From Janthinobacterium lividum (GTDB taxonomy: Bacteria; Pseudomonadota; Gammaproteobacteria; Burkholderiales; Burkholderiaceae_D): a stretch of DNA of 64,000 bases. Within the stretch, counting starts at the first letter, position 1. Each line of letters starts with the position of its first letter. This document shows, piece after piece, positions 1 to 64,000 of the stretch. A model generated the notes under the pieces. It saw only the letters and a program-made list of their open reading frames with translations, had not been told where the DNA came from and did no database searches. The stretch lies in NCBI RefSeq assembly GCF_034424625.1, contig NZ_CP139976.1, positions 868,001-932,000 on the forward strand. Direction: 5' to 3'. The translations under genes were made by a program, and so were the position numbers.

Positions 1-38
1 CCTAGCCGGCCAGCGGCGTTATCCCCGAAACCTCCTTG

Positions 39-61
39 GGCCGCGCGAGCGGCCTTTTTTT
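39..61 (+). terminator. Rho-independent terminator of an upstream gene
   Basis: A perfect 6-bp GC stem (GGCCGC, loop GCGA, GCGGCC) is followed directly by seven T residues. It lies before the first gene, so it should end a transcript entering from the left edge. Confidence 0.85.
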
Positions 62-90
62 GCGCCAGGCGGCCGGTGCACGGTGCGCGC

Positions 91-96
91 TACAAT
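91..96 (+). promoter_or_regulatory. -10 hexamer TACAAT close to the transporter start
   Basis: TACAAT matches the sigma-70 -10 consensus at five of six positions. It ends only 8 bases before the ATG at 105, so transcription would begin almost at the start codon and the mRNA would be nearly leaderless. No convincing -35 box was seen. Confidence 0.4.
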
Positions 97-104
97 GGCG
101 CTCC

Positions 105-1058
105 ATGCTGACCATCCTCGCCATCACCTTTCCCTTTTTCGCCCTGGTGCTGTGCGGCTACCTGGCCGTGCGGCGCAAGCTGCTGCCGCTGGCCGCCATC
201 GGCGGCTTGAACAGTTTTGTCCTGTACTTCGCGTTGCCCTGCATGCTGTACCGCTTCGGCGCCGCCACGCCCATCGCGCAGCTGCTCGACGCCAGCGTGT
301 TCGGCGTCTACCTGCTGTGCGCGCTGATCATGGTGGGCGTCACCATGGCCATGACCCTGAGCCACCGCATCGACTGGAACAACGCCGCCTTCGGTGCGCT
401 GGTGGCGGCCTTCCCGAATACGGGCTTCATGGGCGTGCCCCTGCTATTGACCTTGCTCGGCCCCCGTTCGTCTGGTCCCGTCATCGTCACCATCGTCGTC
501 GACATGTTGATTACCAGCTCGCTGTGCATCGCCCTGTCGCGCATCGGCAGCGGCGGCGCGCACGGCAGCCGCGCCGCCGTCGTCAATGCCATGAAAGGCA
601 TGGCCGGCAATCCGATGCCGTGGGCGATCGTGCTCGGTGCCTTGTCGTCGTGGCTGGAACTGGCCTTGCCCAAGCCGTTGATGCAGACGGTGGGCCTGCT
701 GGCCGACGCCGCCTCGCCTGTCGCCTTGTTTACCATCGGCGCCGTGCTGGCCCGTTCGCAAATGAGCACGAGCGACCCCGCGCCCCTGGGAGAATATGTG
801 CCCGTGGCGCTGAAAAAACTGCTGCTGCATCCGCTGCTGGTGTGGGGCATCGGCCACGCGGCCATCGCGCTGGGCGCGCCGCTCGATCCGTTCGCGCTGA
901 CCTGCATGGTGCTGGTGGCTTGCCTGCCCAGCGCCAGCAACGTCTCGCTGCTGTCGGAACGCTTCGGCGCGAATACTGCGCGCATCGCCCGCATCATTCT
1001 GGTCTCGACGGCGCTGTCGTTCCTGACGTTTTCGGCGGCCGTCAGCTGGCTGGCGTGA
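105..1058 (+). CDS. AEC family transporter (auxin efflux carrier-like permease)
   Basis: This 317-residue inner-membrane protein is almost entirely hydrophobic helices. It has the two-half layout of AEC (PF03547) permeases, with a central break near the Gly/Pro-rich GNPMPW segment and a typical length for the family. Members export or import small carboxylates or auxin-like acids; the substrate cannot be read from sequence. The ATG at 105 is preferred over an upstream ATG at 36 because 36 would add a non-membrane Arg-rich tail and lies inside the terminator. The last 26 codons are copied three more times downstream, and the gene converges on the PaiB-like gene. Confidence 0.85.
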   Translation: MLTILAITFPFFALVLCGYLAVRRKLLPLAAIGGLNSFVLYFALPCMLYRFGAATPIAQLLDASVFGVYLLCALIMVGVTMAMTLSHRIDWNNAAFGALVAAFPNTGFMGVPLLLTLLGPRSSGPVIVTIVVDMLITSSLCIALSRIGSGGAHGSRAAVVNAMKGMAGNPMPWAIVLGALSSWLELALPKPLMQTVGLLADAASPVALFTIGAVLARSQMSTSDPAPLGEYVPVALKKLLLHPLLVWGIGHAAIALGAPLDPFALTCMVLVACLPSASNVSLLSERFGANTARIARIILVSTALSFLTFSAAVSWLA

Positions 1059-1483
1059 GGGTGGCCGAGTGGCACCGGGCCTCGCCGCGCGCCTTGCGCA
1101 TCATCGTGAGCACAGCGCAGCGCGCATCGCCCGCATCATTTTAGTGTCGACGGCGCTGTCGTTCCTGACGTTTTCGGCGGCCGTCAGCTGGCTGGCGTGA
1201 GGGTGGCCGAGTGGCACCGGGCCTCGCCGCGCGCCTTGCGCATCATCGTGAGCACTGCGCGGCGCGCATCGCCCGCATCATTCTGGTCTCGACGGCGCTG
1301 TCGTTTTTGACGTTTTCGGCAGCCGTCAGCTGGCTGGCGTGAGGGTGACTCGTTGGCCCGGGCCACGCCGCGCGCCTTGCGCATCATCGTGAGCACTGCG
1401 CGGCGCGCATCGCCCGCATCATTCTGGTCTCGACGGCGCTGTCGTTTCTAACGTTTTCAGCGGCCGTCAGCTGGCTGGCGTGA
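981..1483 (+). repeat. Tandem 142-bp array derived from the transporter 3' end
   Basis: Four copies of a 78-bp block carry the last 25 or so codons and stop of the transporter. They begin at 981, 1123, 1265 and 1406, so the period is 142, 142 and 141 bp; the stops are at 1056-1058, 1198-1200, 1340-1342 and 1481-1483. Spacers of about 63 bp are also shared and themselves read ALRIIVSTA, like ARIILVSTAL of the gene end. Copies differ by a few substitutions. The last copy also contains the stop codon of the convergent PaiB-like gene. This explains the 408-bp gap between the two genes, and no other gene was seen there. Confidence 0.9.
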
Positions 1484-2120
1484 CGTTGGCGGCGATCAGC
1501 GCGCCCAGGGCCTGCGCCGCACCGGGCTGGTTGTCCAGCGCCAGGCCATGCGCCATGCTGGCCTGGTCCTGCATGCTGCGGTTCTGTCCCAGCTTCCATT
1601 TTCCCGTGATGCGCGTGAGGGGGATTTCGATGCCGACGATGGCTTTCAAGAGTTTCCCGATATAGCCGGCCGGCGCATCGGCCACCTGCCATGGCGCGGC
1701 TAGCCCCGCTTCATGGCGCGCCGTCAGCCGCTCCACCAATCCCAGCAGCCACGCCGCATCGTCGATGGCGCGCAAGGGGCCGTGGGCATGCACCACGGCG
1801 TAATTGAAGGTAGGGACTTCCTTGCCGCTGCGCTGCTTTTCCGCATACCAGGCGGGCGTGATGTAGGCGTGCGGCCCCTGGAAAATCACCATGCATTCAT
1901 CGTTCCCGCCGGCCCCGCGCCACAGCGGATTGGTGCGCGCCACGTGGGCGCGCAGGATGCCGAACGGGGCCTCGGGCGTGGGCGCGGCGATCTCGAACGG
2001 CAGATGGTCGGCGCACAGGCCATAGTCGCCATGGCGCACCAGCGCGCCCAGCGGATGCGCGGCGATCAGGCCATGCAGCACGTCGAGGCGCTCTTCGCGA
2101 AAGCTGGCGGGCGTGTACAT
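1467..2120 (-). CDS. PaiB-like FMN-binding negative transcriptional regulator
   Basis: This 217-residue protein matches the PaiB family (FMN_bind_2): N-terminal MYTPASF, then HLPFE, GHVARTNP-like and FQGPHAYITPAWY segments typical of this split-barrel flavin-binding fold. PaiB of Bacillus is linked to repression of sporulation and protease genes, but in proteobacteria the role is unproven, so regulator is a family name only. It directly abuts the OsmC-like gene upstream with no intergenic base, indicating an operon. Its last residues TPAS and its stop lie in the tandem repeat shared with the convergent transporter gene. Confidence 0.85.
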   Translation of the reverse strand: MYTPASFREERLDVLHGLIAAHPLGALVRHGDYGLCADHLPFEIAAPTPEAPFGILRAHVARTNPLWRGAGGNDECMVIFQGPHAYITPAWYAEKQRSGKEVPTFNYAVVHAHGPLRAIDDAAWLLGLVERLTARHEAGLAAPWQVADAPAGYIGKLLKAIVGIEIPLTRITGKWKLGQNRSMQDQASMAHGLALDNQPGAAQALGALIAANVTPAS

Positions 2121-2582
2121 CTAGTGCGCTCCTTCCACGACCACGTCGGCCGTCAGCGAATTGGCGATGTAGCAGCGCTCGTGTGCGTCGTGGTGCAGGG
2201 CCGCCAGCGCGTCGGGCGAGGGCGGCGTTCCCGCGAAGGCGATGCGCGGACGCAGAACGATGCGCGTCATGGCCAGGCGGCCTTGTGCATTCTTGCCCAG
2301 TTCGCCGACGGCATCGTCGCGGTAGTCGTCGATGACGTAGCCGCGCTGCGCCGCCAGCGACAGGAAGAACAGCATGTGGCAGCTCGACGTGGCGGCCACC
2401 AGCGCTTCTTCCGGATCGATATTTTCCGCCACCGACATGGGCAGGGGCACGGACAGGGGCGACGACGAGGCGGCTACCGTCAGGCCGCCGTCGAACTGCC
2501 ATGCATGGCCACGGCTGTAGCGCTGGCTGGCGAAATCCTGGCCGTCGCGCTGCCAGGCGACGGTGGCGAAAAACTGATGCAT
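2121..2582 (-). CDS. OsmC family peroxiredoxin-like protein
   Basis: OsmC/Ohr proteins are cytoplasmic thiol peroxidases that reduce organic hydroperoxides. This 153-residue protein has the two family cysteines, C68 in ATSSCHM and C137 in HERCYIAN, in the expected spacing. The start at 2582 has a GGAG ribosome site five bases upstream; an in-frame start 11 codons earlier lacks one. It heads an operon with the PaiB-like gene and is divergent from a MocR regulator, which is the likely controller. Confidence 0.85.
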   Translation of the reverse strand: MHQFFATVAWQRDGQDFASQRYSRGHAWQFDGGLTVAASSSPLSVPLPMSVAENIDPEEALVAATSSCHMLFFLSLAAQRGYVIDDYRDDAVGELGKNAQGRLAMTRIVLRPRIAFAGTPPSPDALAALHHDAHERCYIANSLTADVVVEGAH

Positions 2583-2628
2583 GGGTGCTCCGCAAGAGTA
2601 GAAGGGATGTGCCATCTTAGCGTCAGTC

Positions 2629-2673
2629 TTGGCTATTTAAAACAGCCAATAAGTGCTATCTTTAAGCTACCAA
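2629..2673. promoter_or_regulatory. Divergent regulatory region with inverted and direct repeats
   Basis: The gap between the OsmC-like gene and the MocR gene holds a perfect inverted repeat TTGGCT-N9-AGCCAA (2629-2649). It also holds three direct repeats of the type GCTAnnnn at 2632, 2655 and 2666, spaced 23 and 11 bp, about two helical turns and one. MocR regulators are known to bind direct repeats in divergent promoters, so this is a likely operator. Binding itself is inferred. Confidence 0.5.
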
Positions 2674-2688
2674 TTCAAGAGCGCCACC

Positions 2689-4173
2689 ATGCCAGCATCC
2701 CACCTGCACCAGATCATCGCCGCCTTGCCGCTGCAGCGCGGCGCCAGCGAGCCGCTGTTTCGCCAGCTGTATGCGGCCATCAAGGCGGCCATCCTCGATG
2801 GCCGCATGAGTCCCGGCATGCAGTTGCCGCCCACGCGCGAGTTTTGCCGCCTGCTGGCCGTGTCGCGCCAGACGGTGCTCAATGCATATGCGCTTCTGAC
2901 GGCCGAAGGCTATCTCGACGGCGCCGTGGGGCGGGGCACCTTTGTCAGCATCGACGTCCCCCTGGCAGCGCCGCCCGCCAGGGCGGACGCGCCCGGCCTG
3001 CTGCGGCCCCTGTCGGCGCGCGGGCAGGGCGTGGTGGCGGCCATGCGCCAGGTGGCGTTCCACCGGGGGCCGTTGCGCGCTTTCCGTGTCGGCATGCCGC
3101 GCATCGACCACTTCCCGTTCGACGTGTGGAACCGCCTGGAAGCGCGGCGCTGGCGCCGGCCCGACCACCATTTCGGCTACAGCGACCCGGCCGGTTACCT
3201 GCCGCTGCGCGAACTGCTGTGCGTGTACTTGAAAGCCTCGCGCGGCGTGCAGTGCACGCCGCAGCAGGTCGTCATCACTTCCGGTTCGCAGCAGGCGCTG
3301 TTCCTGCTGTCGACCATCCTGCTGGCGCCGGGCGACTCGGCCTGGATGGAGTCGCCCGGCTACCGGGGCGCCAGCGGCCCGCTGCGCGCGGCCGGCGCGC
3401 GCGTCTTCCCGGTTCCCGTCGATGCGCAGGGGCTGGACGTGGCGTATGGCGTGGCGCACTGTCCGCAGGCGAAGCTGGCGTACGTGACGCCATCGCACCA
3501 GATGCCGCTGGGCGTGAGCATGAGCTTGCCCCGCCGCCTGGCCCTGCTGGCCTGGGCCGCGCAAAATAAAGCCTGGCTGGTGGAAGACGATTACGACAGC
3601 GAATACCGCTACTCGGGCGCGCCGCTGGCCTCGCTGCAAAGCCTGGACCGGGCCGGCTGCGTGGTGTACGTGGGTACTTTGTCGAAGGTGCTGTTCCCGG
3701 GGCTGCGCCTGGGCTATATGGTGGCGCCGCCCGCGCTGGCCGACGCGCTGGTGCAAGCCAAGGCCGTGATGGACCGGCACACGGCCATCGTGCCGCAGAT
3801 GGCGCTGGCCGACTTCATCGCCGAAGGGCACTTTGGCCGGCATATCCGCCGCACGCGCGACAGCAATGCCGAACGGCGCGACCTGCTGATGCGCGGTATC
3901 GCGCGCGAACTGGGCGACCAGCTCGCGTGCGGCCCGGCCGACAGCGGCCTGGAACTGTGCGCGTATTTTCGCGCCGGCCACGATGAGGATACCGTCGCGC
4001 GCGCAGGGCTGGAACATGGCATCGAATTGCGTCCGCTGGGCCACTATGCGGATCCGGCGGCAGGCCCGGAGTGTGTCACGCCACGCGGGCTGCTGCTGGG
4101 CTTTGCGGCGATTCCCCCGGCCGAGATGGCGCACGGCTTGCAGGAACTGGGCCGCATCCTGCGCGGCCGATAA
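2689..4173 (+). CDS. MocR/PdxR-type regulator (GntR wHTH fused to aminotransferase domain)
   Basis: This 494-residue protein combines an N-terminal GntR winged helix (residues about 15-80, with LPPTREFCRLLAVSRQTV) with a fold-type I PLP-binding domain (about 120-485). The PLP lysine is in GTLSKVLFPGLRLGY and the aspartate in the VEDDYDSEYRY motif. Length and order are those of MocR proteins, which sense PLP or amino compounds and often control divergent genes. The ATG at 2689 fits the family N terminus. It is transcribed away from the OsmC/PaiB operon, its probable target. Confidence 0.9.
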   Translation: MPASHLHQIIAALPLQRGASEPLFRQLYAAIKAAILDGRMSPGMQLPPTREFCRLLAVSRQTVLNAYALLTAEGYLDGAVGRGTFVSIDVPLAAPPARADAPGLLRPLSARGQGVVAAMRQVAFHRGPLRAFRVGMPRIDHFPFDVWNRLEARRWRRPDHHFGYSDPAGYLPLRELLCVYLKASRGVQCTPQQVVITSGSQQALFLLSTILLAPGDSAWMESPGYRGASGPLRAAGARVFPVPVDAQGLDVAYGVAHCPQAKLAYVTPSHQMPLGVSMSLPRRLALLAWAAQNKAWLVEDDYDSEYRYSGAPLASLQSLDRAGCVVYVGTLSKVLFPGLRLGYMVAPPALADALVQAKAVMDRHTAIVPQMALADFIAEGHFGRHIRRTRDSNAERRDLLMRGIARELGDQLACGPADSGLELCAYFRAGHDEDTVARAGLEHGIELRPLGHYADPAAGPECVTPRGLLLGFAAIPPAEMAHGLQELGRILRGR

Positions 4174-4211
4174 ACTATACTGGGACTTGCCTGCACATGA
4201 AGAACACGACC

Positions 4212-4775
4212 ATGAATATTACCCGCTGCGCCTGGGCCAACCCGGCCAATCCCCGTTATCTCGACTACCACGATACAGAGTGGGGCGTGCCCTGCCACGA
4301 CGAGCGCCGGCTGTTCGAGATGCTGAACCTGGAAGGCGCGCAGGCGGGCCTGAGCTGGGAAACCATCCTCAACAAGCGCGATACCTACCGCACCGCCTTC
4401 GACGGCTGGGATGCTGAAAAAATCGCCGCGTATGGCCGGGACAAGGTGGCGCAGCTGCTCCTTGATCCCGGCATCGTGCGCAACCGCCTGAAGGTGGCGG
4501 CCGCCATCACGAATGCGCAAGCCTACCTGCGCCTGCGCGCGGAAGGGCAGACCCTGGACAGCTTCCTGTGGGCGTATGTCGATGGCCAGCCTATCGTCAA
4601 CAGCTGGCAGCCGGGCGAGTTTCCCGCCAAGACGGCCTTGTCCGACAAACTCTCGAAAGACTTGCTCAAGCGGGGTTTCAAGTTCGTCGGCTCGACCATC
4701 ATCTACGCCTACATGCAGGGCATCGGCATGGTCAATGACCATGCACCCACCTGCTTTTGCCGGGCGGGGCGCTGA
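4212..4775 (+). CDS. tag: DNA-3-methyladenine glycosylase I
   Basis: Tag removes 3-methyladenine from alkylated DNA in base-excision repair. The 187-residue product has the family core (HDTEWGVP, GLSWETILNKR, GFKFVGSTI.YAYMQ.IG) and the four zinc-binding residues: C6, H20, H177 and C181, matching the Cys-His/His-Cys layout of E. coli Tag. A start five codons earlier at 4197 is possible. A TATACT -10-like box lies at 4176-4181, just after the preceding gene. Its stop overlaps the next start in a TGATG arrangement, so the two are translationally coupled. Confidence 0.93.
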   Translation: MNITRCAWANPANPRYLDYHDTEWGVPCHDERRLFEMLNLEGAQAGLSWETILNKRDTYRTAFDGWDAEKIAAYGRDKVAQLLLDPGIVRNRLKVAAAITNAQAYLRLRAEGQTLDSFLWAYVDGQPIVNSWQPGEFPAKTALSDKLSKDLLKRGFKFVGSTIIYAYMQGIGMVNDHAPTCFCRAGR

Positions 4776-6406
4776 TGCGCCGCGCTCTCGTCCTGCTCGA
4801 CACGGATTTTGACGGCGCCCGCTTGCGCGCCGCCTGTGCGGCGCATGGCGGCCGCCGCCTCCATTACATCGCGCTGGCGCCGCGTCCCGTCGATGCGCGC
4901 CACTTGCCCGAGCAGTGGCGTGCACAGTGGCCGCCCTGCGTGCCGGGCCTGCACCGCATGGTGTCGCACGATGGCCTCGTCACGCTCGATGTGCTGATCG
5001 GCGAGCCCGATGCCTGCCTGGCGCAATTGTCGGCGCGAGTCGATGAAGTACACCTGGCCTGGGTGCCCGCAGCCACGCCGGTGCTGGCGCGCCTGATGAT
5101 GGACGGCGCCCGCCTGCAGGCCGTGCACCTGGACGAGGCGCAGCGCGCCGCCCTGCAAAAGAATGGGTTTGTCTTCGACGAGAGCCGCCTGCGCGCCGTG
5201 TTTTATGCGCGGCGCGAAGAGTACGCGGCCGTTACCGTGCCCGAGCGGCGCGCCATCGTCATCGGCGCGGGCGTGGCCGGCGCGGCCGCCTGCGAACGGC
5301 TGGCCGCGCGCGGCTGGAAGGTGACCTTGATCGAGCGCCACGCGCAGCCGGCCAGCGAGGCGTCGGGCAACCTGGCCGGCATCTTCATGCCGCTGATGTC
5401 GAAGGACGACAATATCGCCACGCGCCTGGTGCGCACCGCCTACCTGTACTCGCTGAGCCGCTGGAAAGACCTGGGCGGCATCGGCGCCGCCATCGTGGGT
5501 GTGCAAAGCGGCGTGCTGCACCTGGCGCGCGACGGCGCGCATGCGCAGGTGCAGCGGCAGATCGCCGCCAGTGGCCTGTATCCGCGCGAATTCGCCCGCT
5601 GGCTGGAAGCGCCCGAGGCGAGCGCCATGCTGGGCGCGCCGGCGCCCGATGGTGCCTGGTGGTTCGAGCAGGGCGGCTGGGCGCGCCCGTCTTCCGTCTG
5701 CGCGGCCATGCTGGACGCCTGCGGCGCCTTGCTCACGCGGCGCTTTTCCAGCAGCGCCCTGCGCCTGGAGCGTGGCGATGAGGAATGGCTGGTGCGCGAT
5801 GCGCAAGGCACCTTGATCGCGGCCGCGCCCACCGTCATCCTGGCGGCCGGCACGGGGGCCGTCGATTTCGAGCAGGCGGCGGGCCTGCCGCTGGACGCCG
5901 TGCGCGGCCAGGTCACGCACCTGGCCGAAGGCAGCTTGCCCTCGTTGCCGTTCGTCGTCTGCCGCGAAGCCTACATGACGCCGGCGCACCAGGGTGTCGT
6001 CTGCGTGGGCGCCAGCTACGATGCCGATGCGGACACCGACTTGCGCCCATCGAGCCAGGAAGACAATATTGGGAAGATCGCCGACATCCTGGGCGTCGCC
6101 CCGTTCGATGCGCCGCTGGCGGGCCGCACGGGATTTCGCTGCATGGCGCCGGACCGCCTGCCGCTGGCGGGCGCCTTGCCCGACCCCGGCGTCCCAGGCC
6201 GCTGCGAGCGCCTGCGCGACGTACCGCGCTGGCCTGGCCTGTTTGGTTTGCTCGGTTACGCCTCGCGCGGCCTGATCTGGGCGCCGCTGGCGGCCGAGCT
6301 GCTGGCATGCCAGCTGGAGGGCGAGCCGCTGCCGCTGGAACGTCAGTTGGCAGAGGCGCTCGATCCTGCCCGTTTTTTACTTCGCGAACGCCGCCGCGCT
6401 GCTTGA
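4775..6406 (+). CDS. mnmC: MnmC-like FAD oxidoreductase with degenerate methyltransferase domain
   Basis: MnmC converts cmnm5(s2)U34 of tRNA to nm5 (C-terminal FAD oxidase) and then methylates it to mnm5 (N-terminal domain). The 543-residue product has a clear C-terminal oxidoreductase: GAGVAG at residues 164-169, ERHAQPASEASGNLAG, and FRCMAPDRLPLAG near the end. The first 155 residues align in layout with the methyltransferase half (LHYIAL, WPPCVPGLHR, LDVLIGE), but the usual glycine-rich SAM loop is replaced by LDTDFDGARL and the DGFAP-type catalytic segment by EVHLAWVPA. The domain is also short, so methylation activity is doubtful. The start overlaps the tag stop. Confidence 0.8.
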   Translation: MRRALVLLDTDFDGARLRAACAAHGGRRLHYIALAPRPVDARHLPEQWRAQWPPCVPGLHRMVSHDGLVTLDVLIGEPDACLAQLSARVDEVHLAWVPAATPVLARLMMDGARLQAVHLDEAQRAALQKNGFVFDESRLRAVFYARREEYAAVTVPERRAIVIGAGVAGAAACERLAARGWKVTLIERHAQPASEASGNLAGIFMPLMSKDDNIATRLVRTAYLYSLSRWKDLGGIGAAIVGVQSGVLHLARDGAHAQVQRQIAASGLYPREFARWLEAPEASAMLGAPAPDGAWWFEQGGWARPSSVCAAMLDACGALLTRRFSSSALRLERGDEEWLVRDAQGTLIAAAPTVILAAGTGAVDFEQAAGLPLDAVRGQVTHLAEGSLPSLPFVVCREAYMTPAHQGVVCVGASYDADADTDLRPSSQEDNIGKIADILGVAPFDAPLAGRTGFRCMAPDRLPLAGALPDPGVPGRCERLRDVPRWPGLFGLLGYASRGLIWAPLAAELLACQLEGEPLPLERQLAEALDPARFLLRERRRAA

Positions 6407-6433
6407 GCGTAGGCGCAGAGCAGGCGAGGGCTA

Positions 6434-6496
6434 GGGGCAGACCCCCAACACCGCTGACGCCAAGCCTGGCGCCAACGCGTGTGAGGGTCTGACCCC
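6434..6496. repeat. GGGTCTGACCCC-type palindromic intergenic repeat
   Basis: GGGGCAGACCCCC (6434-6446) and GGGTCTGACCCC (6485-6496) are near-copies of the same palindrome, 38 bp apart, with an internal hairpin around CCAAGCCTGGCGCC. The layout resembles a paired REP element. It follows the mnmC-like gene and could also act as a transcript end. No other copy was found in the window. Confidence 0.5.
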
Positions 6497-6619
6497 ATAC
6501 ACCGACCCCATATACGTTTTTCAGCTTTCCAAACTCTTTTTAATTTGTTTTCCGAACAACATAAGTTCGCTACAGTGGACTCGTGCTGGTTTTTGACGAC
6601 GGAATAAAGAGGTGGAAAG

Positions 6620-7117
6620 ATGGCTGCTGCAGAACTGATTTTCGATCCCCGCGCCGGGCACGGCGAGGCGGCCTTTGACGAGGTACTCAATCTCGCGCGC
6701 GCCCAGGCGCAGGCGCAGGGCTTGCCGTATGCGGGTATCGTCAGCGCGCAGGATGCGTGGCAGCTGGTGCAGGCCGGCAAAGCCGTGCTGGTCGACGTGC
6801 GCACCAACGAGGAACGCACCTTCGTCGGCTACGTGCCGGCCTCGCTGCACGTGGCGTGGGCGACCGGCACGTCCATGAACCGCAATCCCCGCTTTACGCG
6901 CGAACTGGAAGCGAAGGTGGGCGGCAAGAATGCCGTCGTGGTGCTGCTGTGCCGCAGCGGCAAGCGCTCGGCCGCAGCCGCCGAAGCGGCCGCCAAGGCA
7001 GGTTTCACGCATGTCTTCAATATCGCGCAAGGCTTCGAGGGCGACCTCGACGAGCAGCAGCAGCGTGGCCACAGCGGTGGCTGGCGCTGGCATGCGCTGC
7101 CTTGGCTGCAAGATTAA
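6620..7117 (+). CDS. Rhodanese-like sulfurtransferase domain protein
   Basis: The 165-residue protein is a single rhodanese domain: VLVDVRTNEER, FVGYVPASLHV, and the active-site loop CRSGKRS, whose cysteine would carry a persulfide. Rhodaneses move sulfane sulfur between donor and acceptor proteins, which fits its place as first gene of a sulfur cluster with serine acetyltransferase, encapsulin and cysteine desulfurase. An AAGAGGTGGAAAG ribosome site precedes the ATG. It has no export signal, so it is cytoplasmic. Only 19 bases separate it from the next gene. Confidence 0.9.
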   Translation: MAAAELIFDPRAGHGEAAFDEVLNLARAQAQAQGLPYAGIVSAQDAWQLVQAGKAVLVDVRTNEERTFVGYVPASLHVAWATGTSMNRNPRFTRELEAKVGGKNAVVVLLCRSGKRSAAAAEAAAKAGFTHVFNIAQGFEGDLDEQQQRGHSGGWRWHALPWLQD

Positions 7118-7136
7118 CTCTCTTCCCGGGACCACC

Positions 7137-8132
7137 ATGAACCAGCGAGCCATTCCCCCTGTCTCCCTTGCCGCGCAGCCGCAATGGGAACTGCGCCAGA
7201 TCGTCGATGAATTGCGCGCCGTGCGCGAGCAATGGCGCGATGGACTGGCCAGCAATCAGGAGTGCGGCGCGCGCGAATTCCCGTCGCGCCAGCATTTGCA
7301 CGACATCATCAAAGCCCTGTGCGCAGCCCTGTTCCCCATGCGCCTGGGTCCCCTTGACCTGCAGCAGGAGAGCGAGGATTTCTTTGTCGGCCATACGCTC
7401 GACACGACCTTGACGGGGCTGCACGAACAGGTGCGGCGCGAGCTCAGTTACCACGCGCGCCAGCATGGCTTGCAGCAGACGGTCTCCATCGAACAGCAGG
7501 CGCTGGCCATCGTGCAGCGCTTCGCCCGCGCGCTGCCGCGCATCCGCGCCCAGCTCGACACGGACGTGGCGGCCGCCTTCCATGGCGACCCGGCCGCGCA
7601 CAGCGTCGATGAGGTGCTGCTGTGCTATCCGGGCATCCTGGCCATCATCCACTACCGCCTGGCGCACACCCTGTATGCGCTGGGCGCGCCGCTGGTGGCA
7701 CGCATCATCGCCGAAGTGGCCCATTCGCAGACGGGCATCGACATCCACCCGGGCGCCATCATCGGCAGCAGTTTTTTCATCGACCATGGCACCGGCGTGG
7801 TGATCGGCGAGACGGCCATCATCGGCGAACGGGTGCGCATTTATCAAGCCGTGACCCTGGGCGCCAAGCGCTTTCCCGCCGGCGCCGACGGCGTGCTGAA
7901 AAAGGGACTGGCGCGCCATCCCATCGTGCAGGACGACGTGGTCATTTATGCGGGCGCGACGATCCTGGGACGGGTGACCATCGGCCAGGGCTCGGTCATC
8001 GGCGGCAATGTCTGGCTGACCCGCAGCGTGGCGCCCGGCAGCCATGTCACGCAAGCGCATAACCAGCAGGAGGCGCAGGAGCTGCCGGAGTTGCCGGCGC
8101 CATCCCATCCCGCTTTTGCCCACCACCCATGA
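7137..8132 (+). CDS. cysE: Serine O-acetyltransferase (EpsC/CysE type)
   Basis: The enzyme makes O-acetylserine from serine and acetyl-CoA, the carbon acceptor for sulfide in cysteine synthesis. The 331-residue protein has a long alpha-helical N-terminal domain (about 1-200) as in EpsC-type enzymes and a left-handed beta-helix of hexapeptide repeats (about 205-310). The repeats include IDHGTGVVIGE with the catalytic histidine, and QAVTLGAK. The ATG at 7137 is chosen because upstream codons overlap the rhodanese gene and read as Arg/Ser-rich noise. Serine acetyltransferase genes are known companions of family 2A encapsulins. Confidence 0.92.
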   Translation: MNQRAIPPVSLAAQPQWELRQIVDELRAVREQWRDGLASNQECGAREFPSRQHLHDIIKALCAALFPMRLGPLDLQQESEDFFVGHTLDTTLTGLHEQVRRELSYHARQHGLQQTVSIEQQALAIVQRFARALPRIRAQLDTDVAAAFHGDPAAHSVDEVLLCYPGILAIIHYRLAHTLYALGAPLVARIIAEVAHSQTGIDIHPGAIIGSSFFIDHGTGVVIGETAIIGERVRIYQAVTLGAKRFPAGADGVLKKGLARHPIVQDDVVIYAGATILGRVTIGQGSVIGGNVWLTRSVAPGSHVTQAHNQQEAQELPELPAPSHPAFAHHP

Positions 8133-8139
8133 GGACAGC

Positions 8140-8364
8140 ATGTTGATCAAACAGTTTGGACTGGCCGTGCGCCAGTTACGCGAAGGGCATGGCTGGTCGC
8201 AGGAGCGCCTGGCCGAAGCGGCCGACTTGAACCGCTCGTTCATCGGCGAGATCGAACGGGGCGCCGCCACGCCGTCGCTGCTGACGGTGGAAAAGCTGGC
8301 CGGCGCACTGGGCATCGGCCTGGCGGGATTGATGGCGCGCTGCGAGCCGGAATTGGTGGATTGA
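8140..8364 (+). CDS. Small XRE-family HTH regulator
   Basis: This 74-residue protein is essentially one Cro/C1-type helix-turn-helix: VRQLREGHGWSQERLAEAADLNRSFIGEIERG followed by PSLLTVEKLAGALG, closely matching XRE domains. A GAGGA ribosome site overlaps the stop of the acetyltransferase gene, so it is co-transcribed with it. It has no sensor or dimerisation domain beyond the HTH. Because it sits between the biosynthetic genes and the encapsulin promoter, it is a good candidate for a local regulator of the nanocompartment; this is inference. Confidence 0.85.
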   Translation: MLIKQFGLAVRQLREGHGWSQERLAEAADLNRSFIGEIERGAATPSLLTVEKLAGALGIGLAGLMARCEPELVD

Positions 8365-8403
8365 GGCGGGTCGATTAAACGCCGCGTTGATGGCGATAGC
8401 ATG

Positions 8404-8432
8404 TTGAGAGAAGAGGGGAGACGTCCGATACT
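8404..8432 (+). promoter_or_regulatory. Candidate sigma-70 promoter of encapsulin-desulfurase
   Basis: TTGAGA (8404-8409), a 17-base spacer and GATACT (8427-8432) lie in the 117-bp gap before the encapsulin gene. An AT-rich tract follows up to a GGAG ribosome site seven bases before the ATG. It suggests the shell and cargo genes can be transcribed apart from the upstream three genes. Confidence 0.45.
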
Positions 8433-8481
8433 TTATTCGTTTTTCAGATAAGCATATTCACTTTTCTCATCAGGAGTAGTC

Positions 8482-9411
8482 ATGGCAGAAGCAACAGAGA
8501 ACCAGTTCGCGCTGGGCGATAACGCCGCGCGCCAGCTGGCCAATGCAAGCAAGAGCGTCCCCCAGTTATCCACGATCACGCCGCGCTGGCTCGTGCACCT
8601 GCTGCAATGGCTGCCTGTGGAAGCGGGTATCTACCGCCTGAACCGCGTGAAGAATCCGAAGGACGTGCGCGTCGCCTGCTCGCAGCGCGACGAGTCGGAA
8701 CTGCCGCAAACCTTCGTCGACTACGACGACCAGCCGCGCGAGTATTTCCTCAATGCCGTCAGCACGGTGCTCGACGTGCACACGCGCGTGTCGGACCTGT
8801 ACAGCAGCCCGCACGACCAGATCAAGGAGCAGCTGCGCCTGACCATCGAGACGATCAAGGAGCGCCAGGAAAGCGAGTTGATCAACAATCCCGACTACGG
8901 CCTGCTGGCCAGCGTGCACGACGACCAGCGCATCTTCACCCTGACGGGCGCGCCCACGCCGGACGACCTCGACGAACTGCTGACGAAAGTGTGGAAGGAG
9001 CCGGGCTTTTTCCTCGCGCATCCGCTGGCCATTGCCGCTTTTGGCCGCGAATGCACGCGCCGCGGCGTGCCGCCGCCGACCGTCAGCCTGTTCGGCTCCC
9101 AGTTCCTCACGTGGCGCGGCGTGCCGTTGGTGCCATCGGACAAACTGCCGATCGAAGACGGCAAGACGAAAATCATCTTGTTGCGCGCGGGCGAACAGCG
9201 GCAGGGCGTGATCGGCCTGTTCCAGCCTGGCTTGGCGGGCGAGCAAAGCCCGGGCCTGTCCGTGCGCTTCATGGGCATCAACCGCCATGCGATTTCGTCC
9301 TATCTGATTTCGCTGTATTGCTCGCTGGCCGTGCTGACCGACGATGCGCTGGCCGTACTGGAAGACGTGGAGATCGGTAAATACCATGACTACCCAGACA
9401 CCTACAAGTGA
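8482..9411 (+). CDS. Family 2A encapsulin nanocompartment shell protein
   Basis: The 309-residue protein resembles SrpI of Synechococcus and other family 2A encapsulins, HK97-fold proteins that self-assemble into icosahedral shells. Recognition rests on the N-terminal ARQLANASKSVPQ.S.ITPRWL segment, the long E-loop/helix part (DLYSSPHDQIKEQLRLTIETIKERQE), the central FGRECTRRGVPPPTV and the C-terminal GINRHAISSYLISLYCSLAVL. The gene context is also diagnostic: it overlaps by 26 bases a cysteine desulfurase with a long disordered N-terminal extension. The shell is expected to enclose that enzyme and act in sulfur storage or cysteine use. No phage genes are nearby, which argues against a capsid remnant. 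Confidence 0.9.
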   Translation: MAEATENQFALGDNAARQLANASKSVPQLSTITPRWLVHLLQWLPVEAGIYRLNRVKNPKDVRVACSQRDESELPQTFVDYDDQPREYFLNAVSTVLDVHTRVSDLYSSPHDQIKEQLRLTIETIKERQESELINNPDYGLLASVHDDQRIFTLTGAPTPDDLDELLTKVWKEPGFFLAHPLAIAAFGRECTRRGVPPPTVSLFGSQFLTWRGVPLVPSDKLPIEDGKTKIILLRAGEQRQGVIGLFQPGLAGEQSPGLSVRFMGINRHAISSYLISLYCSLAVLTDDALAVLEDVEIGKYHDYPDTYK

Positions 9412-11191
9412 TGGCGCGGCGGGCTTGCCTGCCGTCCCGTTCTTACCTGATGAAGCGACCCTGAACCGCCTGGCCGGTGAATTCTTTGCCCGCCTGCCGG
9501 GCTTGGCGCCTGTGCTTGACAAATCGCCCAGCCTCGGTGGTTCCGGCAGCGTGCTCGATGCGGCGCCCCGCTATGCGAACCGGCCGCCGCCGCAGCCCGG
9601 CCCTTCGTTTGCCGCCATCGCCCCCGGCGTGGCGACGGCGCAGGTGCCGCCCGTGACGGCGCCGCTGGAGTCGCCGATTGCACCGGCGCCGGCCTCCGTG
9701 CCGACGCCACGCCTGTCCGCCCTGAGTGCGCCGTCGCCTTATTATTTTGTCGGCGGCGCGCATGGCTATCCCGTGTCGAACGGCAAGCTCGACGGCCTGG
9801 CGCAGCAGGGGTTGGGACAAGCGGCACCCGACGATGTGCGGGGACTGTTTGCCACGCCGCAGCAGACACCCGCGCGCCAGCTGCCCGTATCGTCGGCTAA
9901 CAGCCCGCCCGCGTTCTATTTCCAGACCGAGCTGCCTTCGGCGGCGAAGCCTGGCCAGCACCAGACGCCGGCGCCGTTCGACGTGCATGCCGTGCGGCGC
10001 GATTTCCCCGTGCTGGCCGAACGGGTCAACGGCAAGCCGCTGGCCTGGTTCGACAATGCTGCCACCACGCACAAGCCGCAGTCCGTGATCGACCGGGTGT
10101 CGTATTTCTATGCGCACGAAAATTCGAACATCCACCGCGCGGCGCACGCATTGGCGGCGCGCGCCAGCGATGCGTATGAAGCGGCACGCGCCAAGGTGGC
10201 GCAGTTCCTCGGCGCCGCTTCGCCCAATGAAATCATTTTCGTGCGTGGCGCCACCGAGGGCATCAACCTGGTCGCCAACACCTTTGGCCGCAAATACATC
10301 GGCAGCGGCGACGAGATCATCGTCTCGCAGCTCGAGCACCACGCCAACATCGTGCCGTGGCAGCAGCTGGCGGCGGAAAAGGGCGCGACCCTGCGCGTGA
10401 TTCCCGTCGACGACAGCGGGCAGATACTGCTCGATGAATTCCGCAAGCTGCTCAACGGGCGTACCAAGCTGGTGTCCGTGACGCAGGTGTCGAATGCATT
10501 GGGCACCGTGACGCCCGTGGCGCAGATCATCGCGCTGGCGCACGCGGCCGGCGTGCGCGTGCTGGTCGATGGCGCGCAAGCCGTGTCGCATTTGCGCGTG
10601 GACGTGCAGGCGCTGGGCGCCGATTTTTATGTCTTCTCGGGCCACAAGGTGTTCGGTCCGACGGGCATCGGCGCCGTGTATGGCAAGGCGGACTTGCTGG
10701 AGCAATTGCCGCCATGGCAAGGGGGCGGCAACATGATCGCCGACGTCACGTTCGAGCGCACCGTCTACCAGGGCGTGCCGAACCGTTTCGAGGCGGGCAC
10801 GGGCAATATTGCCGACGCCGTGGGCCTGGGCGCGGCCATCGACTACGTGCAGCGCATCGGCCTGGAAAACATCGCCGCCTACGAGCACGCGCTGCTGGAA
10901 TATGCGACGCACCACCTGCAGGCGATTCCTGGCGTGCGCCTGATCGGCACGGCGTTTGACAAGGCCAGCGTGGCCTCGTTCGTGCTGGCCGGTTACGAGC
11001 CGGCGGAAGTGGGGCGGGCCCTGAACGACGAGGGCATCGCCGTGCGCTCGGGCCACCACTGCGCCCAGCCGATTTTGCGCCGTTTCGGCGTAGAAGCGAC
11101 CGTGCGGCCATCGTTCGCCTTCTACAATACGTATGAGGAAATCGACCGCATGATCGTCGTGGTCAAACGCCTGGCGGCCGCACGCCGCTGA
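9386..11191 (+). CDS. Cysteine desulfurase, encapsulin cargo (SufS-like with disordered N-terminal extension)
   Basis: The 601-residue protein has a SufS-type catalytic domain from about residue 198 (FDVHAVRRDFPVL). It includes NAATTHKPQ, the PLP lysine K421 in FSGHK, and the active-site cysteine C559 in RSGHHCAQP. It releases sulfur from cysteine as an enzyme persulfide. Residues 1-197 are Pro/Ala-rich and low complexity, with short conserved-looking islands: LPDEATLNRLAGEFF (20-34), SPYYFVGG (117-124) and PAFYFQTELP (175-184). Known family 2A cargo desulfurases use such extensions for shell loading. The start at 9386 lies inside the encapsulin gene, so the pair is translationally coupled. 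Confidence 0.92.
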   Translation: MTTQTPTSDGAAGLPAVPFLPDEATLNRLAGEFFARLPGLAPVLDKSPSLGGSGSVLDAAPRYANRPPPQPGPSFAAIAPGVATAQVPPVTAPLESPIAPAPASVPTPRLSALSAPSPYYFVGGAHGYPVSNGKLDGLAQQGLGQAAPDDVRGLFATPQQTPARQLPVSSANSPPAFYFQTELPSAAKPGQHQTPAPFDVHAVRRDFPVLAERVNGKPLAWFDNAATTHKPQSVIDRVSYFYAHENSNIHRAAHALAARASDAYEAARAKVAQFLGAASPNEIIFVRGATEGINLVANTFGRKYIGSGDEIIVSQLEHHANIVPWQQLAAEKGATLRVIPVDDSGQILLDEFRKLLNGRTKLVSVTQVSNALGTVTPVAQIIALAHAAGVRVLVDGAQAVSHLRVDVQALGADFYVFSGHKVFGPTGIGAVYGKADLLEQLPPWQGGGNMIADVTFERTVYQGVPNRFEAGTGNIADAVGLGAAIDYVQRIGLENIAAYEHALLEYATHHLQAIPGVRLIGTAFDKASVASFVLAGYEPAEVGRALNDEGIAVRSGHHCAQPILRRFGVEATVRPSFAFYNTYEEIDRMIVVVKRLAAARR

Positions 11192-11210
11192 TCTTGCCGG
11201 CTTGGCCGTC

Positions 11211-11244
11211 CAATGCCGCCCTTGCGCAAGCGGGGGCGGCATTG
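11211..11244. terminator. Strong inverted repeat after the desulfurase gene
   Basis: CAATGCCGCCC and GGGCGGCATTG form an 11-bp perfect stem around a loop that is itself palindromic (CTTGCGCAAG). It starts 20 bases after the desulfurase stop. There is no T tract, so it may stabilise the mRNA 3' end or work with Rho rather than act as a classical terminator. Confidence 0.45.
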
Positions 11245-11273
11245 TTGCGTCAAGTCAGGGACTTTACGCGCGG

Positions 11274-11302
11274 CTGGCAGGCGCGCGCATGCTGGCGGTA
11301 TA
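11274..11302 (+). promoter_or_regulatory. Candidate promoter of the kinase/response-regulator pair
   Basis: A consensus TATAAT (11297-11302) lies 17 bases after a weak -35-like CTGGCA (11274-11279), about 45 bases before the GTG start of the kinase gene. A clear AAGGAG ribosome site follows at 11335-11340. Confidence 0.5.
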
Positions 11303-11347
11303 ATTTATCCTTGGCAATATTCAAGCTGCGGCCCAAGGAGATATCCG

Positions 11348-12067
11348 GTGGAAGATCAACACAGCTCGCCCGAGCTTTTCCTGTTCCTGGCGTCGACCGT
11401 GCACGACATGAAAAACTCGATCAGCGTTGTCAGCGGCACCCTGGAGTCGCTGCTGGCGGCCGAGCAGGCCAAGCCCTCGCCCCAGGCCGACCCCGCCTAC
11501 CTGCAGATGGCGCAGATGCTGTACCAGACCAAGCGCCTCAACGATAACCTGATCCAGCTGCTGGCCCTGTACAAGGAAGTGGGCAAGCCCGGCTACCCGT
11601 TCGATGTGCAGCCGCAGCTGGTCAGCCAGGTGGTCGACCAGGTGGTGGACCAGGAAAAGATCCTGCTGGCCTCGAAAGGCATCCAGCTGGAGACGGCCTG
11701 TCCGCCCGAGCTGATCTGGACCCTCGATGAAGACCTGGTCATCGGCGTGCTCGCGCACGCCATCAACAACGCCATCCGCTACACGAAGGACACGATCCGC
11801 CTGTCGGTCTGCGAGGCCGATGGCTTGCTCGAACTGCGCGTGGAAGACAATGGCGACGGTTATACGCAGGCCTTGCTCGACGCGGGCAGCGCGGCCATGG
11901 ATGGCATGGCGGCCGGCGTGAACTTTTCCACCAACAGCACGGGACTGGGACTGTATTTTTCCAGCGAAGTGGCAAAGATGCACAAGCACCGGGGCAGCAG
12001 CGGCAGCATCGCGCTGGAAAATGGCGGCGCCCTGGGCGGCGGCTGTTTCATCCTGCGCCTGCCCTGA
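11348..12067 (+). CDS. Atypical sensor histidine kinase (HATPase domain, no sensor domain)
   Basis: The 239-residue soluble protein starts with a phosphoacceptor-like helix (FLASTVHDMKNSISVV, H19) and ends with an HATPase_c domain: DLVIGVLAHAINNAIRYT as N box, VEDNGDGY as G1 box and TGLGLYFSSEVA as G2 box. It lacks any membrane or PAS/GAF input domain, so it probably takes its signal from a partner. The start is a GTG placed seven bases after AAGGAG. It lies 11 bases upstream of a TPR response regulator, its likely partner. Confidence 0.85.
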   Translation: MEDQHSSPELFLFLASTVHDMKNSISVVSGTLESLLAAEQAKPSPQADPAYLQMAQMLYQTKRLNDNLIQLLALYKEVGKPGYPFDVQPQLVSQVVDQVVDQEKILLASKGIQLETACPPELIWTLDEDLVIGVLAHAINNAIRYTKDTIRLSVCEADGLLELRVEDNGDGYTQALLDAGSAAMDGMAAGVNFSTNSTGLGLYFSSEVAKMHKHRGSSGSIALENGGALGGGCFILRLP

Positions 12068-12078
12068 ACGAGGAATCC

Positions 12079-13809
12079 ATGACGACAGACAGCCACGCCA
12101 CCGCCGCCGAAGCGGGCAGCACCGACTGGGCCGACAAACATTATCTGCTGGTCGACGACTTCATCGGCATCCGCATCCTGCTGCGCGAATCCCTGCGCAA
12201 CCTGGGCGCGCGCCATATCGACCAGGCGGCCAGCGGCGGCGAAGCCATGAAGCTGCTGGCCAAGACGCGCTACGACGTGGTGCTGTGCGACTACAACCTC
12301 GGCGAAGGCAAGAATGGCCAGCAAGTGCTGGAAGAGACGCGCGTGCGCAACCTGACGGCGCCGTCCAGCGTGTGGCTGATGGTATCGGCCGAGAAAAGCG
12401 TGGAATCCGTGATGGGCGCGGCCGAGCACCAGCCCGACGCTTACCTGATCAAGCCGATCACGGAAGGCGTGCTGCTGACGCGCCTGAACCGCGTATGGCA
12501 CAAGAAGCAGGTATTTCGCGAGATCGACCAGGCTTGCATGGAAAAGGATTATTTGCGCGCGGCCAAGCTGTGCGACGCGCAGATCGAGCTCAACAAGCTG
12601 CACGAGCTGGAACTGCTGCGCATGAAGGCCAGTTTGCTGCTGAAGAGCGGCGAACCGGAAAAGGCCCGTGCCGTGTACGAGAAAGTGCTGGCCGAGCGCG
12701 ATTACAGCTGGGCCAAGGCGGGTCTGGGCAAGATCCGCATGAATAACGGCGAACACGAGGCGGCGCGGCAGATCTTCCAGGGCGTGATCGTTGAAAACAA
12801 GTATTACATCGACGCCTACGACCAGATGGCCGTCGCCTACCAGTTGATGGGGCAGCACGAGGAAGCGTGCGGCGTGCTGGAAAAGGCGGCGCGCCTGTCG
12901 CCCAATTCCGTGCCGCGCCAGCGCAACCTGGGACTGGCGGCCTTGAAGGTCGGCAATGTCAGCATGGCGGAAAAGGCCTTTCGCAAGTGTATTTCCATCG
13001 GCGAGTTTTCCGTCATGAAGACGCCGGACGCCTATCTGGGCCTGGCGCGCGTGTGCGGCCTGAAGAAGGATGCCAAGGAGGCGCTGCAATGGCTGTTGCT
13101 GGCGCAGCGCGAATTCTCGCCCGAACAGATTGGTTTGCGCGCGAAGATCACGGAAGGCATGGTGCACCATGAAACGGGCGATTACCGGCGCGCCCGCAAG
13201 TGCGGCGACGAGCTCGAAGCCATGCTGCTTGAAGACCCGGCGCGGCCCGAGAAAAGCATTTGCATGGAACTGGCCACCTTGCTGTTCGCCGTCGGCGTCA
13301 AGGATGCGCCGGCCGGCCTGCTGTGCTACGTGGTGAAGAACAACCACGACAACCAGGTGGTGCAGGACGAAGTGCAAAAGATTTTCGACAAGGCGAAGAT
13401 GGGCGACGAAGGCACCAGCCTGATCATCGCTTCGCGCAAGGAAGCGTCGGACTTGATGAACAAGGGCGTGCTGCTGTGGAAGACGGACAAGCTCAACGAA
13501 GCGGTCGCCTGGATGCGCGCGGCGCGCGAAAAACTGCCGAACAATTTGCGCATCCTGTTCAATTCCGCGCAAATCATCGTGTCCTTCCTGCAGCAGCGCG
13601 GGTTTCAGGCCGACTTGGCGGCCGAGGCCATGGAAGTGTTGTTGTATGTAGACAAAATTGCACCAGGGCAGCAACGCTTCGCGCAATTGATGGAGCAACT
13701 GGTGCAGCTGACGCCGCCGCCCGGGCCGGAAGAGGCCGTCGTGGTCGCGGAAAAAGCGCCGCCGGCGCCGGAAAAAGGCGGAAAATCCATGCGCGAGCGT
13801 GCCGGATGA
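12079..13809 (+). CDS. Response regulator with C-terminal TPR repeats
   Basis: The 576-residue protein has an N-terminal receiver domain (about 20-145) with D26/D27, phosphoacceptor D71 in LCDYNLGEG and the lysine in YLIKPIT. About 400 residues of TPR-like helical repeats follow (for example KAGLGKIRMNNGEHEAARQIFQGVI). TPR output domains bind proteins rather than DNA, so phosphorylation likely changes a protein interaction. Receiver-TPR proteins of this form are known in Pseudomonas and Shewanella relatives. It forms an operon with the preceding kinase. No DNA-binding or enzymatic output domain was seen. Confidence 0.88.
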   Translation: MTTDSHATAAEAGSTDWADKHYLLVDDFIGIRILLRESLRNLGARHIDQAASGGEAMKLLAKTRYDVVLCDYNLGEGKNGQQVLEETRVRNLTAPSSVWLMVSAEKSVESVMGAAEHQPDAYLIKPITEGVLLTRLNRVWHKKQVFREIDQACMEKDYLRAAKLCDAQIELNKLHELELLRMKASLLLKSGEPEKARAVYEKVLAERDYSWAKAGLGKIRMNNGEHEAARQIFQGVIVENKYYIDAYDQMAVAYQLMGQHEEACGVLEKAARLSPNSVPRQRNLGLAALKVGNVSMAEKAFRKCISIGEFSVMKTPDAYLGLARVCGLKKDAKEALQWLLLAQREFSPEQIGLRAKITEGMVHHETGDYRRARKCGDELEAMLLEDPARPEKSICMELATLLFAVGVKDAPAGLLCYVVKNNHDNQVVQDEVQKIFDKAKMGDEGTSLIIASRKEASDLMNKGVLLWKTDKLNEAVAWMRAAREKLPNNLRILFNSAQIIVSFLQQRGFQADLAAEAMEVLLYVDKIAPGQQRFAQLMEQLVQLTPPPGPEEAVVVAEKAPPAPEKGGKSMRERAG

Positions 13810-13873
13810 TAAACTAGGGGCCAGCGTGGGTTCGCCCGTGCTTGAGTTGCTTTACAACAATAAGGAGGAAACT

Positions 13874-14089
13874 ATGCGTGATGTGGTCAATGAAGTGTAC
13901 AAAAAAATGAAAGTCGGCAGTATTGCCTGGGTACGCCCGGTCGCCGCCAAGGGAGACACGCTGGAAACATTCCAGTCTTCGTACGAGCACGCCAAGGCGC
14001 TGGCCGACGAAGGCCTGATCACGATCGGTGACGTAAAACGCCAGGCCGACAACATGATCGAGGCGATCCGCATTCATCGTATCGCCTGA
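13874..14089 (+). CDS. Small conserved hypothetical protein (71 aa)
   Basis: This gene encodes a soluble 71-residue protein of unknown function (MRDVVNEVYKKMKVGSIAWVRPV...). It has a near-perfect ribosome site TAAGGAGGA (13861-13869) at ideal spacing before the ATG, which suggests strong translation. The sequence is charged and helical in the second half (EHAKALADEGLITIGDVKRQADNMIEAI). It lies 64 bases after the TPR regulator and may be co-transcribed. No domain was recognised. Confidence 0.75.
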   Translation: MRDVVNEVYKKMKVGSIAWVRPVAAKGDTLETFQSSYEHAKALADEGLITIGDVKRQADNMIEAIRIHRIA

Positions 14090-14110
14090 TCATATCGCCG
14101 GCTTGCAGCA

Positions 14111-14815
14111 TCAGGCCTTGCCTGGCGCTTTAGCCTTGGGTGCCGCGCGTTTCGCGGGCGCCTTGCGCAGCGGGGCCTTGGCCTTGGCTGCCGTGCCTGC
14201 CTCTGCAGGTTTGGCCGGCTTGCTGGCCGCTGGCTTGGCTTTGCTCACGCTGCCAAAGCTGGCCGCTGCCGCACTGGCCGTATCGGGCGACATGGCCGTC
14301 GACACGGCTTGCTTGAACTGATCTTGTAACAAATTCCACCAGGCACTTGGATTGGCCAACTGGCTGCCGGCATCGCCGGGCGCCGCCGCAGCGGGTTCCG
14401 GTGCGGGCGCTGGTGCGGGCGCCGGTTTCGGTTCAGGCGCCGCAGGCGCGGCCTGCTGGAAAAACGCGGAAGCGTAGGGCACCGATTCAAACACGGTTTT
14501 CTCGCTGGCGCCCGGTTGCGTGATGGCCGCCGCCAGTGATGCACCCATCGATTTCAATGTGGCGATGGTGCCGCGCTGCACTTCCAGCGCCTGGATACTG
14601 CCGCGCAGCATGCTGGTATTGAGGTTCAGCCACGCTTCGACGGCTTTCAAGTCGTTGATTTTCTTGTCCAGCTCTTCCACCGACATGGTAGGCGCCGTGA
14701 TGCCAGGCACGCCCATGCCGGGCACGCTCATGCTGCCCCACAGGTTTTTGACGAAGTCGAGCGTATCGGTCACAACTGCTGCGCCCGGCATTTGGGGCAT
14801 TTGCGGGTTTGCCAT
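14111..14815 (-). CDS. phaM: PhaM-like polyhydroxyalkanoate granule regulatory protein
   Basis: PhaM links PHA granules to DNA and activates PHA synthase PhaC in Ralstonia/Cupriavidus. The 234-residue protein shows the family pattern: an N-terminal conserved region (DTLDFVKNLWGSM, then ELDKKINDLKAVEAWLNLNTSMLR.SIQALEVQR), a Pro/Ala linker, a second helix (NPSAWWNLLQDQFKQAV) and a histone H1-like Lys/Ala/Pro tail of PAKRAAPKAKAPGK type for DNA binding. It is the only PHA gene in the window. It ends 22 bases from the convergent small gene. Confidence 0.85.
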   Translation of the reverse strand: MANPQMPQMPGAAVVTDTLDFVKNLWGSMSVPGMGVPGITAPTMSVEELDKKINDLKAVEAWLNLNTSMLRGSIQALEVQRGTIATLKSMGASLAAAITQPGASEKTVFESVPYASAFFQQAAPAAPEPKPAPAPAPAPEPAAAAPGDAGSQLANPSAWWNLLQDQFKQAVSTAMSPDTASAAAASFGSVSKAKPAASKPAKPAEAGTAAKAKAPLRKAPAKRAAPKAKAPGKA

Positions 14816-14964
14816 GCGAAATCTCCTGGTAGATGGATAGGCTTAGCGTAGCAGATATCGGCTTGCAACTGACGCAATGCCGCCAACATTTTCTTACATA
14901 AAACATTAAGAGTTGAGCACGGGCAAGAAGCGGGAAGCGGGGCGGAAGCGTTACACTACGCCTT

Positions 14965-16083
14965 ATGATGCCTGCTTCCTTCTTTTCGTCGCCGCGCCGC
15001 CGTACCGTCATCTTTGTCGCGGTCATCGGCGCACTGCATTACGTGGCGCTGGAATGGCTCACCTCGCATGCCAGCATCGTGCCGCTGGGGCAGGATCATG
15101 CACAGGTGGTCAGCATGGCCTTGATCGCCGAGCCGATCCAGCCCCTGCCGGCGGCGCCGCCACCGCCGCCCGAACTGCGGCCCGTGCCCAAGCCCAGGCC
15201 GCCGCCACCGCCGCCGCTGACGGAGCTGGCGTCGAGCGAAACGCCGCAGTTGACGGCGCCTGTCAGCGACGTGCCGGAAGGCCCGGCCACGACCGCGCCG
15301 GCTGCGGTGGCTGCGCCGGCCATCACGGCGCCCGCACCCGCCGTGGCAGCGGCACCCGTGCCGGCCAGCGCGCCGCCGCCACCGCCCGTCGAGCAGGCAC
15401 GGCACTACAAGACGAATGCGCCCGCGTCGGCCCAGTTCGACCTGCACGTGGACCGGCGCGATGCGGACGGCACCAAGTGGCAGGGCGTGGCCGCGATGGC
15501 GTGGGAAAACCGGGGCGACGCGTATCAGCTGAAGCTGGAGGTGGGCTTGAGCATGCTGATCACGCGCATCAACCTGCTGGTGCTGACCAGCGAAGGCGTG
15601 ATCGATGGCAGCGGCATCGTGCCCGTCACGGCCACGGAGAAACGCAAGGGCCGCGCGCAAACGGCCACGCATTTCAACCGCGACGCCAAGGCCATCACGT
15701 TTTCGGCCACGACGGCCACGGCGCCATGGCAGGAAGGGGTGCAAGACAAGGCCACGGTGCCGTTCCAGCTGGCCGCCATCGGCCGCGCCGACGTCAACCA
15801 GCTGGTGGGCAATATCGACATTCTCGTCGGCGAGGAAAAGGAAGCGACCGTGTTCCGCTTCCACCTGGTGGGCGAGGAAGAACTGGAGACCAAGATGGGG
15901 CGGCTGGTGACCTGGCATTTGCGCCGGCCGCCGAAGCCCGGCACGTATTCGTCGCAGCTCGATATCTGGCTGGCGCCATCGATGCAATGGTATCCGGTAC
16001 AAATACGCAATACCGAAGCGAACGGGGCGCTGACCACGCAAACCGTGACCAAGATCTCCGTAAATGAATCAACAGGAAAATAA
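14965..16083 (+). CDS. DUF3108 domain protein with Pro-rich periplasmic linker
   Basis: The 372-residue protein has one N-terminal membrane helix (about 14-32) and a long Pro/Ala linker (about 55-145) like TonB-type proteins. A C-terminal DUF3108 beta-sandwich domain follows (about 150-365, ending in LDIWLAPSMQWYPVQIR). It is probably anchored in the inner membrane and faces the periplasm. Function is unknown. Its stop directly abuts the start of a second DUF3108 gene, so the two form an operon of paralogues. Confidence 0.8.
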   Translation: MMPASFFSSPRRRTVIFVAVIGALHYVALEWLTSHASIVPLGQDHAQVVSMALIAEPIQPLPAAPPPPPELRPVPKPRPPPPPPLTELASSETPQLTAPVSDVPEGPATTAPAAVAAPAITAPAPAVAAAPVPASAPPPPPVEQARHYKTNAPASAQFDLHVDRRDADGTKWQGVAAMAWENRGDAYQLKLEVGLSMLITRINLLVLTSEGVIDGSGIVPVTATEKRKGRAQTATHFNRDAKAITFSATTATAPWQEGVQDKATVPFQLAAIGRADVNQLVGNIDILVGEEKEATVFRFHLVGEEELETKMGRLVTWHLRRPPKPGTYSSQLDIWLAPSMQWYPVQIRNTEANGALTTQTVTKISVNESTGK

Positions 16084-16848
16084 ATGACCACTTTGACTAC
16101 CTTGAAACGCATCCTGGCGGCCAGCCTGCTGGCCGCCACCCTGACGCCCGCCATGGCGGCCGACGAGCCCGTGGACCATCCCGTCATCAAGCGCCCGTAC
16201 AAGCTGGCGCCATCGGCTGACCTCGTGTATTCGATCAAGGCCAAGCAGCGCGGCATTGCGCTGTCGGGCGAATCGGTCAGCAACTGGCGCGCCGGCGACG
16301 GCAAGTACTCGCTGCTGGCCGAAACCAAGGCGGCCCTGTTCGGCAAGATCCTCGAGCAGCGCAGCGAAGGCACGGTCGACGATTTCGGCCTGGCGCCGGC
16401 GCAGTTCGTGGAAAAGCGTTTCCGCAAGGAAGCGGCCACCACCACCTTCAAGCGCGACAGCAAGACCATCGTCTTCAGCGAGGGCGATGACAGCTATCCG
16501 CTGAAAGGCGGCGAGCAGGACCGCAACAGCACCGTCTGGCAACTGGTCAGCGTGGCGCGCGCCGCGCCCGAAAAATTCACGCCCGGTTCGGAATGGAGCT
16601 TCTTCGTTGCCGGCCGCCACGACGCCGAACCGTGGACCTTCAAGGTCGTCAAGCAGGAGACCGTCGCCACCGGCCAGGGTCTGGTGGAGGCCGTGCACCT
16701 GGTCAAGGCGCCGCCGCCGGACAAGAAGGGCCAGCAAGTGGACCTGTGGCTGGCGCCGTCGCTGGAATGGTATCCGGTCAAGGTGACGTTCGCCGATGAA
16801 GACGGCGACTACGTCGAGCAAACCTTGCAAAAGATCGTCAAGAAGTAA
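16084..16848 (+). CDS. DUF3108 domain exported protein
   Basis: This 254-residue protein has a Sec signal peptide (ILAASLLAATLTPAMAAD) and a single DUF3108 domain. Its C terminus, VDLWLAPSLEWYPVKVTF, matches the same segment of the neighbour just upstream. Role unknown; DUF3108 proteins are periplasmic beta proteins of proteobacteria. It begins at the base after the upstream stop codon, so translation is likely coupled. The tandem arrangement suggests gene duplication followed by loss or gain of the membrane-linker part. Confidence 0.8.
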   Translation: MTTLTTLKRILAASLLAATLTPAMAADEPVDHPVIKRPYKLAPSADLVYSIKAKQRGIALSGESVSNWRAGDGKYSLLAETKAALFGKILEQRSEGTVDDFGLAPAQFVEKRFRKEAATTTFKRDSKTIVFSEGDDSYPLKGGEQDRNSTVWQLVSVARAAPEKFTPGSEWSFFVAGRHDAEPWTFKVVKQETVATGQGLVEAVHLVKAPPPDKKGQQVDLWLAPSLEWYPVKVTFADEDGDYVEQTLQKIVKK

Positions 16849-16984
16849 GTGTTCACTAATGGTTTGGGTCCAGGCATGCCGCGTTTGGTCCCCCATTTCA
16901 TCCTCCTGGCCCGGCACGGCGCACCGGCCGTGTTGCGCCGTGTCCGCACCTCCCCCTCCCATGCGCTAAATTGCATGTCAGAAC

Positions 16985-16993
16985 TGATATACT
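16985..16993 (+). promoter_or_regulatory. Extended -10 promoter of the SMC operon
   Basis: TGATATACT is an extended -10 element (TGn plus TATACT) about 68 bases before the first gene of the SMC operon. No good -35 box is at the right distance, as is usual for extended -10 promoters. Confidence 0.45.
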
Positions 16994-17060
16994 GACGCCC
17001 CCGCCCCGCAGCGCCGCGTTAGCCCGCAGCGCCGCCCGCTGAACACTCATCCGGAAAAGA

Positions 17061-18443
17061 ATGATTGATATAATGGCAAGTGCAGCCGTGGCTACGGATG
17101 CAAATCAGACAGAGCAAGAGCATCACGATTCCTTGCAGGCGCATTTCCAGCCCAATATTTCGGCCGACGAGATCGAGCAGGTATTTCACTTGAAGCGGGC
17201 GCAGCCCCTGCTGCAAGTGTTTACGGCCCTGTTCCACGGCGGTTTCGATGGCGTGCTGGTGCGTCTGCTGGTGTTGCGCGAACTCGCGTCCGATGCGGCC
17301 ACGTCCGCCTATACGCGCGCCGATATCAATACGAAACTGGCGTATCTGTTGCCGGAAAGCTTGGAAACGGTCTTGCTGCGCCTGCGCTCGAACCAGTTGC
17401 TGGCGTGGGATGCGCAGCAGGGCGTGTACCGCGTGACGCCGATGGCGCGCAATGTGCTGTCCGCCATCGACAGCCTGCTGGGCCTGGGCCAGACGGAAGA
17501 TGAAGCGGAAATGGGTTTCCTGCTGTCGCAGGTGGCGGGCGCGCAAGCCGTCGGCGGCGTGTCGGTCGAGCAACTCCAGCATTTGCTGGGCCGCCTGGTG
17601 GACTTGACGGAAGAATTCTCCGACGCCATCGCTTCCGGTTCCGAATTCCGTTTGCGCACGGCGCAGGCGAAGTGGAACATGGCGTGCGACTGGGTCGAGA
17701 AGGGTTCCGAGATTCTTGTGGCGATTACTTCCGACGAAAACGCGGACAGCGCCACGCACAAGGCGGCGCAGGCGATTGGCCGCGCACAAAGTAAATTGTT
17801 GAACATGCAAGGCATGTTTTCGCGCGCCCTGAACCAGATCGAGCGCCAGCGCGTGCACCTGGGCCAATCGGGCCTGTCGACCACGGACATCAAGCGCTGG
17901 CTCTTGCTGCATGACGACCTGGCCAGCCTGGCCGAGGGCGCCATCGACCAGCCCGTCGTACCGCTGTTCTCCACGCCGGCCGAGATGATCGACGTGGCGG
18001 AAACGGAACTGCTGTCCGAACGGGCGGCAGGCGTCATCAACACGGGCCTGCCCAGCGGCGAGGACGCGCCCACCACCATCAGCGACGGACCCGCCATGCA
18101 GCTTGAACTCGATGACTTGCTCGAACGCCTGTCGAACTTCGCCAGCCTGGGCAATTTCCCCAGCATCGGCGAAGAGGGGCCGAAATCGGTGCCCGTGCAG
18201 GACTCGCTGCTGCCGGCCAGCTTTGCCGTGGCCTCGTACCGCGCCTCCATGCTGCCGCTCTTGGGCGACGTGTCCGAAGCGAGCTTGCAGGGATCCACGG
18301 CGGAACTGGCCCGTCTGCCGATTACCTTTACACCGACCGACGAGATGGTCCAACTGACCGACCCCCACGTGGCGGCCATGTCGATCGCCTCGCTTTCACT
18401 GAATGTTTCACTTGATTTAGATAGCGGCACCGCCGATGAATGA
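17061..18443 (+). CDS. mksF: MukF/MksF-like kleisin subunit of an SMC complex
   Basis: The 460-residue protein has an N-terminal winged-helix-like segment (about 25-115: LKRAQPLLQVFTALFHGGFDGVLVRLLVLRELA ... LLRLRSNQLLAWD), a helical middle and an acidic, less ordered C-terminal part. Kleisins of the MukF type bridge the SMC dimer and carry a MukE-like partner. The assignment rests mainly on gene order (kleisin-like, small winged-helix protein, SMC ATPase) and on weak similarity to MukF. Its last codons overlap the next start by 8 bases. A second ATG at 17073 is possible. Confidence 0.6.
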   Translation: MIDIMASAAVATDANQTEQEHHDSLQAHFQPNISADEIEQVFHLKRAQPLLQVFTALFHGGFDGVLVRLLVLRELASDAATSAYTRADINTKLAYLLPESLETVLLRLRSNQLLAWDAQQGVYRVTPMARNVLSAIDSLLGLGQTEDEAEMGFLLSQVAGAQAVGGVSVEQLQHLLGRLVDLTEEFSDAIASGSEFRLRTAQAKWNMACDWVEKGSEILVAITSDENADSATHKAAQAIGRAQSKLLNMQGMFSRALNQIERQRVHLGQSGLSTTDIKRWLLLHDDLASLAEGAIDQPVVPLFSTPAEMIDVAETELLSERAAGVINTGLPSGEDAPTTISDGPAMQLELDDLLERLSNFASLGNFPSIGEEGPKSVPVQDSLLPASFAVASYRASMLPLLGDVSEASLQGSTAELARLPITFTPTDEMVQLTDPHVAAMSIASLSLNVSLDLDSGTADE

Positions 18444-19182
18444 CGATTCCCAAATCCTGATTGCGCGCCTGCTCACGCATCAAACCCTGCGCCGCGACGA
18501 CAAGCTCGTCAAGCGCGTGCTGTCCGACGAGCTGTTCCGCGCCGAGATCGATGCGCGCCTGCTGGCCTGCGGCCTGAAACTGCTCGACAACGTGTATGCC
18601 GACCATGTCACCCTGGCCCTGACGCGCACTATCGAGCCGAAGATCTTCGGCGCGCGCGACGTGTGGCAAAACAATAATTTCGGCCTGGCGCGCGATGGCG
18701 TGGCCTTGCTGGTGGTGCTGTGGGCGCAGATCATCCTGCCCAAGCGCGAACGCCAGGAAACGCACCAGCACGCGGACGACGACCAGAACGATATGTTCGG
18801 CACGGAAAAGCCATTGCCGCGCGCGGAAGACGCGTCGATCGGCATTTCCTACAAGGCGCTGCTGTCCGACTTCGGCGACAAGCTGGGCAAGAAGACGCGC
18901 ATGGACATGAACCTGGGCACCCTGGCCAAGCTGGGCTTTATCGAGCGGCGCGGCGATTTCATCCTGGAAGGTCCGCTGCTGGACCTGATGATGGACACGG
19001 ACGTCTTGAAAGAGCGCATCATCAATGGCGCCCTGGCCGACGTGTTCAAGCGGGCACCGGCACGCCTGGTGGCCGTCAGCGGCGATTCACTGCTCGACGC
19101 CGACCTGGCAGACGACCTGTCCGCCGACATCGGCGACCTGCCTGACGCCGGCGACGAGCCCGCGTCCGACCTCCCTCACTGA
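18436..19182 (+). CDS. mksE: MukE/MksE-like winged-helix (KITE) subunit
   Basis: The 248-residue acidic protein lies between the kleisin-like and SMC genes and overlaps the former by 8 bases. It has a helical N-terminal part (ILIARLLTHQTLRRDDKLVKRVLSDELFR) and a later winged-helix-like block (GTLAKLGFIERRGDFILEGPLLDLMMD), the expected form of a MukE/MksE KITE protein. Its partner role is inferred from position. The C terminus is Asp-rich. It ends 8 bases before the ATPase gene. Confidence 0.6.
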   Translation: MNDDSQILIARLLTHQTLRRDDKLVKRVLSDELFRAEIDARLLACGLKLLDNVYADHVTLALTRTIEPKIFGARDVWQNNNFGLARDGVALLVVLWAQIILPKRERQETHQHADDDQNDMFGTEKPLPRAEDASIGISYKALLSDFGDKLGKKTRMDMNLGTLAKLGFIERRGDFILEGPLLDLMMDTDVLKERIINGALADVFKRAPARLVAVSGDSLLDADLADDLSADIGDLPDAGDEPASDLPH

Positions 19183-19190
19183 AAGCGCCC

Positions 19191-22022
19191 ATGTTTCATA
19201 TCAAATCACTTGAACTGGTGCACTGGGATTACTGGCAGCGCATCAAGAATATTCCGCTCGACGCGAAAATCATCACCATCGCGGGGCAGAATGGCTCCGG
19301 CAAGACCACCTTGCTCGACGCCTTGCGCACTCTGTTTGGCCTCGATTGCTCGATGGGCCGCACGTATAAACACTATGCGCGCCACTCGGGCCAGCAGACG
19401 GCCTGGCTGCGCGCCGTGGTCGACAACAAGAACGTGGGCAAGCAGCTGTCGAACCGCCCGTTCCGCAGTTCCGGCTTCTTCAGCGACGATGAAGTGACCC
19501 TGTTTTGCCAGATCCAGAAGAACGGCGGCGACTGGAAGCGCCAGTATCTGATGCGTCCGGGCAATGTGCAGATCGAGGACATCACGGATGCCAACGACTG
19601 GCTGGGCGTGGAAAACTACCGCAAGCGCCTGGCCAATGCGGGCCTGTCGCCCGCCATGTCGAAGGTGCTGGCGCTGGAGCAGGGCGAGACGGACAAATTG
19701 TGCGAATATGCGCCGCGCCAGCTGCTCGACCTGGTGTTCCAGGTGTTTGGCGACAAGGAAGTGCTGGACGCCTACGACGAAGCCAAGCGCCACCAGCGCG
19801 ATACGGAAGTGGAGTTGAAACGCTTCGAGACGGAACTCGAGGCGTCGAAAACCAACCTGGAAGGCTTGCGCCTGCGCGTGGCCAATTACCACCAGTGGGA
19901 AGGGCTGCATAAAGAGCGCCGCAACCTGCTGGAAGAAGTGCTGCCCAGCTTGCAGTACCACGAGGCGCGCGAAAAGGCGGCCATCGCCAGCCGGCAATTG
20001 CGCGATGCGCGCAAACCGATGGCGCAGGCGGACCAGCAGCTGACCGATAAACGCAATGCGCTGGCCGCGCAGGCGAAGGCCCTGTCCGACGCACAGATGA
20101 ACGAAACCCTGCTGGAACAGGAATCGATCGGCTTGCAGAGCCGTTTGTCCCTGATCAATAGCAAACTGAAACCGCTGGACAGCCTGCTGGAACAGAAGGA
20201 ACGTCTGCACAAGCTGGCGGCCGACTCGGGCAGCGACATCGCCGAAGTGGCGGCCCAGCTGGAGCAGAAGGAAGCGCAATTGCTGCAGCAGCGCCAGCAG
20301 CGCGACGCCCTGTCGGCCCGTATCGCCGCTGAGCAGGCGACGATTGCCGCGCTGCAAGGCAAGACGGCCATGCCGGAGCCGGACAATGTGCGCGGCATGC
20401 GCCGCGCGCTGCGCGACGCGGGGATCAGCCACGCCATGCTGTCGGACATCGTCGAAGTGACGGACAGCCGCTGGCAGGGCGCCGTCGAAGGCGTGCTGGG
20501 CGGTTACGCCTCGGTGGTTCTGCTGGACAAGGCCAAGGATGCGGCTGCCGCCTACCGCCTGGCCGAGAAGGAACGCTATCGCCACTTCATCGTGCCGGAC
20601 CTGGTCACGGCGCCGGTGGCAAAAGACGAAAGCTTGCTGGCGGTGGTGAAATTTTCCGCGCCCGTGCCCAGCTGGCTGATCGAGCAGCTGTCGCGCATTT
20701 CCCGCGTCGACTCCGTCGAAGCGGGTTTCAAGCTGGGCAACCACGAAGAGTGGATCACGCCCGAGGCGTATCACCGCGAACGCCGCGGCGGCCGCTCGCT
20801 GTTCGTGGAAGCGTCGCGCTACCGCTTCGGCCAGGCTGGTCGCAGCGGCCGCCTGGAAGCGCTGCTGCGCTCCTTGCCGGGCCTGGAAGGCCAGGAAGAC
20901 ACCTTGACCCTGGCGATCTCGAAGCTGGCGGCAGAAGTGGGCGCCTTGAAAGCGCGCATCGCCGGCGTCGACGCGGCCAAGGAACTCAGTGCGCGCCAGG
21001 AAGAATTCGCCGAAGCGCTGCGTAACTCGAAGCCGCTCAAGGAAGAGCGCCTGGAAGTGGGCGGGCGCCTGGGCGAGCTGCAAAACCTGACGAAGAACGC
21101 CACCGTGGCGCGCACGCGTGCCGATACCGTGTGGCAAAACGCGCGCCTGGCCTTGTCGGAAGCGGAAGCCGGTTCGCGCCTCGGCTACAAGAAGCAGATC
21201 GAACAGCGCGCCGAGCATGCGCGCGCCTTGCTGGCCCTGCGCCATGCATGGCGCCACTTGCCGAAAAGCTGGCGCCGTCCCGCACGCCGCGCTGCCCTTG
21301 TGGCCGAGCACCAGAATGCGCACCAGGTCGATCTGCGCGTGGCCAGCCTGCAAAACAGCCTGGCGCGCGACGACTGGGAACTCGACGCCACCGTCATCGA
21401 CCAGCATCACCGCCTGTCGGACCAGCTGCATGGCCGCCAGTCGGAAACGGACGAGCGCCGCTACCAGAACAACCGGGCCATCGAAGCGACGGGCAATGCC
21501 CGCGGCGCCTACATGGAGCGCTTGCGCTACACCATCAAGACGTACAGCAAGAACATCAAGGAGCTGGGCGAACTGGCCGGCATCGAAGTGCATGCCGACC
21601 CCGTGCGCCTGGAAAACGACGATGTACAGCTGTCGCAGGCGGGCTTGCATGTGCGCTTCAAGTTCGACGGCAAGGGCGTGATCGGCATGAATGACGGCGA
21701 AGCGTCGGGCGGCCAGCAGGTCATGAAGTCGCTGGTGTTGTTGATCGGCTTGCTGAAATCGGAAGACGGTTCCGGCGGCTTCGTCTTCATCGACGAACCG
21801 TTTGCCCACCTCGATATCCGCAACATTCAATTGGTCGGCGAGTTCCTGAAAAACACGGAAGCGCAATACCTGATGACGACGCCGTTGACGCACAACACGG
21901 ATGTCTACGATCCGTCGGAGCTGACCTTGATCACCAGCAAGAAGAAAAAGGATACCCAATGGGCGCAACCGATTTTCGTGCTGCAGCGCCGGGTCGATCC
22001 CGTCTCGGGCAAGGCGGCATGA
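19191..22022 (+). CDS. mksB: MukB/MksB-like SMC ATPase
   Basis: The 943-residue protein is a complete SMC-type ATPase. It has Walker A GQNGSGKTT near residue 30, a first coiled coil (about 195-390), a hinge-like segment with WQGAVEGVLGGYASVVLL (about 425-570), a second coiled coil (about 570-800), signature DGEASGGQQ and Walker B FVFIDEPFAHLD. It is shorter than SMC or MukB (about 1100-1500), like short-armed MksB/JetC proteins. Such motors compact DNA or extrude loops; Wadjet relatives cleave plasmids with a fourth subunit, JetD/MksG. No JetD/MksG gene follows here. Confidence 0.78.
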   Translation: MFHIKSLELVHWDYWQRIKNIPLDAKIITIAGQNGSGKTTLLDALRTLFGLDCSMGRTYKHYARHSGQQTAWLRAVVDNKNVGKQLSNRPFRSSGFFSDDEVTLFCQIQKNGGDWKRQYLMRPGNVQIEDITDANDWLGVENYRKRLANAGLSPAMSKVLALEQGETDKLCEYAPRQLLDLVFQVFGDKEVLDAYDEAKRHQRDTEVELKRFETELEASKTNLEGLRLRVANYHQWEGLHKERRNLLEEVLPSLQYHEAREKAAIASRQLRDARKPMAQADQQLTDKRNALAAQAKALSDAQMNETLLEQESIGLQSRLSLINSKLKPLDSLLEQKERLHKLAADSGSDIAEVAAQLEQKEAQLLQQRQQRDALSARIAAEQATIAALQGKTAMPEPDNVRGMRRALRDAGISHAMLSDIVEVTDSRWQGAVEGVLGGYASVVLLDKAKDAAAAYRLAEKERYRHFIVPDLVTAPVAKDESLLAVVKFSAPVPSWLIEQLSRISRVDSVEAGFKLGNHEEWITPEAYHRERRGGRSLFVEASRYRFGQAGRSGRLEALLRSLPGLEGQEDTLTLAISKLAAEVGALKARIAGVDAAKELSARQEEFAEALRNSKPLKEERLEVGGRLGELQNLTKNATVARTRADTVWQNARLALSEAEAGSRLGYKKQIEQRAEHARALLALRHAWRHLPKSWRRPARRAALVAEHQNAHQVDLRVASLQNSLARDDWELDATVIDQHHRLSDQLHGRQSETDERRYQNNRAIEATGNARGAYMERLRYTIKTYSKNIKELGELAGIEVHADPVRLENDDVQLSQAGLHVRFKFDGKGVIGMNDGEASGGQQVMKSLVLLIGLLKSEDGSGGFVFIDEPFAHLDIRNIQLVGEFLKNTEAQYLMTTPLTHNTDVYDPSELTLITSKKKKDTQWAQPIFVLQRRVDPVSGKAA

Positions 22023-23047
22023 TGCTGGTGCGCACCTTGCTGGCATCTGCCGCGCTGGCGCTGGCGTGTTCGGCGCCGGCAATGGCCAACGACGGCATCG
22101 GCTCGGTCGGTACCGGCGGCATTATCGTCGGCAAGAGCGACGCCGTGGCCATGAAAAAGGAGGTGCTGACGGTCAGCCCGGACTTGATCAAGGTCGAGTA
22201 CGAGTTTCTCAACGAATCGAAAAGCGATGTGGAAGAGACCATCATCTTTCCGCTGCCTGCCTACGAGGCCGGCTACCACCAGTCGCCTACGTATTACGGC
22301 CAGCCGCAGCAGTTCTCGATCGAGGTCGACGGCAAGCGCAAGGATTACCAGACCGTGCTGGTCGCCAAACTCGACAGCCGTGACGTGACGGCGCGCCTGG
22401 CGCAGCTAGGCCTGTCGGACGCGCAAGTCGCTTATTTTCCGTCGTTCAGCCCGTTCGAAAAAAAGGTGGCGCCCTTGAGCGCCGCGCAGCAAAAAGCCAT
22501 GATCGCCGAAGGCTTGCTGGCCAAGCTGTCCGAAGACGAAGAATGGGTGCCAGCCTGGTCCGTGACGGTGGTTTACCAGTGGCGGCAGAAATTCCCTGCT
22601 GGAAAAACGGTGCGCGTGCGCCATCAATATGCGCCTTTCGTGGCCGCCGGCCCCGGTGCCTCCTACTTGGGCGACGGCAAGGAGTTTGAGCAAAAGTATT
22701 GTGGCGACAAGGCTTTCTACAAGACGTGGAATCGCCTGGCGGCGCAGCAAGGCGAGAGCGGCTTCGTCAATGCCAAATGGGTCTCGTACATCCTGAAGAC
22801 GGGCAACACCTGGAAGAATGGCATCGAAGACTTTACCTTGAACCTGGTCAAGGGCAAGCCGGATGAGCTGATCAGCCTGTGCTTCCCCGGCACGTTCACC
22901 AAGATCAATCCCACCACCTTGCAAGTCAAGCTGCGCAACTTCCGCCCGCAGCAGGATCTGAACGTATATTTCGGCAATGTCGAGAATGGCAGCGGGAATA
23001 CGGGCGAGGCGCCTGCGTTGCGTAGCAATTACTTGCTGACGAAATAG
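22019..23047 (+). CDS. DUF4424 domain exported protein
   Basis: The 342-residue product has a Sec signal peptide (LLASAALALACSAPAMAND) and a body matching DUF4424: NDGIGSVGTGGI, VSPDLIKVEYEFLNES, EETIIFPLPAY, then a C-terminal LRNFRPQQDLNVYFG. It is a predicted periplasmic or surface protein of unknown role. The start overlaps the SMC stop (ATGA), so it is translated with the SMC operon although a functional link between a periplasmic protein and a chromosome motor is not obvious. Confidence 0.82.
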   Translation: MMLVRTLLASAALALACSAPAMANDGIGSVGTGGIIVGKSDAVAMKKEVLTVSPDLIKVEYEFLNESKSDVEETIIFPLPAYEAGYHQSPTYYGQPQQFSIEVDGKRKDYQTVLVAKLDSRDVTARLAQLGLSDAQVAYFPSFSPFEKKVAPLSAAQQKAMIAEGLLAKLSEDEEWVPAWSVTVVYQWRQKFPAGKTVRVRHQYAPFVAAGPGASYLGDGKEFEQKYCGDKAFYKTWNRLAAQQGESGFVNAKWVSYILKTGNTWKNGIEDFTLNLVKGKPDELISLCFPGTFTKINPTTLQVKLRNFRPQQDLNVYFGNVENGSGNTGEAPALRSNYLLTK

Positions 23048-23092
23048 AAAGAACGCGCCTTGGAAACTGCTGCTCATCAGCACCCACTGCGT

Positions 23093-23196
23093 ATGCTGTT
23101 CCCGGGCGCGCTGCTTGCCGTGCCCGCCGCCCGGGCCGACAGTGATGGCGCTTCCAGCAAGCCGGCGCGCGCCTGGAAGCGATCCTGGACCCACGC
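23093..23196 (+). pseudogene. Decayed 5' fragment of the gene at 23864
   Basis: This stretch starts MLFPGALLAVPAARADSDG and mirrors the signal-peptide end (LFCLSS..VAPAAWADSYTD) of the exported protein encoded at 23864. The DNA from 23150 (TTCCAGCAAGCC to CTGGAAGCGAT) is nearly identical to that gene, but a one-base deletion shifts the frame. After the shift the reading frame FQQAGARLEAI runs straight into the nucleotidyltransferase gene. It is best seen as the remnant of a duplicated copy. Confidence 0.65.
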
Positions 23197-23802
23197 GTGA
23201 GTATGCAGCCGGCACTGGCAGCGCGGCTGCGCGCCATCGTCAGGAGCACGCCATGGTGCATGCAGGCCCTGCACGCCGTTGCGCAGCTGGGCTTGCCGGA
23301 CTGCTGCATCGGCGCCGGCGCCGTGCGCAATCTCGTGTGGGACGCCTTGCACGGCTATGCGCATCCATCGGCATTGAGCGATGTTGACGTGGCGTATTTC
23401 GATGCGCATGATTCAAGCCCGGAAAGCGAAACGCAGCTGCGCCAGCGCCTGGCCACCTTGCTGCCGGGCGTGCCGTGGGAGGTGTGCAACCAGGCCAGGG
23501 TGCACCTGTGGTTCGAAGACGAGTTTGGCTACGCCGTACCGCCCCTGCTGTCGCTCGACGACGCCATCGCTACCTGGCCCGAGTTTGCCACCTCGGTTGG
23601 CATCTATCTGCAGCCTGACGGCGAGATCGGCATCGTCGCGCCGCATGGCCTCGATGACCTGTTCAATATGGTGGTGCGGCGCAACCCGGCGCGCATCAGT
23701 CTGGATGGCTATGCGCAGCGCCTGGCCAGCAAGGACTATGCGGCGCGCTGGCCGCGCGTCACCATCATCTCCCAAGCAAGTGATGGTGTAAAACGCAATT
23801 AA
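23197..23802 (+). CDS. Nucleotidyltransferase family protein (PF06042-like)
   Basis: The 201-residue protein resembles the bacterial nucleotidyltransferase-like family PF06042: CIGAGAVRNLVWD near the N terminus and LSDVDVAYFD with the two acidic metal ligands of a nucleotidyltransferase fold, then VRRNPARISLDGYAQRLASKDYAARWP at the end. Substrates of this family are unknown. The start is uncertain: GTG at 23197 or ATG at 23203, neither with a strong ribosome site. The DNA just upstream derives from a fragment of a neighbouring gene, so the 5' end may have been rebuilt. Confidence 0.75.
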   Translation: MSMQPALAARLRAIVRSTPWCMQALHAVAQLGLPDCCIGAGAVRNLVWDALHGYAHPSALSDVDVAYFDAHDSSPESETQLRQRLATLLPGVPWEVCNQARVHLWFEDEFGYAVPPLLSLDDAIATWPEFATSVGIYLQPDGEIGIVAPHGLDDLFNMVVRRNPARISLDGYAQRLASKDYAARWPRVTIISQASDGVKRN

Positions 23803-23825
23803 ATGCACTATGGATACAGATTGCC

Positions 23826-23831
23826 TATAAT
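23826..23831 (+). promoter_or_regulatory. -10 box TATAAT of the 23864 gene
   Basis: A perfect TATAAT lies in an AT-rich stretch 32 bases before the start codon. The -35 region is poor. Confidence 0.45.
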
Positions 23832-23863
23832 TACCAATTATCCAATAGTATTCTTCTGATCTG

Positions 23864-24673
23864 ATGTCCCTATCGATTTCCCCGCCGCTGCGCCGCATCG
23901 GCCGCCTGTTCTGCCTTTCCTCCGCCCTCGTGGCGCCCGCCGCCTGGGCCGACAGCTATACCGATTTCCAGCAAGCCAGCGCGCGCCTGGAAGCGATGAT
24001 GGCCAAGGCGACGCCACAAGGCGGCTTGCCGCGCCTGGGCGACCCTGATGTGGCAGCGTTGTTTGCCCGGATGACCGATGCGCCGCGCCTGTTCCAGGCG
24101 CCCGTCGCGGCGCTGCAGGACATGAACCAGAGCGTGGCCCTGTGCGAGCGTGCCACCAACGTGGGCAAGGCCTATTACCAATTTGGCCTCGCGCTGCCGC
24201 TGCCGCTGTCGGGCGCCGCATTGCAGCAGGCGCGCAAGGAGCAAGTGACGCAGAACCTGGCCAATTATGGCGATGAAATGAGCACCATGTTCGCCTTTGG
24301 CCTGCATTGCCATGCGCACTTGATCCGTCTAATGGAGCAGGAATTCAGTCACCAGCCGGGGCAGGAGGTGAGCGGGGCCGAGCGCATGCGCGCGCGCGCC
24401 TTCAACAAGGGATCGGGCACCATGTTTGCGAACGTGGTGCAGTTCGTGCAGGTGGCGTTCTGGAACGTGGCGCAAAAGAAAATGATGCTGGAAGCGGCCG
24501 CGCAGCACGCCACGGCGAACGCGGGCCTGATGGCGCCGCCCTTGCGCGAGCGTCTGCTGAACAGCCTGGCGGATGCGGACAAGGACCTTGATCCCGCCTT
24601 GGCGCCGGCGCTGGCGACGATCCGCCAGGCGCTGTCGGTGACGACGTGTACTGGCCTGTGCCAGTACTATTGA
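23864..24673 (+). CDS. Exported hypothetical protein (269 aa)
   Basis: The protein has an N-terminal signal peptide ending near VAPAAWADS and a helical mature part with four cysteines (VALCERA, FGLHCHA and C-terminal TTCTGLCQYY), the last two perhaps forming a disulfide. I do not recognise a family. It is likely periplasmic. A decayed copy of its 5' end lies about 770 bp upstream, so this gene or its family has been duplicated locally. Confidence 0.7.
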   Translation: MSLSISPPLRRIGRLFCLSSALVAPAAWADSYTDFQQASARLEAMMAKATPQGGLPRLGDPDVAALFARMTDAPRLFQAPVAALQDMNQSVALCERATNVGKAYYQFGLALPLPLSGAALQQARKEQVTQNLANYGDEMSTMFAFGLHCHAHLIRLMEQEFSHQPGQEVSGAERMRARAFNKGSGTMFANVVQFVQVAFWNVAQKKMMLEAAAQHATANAGLMAPPLRERLLNSLADADKDLDPALAPALATIRQALSVTTCTGLCQYY

Positions 24674-24682
24674 CGGGATGAC

Positions 24683-25201
24683 TTACTCGGGCGCCTGCAG
24701 CGGCTGGTTGCGCTGGCGCCAGCGCACGAGGCCCCACGCATACACGGCGTAGTAGCCGATGACGAGGCCGTAGGCGGCCATGGTCAGCGCGCTCTGGCCA
24801 AACGGTGGCGGCGGCACGGGCACGTCGAGGCGCGAGTTCAGGTAGATTTGCATGCCGCGGTACAGCAATCGGGCGATGAACAGCATCGTGATGGTCAGGC
24901 CCAGGTAGCGGTGCTGGGTAAAGAAAAAGTCCTTGCCGACGTGTTCGAAGCGCGTCAGCTTCAAGCCCAGCACGCCCAGCCAGCCGCCGGCCAGGGCAGC
25001 GGCGCCCAGGCTGGACAGGGGCAGGACGTCGAATTTCGTCGTCGTCGCCAGGAACAGCAGCAGCGCGGGAAACGCGATCGCCACGGTCCAGTGCCGCCAC
25101 AGCTGCGATTTCTGGCGCGCCACCAGTTTTTTCAGGCGCGAATAAATACGCCAGACCAGCAGCGGGACCAGTAACAGCAGGGCGAGGGTGGTGGTTTCCA
25201 T
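24683..25201 (-). CDS. Multi-pass membrane protein, possibly CcdC/DUF1453-like
   Basis: The 172-residue protein has four or five predicted membrane helices (METTTLALLLLVPLLVW; VAIAFPALLLFLATT; SLGAAALAGGWLGVLGL; LGLTITMLFIARLLY; AAYGLVIGYYAVYAWGL). The pattern of a basic loop after the first helix, RIYSRLKKLV, recalls CcdC-like DUF1453 proteins, but the match is not certain. The start at 25201 puts the first helix at the N terminus. It converges on the preceding gene with a 9-base gap. Confidence 0.65.
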   Translation of the reverse strand: METTTLALLLLVPLLVWRIYSRLKKLVARQKSQLWRHWTVAIAFPALLLFLATTTKFDVLPLSSLGAAALAGGWLGVLGLKLTRFEHVGKDFFFTQHRYLGLTITMLFIARLLYRGMQIYLNSRLDVPVPPPPFGQSALTMAAYGLVIGYYAVYAWGLVRWRQRNQPLQAPE

Positions 25202-25278
25202 GTATGCAATCGGGTACGGGTAAAACAGCGATTGTAAGCCAGATGGGGACGGGCGGCGATGCTTGTCAAACGGCAAAG

Positions 25279-25314
25279 TTGCATGTTGACATTTACATGG
25301 CATGCAAGCACTAT
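25279..25314. promoter_or_regulatory. Inverted repeat TTGCATG-N15-CATGCAA overlapping a TTGACA box
   Basis: Perfect 7-base arms (25279-25285 and 25301-25307) flank a consensus -35 TTGACA (25286-25291), with CACTAT 17 bases later as a weak -10. The layout suits an operator over a promoter for the small gene at 25423. The divergent membrane-protein gene starts about 80 bases to the left. Confidence 0.4.
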
Positions 25315-25422
25315 GCCCTGTCACGCCATGCCGTGGCCGCGGACGCCAGGCCGGCAGGCAAATATGGACAGGCGGCGGGCATCTCGTGGTATGGTCTTCT
25401 TTTGTCCACCGGGAGGCCAGCC

Positions 25423-25575
25423 ATGTCCATCATCCATGCCCACCGCGCGCCCGACCCGGCGCCCGTCGATGAACCCATGCCGGCGCCGGAGCCGCAAGAA
25501 GCGCCCGGGCACCATCCGGGGCCCGTGCATCCGGTGCCGCAGGACGATCCCGTACCGCACCCGCATCCCAGTTAA
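25423..25575 (+). CDS. Small His/Pro-rich protein (50 aa)
   Basis: A GGGAGG ribosome site at 25411-25416 precedes a 50-codon frame whose product is Pro-, His- and Asp/Glu-rich (APDPAPVDEPMPAPEPQEAP, then GHHPGPVHPVP). It has no membrane helix or recognised domain and is likely unstructured; the seven histidines could bind metal, which is speculative. It lies 24 bases before the next small gene and may share its transcript. Reality rests on the ribosome site and codon pattern. Confidence 0.55.
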   Translation: MSIIHAHRAPDPAPVDEPMPAPEPQEAPGHHPGPVHPVPQDDPVPHPHPS

Positions 25576-25599
25576 TCTCGTCAAGAAAGGCTGTTTTAG

Positions 25600-25839
25600 A
25601 TGGCAATTGTCAAGGAAGTCTACACACGCAAAGTCAGCGGAGAATCGTTCGACTATGAACTCGATTACACCCAGGGCGCGGACGTGGCCTGGATTGCGCG
25701 CGTGTACCACGACGGCGTGCTGAAAGGCTCGCCGCACGGCGCGCTGACGGCCAACGTGCTGTCCGGCCCCGCGCTGGAACAATACCTGCGCGCGTACGTC
25801 GAAGGCATGATCGAGCGGGGGCTCGACGTGGCCGAGTAA
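25600..25839 (+). CDS. Small conserved hypothetical protein (79 aa)
   Basis: The 79-residue soluble protein (MAIVKEVYTRKVSGESFDYELDYTQGADVAWIARVYHDG...) looks like a short beta-sheet followed by a C-terminal helix (ALEQYLRAYVEGMIERGL). No named domain was recognised; similar short proteins are common hypothetical genes in Burkholderiales. It is followed by a good terminator, consistent with the end of a small transcription unit. Confidence 0.75.
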   Translation: MAIVKEVYTRKVSGESFDYELDYTQGADVAWIARVYHDGVLKGSPHGALTANVLSGPALEQYLRAYVEGMIERGLDVAE

Positions 25840-25869
25840 GCTCGCCTTTGCGGCAGAGCAAAGAAAAAG

Positions 25870-25890
25870 GGCGCCGAGGCGCCCTTTGTT
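25870..25890. terminator. Bidirectional rho-independent terminator
   Basis: GGGCGC, loop CGAG, GCGCCC is followed by TTTGTTGTTT on the plus strand and preceded by an A-rich tract. It can therefore stop both the small gene on its left and tamB coming from its right. Confidence 0.8.
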
Positions 25891-25900
25891 GTTTCTGGCG

Positions 25901-25940
25901 GCGTCGGATTACGCGACTACGCCGCTAATCCGACCTACGC
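25901..25940 (-). repeat. REP-like palindrome, copy 1
   Basis: In minus-strand reading it begins GTAGGTCGGATTAG and ends GTAATCCGACGCC with a short variable loop, matching the copies at 40603, 40666 and 50483. It starts about 10 bases after the tamB stop codon, head toward the gene. Confidence 0.75.
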
Positions 25941-25945
25941 TCGAT

Positions 25946-28900
25946 CTAGTCGAATGCCCACGTATATAAAACGTCCAGGGCATTGTTCGTGCCCGTCTGG
26001 AATTGCAGGGTGATGCGGCGGTTCAGCTTGTAGCGCAGCTTGACCAGGCTCGTCGCCGTGCTCGTGCCTTGCTCGAACGTCAGGTAGGCGCGCGAGGACA
26101 GGCGCTTGCCGACGGTGACGACCGTGCTTTCCAGCCCTTGCGCCTGCGACAGGCCCACTTCATCGAGTCCCAGCGAACTGGCCAGCTTGCCCTGCAAGCC
26201 GCCGCCGGAGCCGCCGAAGAGGGCGCCTGCAGCCGTCGTCAAGAGGGCCATTTCATCGCCGGCCGCCGTTTCCGCGCCGTGGCCTAGGATCAGCCAGGCC
26301 AGCTTGTCGCTGTCCGAGACGCTTGGCGTGGAGACCAGCTTGGCCGTCGGCGCCTGGGCCGTGCCGCGCACTTCCACGCCCGCTTCCACATTCGTTTCCG
26401 ACAAGGCTTCGCCCTCGGGGCGCTTGCGCACGGCGAGGATGTTCAGGGACGGGTTGTCGTAGGCGCCCGTGAAGGCGATCAAGCCCCGTTCGATGGCCAG
26501 TTTCTGCCCATATGCCGCATACAGGCCATTGACGACCCGGATGCTGCCCGTCACGCGCGGCGCGGCGCGGTTGATGACCCTGGCGCGCACATTGCCCGCC
26601 AGGTCCGCATCGATGCCCATGCCGCGCAGGTGGAAGGCATTGCCCAGGTCGAACTCGAGGTCGATATTCAGGGGGAGCGAAGGCGCTTCCTTGCCGCCCT
26701 TCACTTCCTTGCCCAGCACCACCACGTCGCTGCTTTGCGTCGGCGTGTCTTGCGGCGCCAGCTCGATCAGCGCGCGGTTGGCCTTGAACTTGCCCTCAAA
26801 GCTGAAGCGCTTGTCATTGCGTACCAGGGTGCTGTTGCCCGACAGGATCAAGGTACGGTCGGGGCGCGACAGCGCCTGCAGTCGGTCGGCCATCAGTTTC
26901 AGTTCCAGGCTCGCTTCGCCATTCGCAAAGCGTACCCAGCCATCTGCCTGCACCTTGCCATCGCCGCCGTCAAAGCTCAGGCGCTGCAATTGCAATTGAT
27001 CGCCGGCCAACTTGGCTTGCAGCACGCCATTGCGCAATTTCAAGCCCTGGTCGGCCCAGTTCACCAGCAGCTTGCTGCCGTTGATGTCGCCATTCAATTG
27101 CGGCGCGCCGATGGTGCCGCTGCCGGCCAGCGCGACCTTCAAGGCACCGCCCAGTTCCAGGCCCGGCTGGCCCGTCAGCGGCGCCAGCCACGCCAGCGAA
27201 TCGATGCTGGTGGTGCCCGTCAGCGAGAGGGCGCTGTCGTTGCTGATGCGCCCGCCCAGCATTTGCACGGTGGCATTGATGTCGCTCTGGCCCGCGCGCG
27301 CGCCATCGAGTTTCACGGCCAGGCGCAATTGCTGGTTGGCGACATCCACGCGGGCATCCAGGGTGCGCAAGCCCAGCGCCAGCGGCTGTTCCACGCCTAC
27401 CGTCACGTCGCCTTTTTCGCGGTAGATATGCAGCATGCCGGCCAGGGACGGATCTTTCTGCTTGGCCGTCGGCACCTGCATGTCGAGCGACCACTGCGCG
27501 CCCAGGGTCAGGTCGCTGCGCGCATTGGCCTGCAGCGCGGGGATCACTTGCGCCAGGTAGGTCAGCGCCACGCCGGCCGCCTGGCCGGAACTGGTCCAGC
27601 GGGGGCCGTTCTTGACCAGGTTTTGCATGGTGATGCTGCCTGCTGGCAATTTGATGACGGTGTTGCCCACGCTGATCTGCTCGGGCTGACCGAGGCCCGC
27701 CACGCCGCTGCCGGCAGGACCGGCCACCTTGACGGGCACGGGCGCTTGCAGCACCAGCGCATAGCGGCCCTTGTTTTGCAGGCTGTCGATGGTGCCCGTC
27801 CAGCCGGCGCCGCTCTGGCTGCCACGGACTTGCACGGTGGCGTCGAAATCGTCGTTGCGCGCCGCCAAACTCACCGTATGGCTGCCGCGCGTGCCCGTCG
27901 TCCCCAGGCGGGCGCTGGCCAGCTTGAAGGTGGGCGTGCTGTAGCCCGTGATGTCCAGGCTGCTGACCATGGGGTCGAGCGCGCCCTGGCCGGCGCCCAC
28001 GCTGGCGCTGCCTTTGATGGATTTCAGTTGCTGGTCGCCAAAGAAGGTCAGGTCACGACCATCGAGCGTCAGTTGCGCGGCGGGCGCGTCCATCTTGCCG
28101 CTGACGGAGCCGGCTGCCTGCAGCACGCCGGCAAAGCGCGGACCCAGGGTCGACAGTTGCGGCGCATCGAGTTTCCACGTCAGCTTGTCCGTGGCGCCGC
28201 CCAGCGCGCCCTTGGCCAGCAGGCTGTTCGGCCCCAGGCGCAGTTCCGTATCCACGTTGTCGATGCGTTTCACGTTGGCCGACAGCTTGGCGTAGCCGGC
28301 CAGCGGGGCGTTTTGCAGGGTCGATTCGCGCAGGGCCAGGTTGAGGGCCACTTGCCAGTCGCCGCTCAGGCGGCCGTTGCCGTTGAAATCCGCATTGACG
28401 TTGCCGTTGGGCAGTGATGCGCCAAACGCGGCCGGGTTGATCTTTTGCAAGGAACCCGTCATTTTCAGTTCCGCTTCCTTTTTCGGTCCCGTCAAGCCCA
28501 CGTCGCCGCTGGCGTGGATGGCGCTGTCCGGCGCAGGGCGCTTGCCGCTGGTGAGACCCAGTCCTTTTGCATCGGCAACAAAGCTCGTGCGCGGCTGCTG
28601 CAGGGTGCCTTGCACCACGCCGCTGGCCAGCACGGTGCCCAGCAAGTCGCCCTGCAGGGCGGAAAGTTGCCGTGCATCGACATTCCAGTTCAGCTTTTCG
28701 CCGGCGCCGCCAAAGTTGCCCTTGGCCGTCACGTTGTTCTTGCCCAGTGCCAGCTGCACGTCGATGCCGCTGAAGTGGGCCGCATCGGCCGTCAGCTTGC
28801 CCTTGCCCGACAGGGGCTGGTCGAGCAGCTTGCTGGGGCGTACGGTGAAGTCCGCATTCGCCAGCCACTGGGGCGCCACGTGGCCATTGGCGCGCACGTC

Positions 28901-30370
28901 GAGGTTCAGGTCGGCCACGGGGAAGGCGCCGAAGTCGGCGGGATTGAGGCGGCTGGCATTGGCCACGGCCTTGAACGGCTGATCGTCCTTCAGGCTGATC
29001 TGGCCCGTCGCATTCACGCTGCTTTTGCCTGCTTGCAAGGTTGCCTTGCGCAATTGCACGAGCGAGTCGGCCAGGGTGGCTTCCACGTCCAGGCGCAGCT
29101 TGGCTTCACCCAGCTTGGCGCGCAGGGTCTGCGTCTTGCCATCGCTGTCGAGCACGATGTCGCCGACGATCTTCGTGCTGTTGATGCTGCTGTAAATGTG
29201 TTGCAAGTCGATCTTGTCGGTGTGCAAGGTCAGCTGCGCGTTGCCGATGGGGCCGTCGACAGCGTCGCGGTTGAGCTTGCCGCTACCCGTGAATTTGCCC
29301 GCGTTGCCGAAATCGATGATGGCCGACTCGAGCGTGGTGGCCGTCAGGGTGCCGCCCAGGCGCGCCTCGAACTGGCGCAGCGGCAGCTTTTGCTGGTCGA
29401 TGGGGCCGGGCGTGGCGTGGTTGAGGATGGCCAGCTTGCCCGACACGGTTTGCGCGTTGGGCCGCGTATCGATGGCGGCATCGAGTTCCAGGCTCAGGTC
29501 CGCCTGCGGCAGGGTGGCGTCGAACTTGCCCGGATTGATGTTGCGGCCTTTGATGCTGGCCGAGCGCAGGATGATGACAGGGTCGAACGGCGCCAGCGCC
29601 AGCTGGGCATCGGCCGTGGCCGCGCCCGCGCTGCCCTTGGCTGTCACGTTCAGCACATTCAGGTCGCCGCCCAGTTGCAAGGCGAGGGCGGCGGGTTTTT
29701 CACCGGCGGCGGGGGTGAGCTGCGTCAAACTTGCCTTGCCGCCGAGTTTGAACGGTTGCGTGGCGGCAATCGTCGCGCTGGCCGTGGCCTGGCCGAAGGG
29801 CGTGAGGGCCGAAGCGTCTTCCAGCTGCCATTGCGTCTTGTCGCCCGACAGGCTGAAATGGATCTTTTCAAACACCGTGTTGCCGCCCGCGCTCACCAGC
29901 GTCACCTTGTCCAGGCGCGCGTCGCTGATGCCGATCTTGAACGGCGAGGCCAGGCTGGCAGGCATGGTCGATGGTTCTTCGGACGGCGCCGTGCTTTCCA
30001 CGGACAGGCTGGCCACGTGCAGTTCGCTGATGGCGATGCCTTCCGAGAAGAACTGGAATGGCGACCAGTTGATATCGATGTTGTCGGCCGTGATGTGCTG
30101 CGTCTTGCTGCGGTAGCTGACGTGGCCCAGGTGCATGCGGTTGTACAGCGAGCCGGACACGCCCGACACTTCGATTTCGCCGCCGCTGGCGCTGGCCACT
30201 TTTTGCACCAGCATCTGCAAGGTCGATTCGCGGCCCAGGAACCAGAAGGCGCCGCCCAGCAGCACGGCCAGGCTGGCGACGGCGATCAGCACATAGCGCA
30301 CCCAGCGGCGCGGTTTTTTCGCCGGCGGTGGCGGCGCGGCGTCGTGGGACTCGGTAGTAATATCGGACAT
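25946..30370 (-). CDS. tamB: TamB, translocation and assembly module inner-membrane protein
   Basis: The 1474-residue protein has a cytoplasmic Pro/Lys tail and one N-terminal membrane helix (about 25-45: WVRYVLIAVASLAVLLGGAFWF), then a very long beta-rich periplasmic body typical of AsmA/TamB bridge proteins. It ends in the TamB domain (about 1130-1474, with ARVINRAAPRVTGSIRVVNGLYAAYGQKLAIERGLIAF and C-terminal LYTWAFD). With TamA it spans the periplasm and moves outer-membrane proteins or lipids. The start overlaps the tamA stop by one base (TGATG), so the two are coupled. Confidence 0.93.
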   Translation of the reverse strand: MSDITTESHDAAPPPPAKKPRRWVRYVLIAVASLAVLLGGAFWFLGRESTLQMLVQKVASASGGEIEVSGVSGSLYNRMHLGHVSYRSKTQHITADNIDINWSPFQFFSEGIAISELHVASLSVESTAPSEEPSTMPASLASPFKIGISDARLDKVTLVSAGGNTVFEKIHFSLSGDKTQWQLEDASALTPFGQATASATIAATQPFKLGGKASLTQLTPAAGEKPAALALQLGGDLNVLNVTAKGSAGAATADAQLALAPFDPVIILRSASIKGRNINPGKFDATLPQADLSLELDAAIDTRPNAQTVSGKLAILNHATPGPIDQQKLPLRQFEARLGGTLTATTLESAIIDFGNAGKFTGSGKLNRDAVDGPIGNAQLTLHTDKIDLQHIYSSINSTKIVGDIVLDSDGKTQTLRAKLGEAKLRLDVEATLADSLVQLRKATLQAGKSSVNATGQISLKDDQPFKAVANASRLNPADFGAFPVADLNLDVRANGHVAPQWLANADFTVRPSKLLDQPLSGKGKLTADAAHFSGIDVQLALGKNNVTAKGNFGGAGEKLNWNVDARQLSALQGDLLGTVLASGVVQGTLQQPRTSFVADAKGLGLTSGKRPAPDSAIHASGDVGLTGPKKEAELKMTGSLQKINPAAFGASLPNGNVNADFNGNGRLSGDWQVALNLALRESTLQNAPLAGYAKLSANVKRIDNVDTELRLGPNSLLAKGALGGATDKLTWKLDAPQLSTLGPRFAGVLQAAGSVSGKMDAPAAQLTLDGRDLTFFGDQQLKSIKGSASVGAGQGALDPMVSSLDITGYSTPTFKLASARLGTTGTRGSHTVSLAARNDDFDATVQVRGSQSGAGWTGTIDSLQNKGRYALVLQAPVPVKVAGPAGSGVAGLGQPEQISVGNTVIKLPAGSITMQNLVKNGPRWTSSGQAAGVALTYLAQVIPALQANARSDLTLGAQWSLDMQVPTAKQKDPSLAGMLHIYREKGDVTVGVEQPLALGLRTLDARVDVANQQLRLAVKLDGARAGQSDINATVQMLGGRISNDSALSLTGTTSIDSLAWLAPLTGQPGLELGGALKVALAGSGTIGAPQLNGDINGSKLLVNWADQGLKLRNGVLQAKLAGDQLQLQRLSFDGGDGKVQADGWVRFANGEASLELKLMADRLQALSRPDRTLILSGNSTLVRNDKRFSFEGKFKANRALIELAPQDTPTQSSDVVVLGKEVKGGKEAPSLPLNIDLEFDLGNAFHLRGMGIDADLAGNVRARVINRAAPRVTGSIRVVNGLYAAYGQKLAIERGLIAFTGAYDNPSLNILAVRKRPEGEALSETNVEAGVEVRGTAQAPTAKLVSTPSVSDSDKLAWLILGHGAETAAGDEMALLTTAAGALFGGSGGGLQGKLASSLGLDEVGLSQAQGLESTVVTVGKRLSSRAYLTFEQGTSTATSLVKLRYKLNRRITLQFQTGTNNALDVLYTWAFD

Positions 30371-32367
30371 CAGAAAGTGAATCCCAGAGAGAAGTGCAAA
30401 CGGTAGGCGTGGACGGCGTGGCCATACGCCACGTCGACATTGATGGGGCCGACGGGGCTCTTGTAGCGCCCGCCCAGGCCATAGCCCGATTTCGGCGTCA
30501 TGGCCGCTTTCACGGTATCGGCCGCGTTGCCGGCGTCATAGAAGGCGGCGATGGCCCACTTCGGCTTGAACCAGTACTGGTATTCGGCGCTGCCGGTGAG
30601 CATGTAGCGACCACCGATGGTGGCGTCGCCTTCCTTGACGCCCAGTTCCTGGTAGGCATAGCCGCGCACCGACTGGTCGCCGCCCGCGCGGAACAGGTAG
30701 ACGGCCGGCACGCCGCGTTTTTCCTTCGAGCCCAGCGCGCCCATTTCGCCGCGCACGATCAGTTCGCCTTTTTCACCGAGCGGACGGTAATACACAGCCT
30801 TGCCGGCCACGCGCACGAAGCGCTCGTCCGTCAGCACGGGCAGCAGGGCGCCGCCCACCTGGGCGTTGATGACATAGCCCTTGGTGGGGAACAGCAGGCT
30901 GTCGAGGCTGCGCTTGGTGATGGCATAGGTCAGCGGCAAGCTCTTGCTGCGCGTCTGTTCCAGGCCGACGACGGTCTTGTCTTCGCTGAGGAACTCGAAC
31001 GTCAGGCTGCGCTCGAGGTTGGTGCCACCCCAGTTGCGCTTGGCCGAGATGGTGGTCACGGCCGTGATTTCGTTGGAAATGTCGCTGCGCTCGAACGAGG
31101 CGCCCGCGCTGTCGTTGTAGCCGCGTTCGGTCGTTGGAAAGTAAAAATTGGCATGCGCCGCCTGTTTCTTCGTTTCCATGGTGATCGCGCTCTTGAAGCG
31201 CGTGCCCCACACGTTCAGGTTGTCATAGTTGAGCTGGGCGCGATTCCCCGTGTTCGTACTGAAACCGAGACCGGCGCTGACGTTCTGCTGCTTGTTTTCC
31301 GTCACGCGCACCACCAGCGGCAGCAGCGGCGCGGGGCCGCGGTTGACGGGCTTGGCTTCGGCGGCGGCGCTGGCACCTTCGACCTCGGCTTGCTGGCTTT
31401 CCTGGCCTGCTTCGATCTGCTCGTTGAGGATGCTGCTCATGTCGGCGCTCACTTCCACGCTGGCAAAATAACCCGTGTCCTGCAGGCGCGCCTGGAACGA
31501 TTGCAGCGCCGATTCGCTGTAGTATTCGCCGGGGCGTATCTTGTCGAGGTTGCGGATGATGCTGGCATCGTAGCGTTTCAAGCCTTCGATGCGCAGTTCG
31601 CCGAAGCGCAGCTCGGGGCCGCTGTCGAGTACCACCAGCAAGGAGACCTTGTGCGTTTCCGGGTCGACCACGGCTTGCGTATCGACCAGCTGGGCGCGCG
31701 GGTAGCGCGTCTGCACCACTTCGCGCAGCAGGGCGCGCTTGGCCGATTCCCAGTCGGCCTGGCGAAACACGCTGCCCGTCTTCAACGACCAGCTGCGCTT
31801 CAGGGCTTCCGTATCGTAGGGTTCGCTGGCGGCCAGCGGCGGCGTGGGGTCGAAGCCGCGCAATTCCAGCTCGACCTTGTCGATGGTCACCGGCTGGCCC
31901 GGGTCAAGGTCGACGATGACGACCGGTTTGGCGCCCGTCGTATCGACGCGCACCGTGACGACGGGCGTGTAATAGCCGGCCGTGGCGACGAGGTTTTTGG
32001 CTTGCTCGGGGGTATCGCGCACGAGGCGTTGCAATTGCTCGCGGTCCATGCGCGGGTTGCCGCGGAAGCGTTCCAGATCCAGGTTTTTTTCGAGCAACTC
32101 ATCGAGGTCGCCCGGTGCGTTGACCTTGACCTCGTACTGCAGCGGGGCGGGCGCCGCTTCCGTGGAAGGGGTGTCGGCGGCCGCGTCTTGCGGACGCTCT
32201 TGCGTTTCCTCCTGCGCGCGCGCCTGGACGGCCGGGCATGCCAGGATGACACTGCCGGCGGCCGCCAGTGTCAGTTGACCCATTACTTTTGTCACTACTT
32301 GTGCCAAAATCCGTGGTCGTATCGCCTTGCCGGCAGCCGTATGCCGTATGGGTCGTGCAGAAAACAT
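30370..32367 (-). CDS. tamA: TamA, outer-membrane Omp85-family assembly factor
   Basis: The 665-residue protein has an export signal and POTRA domains in the N-terminal half (about 70-340, with YEVKVNAPGDLDELLEKNLDL and LRFGELRIEGLKRYDASIIRNL). A C-terminal 16-strand barrel with the RGY motif (QSVRGYAYQELG) ends in FSLGFTF with the terminal Phe that BAM recognises. The start at 32367 follows a GGAG ribosome site; an in-frame start 30 codons earlier and a shorter one at 32283 are less likely. It is the first gene of tamAB. Confidence 0.92.
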   Translation of the reverse strand: MFSARPIRHTAAGKAIRPRILAQVVTKVMGQLTLAAAGSVILACPAVQARAQEETQERPQDAAADTPSTEAAPAPLQYEVKVNAPGDLDELLEKNLDLERFRGNPRMDREQLQRLVRDTPEQAKNLVATAGYYTPVVTVRVDTTGAKPVVIVDLDPGQPVTIDKVELELRGFDPTPPLAASEPYDTEALKRSWSLKTGSVFRQADWESAKRALLREVVQTRYPRAQLVDTQAVVDPETHKVSLLVVLDSGPELRFGELRIEGLKRYDASIIRNLDKIRPGEYYSESALQSFQARLQDTGYFASVEVSADMSSILNEQIEAGQESQQAEVEGASAAAEAKPVNRGPAPLLPLVVRVTENKQQNVSAGLGFSTNTGNRAQLNYDNLNVWGTRFKSAITMETKKQAAHANFYFPTTERGYNDSAGASFERSDISNEITAVTTISAKRNWGGTNLERSLTFEFLSEDKTVVGLEQTRSKSLPLTYAITKRSLDSLLFPTKGYVINAQVGGALLPVLTDERFVRVAGKAVYYRPLGEKGELIVRGEMGALGSKEKRGVPAVYLFRAGGDQSVRGYAYQELGVKEGDATIGGRYMLTGSAEYQYWFKPKWAIAAFYDAGNAADTVKAAMTPKSGYGLGGRYKSPVGPINVDVAYGHAVHAYRLHFSLGFTF

Positions 32368-32505
32368 GGTGCTCCAGATGAGTAAATGCTGACTGCATGT
32401 TACCGGAATAGGTAAACTGATGGCGGACGAATAAGTATTTTTTGCACCGGGAATCATGTTTCCCTGCGCACTATTGCAACAGATGAAAACATAGAAAGAA
32501 AATTT

Positions 32506-33228
32506 ATGCTAGCAACGGACTCCGCACTGGTGCTCTTTAGCGGTGGACAAGATTCCACCACCTGCCTGGCCTGGGCCTTGAAACACTATAGCCGCGTGGA
32601 AACCATCGGCTTTGATTACGGCCAGCGCCATGCGATCGAACTGACCGTGCGTCCCGGCGTACTGGAACAGATGCGCCAGCAGTCGCCCGAATGGGATAGC
32701 CGCCTGGGCCAGGATCACATGATCGACCTGTCCCTGATTTCCGCCATTTCCGATACGGCCATGACGCAGAACGTCGAGATCGTCATGCAGGAAAACGGCT
32801 TGCCGAACACTTTTGTTCCTGGACGCAACTTGCTGTTCATGACCGTGGCCGCTACCGTGGCGTACCGCCGCGGCTTGACGGTGCTCGTCGGCGGCATGTG
32901 CGAGACGGATTTTTCCGGCTACCCGGATTGCCGTGACGACACGATGAAGGCCCTGCAAGTGGCCCTGAACCTGGGCATGAACACGCGCCTGAAGCTGGAA
33001 ACGCCGCTGATGTGGCTGGACAAGGCGCAAAGCTGGGACCTGGCGGAAGACCTGGGCGGCCAGCCCCTGGTCGACCTGATCCGCAGCGGCACGCACACCT
33101 GCTACCTGGGCGAGCGGGGCGAGCTGCACGACTGGGGCTATGGCTGCGGCACCTGCCCCGCCTGCGCCCTGCGCGCGAATGGCTACCAGCAATACGCGGC
33201 GAGAAAGGCTGCAAAGCAGGCTAAATAA
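32506..33228 (+). CDS. queC: 7-cyano-7-deazaguanine synthase QueC
   Basis: QueC makes preQ0, the precursor of queuosine in tRNA, from carboxydeazaguanine with ammonia and ATP. The 240-residue protein has the PP-loop SGGQDSTT (residues 12-19), [11 protein letters not shown], and the C-terminal zinc cluster [22 protein letters not shown] with four cysteines. Full length. It is divergent from tamA across 138 bp. No preQ1 riboswitch-like fold was evident upstream, and no other queuosine gene is in the window. Confidence 0.96.
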
Positions 33229-33306
33229 GCAGCTTGCGCCGTTTCTTCAAGCGGCGGTGAGGGGGACAAGGTCATGCTGTGGTTTTTGCCACAGGAGTAC
33301 CTTGCC

Positions 33307-34212
33307 ATGAAATCCCTCTTTGCCGCGCTGTACGGCCCCGCGTTCTGGGCCGGCTTCATCGGCGCCGCCAGTTACCTGATTGCGGTGTGTCATTATTCTC
33401 TCTGGGTCTTGCCGCCCTTGCTGCTGCTGGCCCTGCTCACTTCCTTTCTTGCCGAACGCTATCTGCCGTATGACGGCGCGTGGAACCACGATCACGGCGA
33501 CGGCTGGCGCGACATTGCGCACGCGCTCGTCAATGAAGCGCTGTATCTGCTGGGCCTGGCTGCCTTTCCCCTGCTGGCCGGGCACCTGGCGCTGGGCGCA
33601 TTCTGGCCAGTCCAGCTGCCGTTCTGGGCGCAACTGTTGCTGGCGATCGTCATCGCCGATTGCGGCATCACGCTCGTGCATTACCTGAGCCACCGCTATT
33701 ATTTTCTGTGGAAACTGCATGCCGTGCACCACAGCGTGCAGCGCCTGTATGGCTTCAATGGCTGGATGAAGCACCCGCTGCACCTGCTGCTGGAAGCGGC
33801 GGGCGGCATGCTGCCCTTGCTGCTGCTGGGCATGCCGGAGCGTGTCATGGCCGTGCTGGCGTTTGCCGTGGCGATCCAGCTGTTGCTGCAGCATGCGAAT
33901 GTCGACATGCGCATGGGCCCGCTGCGCCAGATATTCGCCTGGGCGCCATTGCACCGTTTTCATCACATGAAGTACGGCACGGCCGGCGACGTGAACTTCG
34001 GCCTGTTTTTTACCTGCTGGGACCGCTTGCTGGGCACGCGTTTCGATGCACCGGGCTACCGCATGCGGGGCGAGGACCTTGGCATCGGCAGCCGTCCCGA
34101 TTATCCGGCCGCATACGGGGCGCAACTGCTGGAGCCGTTCCGCGCGGAAGAGGGCGTGCGCGCGCCCGAGTTGCCAGCTGGTTTGCGTAAAGTCATCAAT
34201 CGAGCAGCTTGA
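33307..34212 (+). CDS. Sterol desaturase / fatty acid hydroxylase family membrane protein
   Basis: The 301-residue protein has several membrane helices and the His-box set of the di-iron fatty acid hydroxylase superfamily: HYLSH, HAVHH and HRFHH. These coordinate two irons that hydroxylate or desaturate lipids. The exact lipid substrate is unknown. The start at 33307 has AGGAG nine bases upstream; an alternative at 33274 has a weaker context. It overlaps the convergent AraC gene by 17 bases at the 3' end. Confidence 0.88.
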   Translation: MKSLFAALYGPAFWAGFIGAASYLIAVCHYSLWVLPPLLLLALLTSFLAERYLPYDGAWNHDHGDGWRDIAHALVNEALYLLGLAAFPLLAGHLALGAFWPVQLPFWAQLLLAIVIADCGITLVHYLSHRYYFLWKLHAVHHSVQRLYGFNGWMKHPLHLLLEAAGGMLPLLLLGMPERVMAVLAFAVAIQLLLQHANVDMRMGPLRQIFAWAPLHRFHHMKYGTAGDVNFGLFFTCWDRLLGTRFDAPGYRMRGEDLGIGSRPDYPAAYGAQLLEPFRAEEGVRAPELPAGLRKVINRAA

Positions 34213-34915
34213 CGTCGAGCTGGCGCAAGCTGCGGTCGGCGCGCACGCCAAACAGGCTGCGCATAGTGCGCGAAAAATGCGCGGCATCGGCAAAGCCGGC
34301 GCCGTGGGCCGCCTCCGTCAGGGTACTGCCGAGCAGGATGAAACGGATGGCCAGGCGCAGGCGGCGCCACAGCACCAGGCGTCGCACGGGCAAGCCCAGC
34401 TGGGCGCTGAACAGGCGTTCCAGCTGGCTCAGCGACAAATGCGCCGCCTCGGCCACGGCGGCCGCGCTGACCTTGCCCGATAGCAGGGCATCGACTTTGT
34501 CCAGCGCGCGCTGCACGCGCGCGTCGGCGAGGATTTCCCTCGGTTGTGCCTGCAGCGCGGCGGCCAGGCTGTCCAGGCTGTGCGCGCCTGCGCTGGCGGC
34601 GGCGGCCAGCAAGGCCGCGCCACCCAGGCGCTGCGGCTCCGCATAGATGGTCAGTGTGAAAGCCGGCGCGGCCAGGATGGCGTGCGGGCGCAGGCTGTCG
34701 ATCAGCAAGTGCCGCGCCGTGTGGACGATGCCGTCGAGCCTGGCCGTGAAGGGCGCGCCCGTGCTCAGCATCAGCTGGTGCGCATAATGGGCGTGGCTGT
34801 CCGTGGCGCCCGCTGCGCCATGCAAGATGGCAAAGTCCGGCGCCAGCCATAGTGTTCCCTGCCAGCTATCCTGCTGCAAACGCGACTCCCAGTTGATGGA
34901 TTGCGGGGCGATCAT
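34196..34915 (-). CDS. AraC family transcriptional regulator
   Basis: The 239-residue protein has a cupin-like N-terminal sensor part (HAHYAHQLMLS) and a C-terminal AraC-type double HTH (about 140-232), with VAEAAHLSLSQLERLFSAQLG and ILLGSTLTEAAHGAGFADAAHFSRTMRSLFG. It should bind DNA in response to a small ligand. It converges on and slightly overlaps the hydroxylase gene. Its target is unknown. Confidence 0.87.
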   Translation of the reverse strand: MIAPQSINWESRLQQDSWQGTLWLAPDFAILHGAAGATDSHAHYAHQLMLSTGAPFTARLDGIVHTARHLLIDSLRPHAILAAPAFTLTIYAEPQRLGGAALLAAAASAGAHSLDSLAAALQAQPREILADARVQRALDKVDALLSGKVSAAAVAEAAHLSLSQLERLFSAQLGLPVRRLVLWRRLRLAIRFILLGSTLTEAAHGAGFADAAHFSRTMRSLFGVRADRSLRQLDVKLLD

Positions 34916-34974
34916 ACCAGCCGGTGGGGATGGTTTTCACGGCATCGAATTTTCCTGGGGCACACATCATTGCA

Positions 34975-35005
34975 TTGACGAAATATGTGATCTTTTAAAT
35001 ACAAT
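34975..35005 (+). promoter_or_regulatory. Candidate promoter of the diguanylate cyclase
   Basis: TTGACG (34975-34980) and TACAAT (35000-35005) are separated by 19 bases in an AT-rich stretch about 135 bases before the start codon. The spacer is long, so the match is moderate. Confidence 0.35.
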
Positions 35006-35139
35006 ATTCAGCATTGCAAGGGCGCCTGCTGTAACGTACTATCATTCTCATCGACTACCGATGGTCGTCGTGCGGCCCGCCGCCAGCCATGTTGCTGGCC
35101 GTGTAGCGGTTTGATGTCCGTCCTGCTTTCTCGCCTGCC

Positions 35140-38100
35140 ATGTCTACACGCGCGTCTACGTCGTGGTTTGCTCGTTCAGTGTCGCACTGGCTGGGACCGC
35201 GCGCGTTGGCCGCGCTGGTGCTGGCGCTGTGCCTGGGATTGACGTATGGCGCCTGGCGCAATGCCGACGACGCCAGCGAACAGCAGGTGCAGGCCGATTT
35301 CGATTTCCGCGTGCGCGAACTGGTGGGCAACATCGTCGGCCGCATGCAGACCTACATCCAGGTGCTGCACGGGGTGCAGGGCCTGTATGCCAGTTCGCAG
35401 GAAGTCACGCGCCGCGAATTCCACGCCTATCTGGCGGTGCAGCAAGTGGACCGCCACTTTCCCGGTATTCATGGCATCGGCTACCTGCCGCTGCTGTCCG
35501 GCGCCGCCCTGGCGCGGCATGAGGCCAGCGTGCGCGCGGACGGCTATCCCGGCTATGCCGTGCGTCCGCACGGCCAGCGCGATTGGCATGCGCCCATCAC
35601 CTATCTGGAACCTTTGAGCGAGAGCAACCTGCTGGCCTTCGGCTATGACATCGGGTCCGAATCCGTGCGCCGGGCCGCGCTGGAACAGGCGCGCGACACG
35701 GGGCAAGCCGCGATGACGGGCAAGATCCACCTGGTGCAGGATGGCGGCAGCGCCCGGGCGCATGGCTTCCTGGTCGTATTGCCCGTGTATGACAATGGCT
35801 TGCCGCACGCCAGCGTGGAGCAGCGGCGCACCGCCTTGCGCGCCTGGGTGTTTGCGCCGTTCCGCATGGGGGATCTGATGGCGGGCGTGGGCGGCGAGGG
35901 CGCGCGCCAGCTGGATCTGGAAATCTATGATGGCGCGCAACTGGCCGAGGCGGCCCTGATGTATGACAGCTTGCCGGGCGCCTTGTCGTCTGTCGCCTCG
36001 GACAGCCTGGTGTCGCAGCAGGCGATCACCATCGCCGGCCATGCCTGGACCTTGCGCATGCGCGCCATGCCGGGCTTTGATGGCGAACTGCTGGCGCGGC
36101 CCCGCCTGGTGGCCTGGACCGGCTTGCTGGCCAGCATCGGGCTGGCGCTGGCCACCTGGCTGCTGGCGGCGGGCCGCGCCCGCGCCCAGGCGGCGCTGGC
36201 GCGCTCGAGCGAACTGACTGGCCAGCTGGAGCAGGGGCAGGCGAGCGTGCTGGCCATGGCCGAGGCGGCGCAGCGCAGCCAGGCCATGCTGCGCAGCATC
36301 CTCGATTCGACCATCGACGGCATTCTGGTCGACAATACCGATGGCCGCATCTTCACGTCGAACCGGCGCTTCCGCGACCTGTGGCAAGTGCCCGACGCGC
36401 TCGACTGGCAAGCCGATGGCGCGGCGCTGGTGCGCCATGTGGAAAGCCAGCTGGAGCAGGCGGCGCCGTTCCTTGGGGCACGCGCCCACGCGCCGCATGG
36501 CCACCGCGAGCGGCGCGACGTGCTGCACTTGCGCGATGGACGGGTGGTCGAGCAATATGTGCGCAGCATGCAACTGGGCAATGAACAGGCGCGCCTGTGG
36601 ACCTTCCGCGATATCAGCGAGCGCAGCCAGATGGAGCGGCGCGAACATACGCGGCGGCAAGTGCTGGAAATGCTGGCCACGGGCGCGCCGCTGGAACGGG
36701 TGCTGGAAAGCGTGGTGCTGAGCGTGCAAGCGGACCATCCCGCCATGCTGTGCAGCATCTTGCTGCTCGATGAAAGCCGCCACCGCCTGGTGCTGGGCGC
36801 TGCGCCGAGCTTGCCTGCGTTTTTCAACCTGGCCAGCCATGGCCATGACCTCGACACCCTGCAGGGCGTGCATGGCATCGCCGCGCAAGCCGTGCGCGAC
36901 GGCCAGCGCGTGATCGTCGGCGACCTGCATGCCGATGCGCAGGAAACGATGGAACTGGCGTGGCGGGCCCAGCTGCAATCGTGCTGGGCCGAGCCCGTGC
37001 GTGGCGGCTCGGGCAAGCTGCTCGGTGTGCTGATGGCGTATCACCGCCAGCCGACGCTGCCGGGCGCGGCGCATCTGGCGCGGCTGAGCGAGGCGGCGCA
37101 CCTGGCCGGCATGGCCATCGAACAGGCGCAAGTGGCGCTGGCCCTGCGCGCCGGCGAAGCGCGTTTCCGCAGCCTGTACGACCATGCGCCCGTGGCCCTG
37201 TGGGAACAGGACTGGTCGGCCGTGCGCGCCGCGCTCGATGCCTTCGAACAAGCGGGCGTGCGTGACTTGGGCGCCCACTTCCAGGCCAATCCGGACGCGC
37301 TGCGGCAACTGGCGGGGCTGGTGCGCATCATCGATGCGAACGGCGCCGCCCTGGCGCAGGTGCGCGCCAACGAGGACGATCAGCGCCGCGGTGCGCTGGG
37401 CCTGGCGCAGAATTTCGACGACAGCGCCTTGCCCCGTTTCGGCGACGCGCTGCTGGCGCTGGCTGGCGGCGCCCACCTGTACGAGTGCGAGAGCAGCTTC
37501 GTGCGTCTCGATGGCGCGGCGCGGCAAAATGAATTGAGTTTGCTGGTGATGCCCGGCCATGCGGACAGCCTCGATTTCGTCATGGTGTCCTCGCTCGATA
37601 TCACCGAGCGCAAGCGCATGAACGCGGAACTGCTGCAACTGGCCACCACGGATTTCCTGACCGGTTTGCCGAACCGGCGCCACTTCATGGCGTCACTGGA
37701 AAACGAGCATGCCCGTTTGCAGCGCGAGCTGGCCAGCTGCGCCAGCGTGCTGATGCTCGACATCGATCACTTCAAGCGCGTCAACGACGAGTATGGCCAC
37801 GCCGTGGGCGATGCCGTGCTGCGCCACCTGGGCGCGCTGATGTGCCAGGCGCTGCGCAAGGTCGACGTGCCGGGCCGCGTGGGCGGCGAAGAATTCGCCA
37901 TCCTGCTGCCCGGCACCGACCTGTCGGCAGCGGCCGTGTTTGCCGAACGGCTGCGCCGGCGCGTGGCGGAAAGTTCGCTGACCATCGATGGCGGCATTGT
38001 GATCACCGTCACGGTGAGTATCGGCATGGCCGCCATGGCCGGCACCGATGCCGATTGCGACGCCGTGCTGGCGCGCGCCGACGAGGCGCTGTACCGGGCC

Positions 38101-38178
38101 AAGCGAGGCGGGCGCAACCGCATCGAGCAGAATGACGGCGGCAGCGACGGCGTGCTCAGCAAGTTCATGGCGCAATGA
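35140..38178 (+). CDS. CHASE-PAS-GAF-GGDEF diguanylate cyclase
   Basis: The 1012-residue membrane protein makes c-di-GMP. It has a first membrane helix (about 20-40), a periplasmic CHASE domain (about 70-290), a second helix (about 323-345), a PAS domain (about 380-500), GAF (about 510-655), a further PAS-like region (to about 825) and a C-terminal GGDEF domain. The active site is GGEEF (915-919), catalytically competent, and the inhibitory I-site RKVD lies five residues before it, so product feedback is expected. There is no EAL domain. Its stop codon abuts the convergent small membrane gene. Confidence 0.93.
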   Translation: MSTRASTSWFARSVSHWLGPRALAALVLALCLGLTYGAWRNADDASEQQVQADFDFRVRELVGNIVGRMQTYIQVLHGVQGLYASSQEVTRREFHAYLAVQQVDRHFPGIHGIGYLPLLSGAALARHEASVRADGYPGYAVRPHGQRDWHAPITYLEPLSESNLLAFGYDIGSESVRRAALEQARDTGQAAMTGKIHLVQDGGSARAHGFLVVLPVYDNGLPHASVEQRRTALRAWVFAPFRMGDLMAGVGGEGARQLDLEIYDGAQLAEAALMYDSLPGALSSVASDSLVSQQAITIAGHAWTLRMRAMPGFDGELLARPRLVAWTGLLASIGLALATWLLAAGRARAQAALARSSELTGQLEQGQASVLAMAEAAQRSQAMLRSILDSTIDGILVDNTDGRIFTSNRRFRDLWQVPDALDWQADGAALVRHVESQLEQAAPFLGARAHAPHGHRERRDVLHLRDGRVVEQYVRSMQLGNEQARLWTFRDISERSQMERREHTRRQVLEMLATGAPLERVLESVVLSVQADHPAMLCSILLLDESRHRLVLGAAPSLPAFFNLASHGHDLDTLQGVHGIAAQAVRDGQRVIVGDLHADAQETMELAWRAQLQSCWAEPVRGGSGKLLGVLMAYHRQPTLPGAAHLARLSEAAHLAGMAIEQAQVALALRAGEARFRSLYDHAPVALWEQDWSAVRAALDAFEQAGVRDLGAHFQANPDALRQLAGLVRIIDANGAALAQVRANEDDQRRGALGLAQNFDDSALPRFGDALLALAGGAHLYECESSFVRLDGAARQNELSLLVMPGHADSLDFVMVSSLDITERKRMNAELLQLATTDFLTGLPNRRHFMASLENEHARLQRELASCASVLMLDIDHFKRVNDEYGHAVGDAVLRHLGALMCQALRKVDVPGRVGGEEFAILLPGTDLSAAAVFAERLRRRVAESSLTIDGGIVITVTVSIGMAAMAGTDADCDAVLARADEALYRAKRGGRNRIEQNDGGSDGVLSKFMAQ

Positions 38179-38553
38179 TTACAGGCTGTGCTGACGCGCT
38201 TGCGACTGCTTGCGGTTGCGGCTGACGATCAGCCAGACGATGGCGACGGGAATGAGCAGCGGCAGCAGCACGGGCGTGCTCAATGCCAGCGCCAGTACCA
38301 CGCAGAGCGCCACCACCGCGATCAGCACCACGCCCACGCCGGCCAGGACGACGCCGGTGATGACGGCGGCGCACACCACCGCAATGGCGGCGATCAGCAA
38401 GCCGCCGCCGGCAAACACCAGGCCGAACAGCCATTCCAGCGGACCGTCGACATCGTCGCCGTTGAACTGCATGTGCATGTCGCTGCCGCCGATCTTGTCG
38501 AGGAACAGGCAGGTGAGCATGACGATGAGGACGGAGGTGAGCAATTTTTTCAT
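38179..38553 (-). CDS. Small multi-pass membrane protein (124 aa)
   Basis: The product starts with a signal-like helix (MKKLLTSVLIVMLTCLFL), a short polar stretch with MHMQFNGDDVDGPLEW, and then two or three long Val/Ala/Leu membrane helices, ending in a basic tail (SRNRKQSQARQHSL). The start at 38553 has GAGG seven bases upstream. No domain name was recognised. It is convergent with the diguanylate cyclase gene with no gap. Confidence 0.7.
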   Translation of the reverse strand: MKKLLTSVLIVMLTCLFLDKIGGSDMHMQFNGDDVDGPLEWLFGLVFAGGGLLIAAIAVVCAAVITGVVLAGVGVVLIAVVALCVVLALALSTPVLLPLLIPVAIVWLIVSRNRKQSQARQHSL

Positions 38554-38708
38554 GGTGAGCCTCAGTGTGTGGGTGATGGGGTGTTGCATGATCACACTGT
38601 AGGGGCGCGCCCGGCTTGCCGCCAGCGGCGTGCGACAGGCCGTCATTTTCACGGTATGGAAGGCGCTGGCGGGACGAAAAACGCTGATCTGGAACAAGAT
38701 TTCTTTTC

Positions 38709-38736
38709 TTGTAATGTGCGCAAGCCGTCCTATACT
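38709..38736 (+). promoter_or_regulatory. Promoter of the 78-aa protein gene
   Basis: TTGTAA (38709-38714), a 16-base spacer and TATACT (38731-38736) are followed by AAGGAGG (38754-38760) and an ATG at 38766. Together these are a convincing expression signal for a very short gene. Confidence 0.6.
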
Positions 38737-38765
38737 GAATACCTCAGTCTCGCAAGGAGGGCAAC

Positions 38766-39002
38766 ATGCTTTTGTTTGCAGATACCGGGGATCAATCGCT
38801 ATCCCCCTCTGACCATCAAATCACGCGCCAGCGTAGCGCCACGCAGTCCTGCGCCGAGCCCGTCGGCGCGCCATCGGCGATACCGCCGATCATCATCACC
38901 CCATTCAACTACCATGCACCGCTGCCGGCCATCGACCCGCGCTGGGTGCCGCCCGGTCCTCCGCTGACCTGGCCCAGCCGGCCTGCCATGTCCATGTGTT
39001 GA
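38766..39002 (+). CDS. Small Pro-rich hypothetical protein (78 aa)
   Basis: A strong AAGGAGG ribosome site and a clear promoter precede this 78-codon frame. The product is Pro- and Ser-rich with no membrane helix; the second half (IPPIIITPFNYHAPLPAIDP) looks extended, and two cysteines are present. No family was recognised. It is probably a real gene because the signals are better than those of most neighbours. Confidence 0.6.
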   Translation: MLLFADTGDQSLSPSDHQITRQRSATQSCAEPVGAPSAIPPIIITPFNYHAPLPAIDPRWVPPGPPLTWPSRPAMSMC

Positions 39003-39044
39003 GGTGGCTATAAAGCGTTGCCGTCCATGCGATGGCTGGTTGTG

Positions 39045-39068
39045 AAAAAAGCCCGCGTCGCGGGCTTT
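39045..39068 (-). terminator. Rho-independent terminator of the PEP-CTERM gene
   Basis: GCCCGC, a GTC loop and GCGGGC form the stem. On the minus strand the stem is followed by six T residues, 19 bases after the PEP-CTERM gene stop. On the plus strand only TTT follows, so it may weakly end the small gene on the left as well. Confidence 0.8.
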
Positions 39069-39086
39069 GGCTTGCGCATGGCCGCG

Positions 39087-39725
39087 TTATGACGCTTTGC
39101 GGCGCAGCATGAAACCCAGCAGGCCCAGACCGGCCAGCAGCATGGCGTATGTTCCCGGTTCCGGCACGGCGGCGATGTAGGCGTGGTTGTCGCTTTCAAA
39201 CGCGTTCGTGTTCGGCGAATGGAAGGCGACCGAGGTGAATTTCGCTCCTTCGCCAGCCCAGGCGTTGATATACAGGCCGACGGACTGGTCGCCATTCGGG
39301 CTGACGCCGCCCAGGGCGGCCATTTGCGAACCGGTCAGAATGACTGTGCTGCTGTCGCCCATGGTGAAGACGATGCTGTTGTACGTGTCGGGCGATCCCA
39401 TGTAAAAGCCAAAATAGCTGAGTCCGCCACTGAAGGTGGCCGTGCCTGGCGTGATCTGGCCATCCGAGACGCCGACGGAATAGAAGGCCGTCAAGTCATT
39501 CGGCGGTTGCGCGGCATAGCTGGGGTGGTTGCTGGTAAACACGGCACCCGTGTAGTTGCTTGGTAGTAAGCCATCGTTGAAGTTGATCGTCGTGGCGCCT
39601 GCGACCGAGGTGACAAGGCCTTCCCCTGCCAGTGCCGTGCCGCCGGCAGTGAAGGTGGGGACGGCGCTTGCGGTACCTGCGGCGACCGTCAGCGTGGCCA
39701 GGGCCAGCGTAGTCAAGATTTTCAT
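39087..39725 (-). CDS. PEP-CTERM sorting domain protein
   Basis: The 212-residue protein has a signal peptide (MKILTTLALATLTVAAGTASAV) and a beta-rich Ser/Thr/Gly body. Its C terminus is a canonical PEP-CTERM signal: VPEPGTYAMLLAGLGLLGFMLRRKAS (VPEP motif, membrane helix, basic tail). Such proteins are processed by exosortase and released or attached outside the outer membrane together with exopolysaccharide. No exosortase gene is in the window. The start at 39725 follows an AGAGGGA ribosome site. The gene is AT-richer upstream than its neighbours. Confidence 0.9.
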   Translation of the reverse strand: MKILTTLALATLTVAAGTASAVPTFTAGGTALAGEGLVTSVAGATTINFNDGLLPSNYTGAVFTSNHPSYAAQPPNDLTAFYSVGVSDGQITPGTATFSGGLSYFGFYMGSPDTYNSIVFTMGDSSTVILTGSQMAALGGVSPNGDQSVGLYINAWAGEGAKFTSVAFHSPNTNAFESDNHAYIAAVPEPGTYAMLLAGLGLLGFMLRRKAS

Positions 39726-40090
39726 GTTGAGTCCCTCTAGTATGTTTATATGTATATTGTGTACAGCGGTCATGACCGAAAGGAGTGCCTGGCGTGGCGA
39801 TGCGTGCGGCGTGCAGGGGCGAGGGGCGTCGCATTGGGAAAATTTCTTGTGGCCAAGCATTACTAAATGCAATATTTGAAATATAAAAAACACAATTCAG
39901 ATTGCAAATTAATAATAGGTTTACTTGAGCAATATCAAAGGCCGATTGCTAGAGTAAGTGTTCTAATTTGTATCCTTGCCTTATCGCCGGGATCGTCTAT
40001 GGCGGGCAGCTCTTTACCTCAAGGCAAGGCGGCACGGGCGGGCGTTTTCGACTATCATGCTAGCCCCGACCTTCCATCACGAGCACCGCC
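39726..40090. other. 365-bp intergenic region with a 12-bp palindrome
   Basis: The gap between the PEP-CTERM gene and the gene at 40091 is AT-rich in its middle. It holds the perfect palindrome CGGTCATGACCG (39767-39778) about 45 bases upstream of the PEP-CTERM start, a plausible operator. A 75-codon plus-strand frame at 39867 has no ribosome site and is not called. Confidence 0.45.
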
Positions 40091-40600
40091 ATGAGTACCG
40101 ATTTTCCCGACTTTTCCGACGAAGCAGCCGAGCAAGACAATGACGCCCCGGTCCAGGAGCCGCGCCTGTGGGTAGGCAATGGCTGGACGGCGCGCGTGAT
40201 CAAGAACGAGGAAGATGAAGGCTGGGCCGTGGCCATGATCAAGGATGGCGAACCGGAGCCAGCGCTGGTGGGCCCATGGACCATGGGCCGCGACAAGAAA
40301 AACCCGAAGCCGCTCGACGTCAACGCGTTCAACACGCTGGTCAAGACGGCGTCGGAAGTGCTGCGCCGCCACGAGCAGCAGCTGCATGCGCAATTGCACA
40401 AGAACCTGTTCGTCGCCACCGACGAGGGGCAGATCAAGGTGATGTTCGACATCGTGCCCGACGAAGACCATCCGTACGCGGAACTGAGCGCCTACGACGC
40501 CGACGGCGAACAGATTGCCAAGGTGCGCACCTCGGCCGCCTTCAAGTTCAACGCCACATCAGCGGCGAACTGGATCGAAGGCGGCTACCGCCGGCCTTGA
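40091..40600 (+). CDS. Conserved hypothetical protein (169 aa)
   Basis: The soluble acidic protein (MSTDFPDFSDEAAEQDND..., then LWVGNGWTARVIKNEEDEGWAVAMIKDGEPEPALVGPWTMGRDKKNPKPLD) has no membrane segment or recognised catalytic motif. The end reads SAANWIEGGYRRP. Function unknown. A REP-like palindrome begins 3 bases after the stop codon, head toward the gene. Confidence 0.75.
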   Translation: MSTDFPDFSDEAAEQDNDAPVQEPRLWVGNGWTARVIKNEEDEGWAVAMIKDGEPEPALVGPWTMGRDKKNPKPLDVNAFNTLVKTASEVLRRHEQQLHAQLHKNLFVATDEGQIKVMFDIVPDEDHPYAELSAYDADGEQIAKVRTSAAFKFNATSAANWIEGGYRRP

Positions 40601-40602
40601 CA

Positions 40603-40699
40603 GGCGTAGGTCGGATTAGGCCTGAAAGGCCGTAATCCGACGCCACCACCAGCGTCAATAATGTGCCGGATTACGCGCTTGCGCGCTCATCCGACCTAC
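40603..40699. repeat. Inverted pair of REP-like palindromes, copies 2 and 3
   Basis: Copy 2 (40603-40644, plus orientation) and copy 3 (40666-40699, minus orientation) share GTAGGTCGGATTAG/GTAATCCG ends and face each other across 21 bases, like a BIME. Copy 3 lies inside the end of czcA and gives its last residues and stop. Confidence 0.75.
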
Positions 40700-43600
40700 C
40701 TCTTGCGGCATACGCCAGCCGGTACAGCAGCGGCAGCACCAGCAGGGTCAATGCCGTCGAAGATAAAATGCCGCCGATCACCACGGTGGCCAGCGGACGC
40801 TGCACTTCAGCGCCCGTGCCCGTGGCAATGGCCATCGGCACGAAACCCAGCGAGGCCACCAGCGCCGTCATCAGCACGGGCCGCAAGCGCGTGATGGCCC
40901 CTACGCGTATCGCCTCCTGCAAGGGCATGCCCTGTTCGCGCAACTGGCGGATATAGGCGATCATCACCAGGCCGTTCAGCACGGCCACGCCGGACAGGGC
41001 GATGAAGCCGACTGCGGCCGAGATCGACATGGGAATGCCGCGCAGCCACAGGGCGACGATGCCGCCCGTCAAGGCGAACGGGATGCCGCTGAACACGAGC
41101 AAGCCATCCTTCACATTGCCGAACATGGCGAACAGCAAGACGAAGACGAGGGCCAGCGCCACCGGCACCACCAGCTCCAGGCGTTTCGTGGCCGACTGCA
41201 ATTGCTCGAACTGGCCGCCCCAGCTGGTCCAGTAGCCGGCGGGAATGGCCACCTGCGCTTGCAGCTGCTGCGTGGCGTCGGCCACGAACGAGCCGATGTC
41301 GCGCCCGCGCACGTTGGCGCTGATGACGATGCGGCGCTTGCCGTCTTCGCGGCTGATCTGGTTCGGCCCCGGCGCCACTTGCAGGCTGGCCACTTCGCCG
41401 AGCGGGATGAAGCGCGCGCGGCCTTCCGCCGCCGCGCCCAGGGGCAGGGCGATGGGCAGGCGTTTGAGCTGCTCCAGGTCGCTGCGCAGGCTGTCGGGCA
41501 GGCGCACGACGATGTCGAAGCGGCGGTCGCCCTGGAACAGGGTGCCCGCCTCTTGCCCGCCGATGGCCGTGGCAATTGCCGCCTGCACGTCGGCAATGTT
41601 GAGGCCGTAGCGGGCCGTCTGCTCGCGGTCGATCTGCACCGTCAGCATGGGCAGCCCCGTGGTCTGCTCGACTTTTACCTCTGTCGCGCCCGGTATCTTG
41701 CCCAGCACGCCGGCGATCTTCGCCGCCGTGCCGTCGAGCACGCCCATGTCGTCGCCGAACAGTTTGACGGCCACGTCGCTGCGCACGCCGGAAATCAGTT
41801 CATTGAAGCGCAGCTGGATCGGCTGCGAAAACTCGTAGTTGTTGCCCGGCAAGCTGGTGGCCGTCGCTTCGATTTCCGCCAACAATTGCTCGCGCGATTT
41901 CCCGGGTTGCGGCCACTGGTCGCGGGGCTTGAGCATGATGTAGCCGTCGGAAATATTCGGCGGCATGGGGTCGGACGCGATCTCGGCCGTTCCCGTGCGG
42001 GCGAACACGCGCGCGATTTCCTTGTGGTTTGCCATCAGCTTGCGTTCCAGCTGCTGCTGCATGGCCAGCGATTGCGTCAGGCTGGTGCCGGGGATGCGCA
42101 GGGCCTGGATGGCGATGTCGCCCTCGTTCAGGCTGGGCACGAATTCGCTGCCCATGCGCGTGGCCAGCAAACCCGACAGCACGACGGCCACGGCCGCGCC
42201 CGTCAGCACGACGGGCGTGTTGCGCATCACCTTGTCCAGCAGCGGCGCATACCAGCGCTTGGCCGCGCGCATGATGGCGTTTTCCTTTTCCGCCACCTTG
42301 TTGCCGATAAACAGCGCCACGGCGGCCGGGATGAAGGTGATCGACAGCAGCATGGCGCCCAGCAAGGCGATGACGACCGTCAGGGCCATCGGCGTAAACA
42401 TGCGGCCTTCCACGCCCGTGAGGGCGAAGATGGGCAGGTACACGACCATGATGATCAGCTGGCCATACAGCAGGGGGCGTCGCGCTTCTTGCGATGCTGC
42501 AAACACTTCGTGAAAACGTTCCTGCAAGGTCAACGGCCGTCCCAGTTTCTGCTGAGCATGGGCCAGGCGGCGCACGCAGTTTTCCACGATCACCACGGCG
42601 CCATCGATGATGATGCCGAAGTCCAGCGCGCCCAGGCTCATCAGATTGGCGCTCACATGGTATTGCACCATGCCCGTAAACGTGAACAGCATGGCCAGCG
42701 GAATCACCATGGCCGTGATGACGGCCGCGCGGATATTTCCCAGGAACAGGAACAGGATGGCGATCACCAGCACGGCGCCTTCGAGCAGGTTTTTCTTCAC
42801 CGTATTGATCGCCTTGTCGACGAGCACCGTGCGGTCATACACGGTGACGGCGTGCACGCCTTTCGGCAGGCTGCGGTTGATCTCCAGCATCTTCTTGTCG
42901 ACGGCTTGCGAGACGGCGCGGCTGTTCTGGCCGATCAGCATGAAGACCGTGCCGAGCACCACTTCACGGCCGTTTTCCGTGGCCGCGCCCGTGCGCAGCT
43001 CGCGCCCCAGCACCACGTCGGCCACGTCGCGGATGCGGATCGCCACGCCCTGCACATTGGCGACGACGATGTTGCCGATGTCGTCCTTGGACGCCACCTG
43101 GCCCGGCGCGCGTATCAGCAGCTGCTCGCCCTGCCTTTCGATGTAGCCGGCGCCCACATTGCTGTTGTTGCGCTCGAGCGCCGTCACCACGTCTTGCAGG
43201 CTGATGCCGTAGGCGGCCAGTTTTTCCGGATACGGCGCCACCTGGTATTGCTTGGCGTAACCGCCGATGGCATTGATTTCCGTGACACCCGTGACATTGC
43301 GCAACTGCGGCTTGATGATCCAGTCCTGGATTTCGCGCAAGTCCGTCGGCGTGTAAGGCGTGCCATCGGGCTTTTTCGCGCCGTCCTGCGTTTCCACCGT
43401 CCACAGGTAGATTTCGCCGAGGCCCGTGGAGACGGGCCCCATCTTCGGCGTGATGCCGGCGGGCAGACTTTCCTTGGCTTCCTGCAAGCGCTCGTTGATC
43501 ATCTGGCGCGCAAAATAAATGTCCGTGCCATCCTTGAAGATCACGGTGACTTGCGACAGGCCATAGCGCGACAGCGAACGCGTCTGTTCCAGGTTGGGCA

Positions 43601-43826
43601 AGCCGGCCATGGCCGTCTCGATGGGGAACGTCACGCGCTGCTCGGTTTCCAGCGGCGAATAGCCGGCGGACTGGGTATTGATTTGCACCTGCACATTGGT
43701 GATGTCGGGCACGGCGTCGATGGGCAGCTTTTGATAGCTGTAGATGCCCAGGCCAGCCATGGCGGCCACGGCCAGCATCACCAGCCAGCGCTGGTCGATG
43801 GCGAAGCGGATCAAGCGTTCAAACAT
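40671..43826 (-). CDS. czcA: CzcA-type heavy-metal RND efflux transporter
   Basis: The 1051-residue protein is the inner-membrane proton-driven pump of a tripartite metal efflux system. It has 12 helices in two halves, each with a large periplasmic loop. The proton-relay signature DFGxxxDGAxxxVEN near residue 405 matches HME-RND pumps for divalent cations (Co, Zn, Cd or Ni) rather than Cu/Ag pumps. The last about 10 residues (ARGRSDERASA) and the stop are encoded by a REP-like palindrome, so the native C terminus was altered. It is the last gene of czcICBA. Confidence 0.92.
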   Translation of the reverse strand: MFERLIRFAIDQRWLVMLAVAAMAGLGIYSYQKLPIDAVPDITNVQVQINTQSAGYSPLETEQRVTFPIETAMAGLPNLEQTRSLSRYGLSQVTVIFKDGTDIYFARQMINERLQEAKESLPAGITPKMGPVSTGLGEIYLWTVETQDGAKKPDGTPYTPTDLREIQDWIIKPQLRNVTGVTEINAIGGYAKQYQVAPYPEKLAAYGISLQDVVTALERNNSNVGAGYIERQGEQLLIRAPGQVASKDDIGNIVVANVQGVAIRIRDVADVVLGRELRTGAATENGREVVLGTVFMLIGQNSRAVSQAVDKKMLEINRSLPKGVHAVTVYDRTVLVDKAINTVKKNLLEGAVLVIAILFLFLGNIRAAVITAMVIPLAMLFTFTGMVQYHVSANLMSLGALDFGIIIDGAVVIVENCVRRLAHAQQKLGRPLTLQERFHEVFAASQEARRPLLYGQLIIMVVYLPIFALTGVEGRMFTPMALTVVIALLGAMLLSITFIPAAVALFIGNKVAEKENAIMRAAKRWYAPLLDKVMRNTPVVLTGAAVAVVLSGLLATRMGSEFVPSLNEGDIAIQALRIPGTSLTQSLAMQQQLERKLMANHKEIARVFARTGTAEIASDPMPPNISDGYIMLKPRDQWPQPGKSREQLLAEIEATATSLPGNNYEFSQPIQLRFNELISGVRSDVAVKLFGDDMGVLDGTAAKIAGVLGKIPGATEVKVEQTTGLPMLTVQIDREQTARYGLNIADVQAAIATAIGGQEAGTLFQGDRRFDIVVRLPDSLRSDLEQLKRLPIALPLGAAAEGRARFIPLGEVASLQVAPGPNQISREDGKRRIVISANVRGRDIGSFVADATQQLQAQVAIPAGYWTSWGGQFEQLQSATKRLELVVPVALALVFVLLFAMFGNVKDGLLVFSGIPFALTGGIVALWLRGIPMSISAAVGFIALSGVAVLNGLVMIAYIRQLREQGMPLQEAIRVGAITRLRPVLMTALVASLGFVPMAIATGTGAEVQRPLATVVIGGILSSTALTLLVLPLLYRLAYAARGRSDERASA

Positions 43827-43851
43827 GATGGTTTCCTTTGGCTTGACGTGA

Positions 43852-45069
43852 TCAGTGTTCGTGGCCGGCGGAGTCCTTGCCCAGCTCGGACTTCAGGACA
43901 AAACTGCCTTGCGCCGCGTACGGCGTGCCGGCGGCAAGCCCCTGCTTGATGTGCGTCAAGGTGCCATCGCTGCGGCCCAGCACGACGGGCGTGGCCTGGT
44001 AGCCATCTTTCACCTGCACGAAGACGACGGGCTTGTCTTCCACCGTCTGGATGGCCGTGCTGTGCACGGTGACGGGCGCGTCCGCTTCGCCGGAGACCAC
44101 TTCCACCGTGACGAAGAGGCCCGGGCGCCAGGCCATGTCCGGGTTCTGCAAGCTGATGCGTGCCTTGGCCGTGCGCGTCTGCTCGCCCAGCAGCGCGCCC
44201 ACATAGGTGATCGTGCCTTGCGCGCTGGCATCGAAGGCGGACGCTTTCACTTCCGCCTTGCCTCCCATGCGCACGGTGGCCAGGTCTTTCGCCGGCACGG
44301 CGATTTCCGCCCACACGGTCGACAGGTCGGAAATGACGAAGATGTTCGCGTCTTCCTTGACGGCCTCGCCCAGGGTGATGTGTTTTTCCAGCACCATGCC
44401 GTCGAACGGCGCGCGGATGTCGTAGCGGTTCAGCGGACCCTTGCTGGCCCCGGTCCCGGCGCCGCTGGCGCCCAGCGCGCTGAGCTTTTGCTGCGCGTTC
44501 TGCACGGCGATTTCCGCCTCGCGCCACGCTTGCTGCGCCTGCAGGTAATCCTGTTCGGCCGAGATTTTCTCGCGCCACAGTTTTTCTTCGCGCTCATACG
44601 TGGAACGGGCCAGCGACAGCCGCCGCTGCGCCGACAGCAGTGCGCTGCGCTGTTCCGACAGTTCCGTGCTGGCGATGACGGCCAGCACTTGCCCCTTTTT
44701 GACCAGCTGGCCCAGGTCGGCGTGCACGGCTTCCACCACGCCGGCCAGACGGGGCACGACGTGGGCCGTGCGGTCTTCATTGAAACGGATTTCGCCGGGC
44801 AGGGCGACCGTCGTCTTGATGCGGCCGGGCGCGGCCGTCGCGATGACGACGCCGGCTGCCTTGCTTTGGGCCGCCGTCAATTCCAGCTTGCCTTCCACTT
44901 CATCGTGGCCGTGTTCGTCTTTCTTTTCAGCATGTGCTTCCGCCTTGACGGCAGGGGCAGGAGGAGCGCTGGACTTGCCCGTGCCGAGGATGAGGATGGC
45001 CAGCACGATGCCGGCGGCGGCGATGGAGACGATGGCGATCGCCTGTTTCTTGTTCAATGTGATGTTCAT
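43852..45069 (-). CDS. czcB: CzcB-type periplasmic adaptor of metal efflux pump
   Basis: The 405-residue membrane-fusion protein links CzcA to the outer-membrane channel. It has an N-terminal membrane anchor (IAIVSIAAAGIVLAILILG), a His/Glu-rich stretch (HAEKKDEHGHDEVEG) that can bind metal, lipoyl/barrel-sandwich and helical hairpin parts (VVPRLAGVVEAVHADLGQLVKKGQVL) and a short C-terminal HEH tail. It lies 12 bases after czcC and 25 before czcA. Confidence 0.92.
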   Translation of the reverse strand: MNITLNKKQAIAIVSIAAAGIVLAILILGTGKSSAPPAPAVKAEAHAEKKDEHGHDEVEGKLELTAAQSKAAGVVIATAAPGRIKTTVALPGEIRFNEDRTAHVVPRLAGVVEAVHADLGQLVKKGQVLAVIASTELSEQRSALLSAQRRLSLARSTYEREEKLWREKISAEQDYLQAQQAWREAEIAVQNAQQKLSALGASGAGTGASKGPLNRYDIRAPFDGMVLEKHITLGEAVKEDANIFVISDLSTVWAEIAVPAKDLATVRMGGKAEVKASAFDASAQGTITYVGALLGEQTRTAKARISLQNPDMAWRPGLFVTVEVVSGEADAPVTVHSTAIQTVEDKPVVFVQVKDGYQATPVVLGRSDGTLTHIKQGLAAGTPYAAQGSFVLKSELGKDSAGHEH

Positions 45070-45081
45070 GGAGGGTATTCC

Positions 45082-46320
45082 TTACAGGGGAGCTGGTGTG
45101 CCCAGCAGGCGCTCGATGTCGGCGGCGGCGTGCTGCGCTTCCGTCAGCGCGCGCAGGTATTGGTTTTTGGCTTGCAGCAAGGTGCGCTGGGCATCGAGCA
45201 CGTCGAGGAAGGCGAACTTGCCAAACTCGAAGCCTTTGCTGGCCGCGTCGTAGGCGCTCTGGGCGCCGGGCAATATGTCCTGGCGCAAGCTTTCCACGTC
45301 GAGCCGGGCCGTGGCCAGGCGTTCGCTAGCGGCGGCCACGGCCGTTTGCACGGCGATGCGGGCGGCAGCCAGCTCGTCGCTGGCCTTGTCGCTGCGGCGC
45401 AGTGCGTCGAGCTTGTTGCCGGCATTGCGGTCGAACAGGGGCAGCGGCAAGGCCAGGCCGATGATGGCCTGGTTGCGGCCCAGCTCTTCCGAACGCTTCA
45501 TGCCGATACTGAGCGTGACGTCGGGCGTGGCGCGCCGCTGTTCCACGTCCAGCATGGCTTGCCGCTGGGCCAGCGCGCTGTGCGCCTGGCGCACGGCCGG
45601 GGCTTGCTCCAGGCGCGCCGCCAGTTCGCTGGCCGGGGGCAGCTCGGGCACGGTTTCCAGGCGTCCTTCGGCGACACTGAAGCGTGGCGTGGCGTTGCCC
45701 CACAGGGCGGCCAGGCGCTTGCGGGCGCTGGCCAGTGTGCTGCGGGCCAGGTTCAGCTCCAGCCGCACGCTCGCTTCGGCGACCCTGGCGCGGGTTTCCT
45801 CGACGGGCGAAGCCTTGCCGGCTGTCACCCGGCGCGCCGTGATGTCGCTGGCGCGCGCGGCCAGCGCCTGCGCGCTGTCGGCCAGGCGCAAGCCTTCCTG
45901 CGCCGCCAGCACGTCGACAAAGGCGGAAGTCACGGCGGCGCGGGTTTCCGCCTGCTGCAGTGACAGGCCCGCTTGCGCCAGGTCTGCGCCGCGCTGGGCG
46001 ACGGCGGCGCGCGCCCCCCGCTTGCCGCCCAGTTCGATGAGCTGGTTGAGCTGCACGGTGGTGCTGCGCGTGGCGCGCCGCGTGTCTTCCAGCACGGTTT
46101 GCAGTTCCGGATTGGGCAGGGCGCGCGCCTGTTGCAGGGCGCCCCCTTGCGCCGCCAGTTCATGGCGGGCAGCGGACAAAGTGGCGTTGCCGCCCTCGGC
46201 CAGCAGCAGCGCGGCAGGCAAGGTCAGGGGGCCGGCAGTCTCCTGTGGAGCTTGCGCATGGACAAAGTTGCCAGCCAGCAGGCCAGCGGAGAGTAATAAC
46301 AGATAGATGGATCGGTACAT
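45082..46320 (-). CDS. czcC: CzcC/TolC-family outer-membrane channel
   Basis: The 412-residue protein has a signal peptide (MYRSIYLLLLSAGLLAGNFVHAQ) and the internally repeated outer-membrane efflux protein domain, with long helices rich in Ala, Gln and Arg (for example SAARHELAAQGGALQQARALPNPELQTVLEDTRR). It forms the trimeric exit duct. The start at 46320 has GGAG six bases upstream; an ATG six codons earlier does not. Confidence 0.9.
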   Translation of the reverse strand: MYRSIYLLLLSAGLLAGNFVHAQAPQETAGPLTLPAALLLAEGGNATLSAARHELAAQGGALQQARALPNPELQTVLEDTRRATRSTTVQLNQLIELGGKRGARAAVAQRGADLAQAGLSLQQAETRAAVTSAFVDVLAAQEGLRLADSAQALAARASDITARRVTAGKASPVEETRARVAEASVRLELNLARSTLASARKRLAALWGNATPRFSVAEGRLETVPELPPASELAARLEQAPAVRQAHSALAQRQAMLDVEQRRATPDVTLSIGMKRSEELGRNQAIIGLALPLPLFDRNAGNKLDALRRSDKASDELAAARIAVQTAVAAASERLATARLDVESLRQDILPGAQSAYDAASKGFEFGKFAFLDVLDAQRTLLQAKNQYLRALTEAQHAAADIERLLGTPAPL

Positions 46321-46411
46321 CGAATTCTCCAAAAGCATGGAAAAGAATTCGACGGGACGCGCAGGCTGGCGCCTGGCTTACTGCGAAAAGTGATTGAAAC
46401 GCCCCGTCGGC

Positions 46412-46774
46412 CTAGGTGGCCGACGACCAGTCAGGGCGCTTGGGAGCGTCCGGGATGTGGGAAGCGTAAAAGAAGGGGGAAGTGTCCGCATTCACGGAGG
46501 CCGTGTCGCCGACGGGCAGGCTGGAGCCGGCCGGCAGCCACGCATGGCCGATGCCATGGCAGACATTGCAATCGCTGTGCGGCTGGCCTTTTTTCTGCTG
46601 CTCAGCTTTATCGCCGGCGGGTTTTTTGTCCGCATCGGCCTTGTGCTGGTGGCTGTGGTGGCCCAGGTGCTGCGCCGCCTTGCCTTCCTCGTGCAGGCAA
46701 TACGCGCTCGCCGCAGCCCAGGACATCTGGAGCGGAAGCACGAACAGCAGCAAAATGAGGAAGAATCGGCGCAT
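46412..46774 (-). CDS. czcI: CzcI-like small periplasmic His-rich protein
   Basis: The 120-residue protein has a signal peptide (FFLILLLFVLPLQMSWAAASA) and a His/Lys-rich mature part with CLHEEGK, HHSHQH and CNVCHGIGH, in keeping with CzcI proteins found at the head of czcCBA operons and thought to tune metal response. Position supports this: it precedes czcC by 91 bases. A TACAAT -10 box lies on the minus strand at 46785-46790, so the operon may have its own promoter just inside the gap after the MORN/peptidase gene. Confidence 0.7.
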   Translation of the reverse strand: MRRFFLILLLFVLPLQMSWAAASAYCLHEEGKAAQHLGHHSHQHKADADKKPAGDKAEQQKKGQPHSDCNVCHGIGHAWLPAGSSLPVGDTASVNADTSPFFYASHIPDAPKRPDWSSAT

Positions 46775-46816
46775 GGTGACGGCTATTGTACAGAAAGGCG
46801 GGCGGCCGTGCTGCGC

Positions 46817-48364
46817 TTAGCGCGGCTGGGCGCGCCACGCCTTCAGCTGCGCGGCGATGGCCTTGCCCTGGAACAGCTGCGGCTCGGAATGCTCTTCCGT
46901 CTCCATGCCGCCTTCGCCGAAGTCGGCCGCTTCACGGGCCTGCACCAGCACCTTGGCCTTGTCGAAGGCTTCGGCAAAGCCGGCGCTCTTTGGCAGCGCT
47001 TCCTTGAAATACGCTTCGCTGAAGTAGGTAAAATCGTTCTGGTCGTCGCAGCCGAACGAGGTGCGGTCGCTGCGCGCGGCCGTGATGATGAGGGTGTTGT
47101 CATCCTTTAGTGGCGCAATGAAGCCGCCCGCATAGCAGGCCGAGATCACGATGACTTTCCAGCGGATGCCGCTGTGCTTGAGCATGGACGCCAGCTCTTG
47201 CGCGGGCAGGCTGTGCAGGTCCATGCCGTTTTGCGCCAGCGCCAGTTCGTGCTCGGGCGAGCCGTGGCTGGTGAGGAACAAAAACAGGATGTCGTTGGCC
47301 TTGTCCATCTTCGCGCCCAGCGCGTCGAGGCTGGCGGCTATGCTGGTGCGCGTGGCCATCGGCTGTTGCGCCACCGTGTTGCGGCTGTTGACGAGCATCA
47401 AGGAACGCCCTACGGTGCCATAGTCGCGGTCGAACTGGCGCTGCACGAAGGCCGTTTCGCGGTGAAACACTTCCTGCGCGCCATCGCCGGCCACGCCCAG
47501 CAGATACAGATTGATCTTTTTCGCCGCGTCGCGCGGTAGTACACCGGCCAGGCTGCGTTCCAGCAAGGATTGCTGGCCGTACAGGGCCAGCTCGATATTG
47601 TCGCGCGTGAGCTTGTCCAGGGCCGGGTCGTCCAGCTGGCCTTCCGTCCAGTTGCCGCTGTCTTCGCGCCGTCCGTCCGCCTGCGCCACTGCATAGCGCA
47701 GCACGCCCTTGCCGTCGAACTGGCCATTCTTGAAGCCGCCCCGGTATTCGTCGCCGTCGGCCGTGCGCAGCACGCCTTCGCCTTCGAATTTCCAGTCTTT
47801 CAGCTCGCCTTCGTAATGGATGCCGTCGCTGGTGGTGACTTTCGCCTTGCCCTGCACCTGGCCCTGGACGAATTCGCCTTCGAAGACGGTGCCGTCCGTG
47901 TCGGTCAGCTTGCCGGCGCCGTGCGGGCGCCAGTGCTTGAAATGGCCTTCAAAGGTGGCGCCGTCGGCGCCCTGGAAGCGGCCTTGCCCCTCGAAGCTGC
48001 CCTTGACGAAGCTGCCCGCATAAATCTCGCCCTTGGGCGAGGTGTAGCGGCCGATGCCGTCGAAGGCACCCTGGCGGAAGGCGCCCGTGTATTCGACGCC
48101 GGACGCCTGGCGCAGCTTGCCCTGGCCGGAAAACACGCCGCGCGCGAAGCCCCCTTCGTAAAACGCGCCGCTCGCGTATTCGAGCCGGCCCTGGCCATGC
48201 ATCTTGCCCGCGACGAGGGGGCCGAAATAGCGTCCGCCATCGGCCGTTTCCGCCGCCGGCGCCTTGGCTGGCGCGGCGCACAGCGGCGGCATGCCCAGCG
48301 CGGCAAAGGCCAGCAGGCCGGCGAGGGTGTAGGGGCGAAGCGAGGCGCGTAGCGTGGCAGTCAT
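46817..48364 (-). CDS. MORN-repeat protein with C-terminal C13 (legumain-like) peptidase
   Basis: The 515-residue exported protein has a signal peptide (LAGLLAFAALGMPPLCAAPAKA) and about eight MORN repeats (about 45-230, units such as YEGGFARGVFSGQGKL). These are followed by a C13-family cysteine peptidase domain with the His in FLTSHGSPE and Cys in VISACYAGG. C13 enzymes cleave after Asn/Asp or act as transamidases such as GPI8. Here the fusion is periplasmic or secreted. The start at 48364 fits the signal peptide; an upstream one at 48415 is possible. It lies 42 bases before czcI on the same strand. Confidence 0.85.
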   Translation of the reverse strand: MTATLRASLRPYTLAGLLAFAALGMPPLCAAPAKAPAAETADGGRYFGPLVAGKMHGQGRLEYASGAFYEGGFARGVFSGQGKLRQASGVEYTGAFRQGAFDGIGRYTSPKGEIYAGSFVKGSFEGQGRFQGADGATFEGHFKHWRPHGAGKLTDTDGTVFEGEFVQGQVQGKAKVTTSDGIHYEGELKDWKFEGEGVLRTADGDEYRGGFKNGQFDGKGVLRYAVAQADGRREDSGNWTEGQLDDPALDKLTRDNIELALYGQQSLLERSLAGVLPRDAAKKINLYLLGVAGDGAQEVFHRETAFVQRQFDRDYGTVGRSLMLVNSRNTVAQQPMATRTSIAASLDALGAKMDKANDILFLFLTSHGSPEHELALAQNGMDLHSLPAQELASMLKHSGIRWKVIVISACYAGGFIAPLKDDNTLIITAARSDRTSFGCDDQNDFTYFSEAYFKEALPKSAGFAEAFDKAKVLVQAREAADFGEGGMETEEHSEPQLFQGKAIAAQLKAWRAQPR

Positions 48365-48549
48365 GAGGACGGTCTGGTCTGTAGGAAGGGGCCTAGTCTG
48401 CCACTGTATTGCCATCGTGGCAAATGCGCGCGTGGCGTGTGTTGCTCTGTTTCAAGGCAAGATTCTCCGTTTTATGCCGTGCCAAGGCTGGGCTGAACTG
48501 ATAATATTGATTTTCAGAACATATACTTGCACAAGGTACATAGTCACCC

Positions 48550-50496
48550 ATGGAAAGCCGTCTCAGCCGCCTGGAAGCCGTCCAGACCGTGTTGCTGGAA
48601 ATCGGGCAGCGCTCGAGCACCTGCAGCGATATCAGTGAATTCCTGCAGGCGGTGCATGCAGCCTTGGGGCGCATCATGTATGCGGCGAACTTTTACGTGG
48701 CGCTCAGCGACCGTGACGATGGCCTCGTGCGCTTTCCCTATTTTGTCGACGAGTTCGACGCCGCGCCCGACCCGGACGAGGGCGTGCGCCTGGCCAGCGC
48801 CGCGCAGTCGCCCACGGCCTGGGTCATCGTCAACCGCAAGCAACTGGTGATGACGGCCGACGACGACGCCATGCGCGCCATCGGCGGCGGCGCCTGGGGC
48901 GGCGGCACGGCGGCCGAGCACTGGATCGGCTGTCCGCTGCTGGACCAGCAGCACCAGGTGCTGGGCGCCATCGTTATCCAGAGCTATGACGCGCAGCACC
49001 GTTTCAGCCTGGAAGACCAGGCCCTGTTCGCGCTGATCGCCACGCACGTATCGAGCGCGCTGCAAGGCATGCAAAGCATGGACCGGCTGGAAAAGGCGGT
49101 GCAGGAGCGCACGGCCCTGCTGGCGCACGAGGTGGCCGAGCGGCGCCGCGCGGAAAACCTGCAGCATGCGCTGTATGAAATCGCCAACCTGTCGGCGCAG
49201 GCTTCCGATGCGACGACCCTGTACGCGCGCCTGCACGCCATCATCAGCGAACTGGTGACGGCAAAAAATTTCCTCATCGCCCTGTATCACCCGGACAACA
49301 AGGACATCACGATCCCGTATTTCGTCGATGAAAAGGATGCGCAGGCGCCCGTGAAACGCTTTCATTACGGCATCGGCATGAGCTCGTATGTGCTGGCGCG
49401 CCGGCAAGCCTGTCTGCTGGATGCAGGCAGCTATGCGGCGCTGGTGGCCAGCGGCGAAATGGACGAGCCGCTGGGCAATGTCGGCATCGCCAGCTGGATG
49501 GGCGCGCCCATGCTGCTGGGCGACCGGAAATATGGCGTGATCATCGTGCAAAGCTACGACACGTCCGTCGTATATGGCCAGGCGGAACTGGACGTGCTGG
49601 CCTTCATGGCCAGCCATGTGGCCGTGGCGATGGCCCGCATCCAGGCCGACAACGCCATGCGCCAGGCCAAGGAAGCGCTGGAAGACCAGAACGCGGCCCT
49701 GAACAGCGCCCTGAGCGCCTTGCAGGAAGCGCAGTCGGAACTGGTGCGCCAGGAAAAACTGGCCTCGCTGGGCCGCCTGGTGGCAGGCGTGGCGCATGAA
49801 ATCAATACGCCGCTGGGCATTTGCGTGACGGCTACCAGCCATCTGGTGCAGGAATTGAAGCTCACGCGCGAAGACCTGGAAGGGGGCCAGCTCGATGAAG
49901 ATGGCTTGCGGCAATTTTTCGATATCATCGACCAGACCCTGCGCATCATGACGACGAATACCCAGCGCGCCGCGGCGCTGGTGCGCAGCTTCAAGCAGGT
50001 GGCCGTGGACCAGTCGTCGGATGAATTGCGCAGCTTTAACTTGCGTAAATACCTCGACGAAATCCTGCTGTCGCTGCAGCCCAAGCTCAAGGGCAAGCCG
50101 ATCAAGGTGGACATCGATTGCCCGCCCGAGGTGCAGCTGCGCAGCTATCCGGGCGCCGTCTCGCAGATCGTCACGAACATGGTGGTCAACTCACTCGTGC
50201 ATGGCTTTGCCGAAGGCGAGCCGGGCAAGATCAAGATCAGCGTGCGGACGGCCGGCGAGATGCTGGAACTCGACTACAGCGACGACGGCATGGGCATGGA
50301 CAGCGCCACCCTGGGCCAGCTGTTCGACCCCTTCTTCACGACCAAGCGTGGTTCCGGCGGCAGCGGCTTGGGCGCGCATATCCTGTACAACCTGGTGACG
50401 GGGCCGCTGGGCGGCACGGTGAAGGTGGTCAGCGCGCCGGGCATGGGATTGCATTACAAGATACGCTTTCCGCTGGAGCCACGTAGGTCGGATTAG
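48550..50496 (+). CDS. GAF-domain sensor histidine kinase
   Basis: The 648-residue soluble kinase has two GAF domains (about 20-180 and 215-365; similar FPYFVDEFDA and IPYFVDEKDA stretches), a coiled coil (about 368-405), an H-box VAGVAHEINTPLGI with H416, and HATPase_c with N and G boxes (VVNSLVHGF, DYSDDGMGM, GSGGSGLGAHILYNLV). No membrane helix, so it senses a cytoplasmic signal. The end PRRSD and stop are encoded by a REP-like palindrome (50483-50521). Its response regulator may be the HD-GYP protein on the other side. Confidence 0.9.
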   Translation: MESRLSRLEAVQTVLLEIGQRSSTCSDISEFLQAVHAALGRIMYAANFYVALSDRDDGLVRFPYFVDEFDAAPDPDEGVRLASAAQSPTAWVIVNRKQLVMTADDDAMRAIGGGAWGGGTAAEHWIGCPLLDQQHQVLGAIVIQSYDAQHRFSLEDQALFALIATHVSSALQGMQSMDRLEKAVQERTALLAHEVAERRRAENLQHALYEIANLSAQASDATTLYARLHAIISELVTAKNFLIALYHPDNKDITIPYFVDEKDAQAPVKRFHYGIGMSSYVLARRQACLLDAGSYAALVASGEMDEPLGNVGIASWMGAPMLLGDRKYGVIIVQSYDTSVVYGQAELDVLAFMASHVAVAMARIQADNAMRQAKEALEDQNAALNSALSALQEAQSELVRQEKLASLGRLVAGVAHEINTPLGICVTATSHLVQELKLTREDLEGGQLDEDGLRQFFDIIDQTLRIMTTNTQRAAALVRSFKQVAVDQSSDELRSFNLRKYLDEILLSLQPKLKGKPIKVDIDCPPEVQLRSYPGAVSQIVTNMVVNSLVHGFAEGEPGKIKISVRTAGEMLELDYSDDGMGMDSATLGQLFDPFFTTKRGSGGSGLGAHILYNLVTGPLGGTVKVVSAPGMGLHYKIRFPLEPRRSD

Positions 50497-50521
50497 CGGC
50501 AAGGCCGCGTAATCCGACGCC
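50483..50521 (+). repeat. REP-like palindrome, copy 4
   Basis: GTAGGTCGGATTAG, loop and GTAATCCGACGCC, as in copies 1 to 3. It overlaps the last codons and the stop of the GAF kinase gene, head toward the gene. Confidence 0.78.
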
Positions 50522-50553
50522 GGCGGCCAGGCTAAAAATGGCGGGCCGGAGAC

Positions 50554-50653
50554 GCGGGCCTGAGAAAATGCCGATGGCGGCGTTGCGGCTCCTTGCCGTA
50601 CATGCGTACTGTCTGCGTCGCCGCGCCTTGCCCTCGACATTTTTCAGGCCCGC
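50554..50653. repeat. 100-bp element with terminal inverted repeats
   Basis: The ends GCGGGCCTGAGAAAATG (50554-50570) and CATTTTTCAGGCCCGC (50638-50653) are inverted copies with one base difference in length. The inside has GC-rich sub-palindromes (GGCGGCGTTGCGGC and CGTCGCCGCG). It resembles a small non-autonomous repeat or strong RNA hairpin between two convergent genes. No second copy is in this window. Confidence 0.55.
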
Positions 50654-50751
50654 TTGGCCCGGAGAGCCCAAGTTGGGGTCTTGGGCCGAAGCGTGGTTTG
50701 CTGGTGTGCGTATCGCTTAGGGGGCACTTGGCTCTTGGGTAATCCGGCCTG

Positions 50752-52257
50752 TTAATCCGGGAAACGTTGATTTAACGCAAGCGCTTCGTCGAGGTTCGCA
50801 ATCAGCAACTCCACATACTGCGGGTCGAGGTGGCTGCCGCTCACTTCGCGCAGGTAGCCCACCACGCGTTCCAGGGGCCAGGCGTCCTTGTAGCAGCGCT
50901 TGTGCATGAGGGCGTCGAAGACGTCGGCCACGGCGGCGATGCGCGCGTATTTGTGGATGTGCTCGCCGACCAGGCCTTGCGGGTAGCCGCTGCCGTCGTA
51001 TTTTTCATGGTGCTGGTGGGCGATCACGGCGGCCGCCTTCAACAGCGGGCGCTGCGAGCCGTCGAGGATGGACATGCCCACCGTCGGATGCTGTTTCATG
51101 ATTTCCCACTCGGCCGCGTCGAGCTTGCCCGGTTTGAGCAGCACGGCGTCGGGCGTGGAAATCTTGCCGATGTCGTGCATGGGTGCCGCGTGGCGCAGCA
51201 CCATGGTTTCCTCTTCCGACATGCCGGAGGCCTGCGCCAGCAGCTGGCACACTTCGGCCATGCGGCGCACGTGGTTGCCGCCTTCGTGCGAGCGCGATTC
51301 GACCACGTCGCCCAGGCGCAGGATCAGCTCGGCCTGGGTATCGGTGATTTCCTGCGTCAGCAGGATGTTGTCGAAGGCGATCGCCACGCCGGAACAGAAG
51401 ACTTCCAGCAATTGCGCGTCGAGGTCGGAAATTTCTTCCACGCCTTTCAACACGAGCAGCGAGGCCTTGCCGCTGCTGTTGGGAAAGTAGCCCACATAGG
51501 TGTCGCCGTGCAGGCGCGAGATCTTGTTGCTCTTGGCATCGTCCAGCTGTGACAGCAGGGACGGGCTGAGGATGCCGTCGTCCGTGTCGCCGATCTGCGC
51601 GAGGATTTCATAATCCTGTTCGCCCGAGATGGCGCTGGCGCCGCGCAGGCGTAGCAGCATGCTCGTTTCCAGGCGCAGCAGGGCGACGACTTGCTGCAGC
51701 AGGCCGCTGGCGAAGTCGCGCAGGTTGCGCTGCTTGAAAATGTGCGCCGAGGCGGCGATGACGCGCTCGAGCCCCTCGCGGTAATGGAGCTGGGCCTGGC
51801 GCGCCTCTTCCACCTTCATGATGTCGCGGTAGGCGCGCAGGGCGGCAAAGGTGGTGGTGAACAGCTTGGTGCGGTCCAGTTCCGTCTTTTCCTTGTAGTC
51901 GTTGATGTCGTAGTTGACGATCACCCGTTCTTCCGGCGCCTGTCCCGGCTGTCCCGTGCGCAGCACGATGCGCGTAAACTGGTTGCCGAGGTCTTCGCGC
52001 ATCCAGCGCGCCACTTCCAGGCCACTGTCTTCGCGTTCCATCACCACGTCGAGAAACACCAGCGCGATGTCTTCTTCGCGCGCCAGCACCTGCTTGGCCT
52101 CGGCGCCGCTGTACGCATGCACGAAACTCAGGGCGCGGCCTTCCAGGCGAAAACGGCTCAGCGTCAGTTTGGTGATGTCGTGGATGTCGGGTTCATCATC
52201 GACGAGCAGGACTTTCCAGGGAGGTAACTTGGGTGAGGCTGAAGACAAAAATGACAT
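50752..52257 (-). CDS. REC-DUF3369-HD-GYP c-di-GMP phosphodiesterase
   Basis: The 501-residue response regulator starts with a receiver domain (about 10-140: VLLVDDEPDIH, phosphoacceptor in VFLDVVMERED). A DUF3369 linker-sensor domain follows (about 145-315), then an HD-GYP phosphodiesterase domain: HEGGNHVRRM, MHDIGK, HHEKYDGSGYPQGL with the GYP motif. It should hydrolyse c-di-GMP when phosphorylated. Likely paired with the GAF kinase convergent to it. The stop codon again falls in a CGGATTA motif, probably a decayed REP copy (50741-50760). The start at 52257 places the receiver domain correctly. Confidence 0.92.
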   Translation of the reverse strand: MSFLSSASPKLPPWKVLLVDDEPDIHDITKLTLSRFRLEGRALSFVHAYSGAEAKQVLAREEDIALVFLDVVMEREDSGLEVARWMREDLGNQFTRIVLRTGQPGQAPEERVIVNYDINDYKEKTELDRTKLFTTTFAALRAYRDIMKVEEARQAQLHYREGLERVIAASAHIFKQRNLRDFASGLLQQVVALLRLETSMLLRLRGASAISGEQDYEILAQIGDTDDGILSPSLLSQLDDAKSNKISRLHGDTYVGYFPNSSGKASLLVLKGVEEISDLDAQLLEVFCSGVAIAFDNILLTQEITDTQAELILRLGDVVESRSHEGGNHVRRMAEVCQLLAQASGMSEEETMVLRHAAPMHDIGKISTPDAVLLKPGKLDAAEWEIMKQHPTVGMSILDGSQRPLLKAAAVIAHQHHEKYDGSGYPQGLVGEHIHKYARIAAVADVFDALMHKRCYKDAWPLERVVGYLREVSGSHLDPQYVELLIANLDEALALNQRFPD

Positions 52258-52692
52258 AAGGGCGAGTTCCGCTAAAAGGCATAACTGACGCAATGCTGAG
52301 ACGCCCGCGCCAGGCTTGCCTGTGCGCCACTACTGGCGTTGCGCGTTTTTCGGGCGCATTTTATCGATTGTAGACTGACAGCCAAGTATTAACAACAAGC
52401 AAGAATAATTGACTAAATTCATGCAACATGCATATCAAAAAAGCACTTTAAATCCACGCTGGCGACACGATGTATACTTTATCGCTTAGGCAACTATATT
52501 TTCAAGACAATACTTTGTTTTAATTAATATTGCCAATGAATCTGGAAAAAAAGTCTGTGTCTGCGCCATGTTCGTTACACGGCGCAAGAAAAGTAACAAT
52601 GTATTAGTTTCTCTTTAGAATGAAACACATCGCGCTATATTAAAACGTAAAGAATGGCCGGAGCGCCATCCACATTCCTGAAAGGACTCATC
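52258..52692. other. 435-bp AT-rich intergenic region
   Basis: This is the longest AT-rich stretch of the window. I see no reliable gene. It contains promoter-like boxes, notably TTTAGA (52614-52619) and TATATT (52636-52641) 16 bases apart, which would start transcripts about 45 bases before the DUF3016 gene. A TTGACT at 52409-52414 with TATCAA 18 bases later is weaker. A small RNA is possible but unsupported. Confidence 0.5.
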
Positions 52693-53190
52693 ATGAAAAC
52701 GACGCGTACCTTCATTGCTGGTCTTGCCTTGCTGGCGAGCACCGCCGCCTGGGCGGGCACGGAAGTGCATTTCACCAAGCCGGAACAATTCACGGACCTG
52801 TCTTTCGATCAGACGGAGCGTGAGAAAGTGCTCAAGGACTTGACGGCGCATTTCGAGAAACTGGGAGAGTCGCTCAAGCCTGGGCAAACCCTGAAGATCG
52901 ATGTGACGGATCTGGACATGGCTGGCCGTGAAAATCCCGCCATGCGCTCCACCCAGGATTTCCGCGTGATGACCGGCGGGGCCGATTGGCCGCGCATGCG
53001 CCTGCACTATGTGCTGGAGCAAGATGGCAAGGTCATCGCCAATGCCGATGCAGCCCTGTCCGATATGTCCTATCTGACGCGCATCAACCGCTATTCCAGC
53101 GGCGACAAGCTGCGTTACGAGAAACAGATGATCGATGACTGGTTTGCCGACACCTTCAAGACGCAAAAAAAGCCATCAATGCGTAAATAA
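52693..53190 (+). CDS. DUF3016 domain exported protein, copy 1
   Basis: The 165-residue protein has a signal peptide (FIAGLALLASTAAWAGTEV) and a single DUF3016 domain: VHFTKPEQFTDLSF, LKIDVTDLDMAGREN, DWPRMRLHYVLEQDGKV, then RYEKQMIDDWF. It is periplasmic and of unknown function. An AAAGGA ribosome site lies 8 bases before the ATG. A paralogue follows 157 bases downstream, about 60 percent identical by eye in the core. Confidence 0.88.
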   Translation: MKTTRTFIAGLALLASTAAWAGTEVHFTKPEQFTDLSFDQTEREKVLKDLTAHFEKLGESLKPGQTLKIDVTDLDMAGRENPAMRSTQDFRVMTGGADWPRMRLHYVLEQDGKVIANADAALSDMSYLTRINRYSSGDKLRYEKQMIDDWFADTFKTQKKPSMRK

Positions 53191-53347
53191 GTTGCCAGCA
53201 AGGTGAGATGCGGGTCAGGACGTTATTTGTCTTTTTTGATATATTGCGCTACAGAAATTCCCATTTGATGTATATTTAAGCAAGGTGCCGCGATGAATGG
53301 CATTTCGGAGCTTGCCCGCTTGTAAGACTTTTTGAAAGGGATACTGT

Positions 53348-53890
53348 ATGCGCATTTCGAGAGCGACGAAAACCTGGATAGCCGCCGTGATGCTGGTAGC
53401 CAGCAGTAGTGCTTTTGCCGGCGTTGAAGTGACTTTTGCCAAGCCGGAAGAGTTTTCAGATTTGCCGTTCAAACCGCATGACCGACAAGATGTGCTGAAG
53501 GGTTTAGAAGAACATTTTCAGTTCCTCGGCAAGCGCTTGCGGCCGGGACAGGAACTGAAGATAGAAGTCACCGATGTCGATATGGCGGGACGCGAAGAGC
53601 CGGGACGCCATGGTGGCCGTGACCTGCGCGTGCTGAATGGACAAAGTGACTGGCCGCGCATGCGTCTGCGTTATGTGCTCGAGCAAAATGGCAAGGTCAT
53701 TGCCAGTGGCGAATCCGCCATGTCCGATATGGCGTATCTGCAGCGTCTCAATCGCTATTCCAGCGGTGACGCGTTGCGCTATGAAAAGCAGTTGATCGAT
53801 GATTGGTTTAAAAGCGCCTTTGATATCACTCCCAAGGGCCGCAGCAATCCGGTAAGCTCCTTGACACCGCCGCAAGTTCAGGGCAAGTAG
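53348..53890 (+). CDS. DUF3016 domain exported protein, copy 2
   Basis: The 180-residue protein repeats the layout of the upstream copy (signal peptide to SSSAFAGVEV; TFAKPEEFSDLPF; LKIEVTDVDMAGREE; DWPRMRLRYVLEQNGKVI; RYEKQLIDDWF) and adds a Pro/Ser-rich tail. A GAAAGGGA ribosome site lies before the ATG. A weak promoter (TTGTCT at 53227, TACAGA at 53250) may serve it separately. Its 3' end overlaps the convergent solute-binding gene by 13 bases. Confidence 0.88.
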   Translation: MRISRATKTWIAAVMLVASSSAFAGVEVTFAKPEEFSDLPFKPHDRQDVLKGLEEHFQFLGKRLRPGQELKIEVTDVDMAGREEPGRHGGRDLRVLNGQSDWPRMRLRYVLEQNGKVIASGESAMSDMAYLQRLNRYSSGDALRYEKQLIDDWFKSAFDITPKGRSNPVSSLTPPQVQGK

Positions 53891-54687
53891 GCACCCTCGA
53901 TCCGCGCCAGCTCGCCGTTCTGCCGCATGGCAAGCAGGGCGGCATTCATCTTCTGGATGAAATCGGCCTTGTAGGCGGGCGTATTGCGCGCGCTGTAGGC
54001 GATGTAGGTGGCTTCGGACGACAATTCCAGCACTTCGTGCAATTGAAAGCCGTAACTGGCCAGTTCGGCGCCCAGCTGGCGCGCCGTGTGGCGCGCCGCG
54101 CCGCGGTCGCTGGCGTAGCAATCGATGCGCCGCAAGGCCAGTTTTTTCAGGTTGGCTTCATTGCCCTTGGCCGCTTCCAGGCGCAGCAGCCCCTCGCGGG
54201 CCGGCGCCATCAGTTTTTCCGAGAGCAAAAAACCTGTATTGACGCCGATGGTCAGGCCGGCAAAGTCGGCGGGAAACCGCGTGCGCGGCGTGCGCATGAC
54301 GGCATCATGGCAAAACAGGACCACTGATTCGCGGTACAGCATGGCCGAATACGGTTGCACGTACGGCCGTTGCGTCTTGCGTCCGGGTGGAAACAGGCCG
54401 AAAACCTGGCCCTTTTCCAGCGCGGCTAGCCCCCGTTTCCAGGGGCGTGGCTGGAGTTCCAGCTGGTAATCGGGCATCGCACTGGCTGCCAGGCGCAGGA
54501 TGTCGACATACATGCCCTTGAAAACGCCGTTTTCCACATAGCTGTACGGTGCATAATCGTCGTCGCCGTACAGGATGACGGTTTGCGGCGCGGCATGGCC
54601 GATGCCGGGTGCCGCCATCGCGCAGGCGGCCAGCAGGCAGGCGCCGGTGTGGCGCAGGTTAATTTTGCATGACATCCTGATAAGCAT
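53878..54687 (-). CDS. Periplasmic solute-binding protein, family 3
   Basis: The 269-residue protein has a signal peptide (ACLLAACAMAAPGIGHAAP) and an SBP_bac_3-type domain: ILYGDDDYAPYSYVENGVFKGMYVDILRLAA near the N terminus and FAGLTIGVNTGFLLSEK in the hinge. These bind amino acids or related solutes, or act as sensors. No ABC permease or ATPase gene is beside it, so it may be an orphan that serves another system. Starts at 54687 or 54675 are both possible. Confidence 0.82.
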   Translation of the reverse strand: MLIRMSCKINLRHTGACLLAACAMAAPGIGHAAPQTVILYGDDDYAPYSYVENGVFKGMYVDILRLAASAMPDYQLELQPRPWKRGLAALEKGQVFGLFPPGRKTQRPYVQPYSAMLYRESVVLFCHDAVMRTPRTRFPADFAGLTIGVNTGFLLSEKLMAPAREGLLRLEAAKGNEANLKKLALRRIDCYASDRGAARHTARQLGAELASYGFQLHEVLELSSEATYIAYSARNTPAYKADFIQKMNAALLAMRQNGELARIEGAYLP

Positions 54688-54716
54688 ACAGGATGATGGC
54701 CAGAATGTACCGCGCC

Positions 54717-55160
54717 TCAGTCGATCCAGTTTACCTGTGGGAACTTGCTGCCGAAATCTTCCGCCATGGGCACGACCTGGCTGAGCTTATAGTTGAAGAA
54801 CACAAAACCGGACTTGGCCATGGCGATCAGGGTGTTGTCGCGCGGGCGCGTGATGCGGAAGGTGATGTCGCCGCCATACTTGTTGAAATCCATGACGCCC
54901 ACTTCGAACAGCAGCTGGTCGCGTGCATGGGCTTCGGCGCGGTAGGTGGTGGCCAGGTCGGTGACGATGATGCCGGTGCCGTCCGCTTCGATGTCGCGCA
55001 CGCCATATTCGAACAGGAAGCGGGCGCGCGCCTCGGAAATCATGGAAATCATGGAATCGTTGCCGAGATGGTTGCCGGCATTGATGTCCGTCGTGCGTAC
55101 CGTCAGTTGCGAGGAATAGCAGTACTGGTCTTCAGGAAATTCAAGTTTCAAACGGGCCAT
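54717..55160 (-). CDS. Hotdog-fold acyl-CoA thioesterase
   Basis: The 147-residue protein has a 4HBT/hotdog pattern: TVRTTDINAGNHLGNDSMISMISEARARFLFEYG with the typical helix after HLGN, then an acyl-binding sheet (DLATTYRAEAHARDQLLFEVGV). It likely hydrolyses short or aromatic acyl-CoA. A clean AAGAGAA ribosome site precedes the start. Neighbours give no pathway clue. Confidence 0.82.
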   Translation of the reverse strand: MARLKLEFPEDQYCYSSQLTVRTTDINAGNHLGNDSMISMISEARARFLFEYGVRDIEADGTGIIVTDLATTYRAEAHARDQLLFEVGVMDFNKYGGDITFRITRPRDNTLIAMAKSGFVFFNYKLSQVVPMAEDFGSKFPQVNWID

Positions 55161-55291
55161 GGTGTTCTCTTGGTCTGATGCGCAGGGCGCGGCGGAAATG
55201 TCAATTCTAGCCGGTTCCCCGCGTCCCGTCGAAAAATGCCCTCAGCCGCGTGCGTGCCGTCCGCTTCACTGGCACGCAGGTTTGCGTACGC

Positions 55292-56740
55292 CTATTTACG
55301 GACGATCTTGTACACCTTGCCCGTGCCGCTCAGCATGTACAGCTCGTTTTGACCATCCTGGCCAAACGACAGGATGTTACCCACGTTCGTGATGCCCCAG
55401 TCTGTCACGGCCGATGCCGTGCCATTGCTGTAGCTGAAACTCTTCAGCCAGCCGCTGCAATAGTCCGAATACAGGTACTGCCCCGCCAGCTCCGGCAAGG
55501 CCGCCCCCCGGTACACATAGCCGCCCGTGATCGAGCAGCCGCCGGCCGCATCGTGGCCGTATTCGATGGCGGGCAAGACCAGCCCCGCCTGGTTGCAGCT
55601 GGCACTGTTGTAGCAGTGCGCGCCTTCCATGATGTTCCAGCCATAGTTGTTGCCCGCCTGGCCCACGGGACGCACATCGACCTCTTCCCAGTTGCCCTGG
55701 CCCACGTCGGCGAGGTACAGCAGCTGGGCCGGCACATCGAAAGCGTAGCGCCACGGGTTGCGCAAGCCGTAGGCCCAGATTTCAGGGCGCCCGCCTGCCG
55801 CCGCAAATGGGTTGCCCGGCGGAATGGCATACGGTTGGGCGACGCTGCTGGCGTTGACGTCCAGGCGCAGCAGTTTTCCCAAGAGCACGTTGGTGTTTTG
55901 CGCATTGCCGGGCGGATCGCCCGCGCTGCCGCCATCGCCCGTGCCCGCATACAGATAGCCGTCCGGTCCAAAGCTGAGCAAGCCGCCATAGTGGTTGCTG
56001 AACGTGGGGTGGGCCATCGTCAGGATGGTCAGCGCGGACAGGGGATCGGCCACGTTGGCGTTGCCAGCCGACACTTGCCGCCGCTCGATGACAATATCGC
56101 CGGCCAGGTTGGTGTAATACAGGAAGAAATAGCCGTTGCTGGCGTATTGCGGATGGAAGGCCAGCGACAGCAAGCCCCGTTCGCCGCTCGTGGTGGTGAG
56201 CGTACTGATGTCGAGGAAGGGCGTGGCCAGCAGGTTGCCATTTTGCATCACGCGGATGCGGCCGGCCCGTTCGATGATGAACAAACGGCTGTCGCCGGGC
56301 GGCGCCGTGAGGAAGATGGGCGCGCTCAAGCCGCTGGCCACTTCCTGCAGCCCCAGGGCCAGCGGCGTGGCGGCCGCATACAGGACGCTGGCGCTGGCCG
56401 TCGCCCCCGCATTGACTTGCACCTGCTGCGTGACGGGCGTGGGCGCCAGCGTCCCCGTGCCTTGCGCCACGCTGGCGGCGCTGAGCGTGTAGGCGCCGGG
56501 CGCCAGGCCGGTGAGCGTGGTGCTCGCCGTCAGCGCCTTGCTGTATGACGCGGGACCGCCCACCGTGACGGCGCCCGCCACGCCGGCCGGCAAGCCGCCG
56601 ATGCTGACATTCAGGCTGCCGGTGCCGGCGGCAGGCGGATGGTGGCCGCCGCCCCCGCCACACGATGCCAGCAGGCTCAGGCAGCAGGCCAGCAGCAAAG
56701 CTGGCCAGGCAGGGGAAAGCCGGGATAGGAAGTGGCGCAT
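55292..56740 (-). CDS. PQQ-dependent sugar dehydrogenase-like lipoprotein
   Basis: The 482-residue protein has a lipoprotein signal (LLLACCLSLLASC, lipobox LASC followed by five Gly), an Ig-like/PKD-like region (about 40-125) and a six-bladed propeller of the glucose/sorbosone dehydrogenase family (about 130-480). The propeller has GERGLLSLAFHPQY, FSNHYGGLLSFGPDGYLYAGTGDGG and AYGLRNPWRYAFD. Such enzymes oxidise sugars with PQQ. The start at 56740 follows AGGAG. It is anchored in a membrane facing the periplasm or outside. Confidence 0.88.
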   Translation of the reverse strand: MRHFLSRLSPAWPALLLACCLSLLASCGGGGGHHPPAAGTGSLNVSIGGLPAGVAGAVTVGGPASYSKALTASTTLTGLAPGAYTLSAASVAQGTGTLAPTPVTQQVQVNAGATASASVLYAAATPLALGLQEVASGLSAPIFLTAPPGDSRLFIIERAGRIRVMQNGNLLATPFLDISTLTTTSGERGLLSLAFHPQYASNGYFFLYYTNLAGDIVIERRQVSAGNANVADPLSALTILTMAHPTFSNHYGGLLSFGPDGYLYAGTGDGGSAGDPPGNAQNTNVLLGKLLRLDVNASSVAQPYAIPPGNPFAAAGGRPEIWAYGLRNPWRYAFDVPAQLLYLADVGQGNWEEVDVRPVGQAGNNYGWNIMEGAHCYNSASCNQAGLVLPAIEYGHDAAGGCSITGGYVYRGAALPELAGQYLYSDYCSGWLKSFSYSNGTASAVTDWGITNVGNILSFGQDGQNELYMLSGTGKVYKIVRK

Positions 56741-56998
56741 GTCAGTCTCCTGCGGGAACGATGAAACGGCTGCACGGTATGACACTAGGTTTGCTGCAAG
56801 AATGCGCGCTTTGGCGTCGGCACGATTGAGCTTGCGCAAGCGTACGCCTCGCATGGGGCACGCTTCCGTGCGCTGCTGCACGGTACGGCGGCATCGGACA
56901 AATGCGCCGCGTTTTCAGACAAGCGCGGGTCCAGCGGTACCGCCGCGCCCGCAACCGCCCGATAATGGCGCATCTGAAACCGAGCAGGAATGACACAC

Positions 56999-58105
56999 AT
57001 GAAAACCAAAGCCGCGATTGCCTGGAAGGCGGGCGCCCCGCTGACCATCGAAGAAGTCGACCTGGCCGGCCCACGCGCCGGCGAAGTACTGGTCGAGCTG
57101 AAAGCCACGGGCATTTGCCATACCGATTACTACACCCTGTCCGGCGCCGATCCGGAAGGCATCTTCCCCGCCATCCTCGGCCATGAAGGCGCCGGCGTCG
57201 TCGTCGACGTGGGCCCGGGCGTGAGCACCCTGAAAAAGGATGACCACGTCATTCCCCTGTACACGCCGGAATGCCGCCAGTGCAAGTTCTGCCTGTCGCA
57301 AAAGACGAACCTGTGCCAGGCCATCCGTTCCACGCAGGGCCGCGGCCTGATGCCGGACGCCACCAGCCGCTTCTCGCTGAATGGCCAGCCGCTGTTCCAC
57401 TATATGGGCACATCGACCTTCTCGAACTACATCGTCGTGCCGGAAATCGCTCTCGCAAAAATCCGCTCCGACGCGCCGTTCGACAAGGTGTGCTACATCG
57501 GCTGCGGCGTGACGACGGGCGTGGGCGCCGTGCTGTTCTCGGCGAAGGTCGAGGCGGGCGCCAACGTGGCCGTGTTCGGCCTGGGCGGTATCGGCCTGAA
57601 CGTGATCCAGGCGGCGAAGATGGTCGGCGCCGACAAGATCATCGGTATCGACATCAACCCGGCGCGCCAGGCCATCGCCCGCAAGTTCGGCATGACGCAT
57701 TTCATCAACCCGAACGAGGTGGAAAACGTCGTCGACGCCATCGTGCAGCTGACGGATGGCGGCGCCGATTACTCGTTCGAATGCGTGGGCAACACGACCC
57801 TGATGCGCCAGGCGCTCGAGTGCACGCACAAGGGCTGGGGCAAGTCTTTCATCATCGGCGTGGCGGCGGCCGGCCAGGAAATTTCCACGCGGCCATTCCA
57901 GCTGGTGACGGGGCGCGAATGGCGCGGTTCGGCCTTTGGCGGCGCGCGGGGACGCACGGATGTGCCGAAGATCGTCGACTGGTATATGGAAGGCAAGCTC
58001 AATATTGACGACCTGATCACGCACCGCCTGAAGCTGGAAGACATCAACCAGGGCTTCGACCTGATGAAAAGCGGCGAATCAATCCGTTCCGTCGTGTTGT
58101 ACTAA
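56999..58105 (+). CDS. frmA: S-(hydroxymethyl)glutathione dehydrogenase (class III alcohol dehydrogenase)
   Basis: The enzyme oxidises the glutathione adduct of formaldehyde, with NAD, in formaldehyde detoxification. The 368-residue protein is a full zinc-dependent MDR dehydrogenase: catalytic zinc ligands in GICHTDYYT and GHEGAG, structural zinc CRQCKFCLSQKTNLC, and Rossmann motif GLGGIGLNVIQ. The start at 56999 is preferred to one at 56990 for ribosome-site spacing. The usual partner S-formylglutathione hydrolase gene is not adjacent. Confidence 0.95.
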   Translation: MKTKAAIAWKAGAPLTIEEVDLAGPRAGEVLVELKATGICHTDYYTLSGADPEGIFPAILGHEGAGVVVDVGPGVSTLKKDDHVIPLYTPECRQCKFCLSQKTNLCQAIRSTQGRGLMPDATSRFSLNGQPLFHYMGTSTFSNYIVVPEIALAKIRSDAPFDKVCYIGCGVTTGVGAVLFSAKVEAGANVAVFGLGGIGLNVIQAAKMVGADKIIGIDINPARQAIARKFGMTHFINPNEVENVVDAIVQLTDGGADYSFECVGNTTLMRQALECTHKGWGKSFIIGVAAAGQEISTRPFQLVTGREWRGSAFGGARGRTDVPKIVDWYMEGKLNIDDLITHRLKLEDINQGFDLMKSGESIRSVVLY

Positions 58106-58220
58106 TTTCATCGGATGTACTCATTGCGCAACACTTGACGGACGGGGCAGGGCGGCAGGCTGTACTTCGCCGCCTGCCCCTGCTAGTGTGAAGACATCCG
58201 CCTTGCTTTGGGAGCCGTCC

Positions 58221-58454
58221 ATGTTTGCCACTGCCTACCTCGCGACCTTGCGCCGCATGCTGCCCGTCTTCCTCGGCGCGGCCCTGTCTTCCCTGCTGGC
58301 CTTGTGGTGGAGCAATGCCGCCAGCCTTGCCACGCCCGCCATCTGGCTGGCGCTGCTGGCCACGTATCTGCTGTGCGCACTGCTGTTTACACCGCTGGCC
58401 CGTCAGAGCCGCCAATTGGCCACGCGCCACGTGCGCCACGGCAAGCCGCGCTGA
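58221..58454 (+). CDS. Small membrane protein (77 aa)
   Basis: The product has two membrane helices (MLPVFLGAALSSLLALWW and PAIWLALLATYLLCALLF) and a basic tail (RQSRQLATRHVRHGKPR). A GGGAG ribosome site lies seven bases before this ATG, which is therefore preferred to one 11 codons upstream. No family was recognised. It is convergent with the GlxA-type regulator. Confidence 0.65.
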   Translation: MFATAYLATLRRMLPVFLGAALSSLLALWWSNAASLATPAIWLALLATYLLCALLFTPLARQSRQLATRHVRHGKPR

Positions 58455-58458
58455 CGTC

Positions 58459-59463
58459 CTAGCGCGCCGTGCTGGAAAAGCGCTCGCGGTAGTCGCGCGG
58501 CGTGATGGCTAGTTTCTTTTGAAACAGGCGGCGCAGCCTCTCCTCGCTATGCAAGCCCGCCTGCACGGCCACCTGTTTTAAGGAGGACACATTGTCCTCC
58601 AGCAAGCGACGCGCCACTTCGAAGCGGGCCGTGTCGATGAATTCCGTGGGACTGGTGCCCGTTTCGCGCTGGAACACGCGCGTAAAATTGCGCTCGCTCA
58701 TGGCCAGCCTGGCCGCCAGCAGCGGTACGGTGAGCTCTTCGGCAAGATGCTCCATGATCCAGCCCTGCAACTGGCGGATGGTCGGATGCGTCGTCATCTG
58801 GCTCGACAGGTGCACGGAAAACTGCGACTGGCCGCCCGGTCGCTTCAAGTACACCACCAGGTCGCGCGCCACTTCCAGCGCGATATCGCGGCTGAAATCG
58901 TCTTCCACCAGGGCCAGCGCCAGGTCGATGCCGGCCGTCACGCCGGCCGACGTCCAGAATTTCCCTTCCCGCACGAAGATCGCATCGGCATTGACCTGTA
59001 TCAATGGATAGCGCTGGCGCAAACTGTCCACGGCGCTCCAGTGCGTGGCCGCGCTCTTGCCGTCGAGCACGCCCGCCTCGGCCAGGAAGAAGCAGCCCGT
59101 GCATAGTGCCGCCAGGGTGCCGATGCGGGGTGCCGCTTCGACTACCCAGGCGGCGAGGGCGGGAATATCCTGCAAGACTTGCTCGACGTGGTGGCAGCCG
59201 ACGATGACGGCCAGGTCGGGCAGGCGGCTGGCATCGAGCGCCTTGCTGGCGTGCAAAGACATCAGGGTGTCCGACTCGACCGGGCCGATGGCCGTCGAGG
59301 CGATACGCACGTCGTAGCCGCCGGGCAGGTTACGCAAGCGCAAATGGGTGTTGGCGTAGTCAAATACCTTCATGGCGCCGATGGCTTCGAGCGCCTTGAA
59401 ACCGGGATAGACGATGATATCGACGGTGCGCAGGGGGAATTCTTTGGGGTTTTGCTTGATCAT
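58459..59463 (-). CDS. GlxA-type AraC regulator (DJ-1/PfpI domain plus HTH)
   Basis: The 334-residue protein has an N-terminal DJ-1/PfpI domain (about 10-180) with the nucleophile-like cysteine in TLAALCTGCFFLAEAG, and a C-terminal AraC HTH (about 225-325: PLLAARLAMSERNFTRVFQRETG; SLKQVAVQAGLHSEERLRRLF). Such regulators sense metabolites such as betaine or amines. The start at 59463 is chosen by family length; an in-frame ATG 14 codons earlier exists. Confidence 0.87.
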   Translation of the reverse strand: MIKQNPKEFPLRTVDIIVYPGFKALEAIGAMKVFDYANTHLRLRNLPGGYDVRIASTAIGPVESDTLMSLHASKALDASRLPDLAVIVGCHHVEQVLQDIPALAAWVVEAAPRIGTLAALCTGCFFLAEAGVLDGKSAATHWSAVDSLRQRYPLIQVNADAIFVREGKFWTSAGVTAGIDLALALVEDDFSRDIALEVARDLVVYLKRPGGQSQFSVHLSSQMTTHPTIRQLQGWIMEHLAEELTVPLLAARLAMSERNFTRVFQRETGTSPTEFIDTARFEVARRLLEDNVSSLKQVAVQAGLHSEERLRRLFQKKLAITPRDYRERFSSTAR

Positions 59464-59578
59464 GCGATATGCGCGAGGGGGATAAATACTGCCATAATGC
59501 AACAACGGCGATGGCGTAGGTTAGCATGAAATAATCCGCGCGCCCGCTGGCTCCCCACCCATCGGATTCCTGAATATC

Positions 59579-62500
59579 GTGCGCTTACTCCATTTTTTTG
59601 CCGCCCTGACATTGCTGTTGGGCTCATCCCTTGCCCACGCGGTGACGCTCAACTTCAATGGCGGCGCCGTCAGCGGCTGCACTCTGCCGGCGTCCAGCAA
59701 CCAATATACTTGCGCCAGCCTGATCATGGGCAGCACCGACAACGTCGTCATCGCCAGCGGCTATGGCGTGACGGTCAACAGCGATGTGAGCATCGACTAC
59801 AACCAGGGCTTGAGCATGAGCGGCACGGCGGCCCTGACTGCCAACAAGAATATCGACATCGGCAATGTCAATCCGCCCAATCTGAAGATCACGGGCGGCA
59901 GCCTGACGGCCAAGGGCGGCAATTTCAAGGTGGGGTCGCAGGGCGGCACCGTGCTCGTGGCTGATATCTCGGCGGCGTCCGTCTCCCTGGGCGGCACGCC
60001 CGTGAAGGTGACGGGCAATATCACGGCCACGGGCAATATCGACATTTCCTCCGGCTCGACGCTGAATGGCGCCATCAGCGGCGGCTCGATCAGCGGCAAC
60101 TCCAAGGTCACGATCACGGGCAGCGTGAAGGCCAGCGGCAACGTCAGCATCGGCTCCAGCTCGACCATAACGGGACCCGTCAACGGCAGCAGCATCACCA
60201 CCAGTTCCAGCGTGTCGATTACAGGCGACGTGACGGCTGTCAATGCGTTCAGCCTCGGTTCGGGCAGCAACCTGAATGGCACCACCAAGGCGCCCGTCGT
60301 CAGCATCGAGGCAGCGAACAGCCAGGTGCAGGGCGATATCACGGCCAGTACCTCGCTGACAGTCGGTTCGGGCAGCCAGGTGAAGGGCAACCTGACGTCG
60401 CCGACCATTGACCTGAAGGCGTCCGGCCTGCTGGTCACGGGCGACGTGAAAGCGTCCAGCTCCCTGAGCATCGCCTCCGGCAATGGCGTGAAGGGCAACG
60501 TCGAGGGCGGCAACGTCACGCTGGACTCGTCCAACGCCTATATCACGGGCAATGCGCTGGTCGACCACATCACTCTGGGCTGGCAGGGCCGGGTGCAGCA
60601 AACCATCACTTGCAAGGCGTATACGCCATCGAACCCGTGCAGTTGCGTGACGAACAACAGCGGCTGGGCTTTCAATGAACCGATGGGGCCGAAGTGCGGG
60701 CCCAGTACGCCGAGCGGACTGCACCATTTCCAGATCGAGCACCCGCTGACGGCGCTTACTTGCCAGGTGCCCACGGTGAAGGTGACTGCCTGCGCGGATG
60801 CCAGCTGCAGCGCGGTCTACAAGAATGGCGTGAGCGTTACCATCAGCCCGGGCGGCGTGCCGACGCAGATCGATACCAGCGGCGTCAACGCCAATGTCAC
60901 GGTGCGCCAGACCACGGTGGGCATCGCCACCCTGAGCCTGGTCAGCACGCCCGCCACGACGGGCGCGCTGGTGTGCAAGAGCGGCGGCAACACGAGCAAT
61001 TGCCAGATCAGCTTTCTTTCCAGCGGCTTCCAGGTAAGCGGCGTTCCGCGCTACGCGGAGGACGTGGCCGTACTGGAAATCAGCGCCTTGCAGACCTCGT
61101 CCGGCAACAGGGACGTGTGCGTGCCCATGTTCGCCAGCCAGACCAAGGACTTGAACCTCAGTTGCGGGTACAGCAATCCGGACAAGGGGACATTGCCTGC
61201 GCGCATCTTTGACAGTGCCAAAAATAGTTATGTTGCCCTGGCGGCCAGCGACCAGAGCAGCTGCAGCGGGTCGAGCACCAAGGTGACGGTGACGTTCGGC
61301 GCCGACGGCTTAGCCAAACCGAACATGCTGTATGCCGATGCGGGAGCGCTGCTTCTGACAGCCTCCTACAAGCCGGACAGCGGCAGCGACAAAGGTTTGG
61401 ACATGAACGGCAGCGGTACGGTCGTCGTGGCGCCGAAGAAATTTCTGTTCACGAAGCTGGCGCCGACGCAGCGCGCGGGTCTGGCGGCAGCGCCCCTCGT
61501 GGCGGGGGCGACCATCACGTTATCGGCCGTCAATGCGCTCGATGCCGTGACGAAGAACTTTGGCAACGAAAGCGGTGTCGCTGTGCAAAAAGTCGTGCTC
61601 GACCGTAATCTGCAGGCGCCGCTCTACACAAGCGTAGTCAATCCGCAGGTCAGCGGCGATCTCGATTTCGTGAAGAAAGGGGGCGTCATCGCGGCGCCGC
61701 CGCTGGTCTGGCCCGAAGTGGGCAAGATCAATTTCACGGCCGCGCTGCAAAACGGATATCTGGGCAGCAGCTTGACGTCGCCGGGACCGAGCGATACCGT
61801 GCTCTTTTACCCGCACCACTTTGTGACGGAACTGGTCATCAAGCAAGTGGACATCGGGGGGGGCGTGAAGATGCCGTTTCCTTTCCCGTGCAGCGCGCCG
61901 CTCGTGTGCGCCGGTGACCGTGCCGTGTATTCGCGCCAGCCCTTTGATCTGACCATCCGCGCCCAGACGGCCGCTGGCAATGAGACGAAGAACTTCGACG
62001 CCAGGAATGACGGCATCAACACGACGCAGGTGTCGCTGGTCCCCTATGACGCGGCAACGGGGAAGAACAGCTATCCGCCCACGGCGCCATCGGGCAGCAC
62101 GCTGACGGATGGGGCAAAAGCACCTGTGGCCGTGACGGGCGTGCCTGTCACCAGTTTTACCAATGGCCTTGCCACGCGCACCATCGCCTACAGCTTCCCC
62201 GCCGCCTATGCCGTGCCCAAGGAGCCGACCGCACTGGCATCGCCGACGGGGCTGCTGCTGCGCGCGACGTATGCCTATCCGGCGGCTGGCAATGTGAGCT
62301 CGGCGCCGGCCGATGGCCTGGAAGCGCAACTGACCGTGCTCACGGGCCGCCTGATGGTGCCGCATGATTACGGTTCCGAGCGCTATCCCGTACGCCTGGC
62401 GGTGCAGGCGCAGTACTGGGACGGCAAGACCTGGGTTACCAGCCTGCTGGACAGCATCAGTGCGTTCGACAACACGCTGGTGGTGTTTGCCAATTGCAAG

Positions 62501-62737
62501 AAAACCCTGGTGTGCAAGGATTTTGCATTCCCCGTTGGCACCACTATTACTTATACGTTCGACAAGGGAATCTTGCCGCCGAATAGACGCCTGACCCTGG
62601 CGGCGCCCGGCGTCGGCAAGAGCGGCAGCGTCGATGTTTCCGTGCCCGGCATTGCATACCTGCCCAGCACCGTGGGCACCGTCGTCTTTGGCGTCTTCAA
62701 GTCGGGCCCCGTGATTTACCTGCGCGAGATGTACTAA
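59579..62737 (+). CDS. MshQ-like DUF6701 protein with polymer-like beta repeats
   Basis: The 1052-residue exported protein has a signal peptide (FFAALTLLLGSSLAHAV). The N-terminal part (about 25-340) has repeating beta units such as ITGSVKASGNVSIGSSSTI, like a bactofilin-type beta-helix. The middle part has GLHHFQIEHPLTALTCQVPTVKVTACADASC, and a long C-terminal DUF6701 region follows. DUF6701 is found in MshQ of MSHA pili and in surface-layer-like proteins. No pilin or msh genes are adjacent. The start is a GTG with a weak ribosome site; no nearby ATG fits the signal peptide. Confidence 0.8.
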   Translation: MRLLHFFAALTLLLGSSLAHAVTLNFNGGAVSGCTLPASSNQYTCASLIMGSTDNVVIASGYGVTVNSDVSIDYNQGLSMSGTAALTANKNIDIGNVNPPNLKITGGSLTAKGGNFKVGSQGGTVLVADISAASVSLGGTPVKVTGNITATGNIDISSGSTLNGAISGGSISGNSKVTITGSVKASGNVSIGSSSTITGPVNGSSITTSSSVSITGDVTAVNAFSLGSGSNLNGTTKAPVVSIEAANSQVQGDITASTSLTVGSGSQVKGNLTSPTIDLKASGLLVTGDVKASSSLSIASGNGVKGNVEGGNVTLDSSNAYITGNALVDHITLGWQGRVQQTITCKAYTPSNPCSCVTNNSGWAFNEPMGPKCGPSTPSGLHHFQIEHPLTALTCQVPTVKVTACADASCSAVYKNGVSVTISPGGVPTQIDTSGVNANVTVRQTTVGIATLSLVSTPATTGALVCKSGGNTSNCQISFLSSGFQVSGVPRYAEDVAVLEISALQTSSGNRDVCVPMFASQTKDLNLSCGYSNPDKGTLPARIFDSAKNSYVALAASDQSSCSGSSTKVTVTFGADGLAKPNMLYADAGALLLTASYKPDSGSDKGLDMNGSGTVVVAPKKFLFTKLAPTQRAGLAAAPLVAGATITLSAVNALDAVTKNFGNESGVAVQKVVLDRNLQAPLYTSVVNPQVSGDLDFVKKGGVIAAPPLVWPEVGKINFTAALQNGYLGSSLTSPGPSDTVLFYPHHFVTELVIKQVDIGGGVKMPFPFPCSAPLVCAGDRAVYSRQPFDLTIRAQTAAGNETKNFDARNDGINTTQVSLVPYDAATGKNSYPPTAPSGSTLTDGAKAPVAVTGVPVTSFTNGLATRTIAYSFPAAYAVPKEPTALASPTGLLLRATYAYPAAGNVSSAPADGLEAQLTVLTGRLMVPHDYGSERYPVRLAVQAQYWDGKTWVTSLLDSISAFDNTLVVFANCKKTLVCKDFAFPVGTTITYTFDKGILPPNRRLTLAAPGVGKSGSVDVSVPGIAYLPSTVGTVVFGVFKSGPVIYLREMY

Positions 62738-62825
62738 GCCTGGGCAAAGGGCGGGCGCAGAAAGTGGGGAAAACCAGTAACATGCCTGGCTGTGGCATTC
62801 CCCCAACCTCAGACTGGAGTTTTCT

Positions 62826-63524
62826 ATGAGCACAACATCGCAGTGGATCGATATCGCCGGCCCGGACGGCAGCTTCCAGGCCTACCTGGCCGTGCCGCAC
62901 GTGGGCAAGGGCCCCGCCATCATCCTGTTGCAGGAAATTTTCGGCGTCAACGAGCACATCCGCGCCGTGGCCGACCAGTACGCGGCCGATGGCTACGTGG
63001 TACTGGTGCCCGACCTGTTCTGGCGCGCCGGCGCGCACATCGAGCTGGGCTATGACGCGGACGGCTGGAAGCGCGCCGTCGAACTGATGCAGGCTACCGA
63101 CAATCCGCATGCCGACGCCGATATCGCGGCCACCATCGTCGTCCTGCGCGCGCGTCCTGAAGTGACGGGCAAGCTGGCTTCCGTCGGCTACTGCTTCGGT
63201 GGCCGGCTGTCGTTCCAGGCGGCCGCGGCCGGTCTGGTCGATGTTGCCATCGCCTATTACGGCGGCGGCATCCAGAACAAGCTGGACCTGGCTGACCGGA
63301 TCCAGGTGCCGCTGCTCATGCATTTCGGCGGCCAGGACAGCCATATCCCGCCGGAAGCCGTGCAAAAGATCGCCGAGCGCTTCGAAGACCGGCAAGACGT
63401 GGAAATCCATATCTACCCGGGCGCCGAGCACGGTTTCAATTGCACCCACCGCGACAGCTACCAGCAGCGCGCCGCTGCCCAGGCACATGGCAATTCCTTG
63501 ATTTTCCTGGCAGAAAATCTGTAA
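62826..63524 (+). CDS. Dienelactone hydrolase family protein
   Basis: The 232-residue alpha/beta hydrolase carries the triad of the family: Cys in GYCFGG, Asp in GGQDSHIP and His in GAEHGF. Members hydrolyse dienelactone in chloroaromatic pathways or act on other lactones and esters; without pathway genes the substrate is unknown. It is cytoplasmic and full length. A CTGGAG ribosome site lies before the ATG. Confidence 0.92.
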   Translation: MSTTSQWIDIAGPDGSFQAYLAVPHVGKGPAIILLQEIFGVNEHIRAVADQYAADGYVVLVPDLFWRAGAHIELGYDADGWKRAVELMQATDNPHADADIAATIVVLRARPEVTGKLASVGYCFGGRLSFQAAAAGLVDVAIAYYGGGIQNKLDLADRIQVPLLMHFGGQDSHIPPEAVQKIAERFEDRQDVEIHIYPGAEHGFNCTHRDSYQQRAAAQAHGNSLIFLAENL

Positions 63525-63664
63525 GACTGCCTCGCCAGGCTGGCCTGTTGCTATTTTCCGCCCAGCAGCAACGCCGCATGGGCGTTAAAATAGCGGCTGT
63601 GCCGGGCAACTCCGGCCGGCCGGGCACGGCGCCCGGCAAACCTGGATGAGGAACCGAATTAAAG

Positions 63665-64000
63665 ATGGCCCAAGTAATTGTTTCTGTAACATTGGCGGCA
63701 AGCGCCGAACGCGTGTGGGATTTTATCGGCGGCTTCCAGTCGCTGGCTGAATGGTCTAGCTCGATCAAGACCAGCCTGTCCGAGCACGGCGGCCGCGTGC
63801 GCCGCCTGAAAACCACGGACGGCGCCATCATCGCCGAACGCCTGCAAAGCTACAGCGAAGCGGACAAGAGCTACAGCTACACCATCGTTTCGGGCCCGAT
63901 CCCCGTCAAGAACTACCGTTCTACTTTGCGCGTCACGGGCGAACCGGGCGGCGCTTCCTGCGTGGCGGAATGGTCGAGCGAGTTCGACGCGGCCGAAGGC
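63665..64000 (+). CDS. SRPBCC (START-like) family protein, truncated by window end
   Basis: The frame starts MAQVIVSVTLAASAERVWDFIGGFQSLAEWSSSIK and continues for 112 codons to the right edge without a stop. The start and TTDGAIIAERLQSYSEADKSYSYTI segment match SRPBCC/polyketide cyclase-like proteins that bind hydrophobic ligands. The 3' end is outside the window. The 140-bp gap before it holds only GC-rich inverted repeats of GCCGGGC type (63600-63645), perhaps a terminator of the hydrolase gene. Confidence 0.8.
   Translation, partial: MAQVIVSVTLAASAERVWDFIGGFQSLAEWSSSIKTSLSEHGGRVRRLKTTDGAIIAERLQSYSEADKSYSYTIVSGPIPVKNYRSTLRVTGEPGGASCVAEWSSEFDAAEG

Follow-up and report, generated by a model that had tools for sequence, protein, structure and literature searches.

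When is an encapsulin shell built relative to the enzymes that work alongside it? To our knowledge, this question of timing is largely open, and it is raised by a locus of Janthinobacterium lividum (contig NZ_CP139976.1) lying in the stretch of 64,000 nucleotides analyzed here (hereafter, the window), where the gene of a small XRE-type regulator stands between sulfur genes and those of a shell and its cargo. As a probable reading, we propose that this locus is a family 2A cysteine–sulfur operon organized in two transcription units, in which a controller-like regulator would activate the shell and the cargo. The association of shell, cargo, serine O-acetyltransferase (SAT), and rhodanese is already known, as the accessible text of PMC8346489 indicates; what looks new is a conserved operator (O1) and an internal shell promoter that are tied to the small regulator and common to many relatives. 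A regulator or operator for such encapsulin operons was not found in the open literature searched, supplements aside, and in that literature, "encapsulin" and "XRE" co-occur as whole words only in PMC8987985, in whose accessible part they are unconnected.

A Family 2A Encapsulin Cluster with a Desulfurase Cargo

A previous reading of the locus, made from the sequence only, had described a rhodanese, a SAT, an XRE regulator, a shell, and a cargo desulfurase lying on one strand with short gaps and a 26-base overlap between shell and cargo. Profile matches bear out the five genes, all on the + strand, and the overlap is present at 9386–9411; short gaps are indeed seen between rhodanese and SAT (19 bases) and between SAT and XRE (7 bases), but not between XRE and shell, where 117 bases house O1 and a weak promoter.

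The shell (8482–9411, 309 aa) scores 542.3 bits against the family 2A model NF041162 (encap_f2a, cut-off 380), when the 2B model NF041163 gives a lower score of 429.4 bits (cut-off 400) and covers only part of the profile. The SrpI-like PF19307 is its sole Pfam match at E ≤ 0.001, so that at this threshold its 309 aa hold no inserted cNMP-binding domain, and its matches among solved structures are 8t6r (E 4e-179 over residues 6–309), which we take to be an Acinetobacter shell, and SrpI 6x8m (E 3e-153). By sequence, the shell is thus a family 2A encapsulin, with a profile score above the curated cut-off and better than that of 2B, and the profile search that the sequence-only reading had proposed comes out in favor of its assignment. 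A family 1 encapsulin was also considered and rejected, PF04454 having no match at E ≤ 0.001 in the same genome.

The cargo (9386–11191, 601 aa from its probable ATG) reaches 883 bits with NF041166 (f2_encap_cargo1, cut-off 800), in agreement with the desulfurase cargo proposed earlier, and is made of an N-terminal loading-type domain followed by a SufS-like catalytic domain whose nearest solved structure is 8kg1. Its catalytic part carries SGHK at position 418 and SGHHCAQP at position 555, which we assume to be the PLP-lysine and the cysteine motif, respectively. LAGEFF at position 29 and SPYYF at position 117 can be compared with the loading motifs of the family, LARLANEFFS and AASPYYFLDG, given in the accessible text of PMC8049743. 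Assembly into icosahedral particles of HK97 fold, cargo loading, and a lumenal location of the desulfurase would hold here by analogy with published relatives.

Regarding the two enzymes encoded upstream, the rhodanese (6620–7117; sulfurtransferase, PF00581, 55.5 bits) contains the loop CRSGKRS, presumably of active-site type with Cys111, and its relatives precede SAT or XRE in the compared loci. The SAT (7137–8132) is of EpsC type: it passes the EpsC cut-off (NF041874, 154.6 vs. 150 bits, obtained on the longer frame 6930–8132) and misses that of CysE (162.2 vs. 210.65).

A Widespread Gene Order and a Dedicated Regulator

With the present genome included, the shell was found in 29/40 genomes of the same genus, in 86/294 of the family sample, in 40/399 of the order sample, and in 7/369 of the class sample. 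Removal of G226, a 20-bit match, leaves 85 shell-bearing genomes among the 294 of the family, and the regulator adjoins the shell in 61 of these 85, among the matches listed. The loci compared below are best matches only, and near relatives are consequently over-represented among them; left out before the counts were the same-genus loci L001–L027 and L029, loci with <150 bases upstream of the shell, and near-duplicates (119 loci to 73). Taking as XRE-negative any locus without a match to the XRE profile in any frame of at least 45 aa in the stretch compared, the regulator is present in 42 of these 73 dereplicated loci and absent from 31, which implies that the system can do without it.

The order rhodanese–SAT–XRE–shell–cargo is widely recurrent among the loci, as is the shell/cargo overlap, of exactly 26 bases in 51/73 loci with cargo starts picked by script. 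The survey of gene order called for by the sequence-only reading thus finds the arrangement widely among relatives, and a five-gene form special to this genome is not supported: the cluster type is already known, and the five-gene form is common. The closest named relatives of the cluster are Janthinobacterium, and 12 named Janthinobacterium loci (L030–L040 and L043) have a MnmC-like gene upstream and a kinase gene downstream. About 1 kb of extra sequence separates rhodanese and SAT in 11 loci; in L080, the one that was read, the extra gene encodes the cysteine synthase CysK (TIGR01139, 456.7 bits, cut-off 351), which fits a role of that unit in cysteine supply. The named XRE-positive loci are mostly betaproteobacterial, two MAGs being labeled Moraxellaceae and Verrucomicrobiaceae in their record titles. 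In the class-level relatives L186–L189, tblastn found no XRE in 3.9 kb, and the top O1 score there, 9.6 bits, falls in the cargo part of L187.

The regulator itself (8140–8364, 74 aa, HTH_3) belongs, by its sequence, to a dedicated clade tied to shell loci. A profile (A1) built from 16 XRE proteins and run on the 294 family genomes returned, among the matches listed, 63 of at least 85 bits, 62 of which lie 112–700 bp from a shell, and the next seven listed (<81 bits) include none near a shell. The sole orphan among the strong matches listed, in G002, occupies the same place between MnmC and kinase and keeps SAT and XRE; rhodanese, shell, and cargo were not found by tblastn in 12 kb there, nor was the O1 core, a masked stretch leaving a small part uncovered. 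The next reading frame in G002, as read from sequence, is TonB-receptor-like.

A Regulator Akin to Restriction-Modification Controllers

In sequence, predicted fold, and PADLOC assignment, the regulator is nearest to the controller (C) proteins of restriction-modification systems. Its best PDB matches are C.BclI (2e-9) and C.AhdI (7e-9); its predicted model (pLDDT 95) shows five helices, all of them part of an HTH domain, and has C.BclI as top Foldseek match (TM 0.88); and PADLOC calls it Control_protein (5.4e-15). The link rests on these three sources, since NCBIfam and PHROGs point elsewhere, namely to the antitoxin Y4mF (best model, 49.9 bits, under its cut-off of 71.65) and to general phage regulators. 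No restriction endonuclease or methyltransferase gene is found among the genes of the operon, which are sulfur and shell genes, and the protein is therefore best described as controller-like rather than as a member of a restriction-modification system.

A Conserved Operator That Follows the Regulator

The sequences between regulator and shell contain a recurrent TTGATGGCTATAGCATGTTGA that was not noticed in XRE-negative loci. In the window, this operator, O1, is the 21-bp TTGATGGCGATAGCATGTTGA at 8387–8407 (+ strand), conserved across most XRE-positive loci. With a leave-one-out matrix, O1 reaches at least 8 bits in 39/42 XRE-positive and 0/31 XRE-negative dereplicated loci (Mann–Whitney p 5e-13 for the scores of the two groups), and a threshold of 6 bits retains 39 and 1, respectively; in the control, the top score among 40 shuffles was at least 8 bits in 7/42 loci, and once 19 bits. 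Across the 6.76 Mb of the present genome, the site at 8387–8407 is the single one with ≤2 mismatches, and the same count of one per genome holds in 9/9 genomes searched (this one and 8 chosen by hand), the sites of the 8 others adjoining the shell by coordinate arithmetic.

On a quick IQ-TREE phylogeny (LG+G4) of shell, SAT, and cargo, the presence of XRE requires 14 changes, 11 of which are forced by well supported branches; O1 tracks XRE in a mean of 10.8 of 11 independent tree pairs (p ∼0.001). In the aligned set of 40 sites (the 39 above and L119, recovered by a rescan with the full matrix), O1 is kept when most of the 19 columns that follow are not, and its distance to the shell varies from 61 to 213 bases in coding or non-coding surroundings. 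In 8/40 loci, the TGA of the motif is the stop codon of XRE, so that O1 conservation in these may be partly coding, and O1 and XRE could in part travel as one block. In L184, two XRE genes are each followed by their own O1. The three XRE-positive loci devoid of O1 have an altered third helix (residues 32–39, SYISEIECG vs. GE(I/V/L)ER or near forms), and count as one event since all belong to one clade. On sequence grounds, the predicted binding of the regulator to O1 is strongly supported.

A candidate replacement operator was spotted by eye in L056, L117, and L119. In addition, a fully palindromic form of the operator occurs at 20 places of the present genome at ≤3 mismatches, and we make no claim that these are targets of the regulator; the one exact copy (C1:693951) precedes, by ∼23 bases, a reading frame whose methyltransferase match falls below the cut-off. 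A second target may nevertheless exist in this genome.

A Weak Internal Promoter and Additional Operators

A promoter scan of the gap between XRE and shell returned TTGAGA–17–GATACT at 8404–8432 on the + strand, with a -35 hexamer (8404–8409) that overlaps O1 and a -10 hexamer (8427–8432) after a 17-nt spacer. The TTGA ending O1 is the start of the -35 hexamer, and each of its bases is kept at 39/40 sites; the aligned loci show O1, a little-conserved stretch, and then, at 17 nt from the -35, a -10 in which position 2 is A in 33/40, position 4 is A in 30/40, and position 6 is T in 36/40 sites. The pattern TTGA-N19-NANNNT occurs in 31/42 XRE-positive loci (2.0 in shuffles) and 2/31 XRE-negative ones (0.85 in shuffles). 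A strict promoter rule is passed by 5/42 XRE-positive loci (2.75 in shuffles), and the shell promoter is, as judged from its sequence, weak. A start 7 nt after the -10, if assumed, places the center of O1 near -42, where class II activators such as lambda cI and CRP sit.

Some loci appear to have further operators. A second one, placed between -35 and -10, lies exactly 21 bp downstream of O1 in 8/40 loci, where this offset comes first of 130 (0.3 expected); in the window it ranks sixth of 130 (score -17.7), and it is not first in 32/40 loci. Seven of the 8 belong to the group in which O1 terminates with the stop codon of XRE, and these second operators may therefore represent few events. Over all sites, the mean operator score at +21 has a z of 2.1, and offsets -10, -4, and +17 have higher means; scores >2 are found at +21 in 5/40 loci and elsewhere, among the offsets listed, only at O1 itself. 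Upstream of the rhodanese, an operator-like palindrome (p ≤ 0.01) is found within 200 nt in 15/32 XRE-positive and 1/20 XRE-negative loci, and within 100 nt in 11/32 and 1/20. In the window and in 8 further Janthinobacterium loci, the region before the rhodanese yielded no such operator (p 0.075–0.48), and feedback of the regulator on the first unit is therefore not supported here. Also upstream of the rhodanese, the motif [AT]TTCGTT is seen in 14/32 XRE-positive and 9/20 XRE-negative loci (∼1 in shuffles).

A TTTATTCGTTTT upstream of the shell at first suggested a CysB box. This sequence occurs exactly twice in the genome, the second copy being within a reading frame, and the accessible text of PMC11329422 describes the CysB consensus as very weak, for which reasons the assignment was dropped. 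The neighbors of the second copy read as phage-like.

How the Regulator Could Act

On our proposal, unit 1 (rhodanese, SAT, and regulator) would be transcribed from a putative promoter upstream of the rhodanese; the regulator, presumably as a dimer, would bind O1 and assist RNA polymerase at the weak internal promoter, and unit 2 (shell and cargo) would thus come on after the products of unit 1. SAT would provide O-acetylserine for cysteine, the desulfurase, loaded via its N-terminal domain, would remove sulfur from cysteine within the shell, and the rhodanese would be the likely sulfur acceptor outside. The flow of sulfur put forward by the sequence-only reading, with cysteine entering and persulfide passing to the rhodanese or sulfur being stored, is plausible.

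An O1 that overlaps the -35 is also suited to repression, and the regulator might instead block the promoter and keep shell and cargo silent for as long as it is neither removed nor diluted; the second operators and those upstream of the rhodanese, where present, are likewise placed where a repressor could sit. We consider repression less likely than activation: O1 lies at an almost fixed distance from the promoter, the promoter is weak, a protein of 74 aa with only HTH helices in its model has no visible effector domain that would release it, and C proteins activate through their distal site, according to the accessible text of PMC4321490 and PMC4041747. Activation by the regulator, for which the geometry of site and promoter argues, is what we hold to be probable. 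Far less credible is an ordinary family 2A operon with a single transcript, in which the HTH gene would be a passenger and O1 a remnant of a shared ancestral intergenic stretch. The cluster type is known, and the gap between SAT and shell is <100 bases in 18 of the 29 XRE-negative loci with a measured gap, but such a remnant would hardly outlast most of its neighboring columns, shift in distance to the shell and in coding context, and go with the regulator in some 11 independent pairs.

More tentatively, and with doubt outweighing confidence, activation of this kind could have been the recruitment of a restriction-modification controller as an organelle timing switch, holding back shell and cargo while rhodanese, SAT, and, in some loci, CysK are still being produced, a high level of regulator then shutting the early unit or itself through the extra operators. 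If so, a capsid-derived compartment would be run by a delay circuit of restriction-system type. In any case, the system offers a one-gene regulator, a defined operator and promoter, and, in each of the nine genomes searched, a single close match to the operator; its regulator-free relatives are natural controls.

Comparison with Known Systems

With the family 2A encapsulins of known structure (Synechococcus elongatus SrpI 6x8m, and 8t6r), the present cluster shares the shell and cargo families, the loading motifs, and linked SAT and rhodanese genes, described in the accessible text of PMC8346489 as the accessory genes with the highest enrichment in family 2A desulfurase operons. In S. elongatus, as reported in the accessible part of PMC8049743, SrpI and the desulfurase increase under sulfate starvation and knockouts have no growth defect. 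The main text of PMC8049743 makes no mention of XRE, helix-turn-helix, or a transcriptional regulator, nor that of PMC8346489 of XRE, and the accessible text of both describes, for family 2A operons, neither an operator nor a second unit under a promoter of its own.

With the restriction-modification controllers C.BclI, C.AhdI, and C.Esp1396I, its nearest relatives by sequence and fold, the regulator shares a small single-domain HTH architecture and a palindromic operator core at the -35, and, in some loci, a second downstream operator and an operator at another promoter. For C.Esp1396I and its relatives, the accessible text of PMC4041747 and PMC4321490 describes recruitment of sigma/RNA polymerase by the distal site and, once the protein reaches a high level, repression through the proximal one. 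The likeness in protein, in operator position, and in some tandem sites suggests, by analogy, that the same logic may operate here, which, if true, would place a C-protein-type circuit outside restriction-modification. The two nevertheless differ in that the canonical controller operator is GACT/AGTC (PMC4321490, accessible text), when that described here is TGGCTATAGCCA-like; in that the regulator gene lies here in the upstream unit, except for the second copy of L184, which comes after an operator; and in that the operon, unlike those of the controllers, has sulfur and shell genes in place of restriction or methyltransferase genes.

Shell/Cargo Junction and Varying Gene Content

The coding regions of the encapsulin shell and its cysteine desulfurase cargo overlap by 26 bases in the window (9386–9411, + strand), and an overlap of exactly this length is found in 51 of the 73 dereplicated loci. 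Because it recurs so exactly, these sequences hint that the translation of shell and cargo may be coupled.

In L080, a relative's locus, cysK (5697–6674) lies between the genes for rhodanese and serine O-acetyltransferase (SAT), an interval that has similar extra length in 10 more loci. At the locus of G002, a genome of the same genus as the window, SAT and the small regulator XRE persist between the MnmC and kinase genes, and tblastn across 12 kb of this locus found no rhodanese, shell, or cargo.

Operator-Like Sites and the Upstream Element

Upstream of the rhodanese, an [AT]TTCGTT element occurs in 14/32 loci with an XRE match and in 9/20 without one; by eye, window positions 6420–6619 contain it only in diverged form. 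In G057 (L184), two tandem XRE genes precede the shell, each copy followed by one O1, the predicted XRE operator. The Rhizobacter locus L103 has an operator-like site 29 nt 5′ of the rhodanese, although no XRE was detectable there. Elsewhere in the window's own genome, a perfect operator-like palindrome, TTGGTGGCGATCGCCATCAA (L192, 1052–1071), stands ahead of an unrelated reading frame.

Split Shell Matches

Two family genomes gave two-piece shell matches: in G171 (C1:5010721–5011604) the pieces overlap, and in G200 (C1:375481–376863) both fall within one 500-aa frame, which is perhaps a 2B shell.
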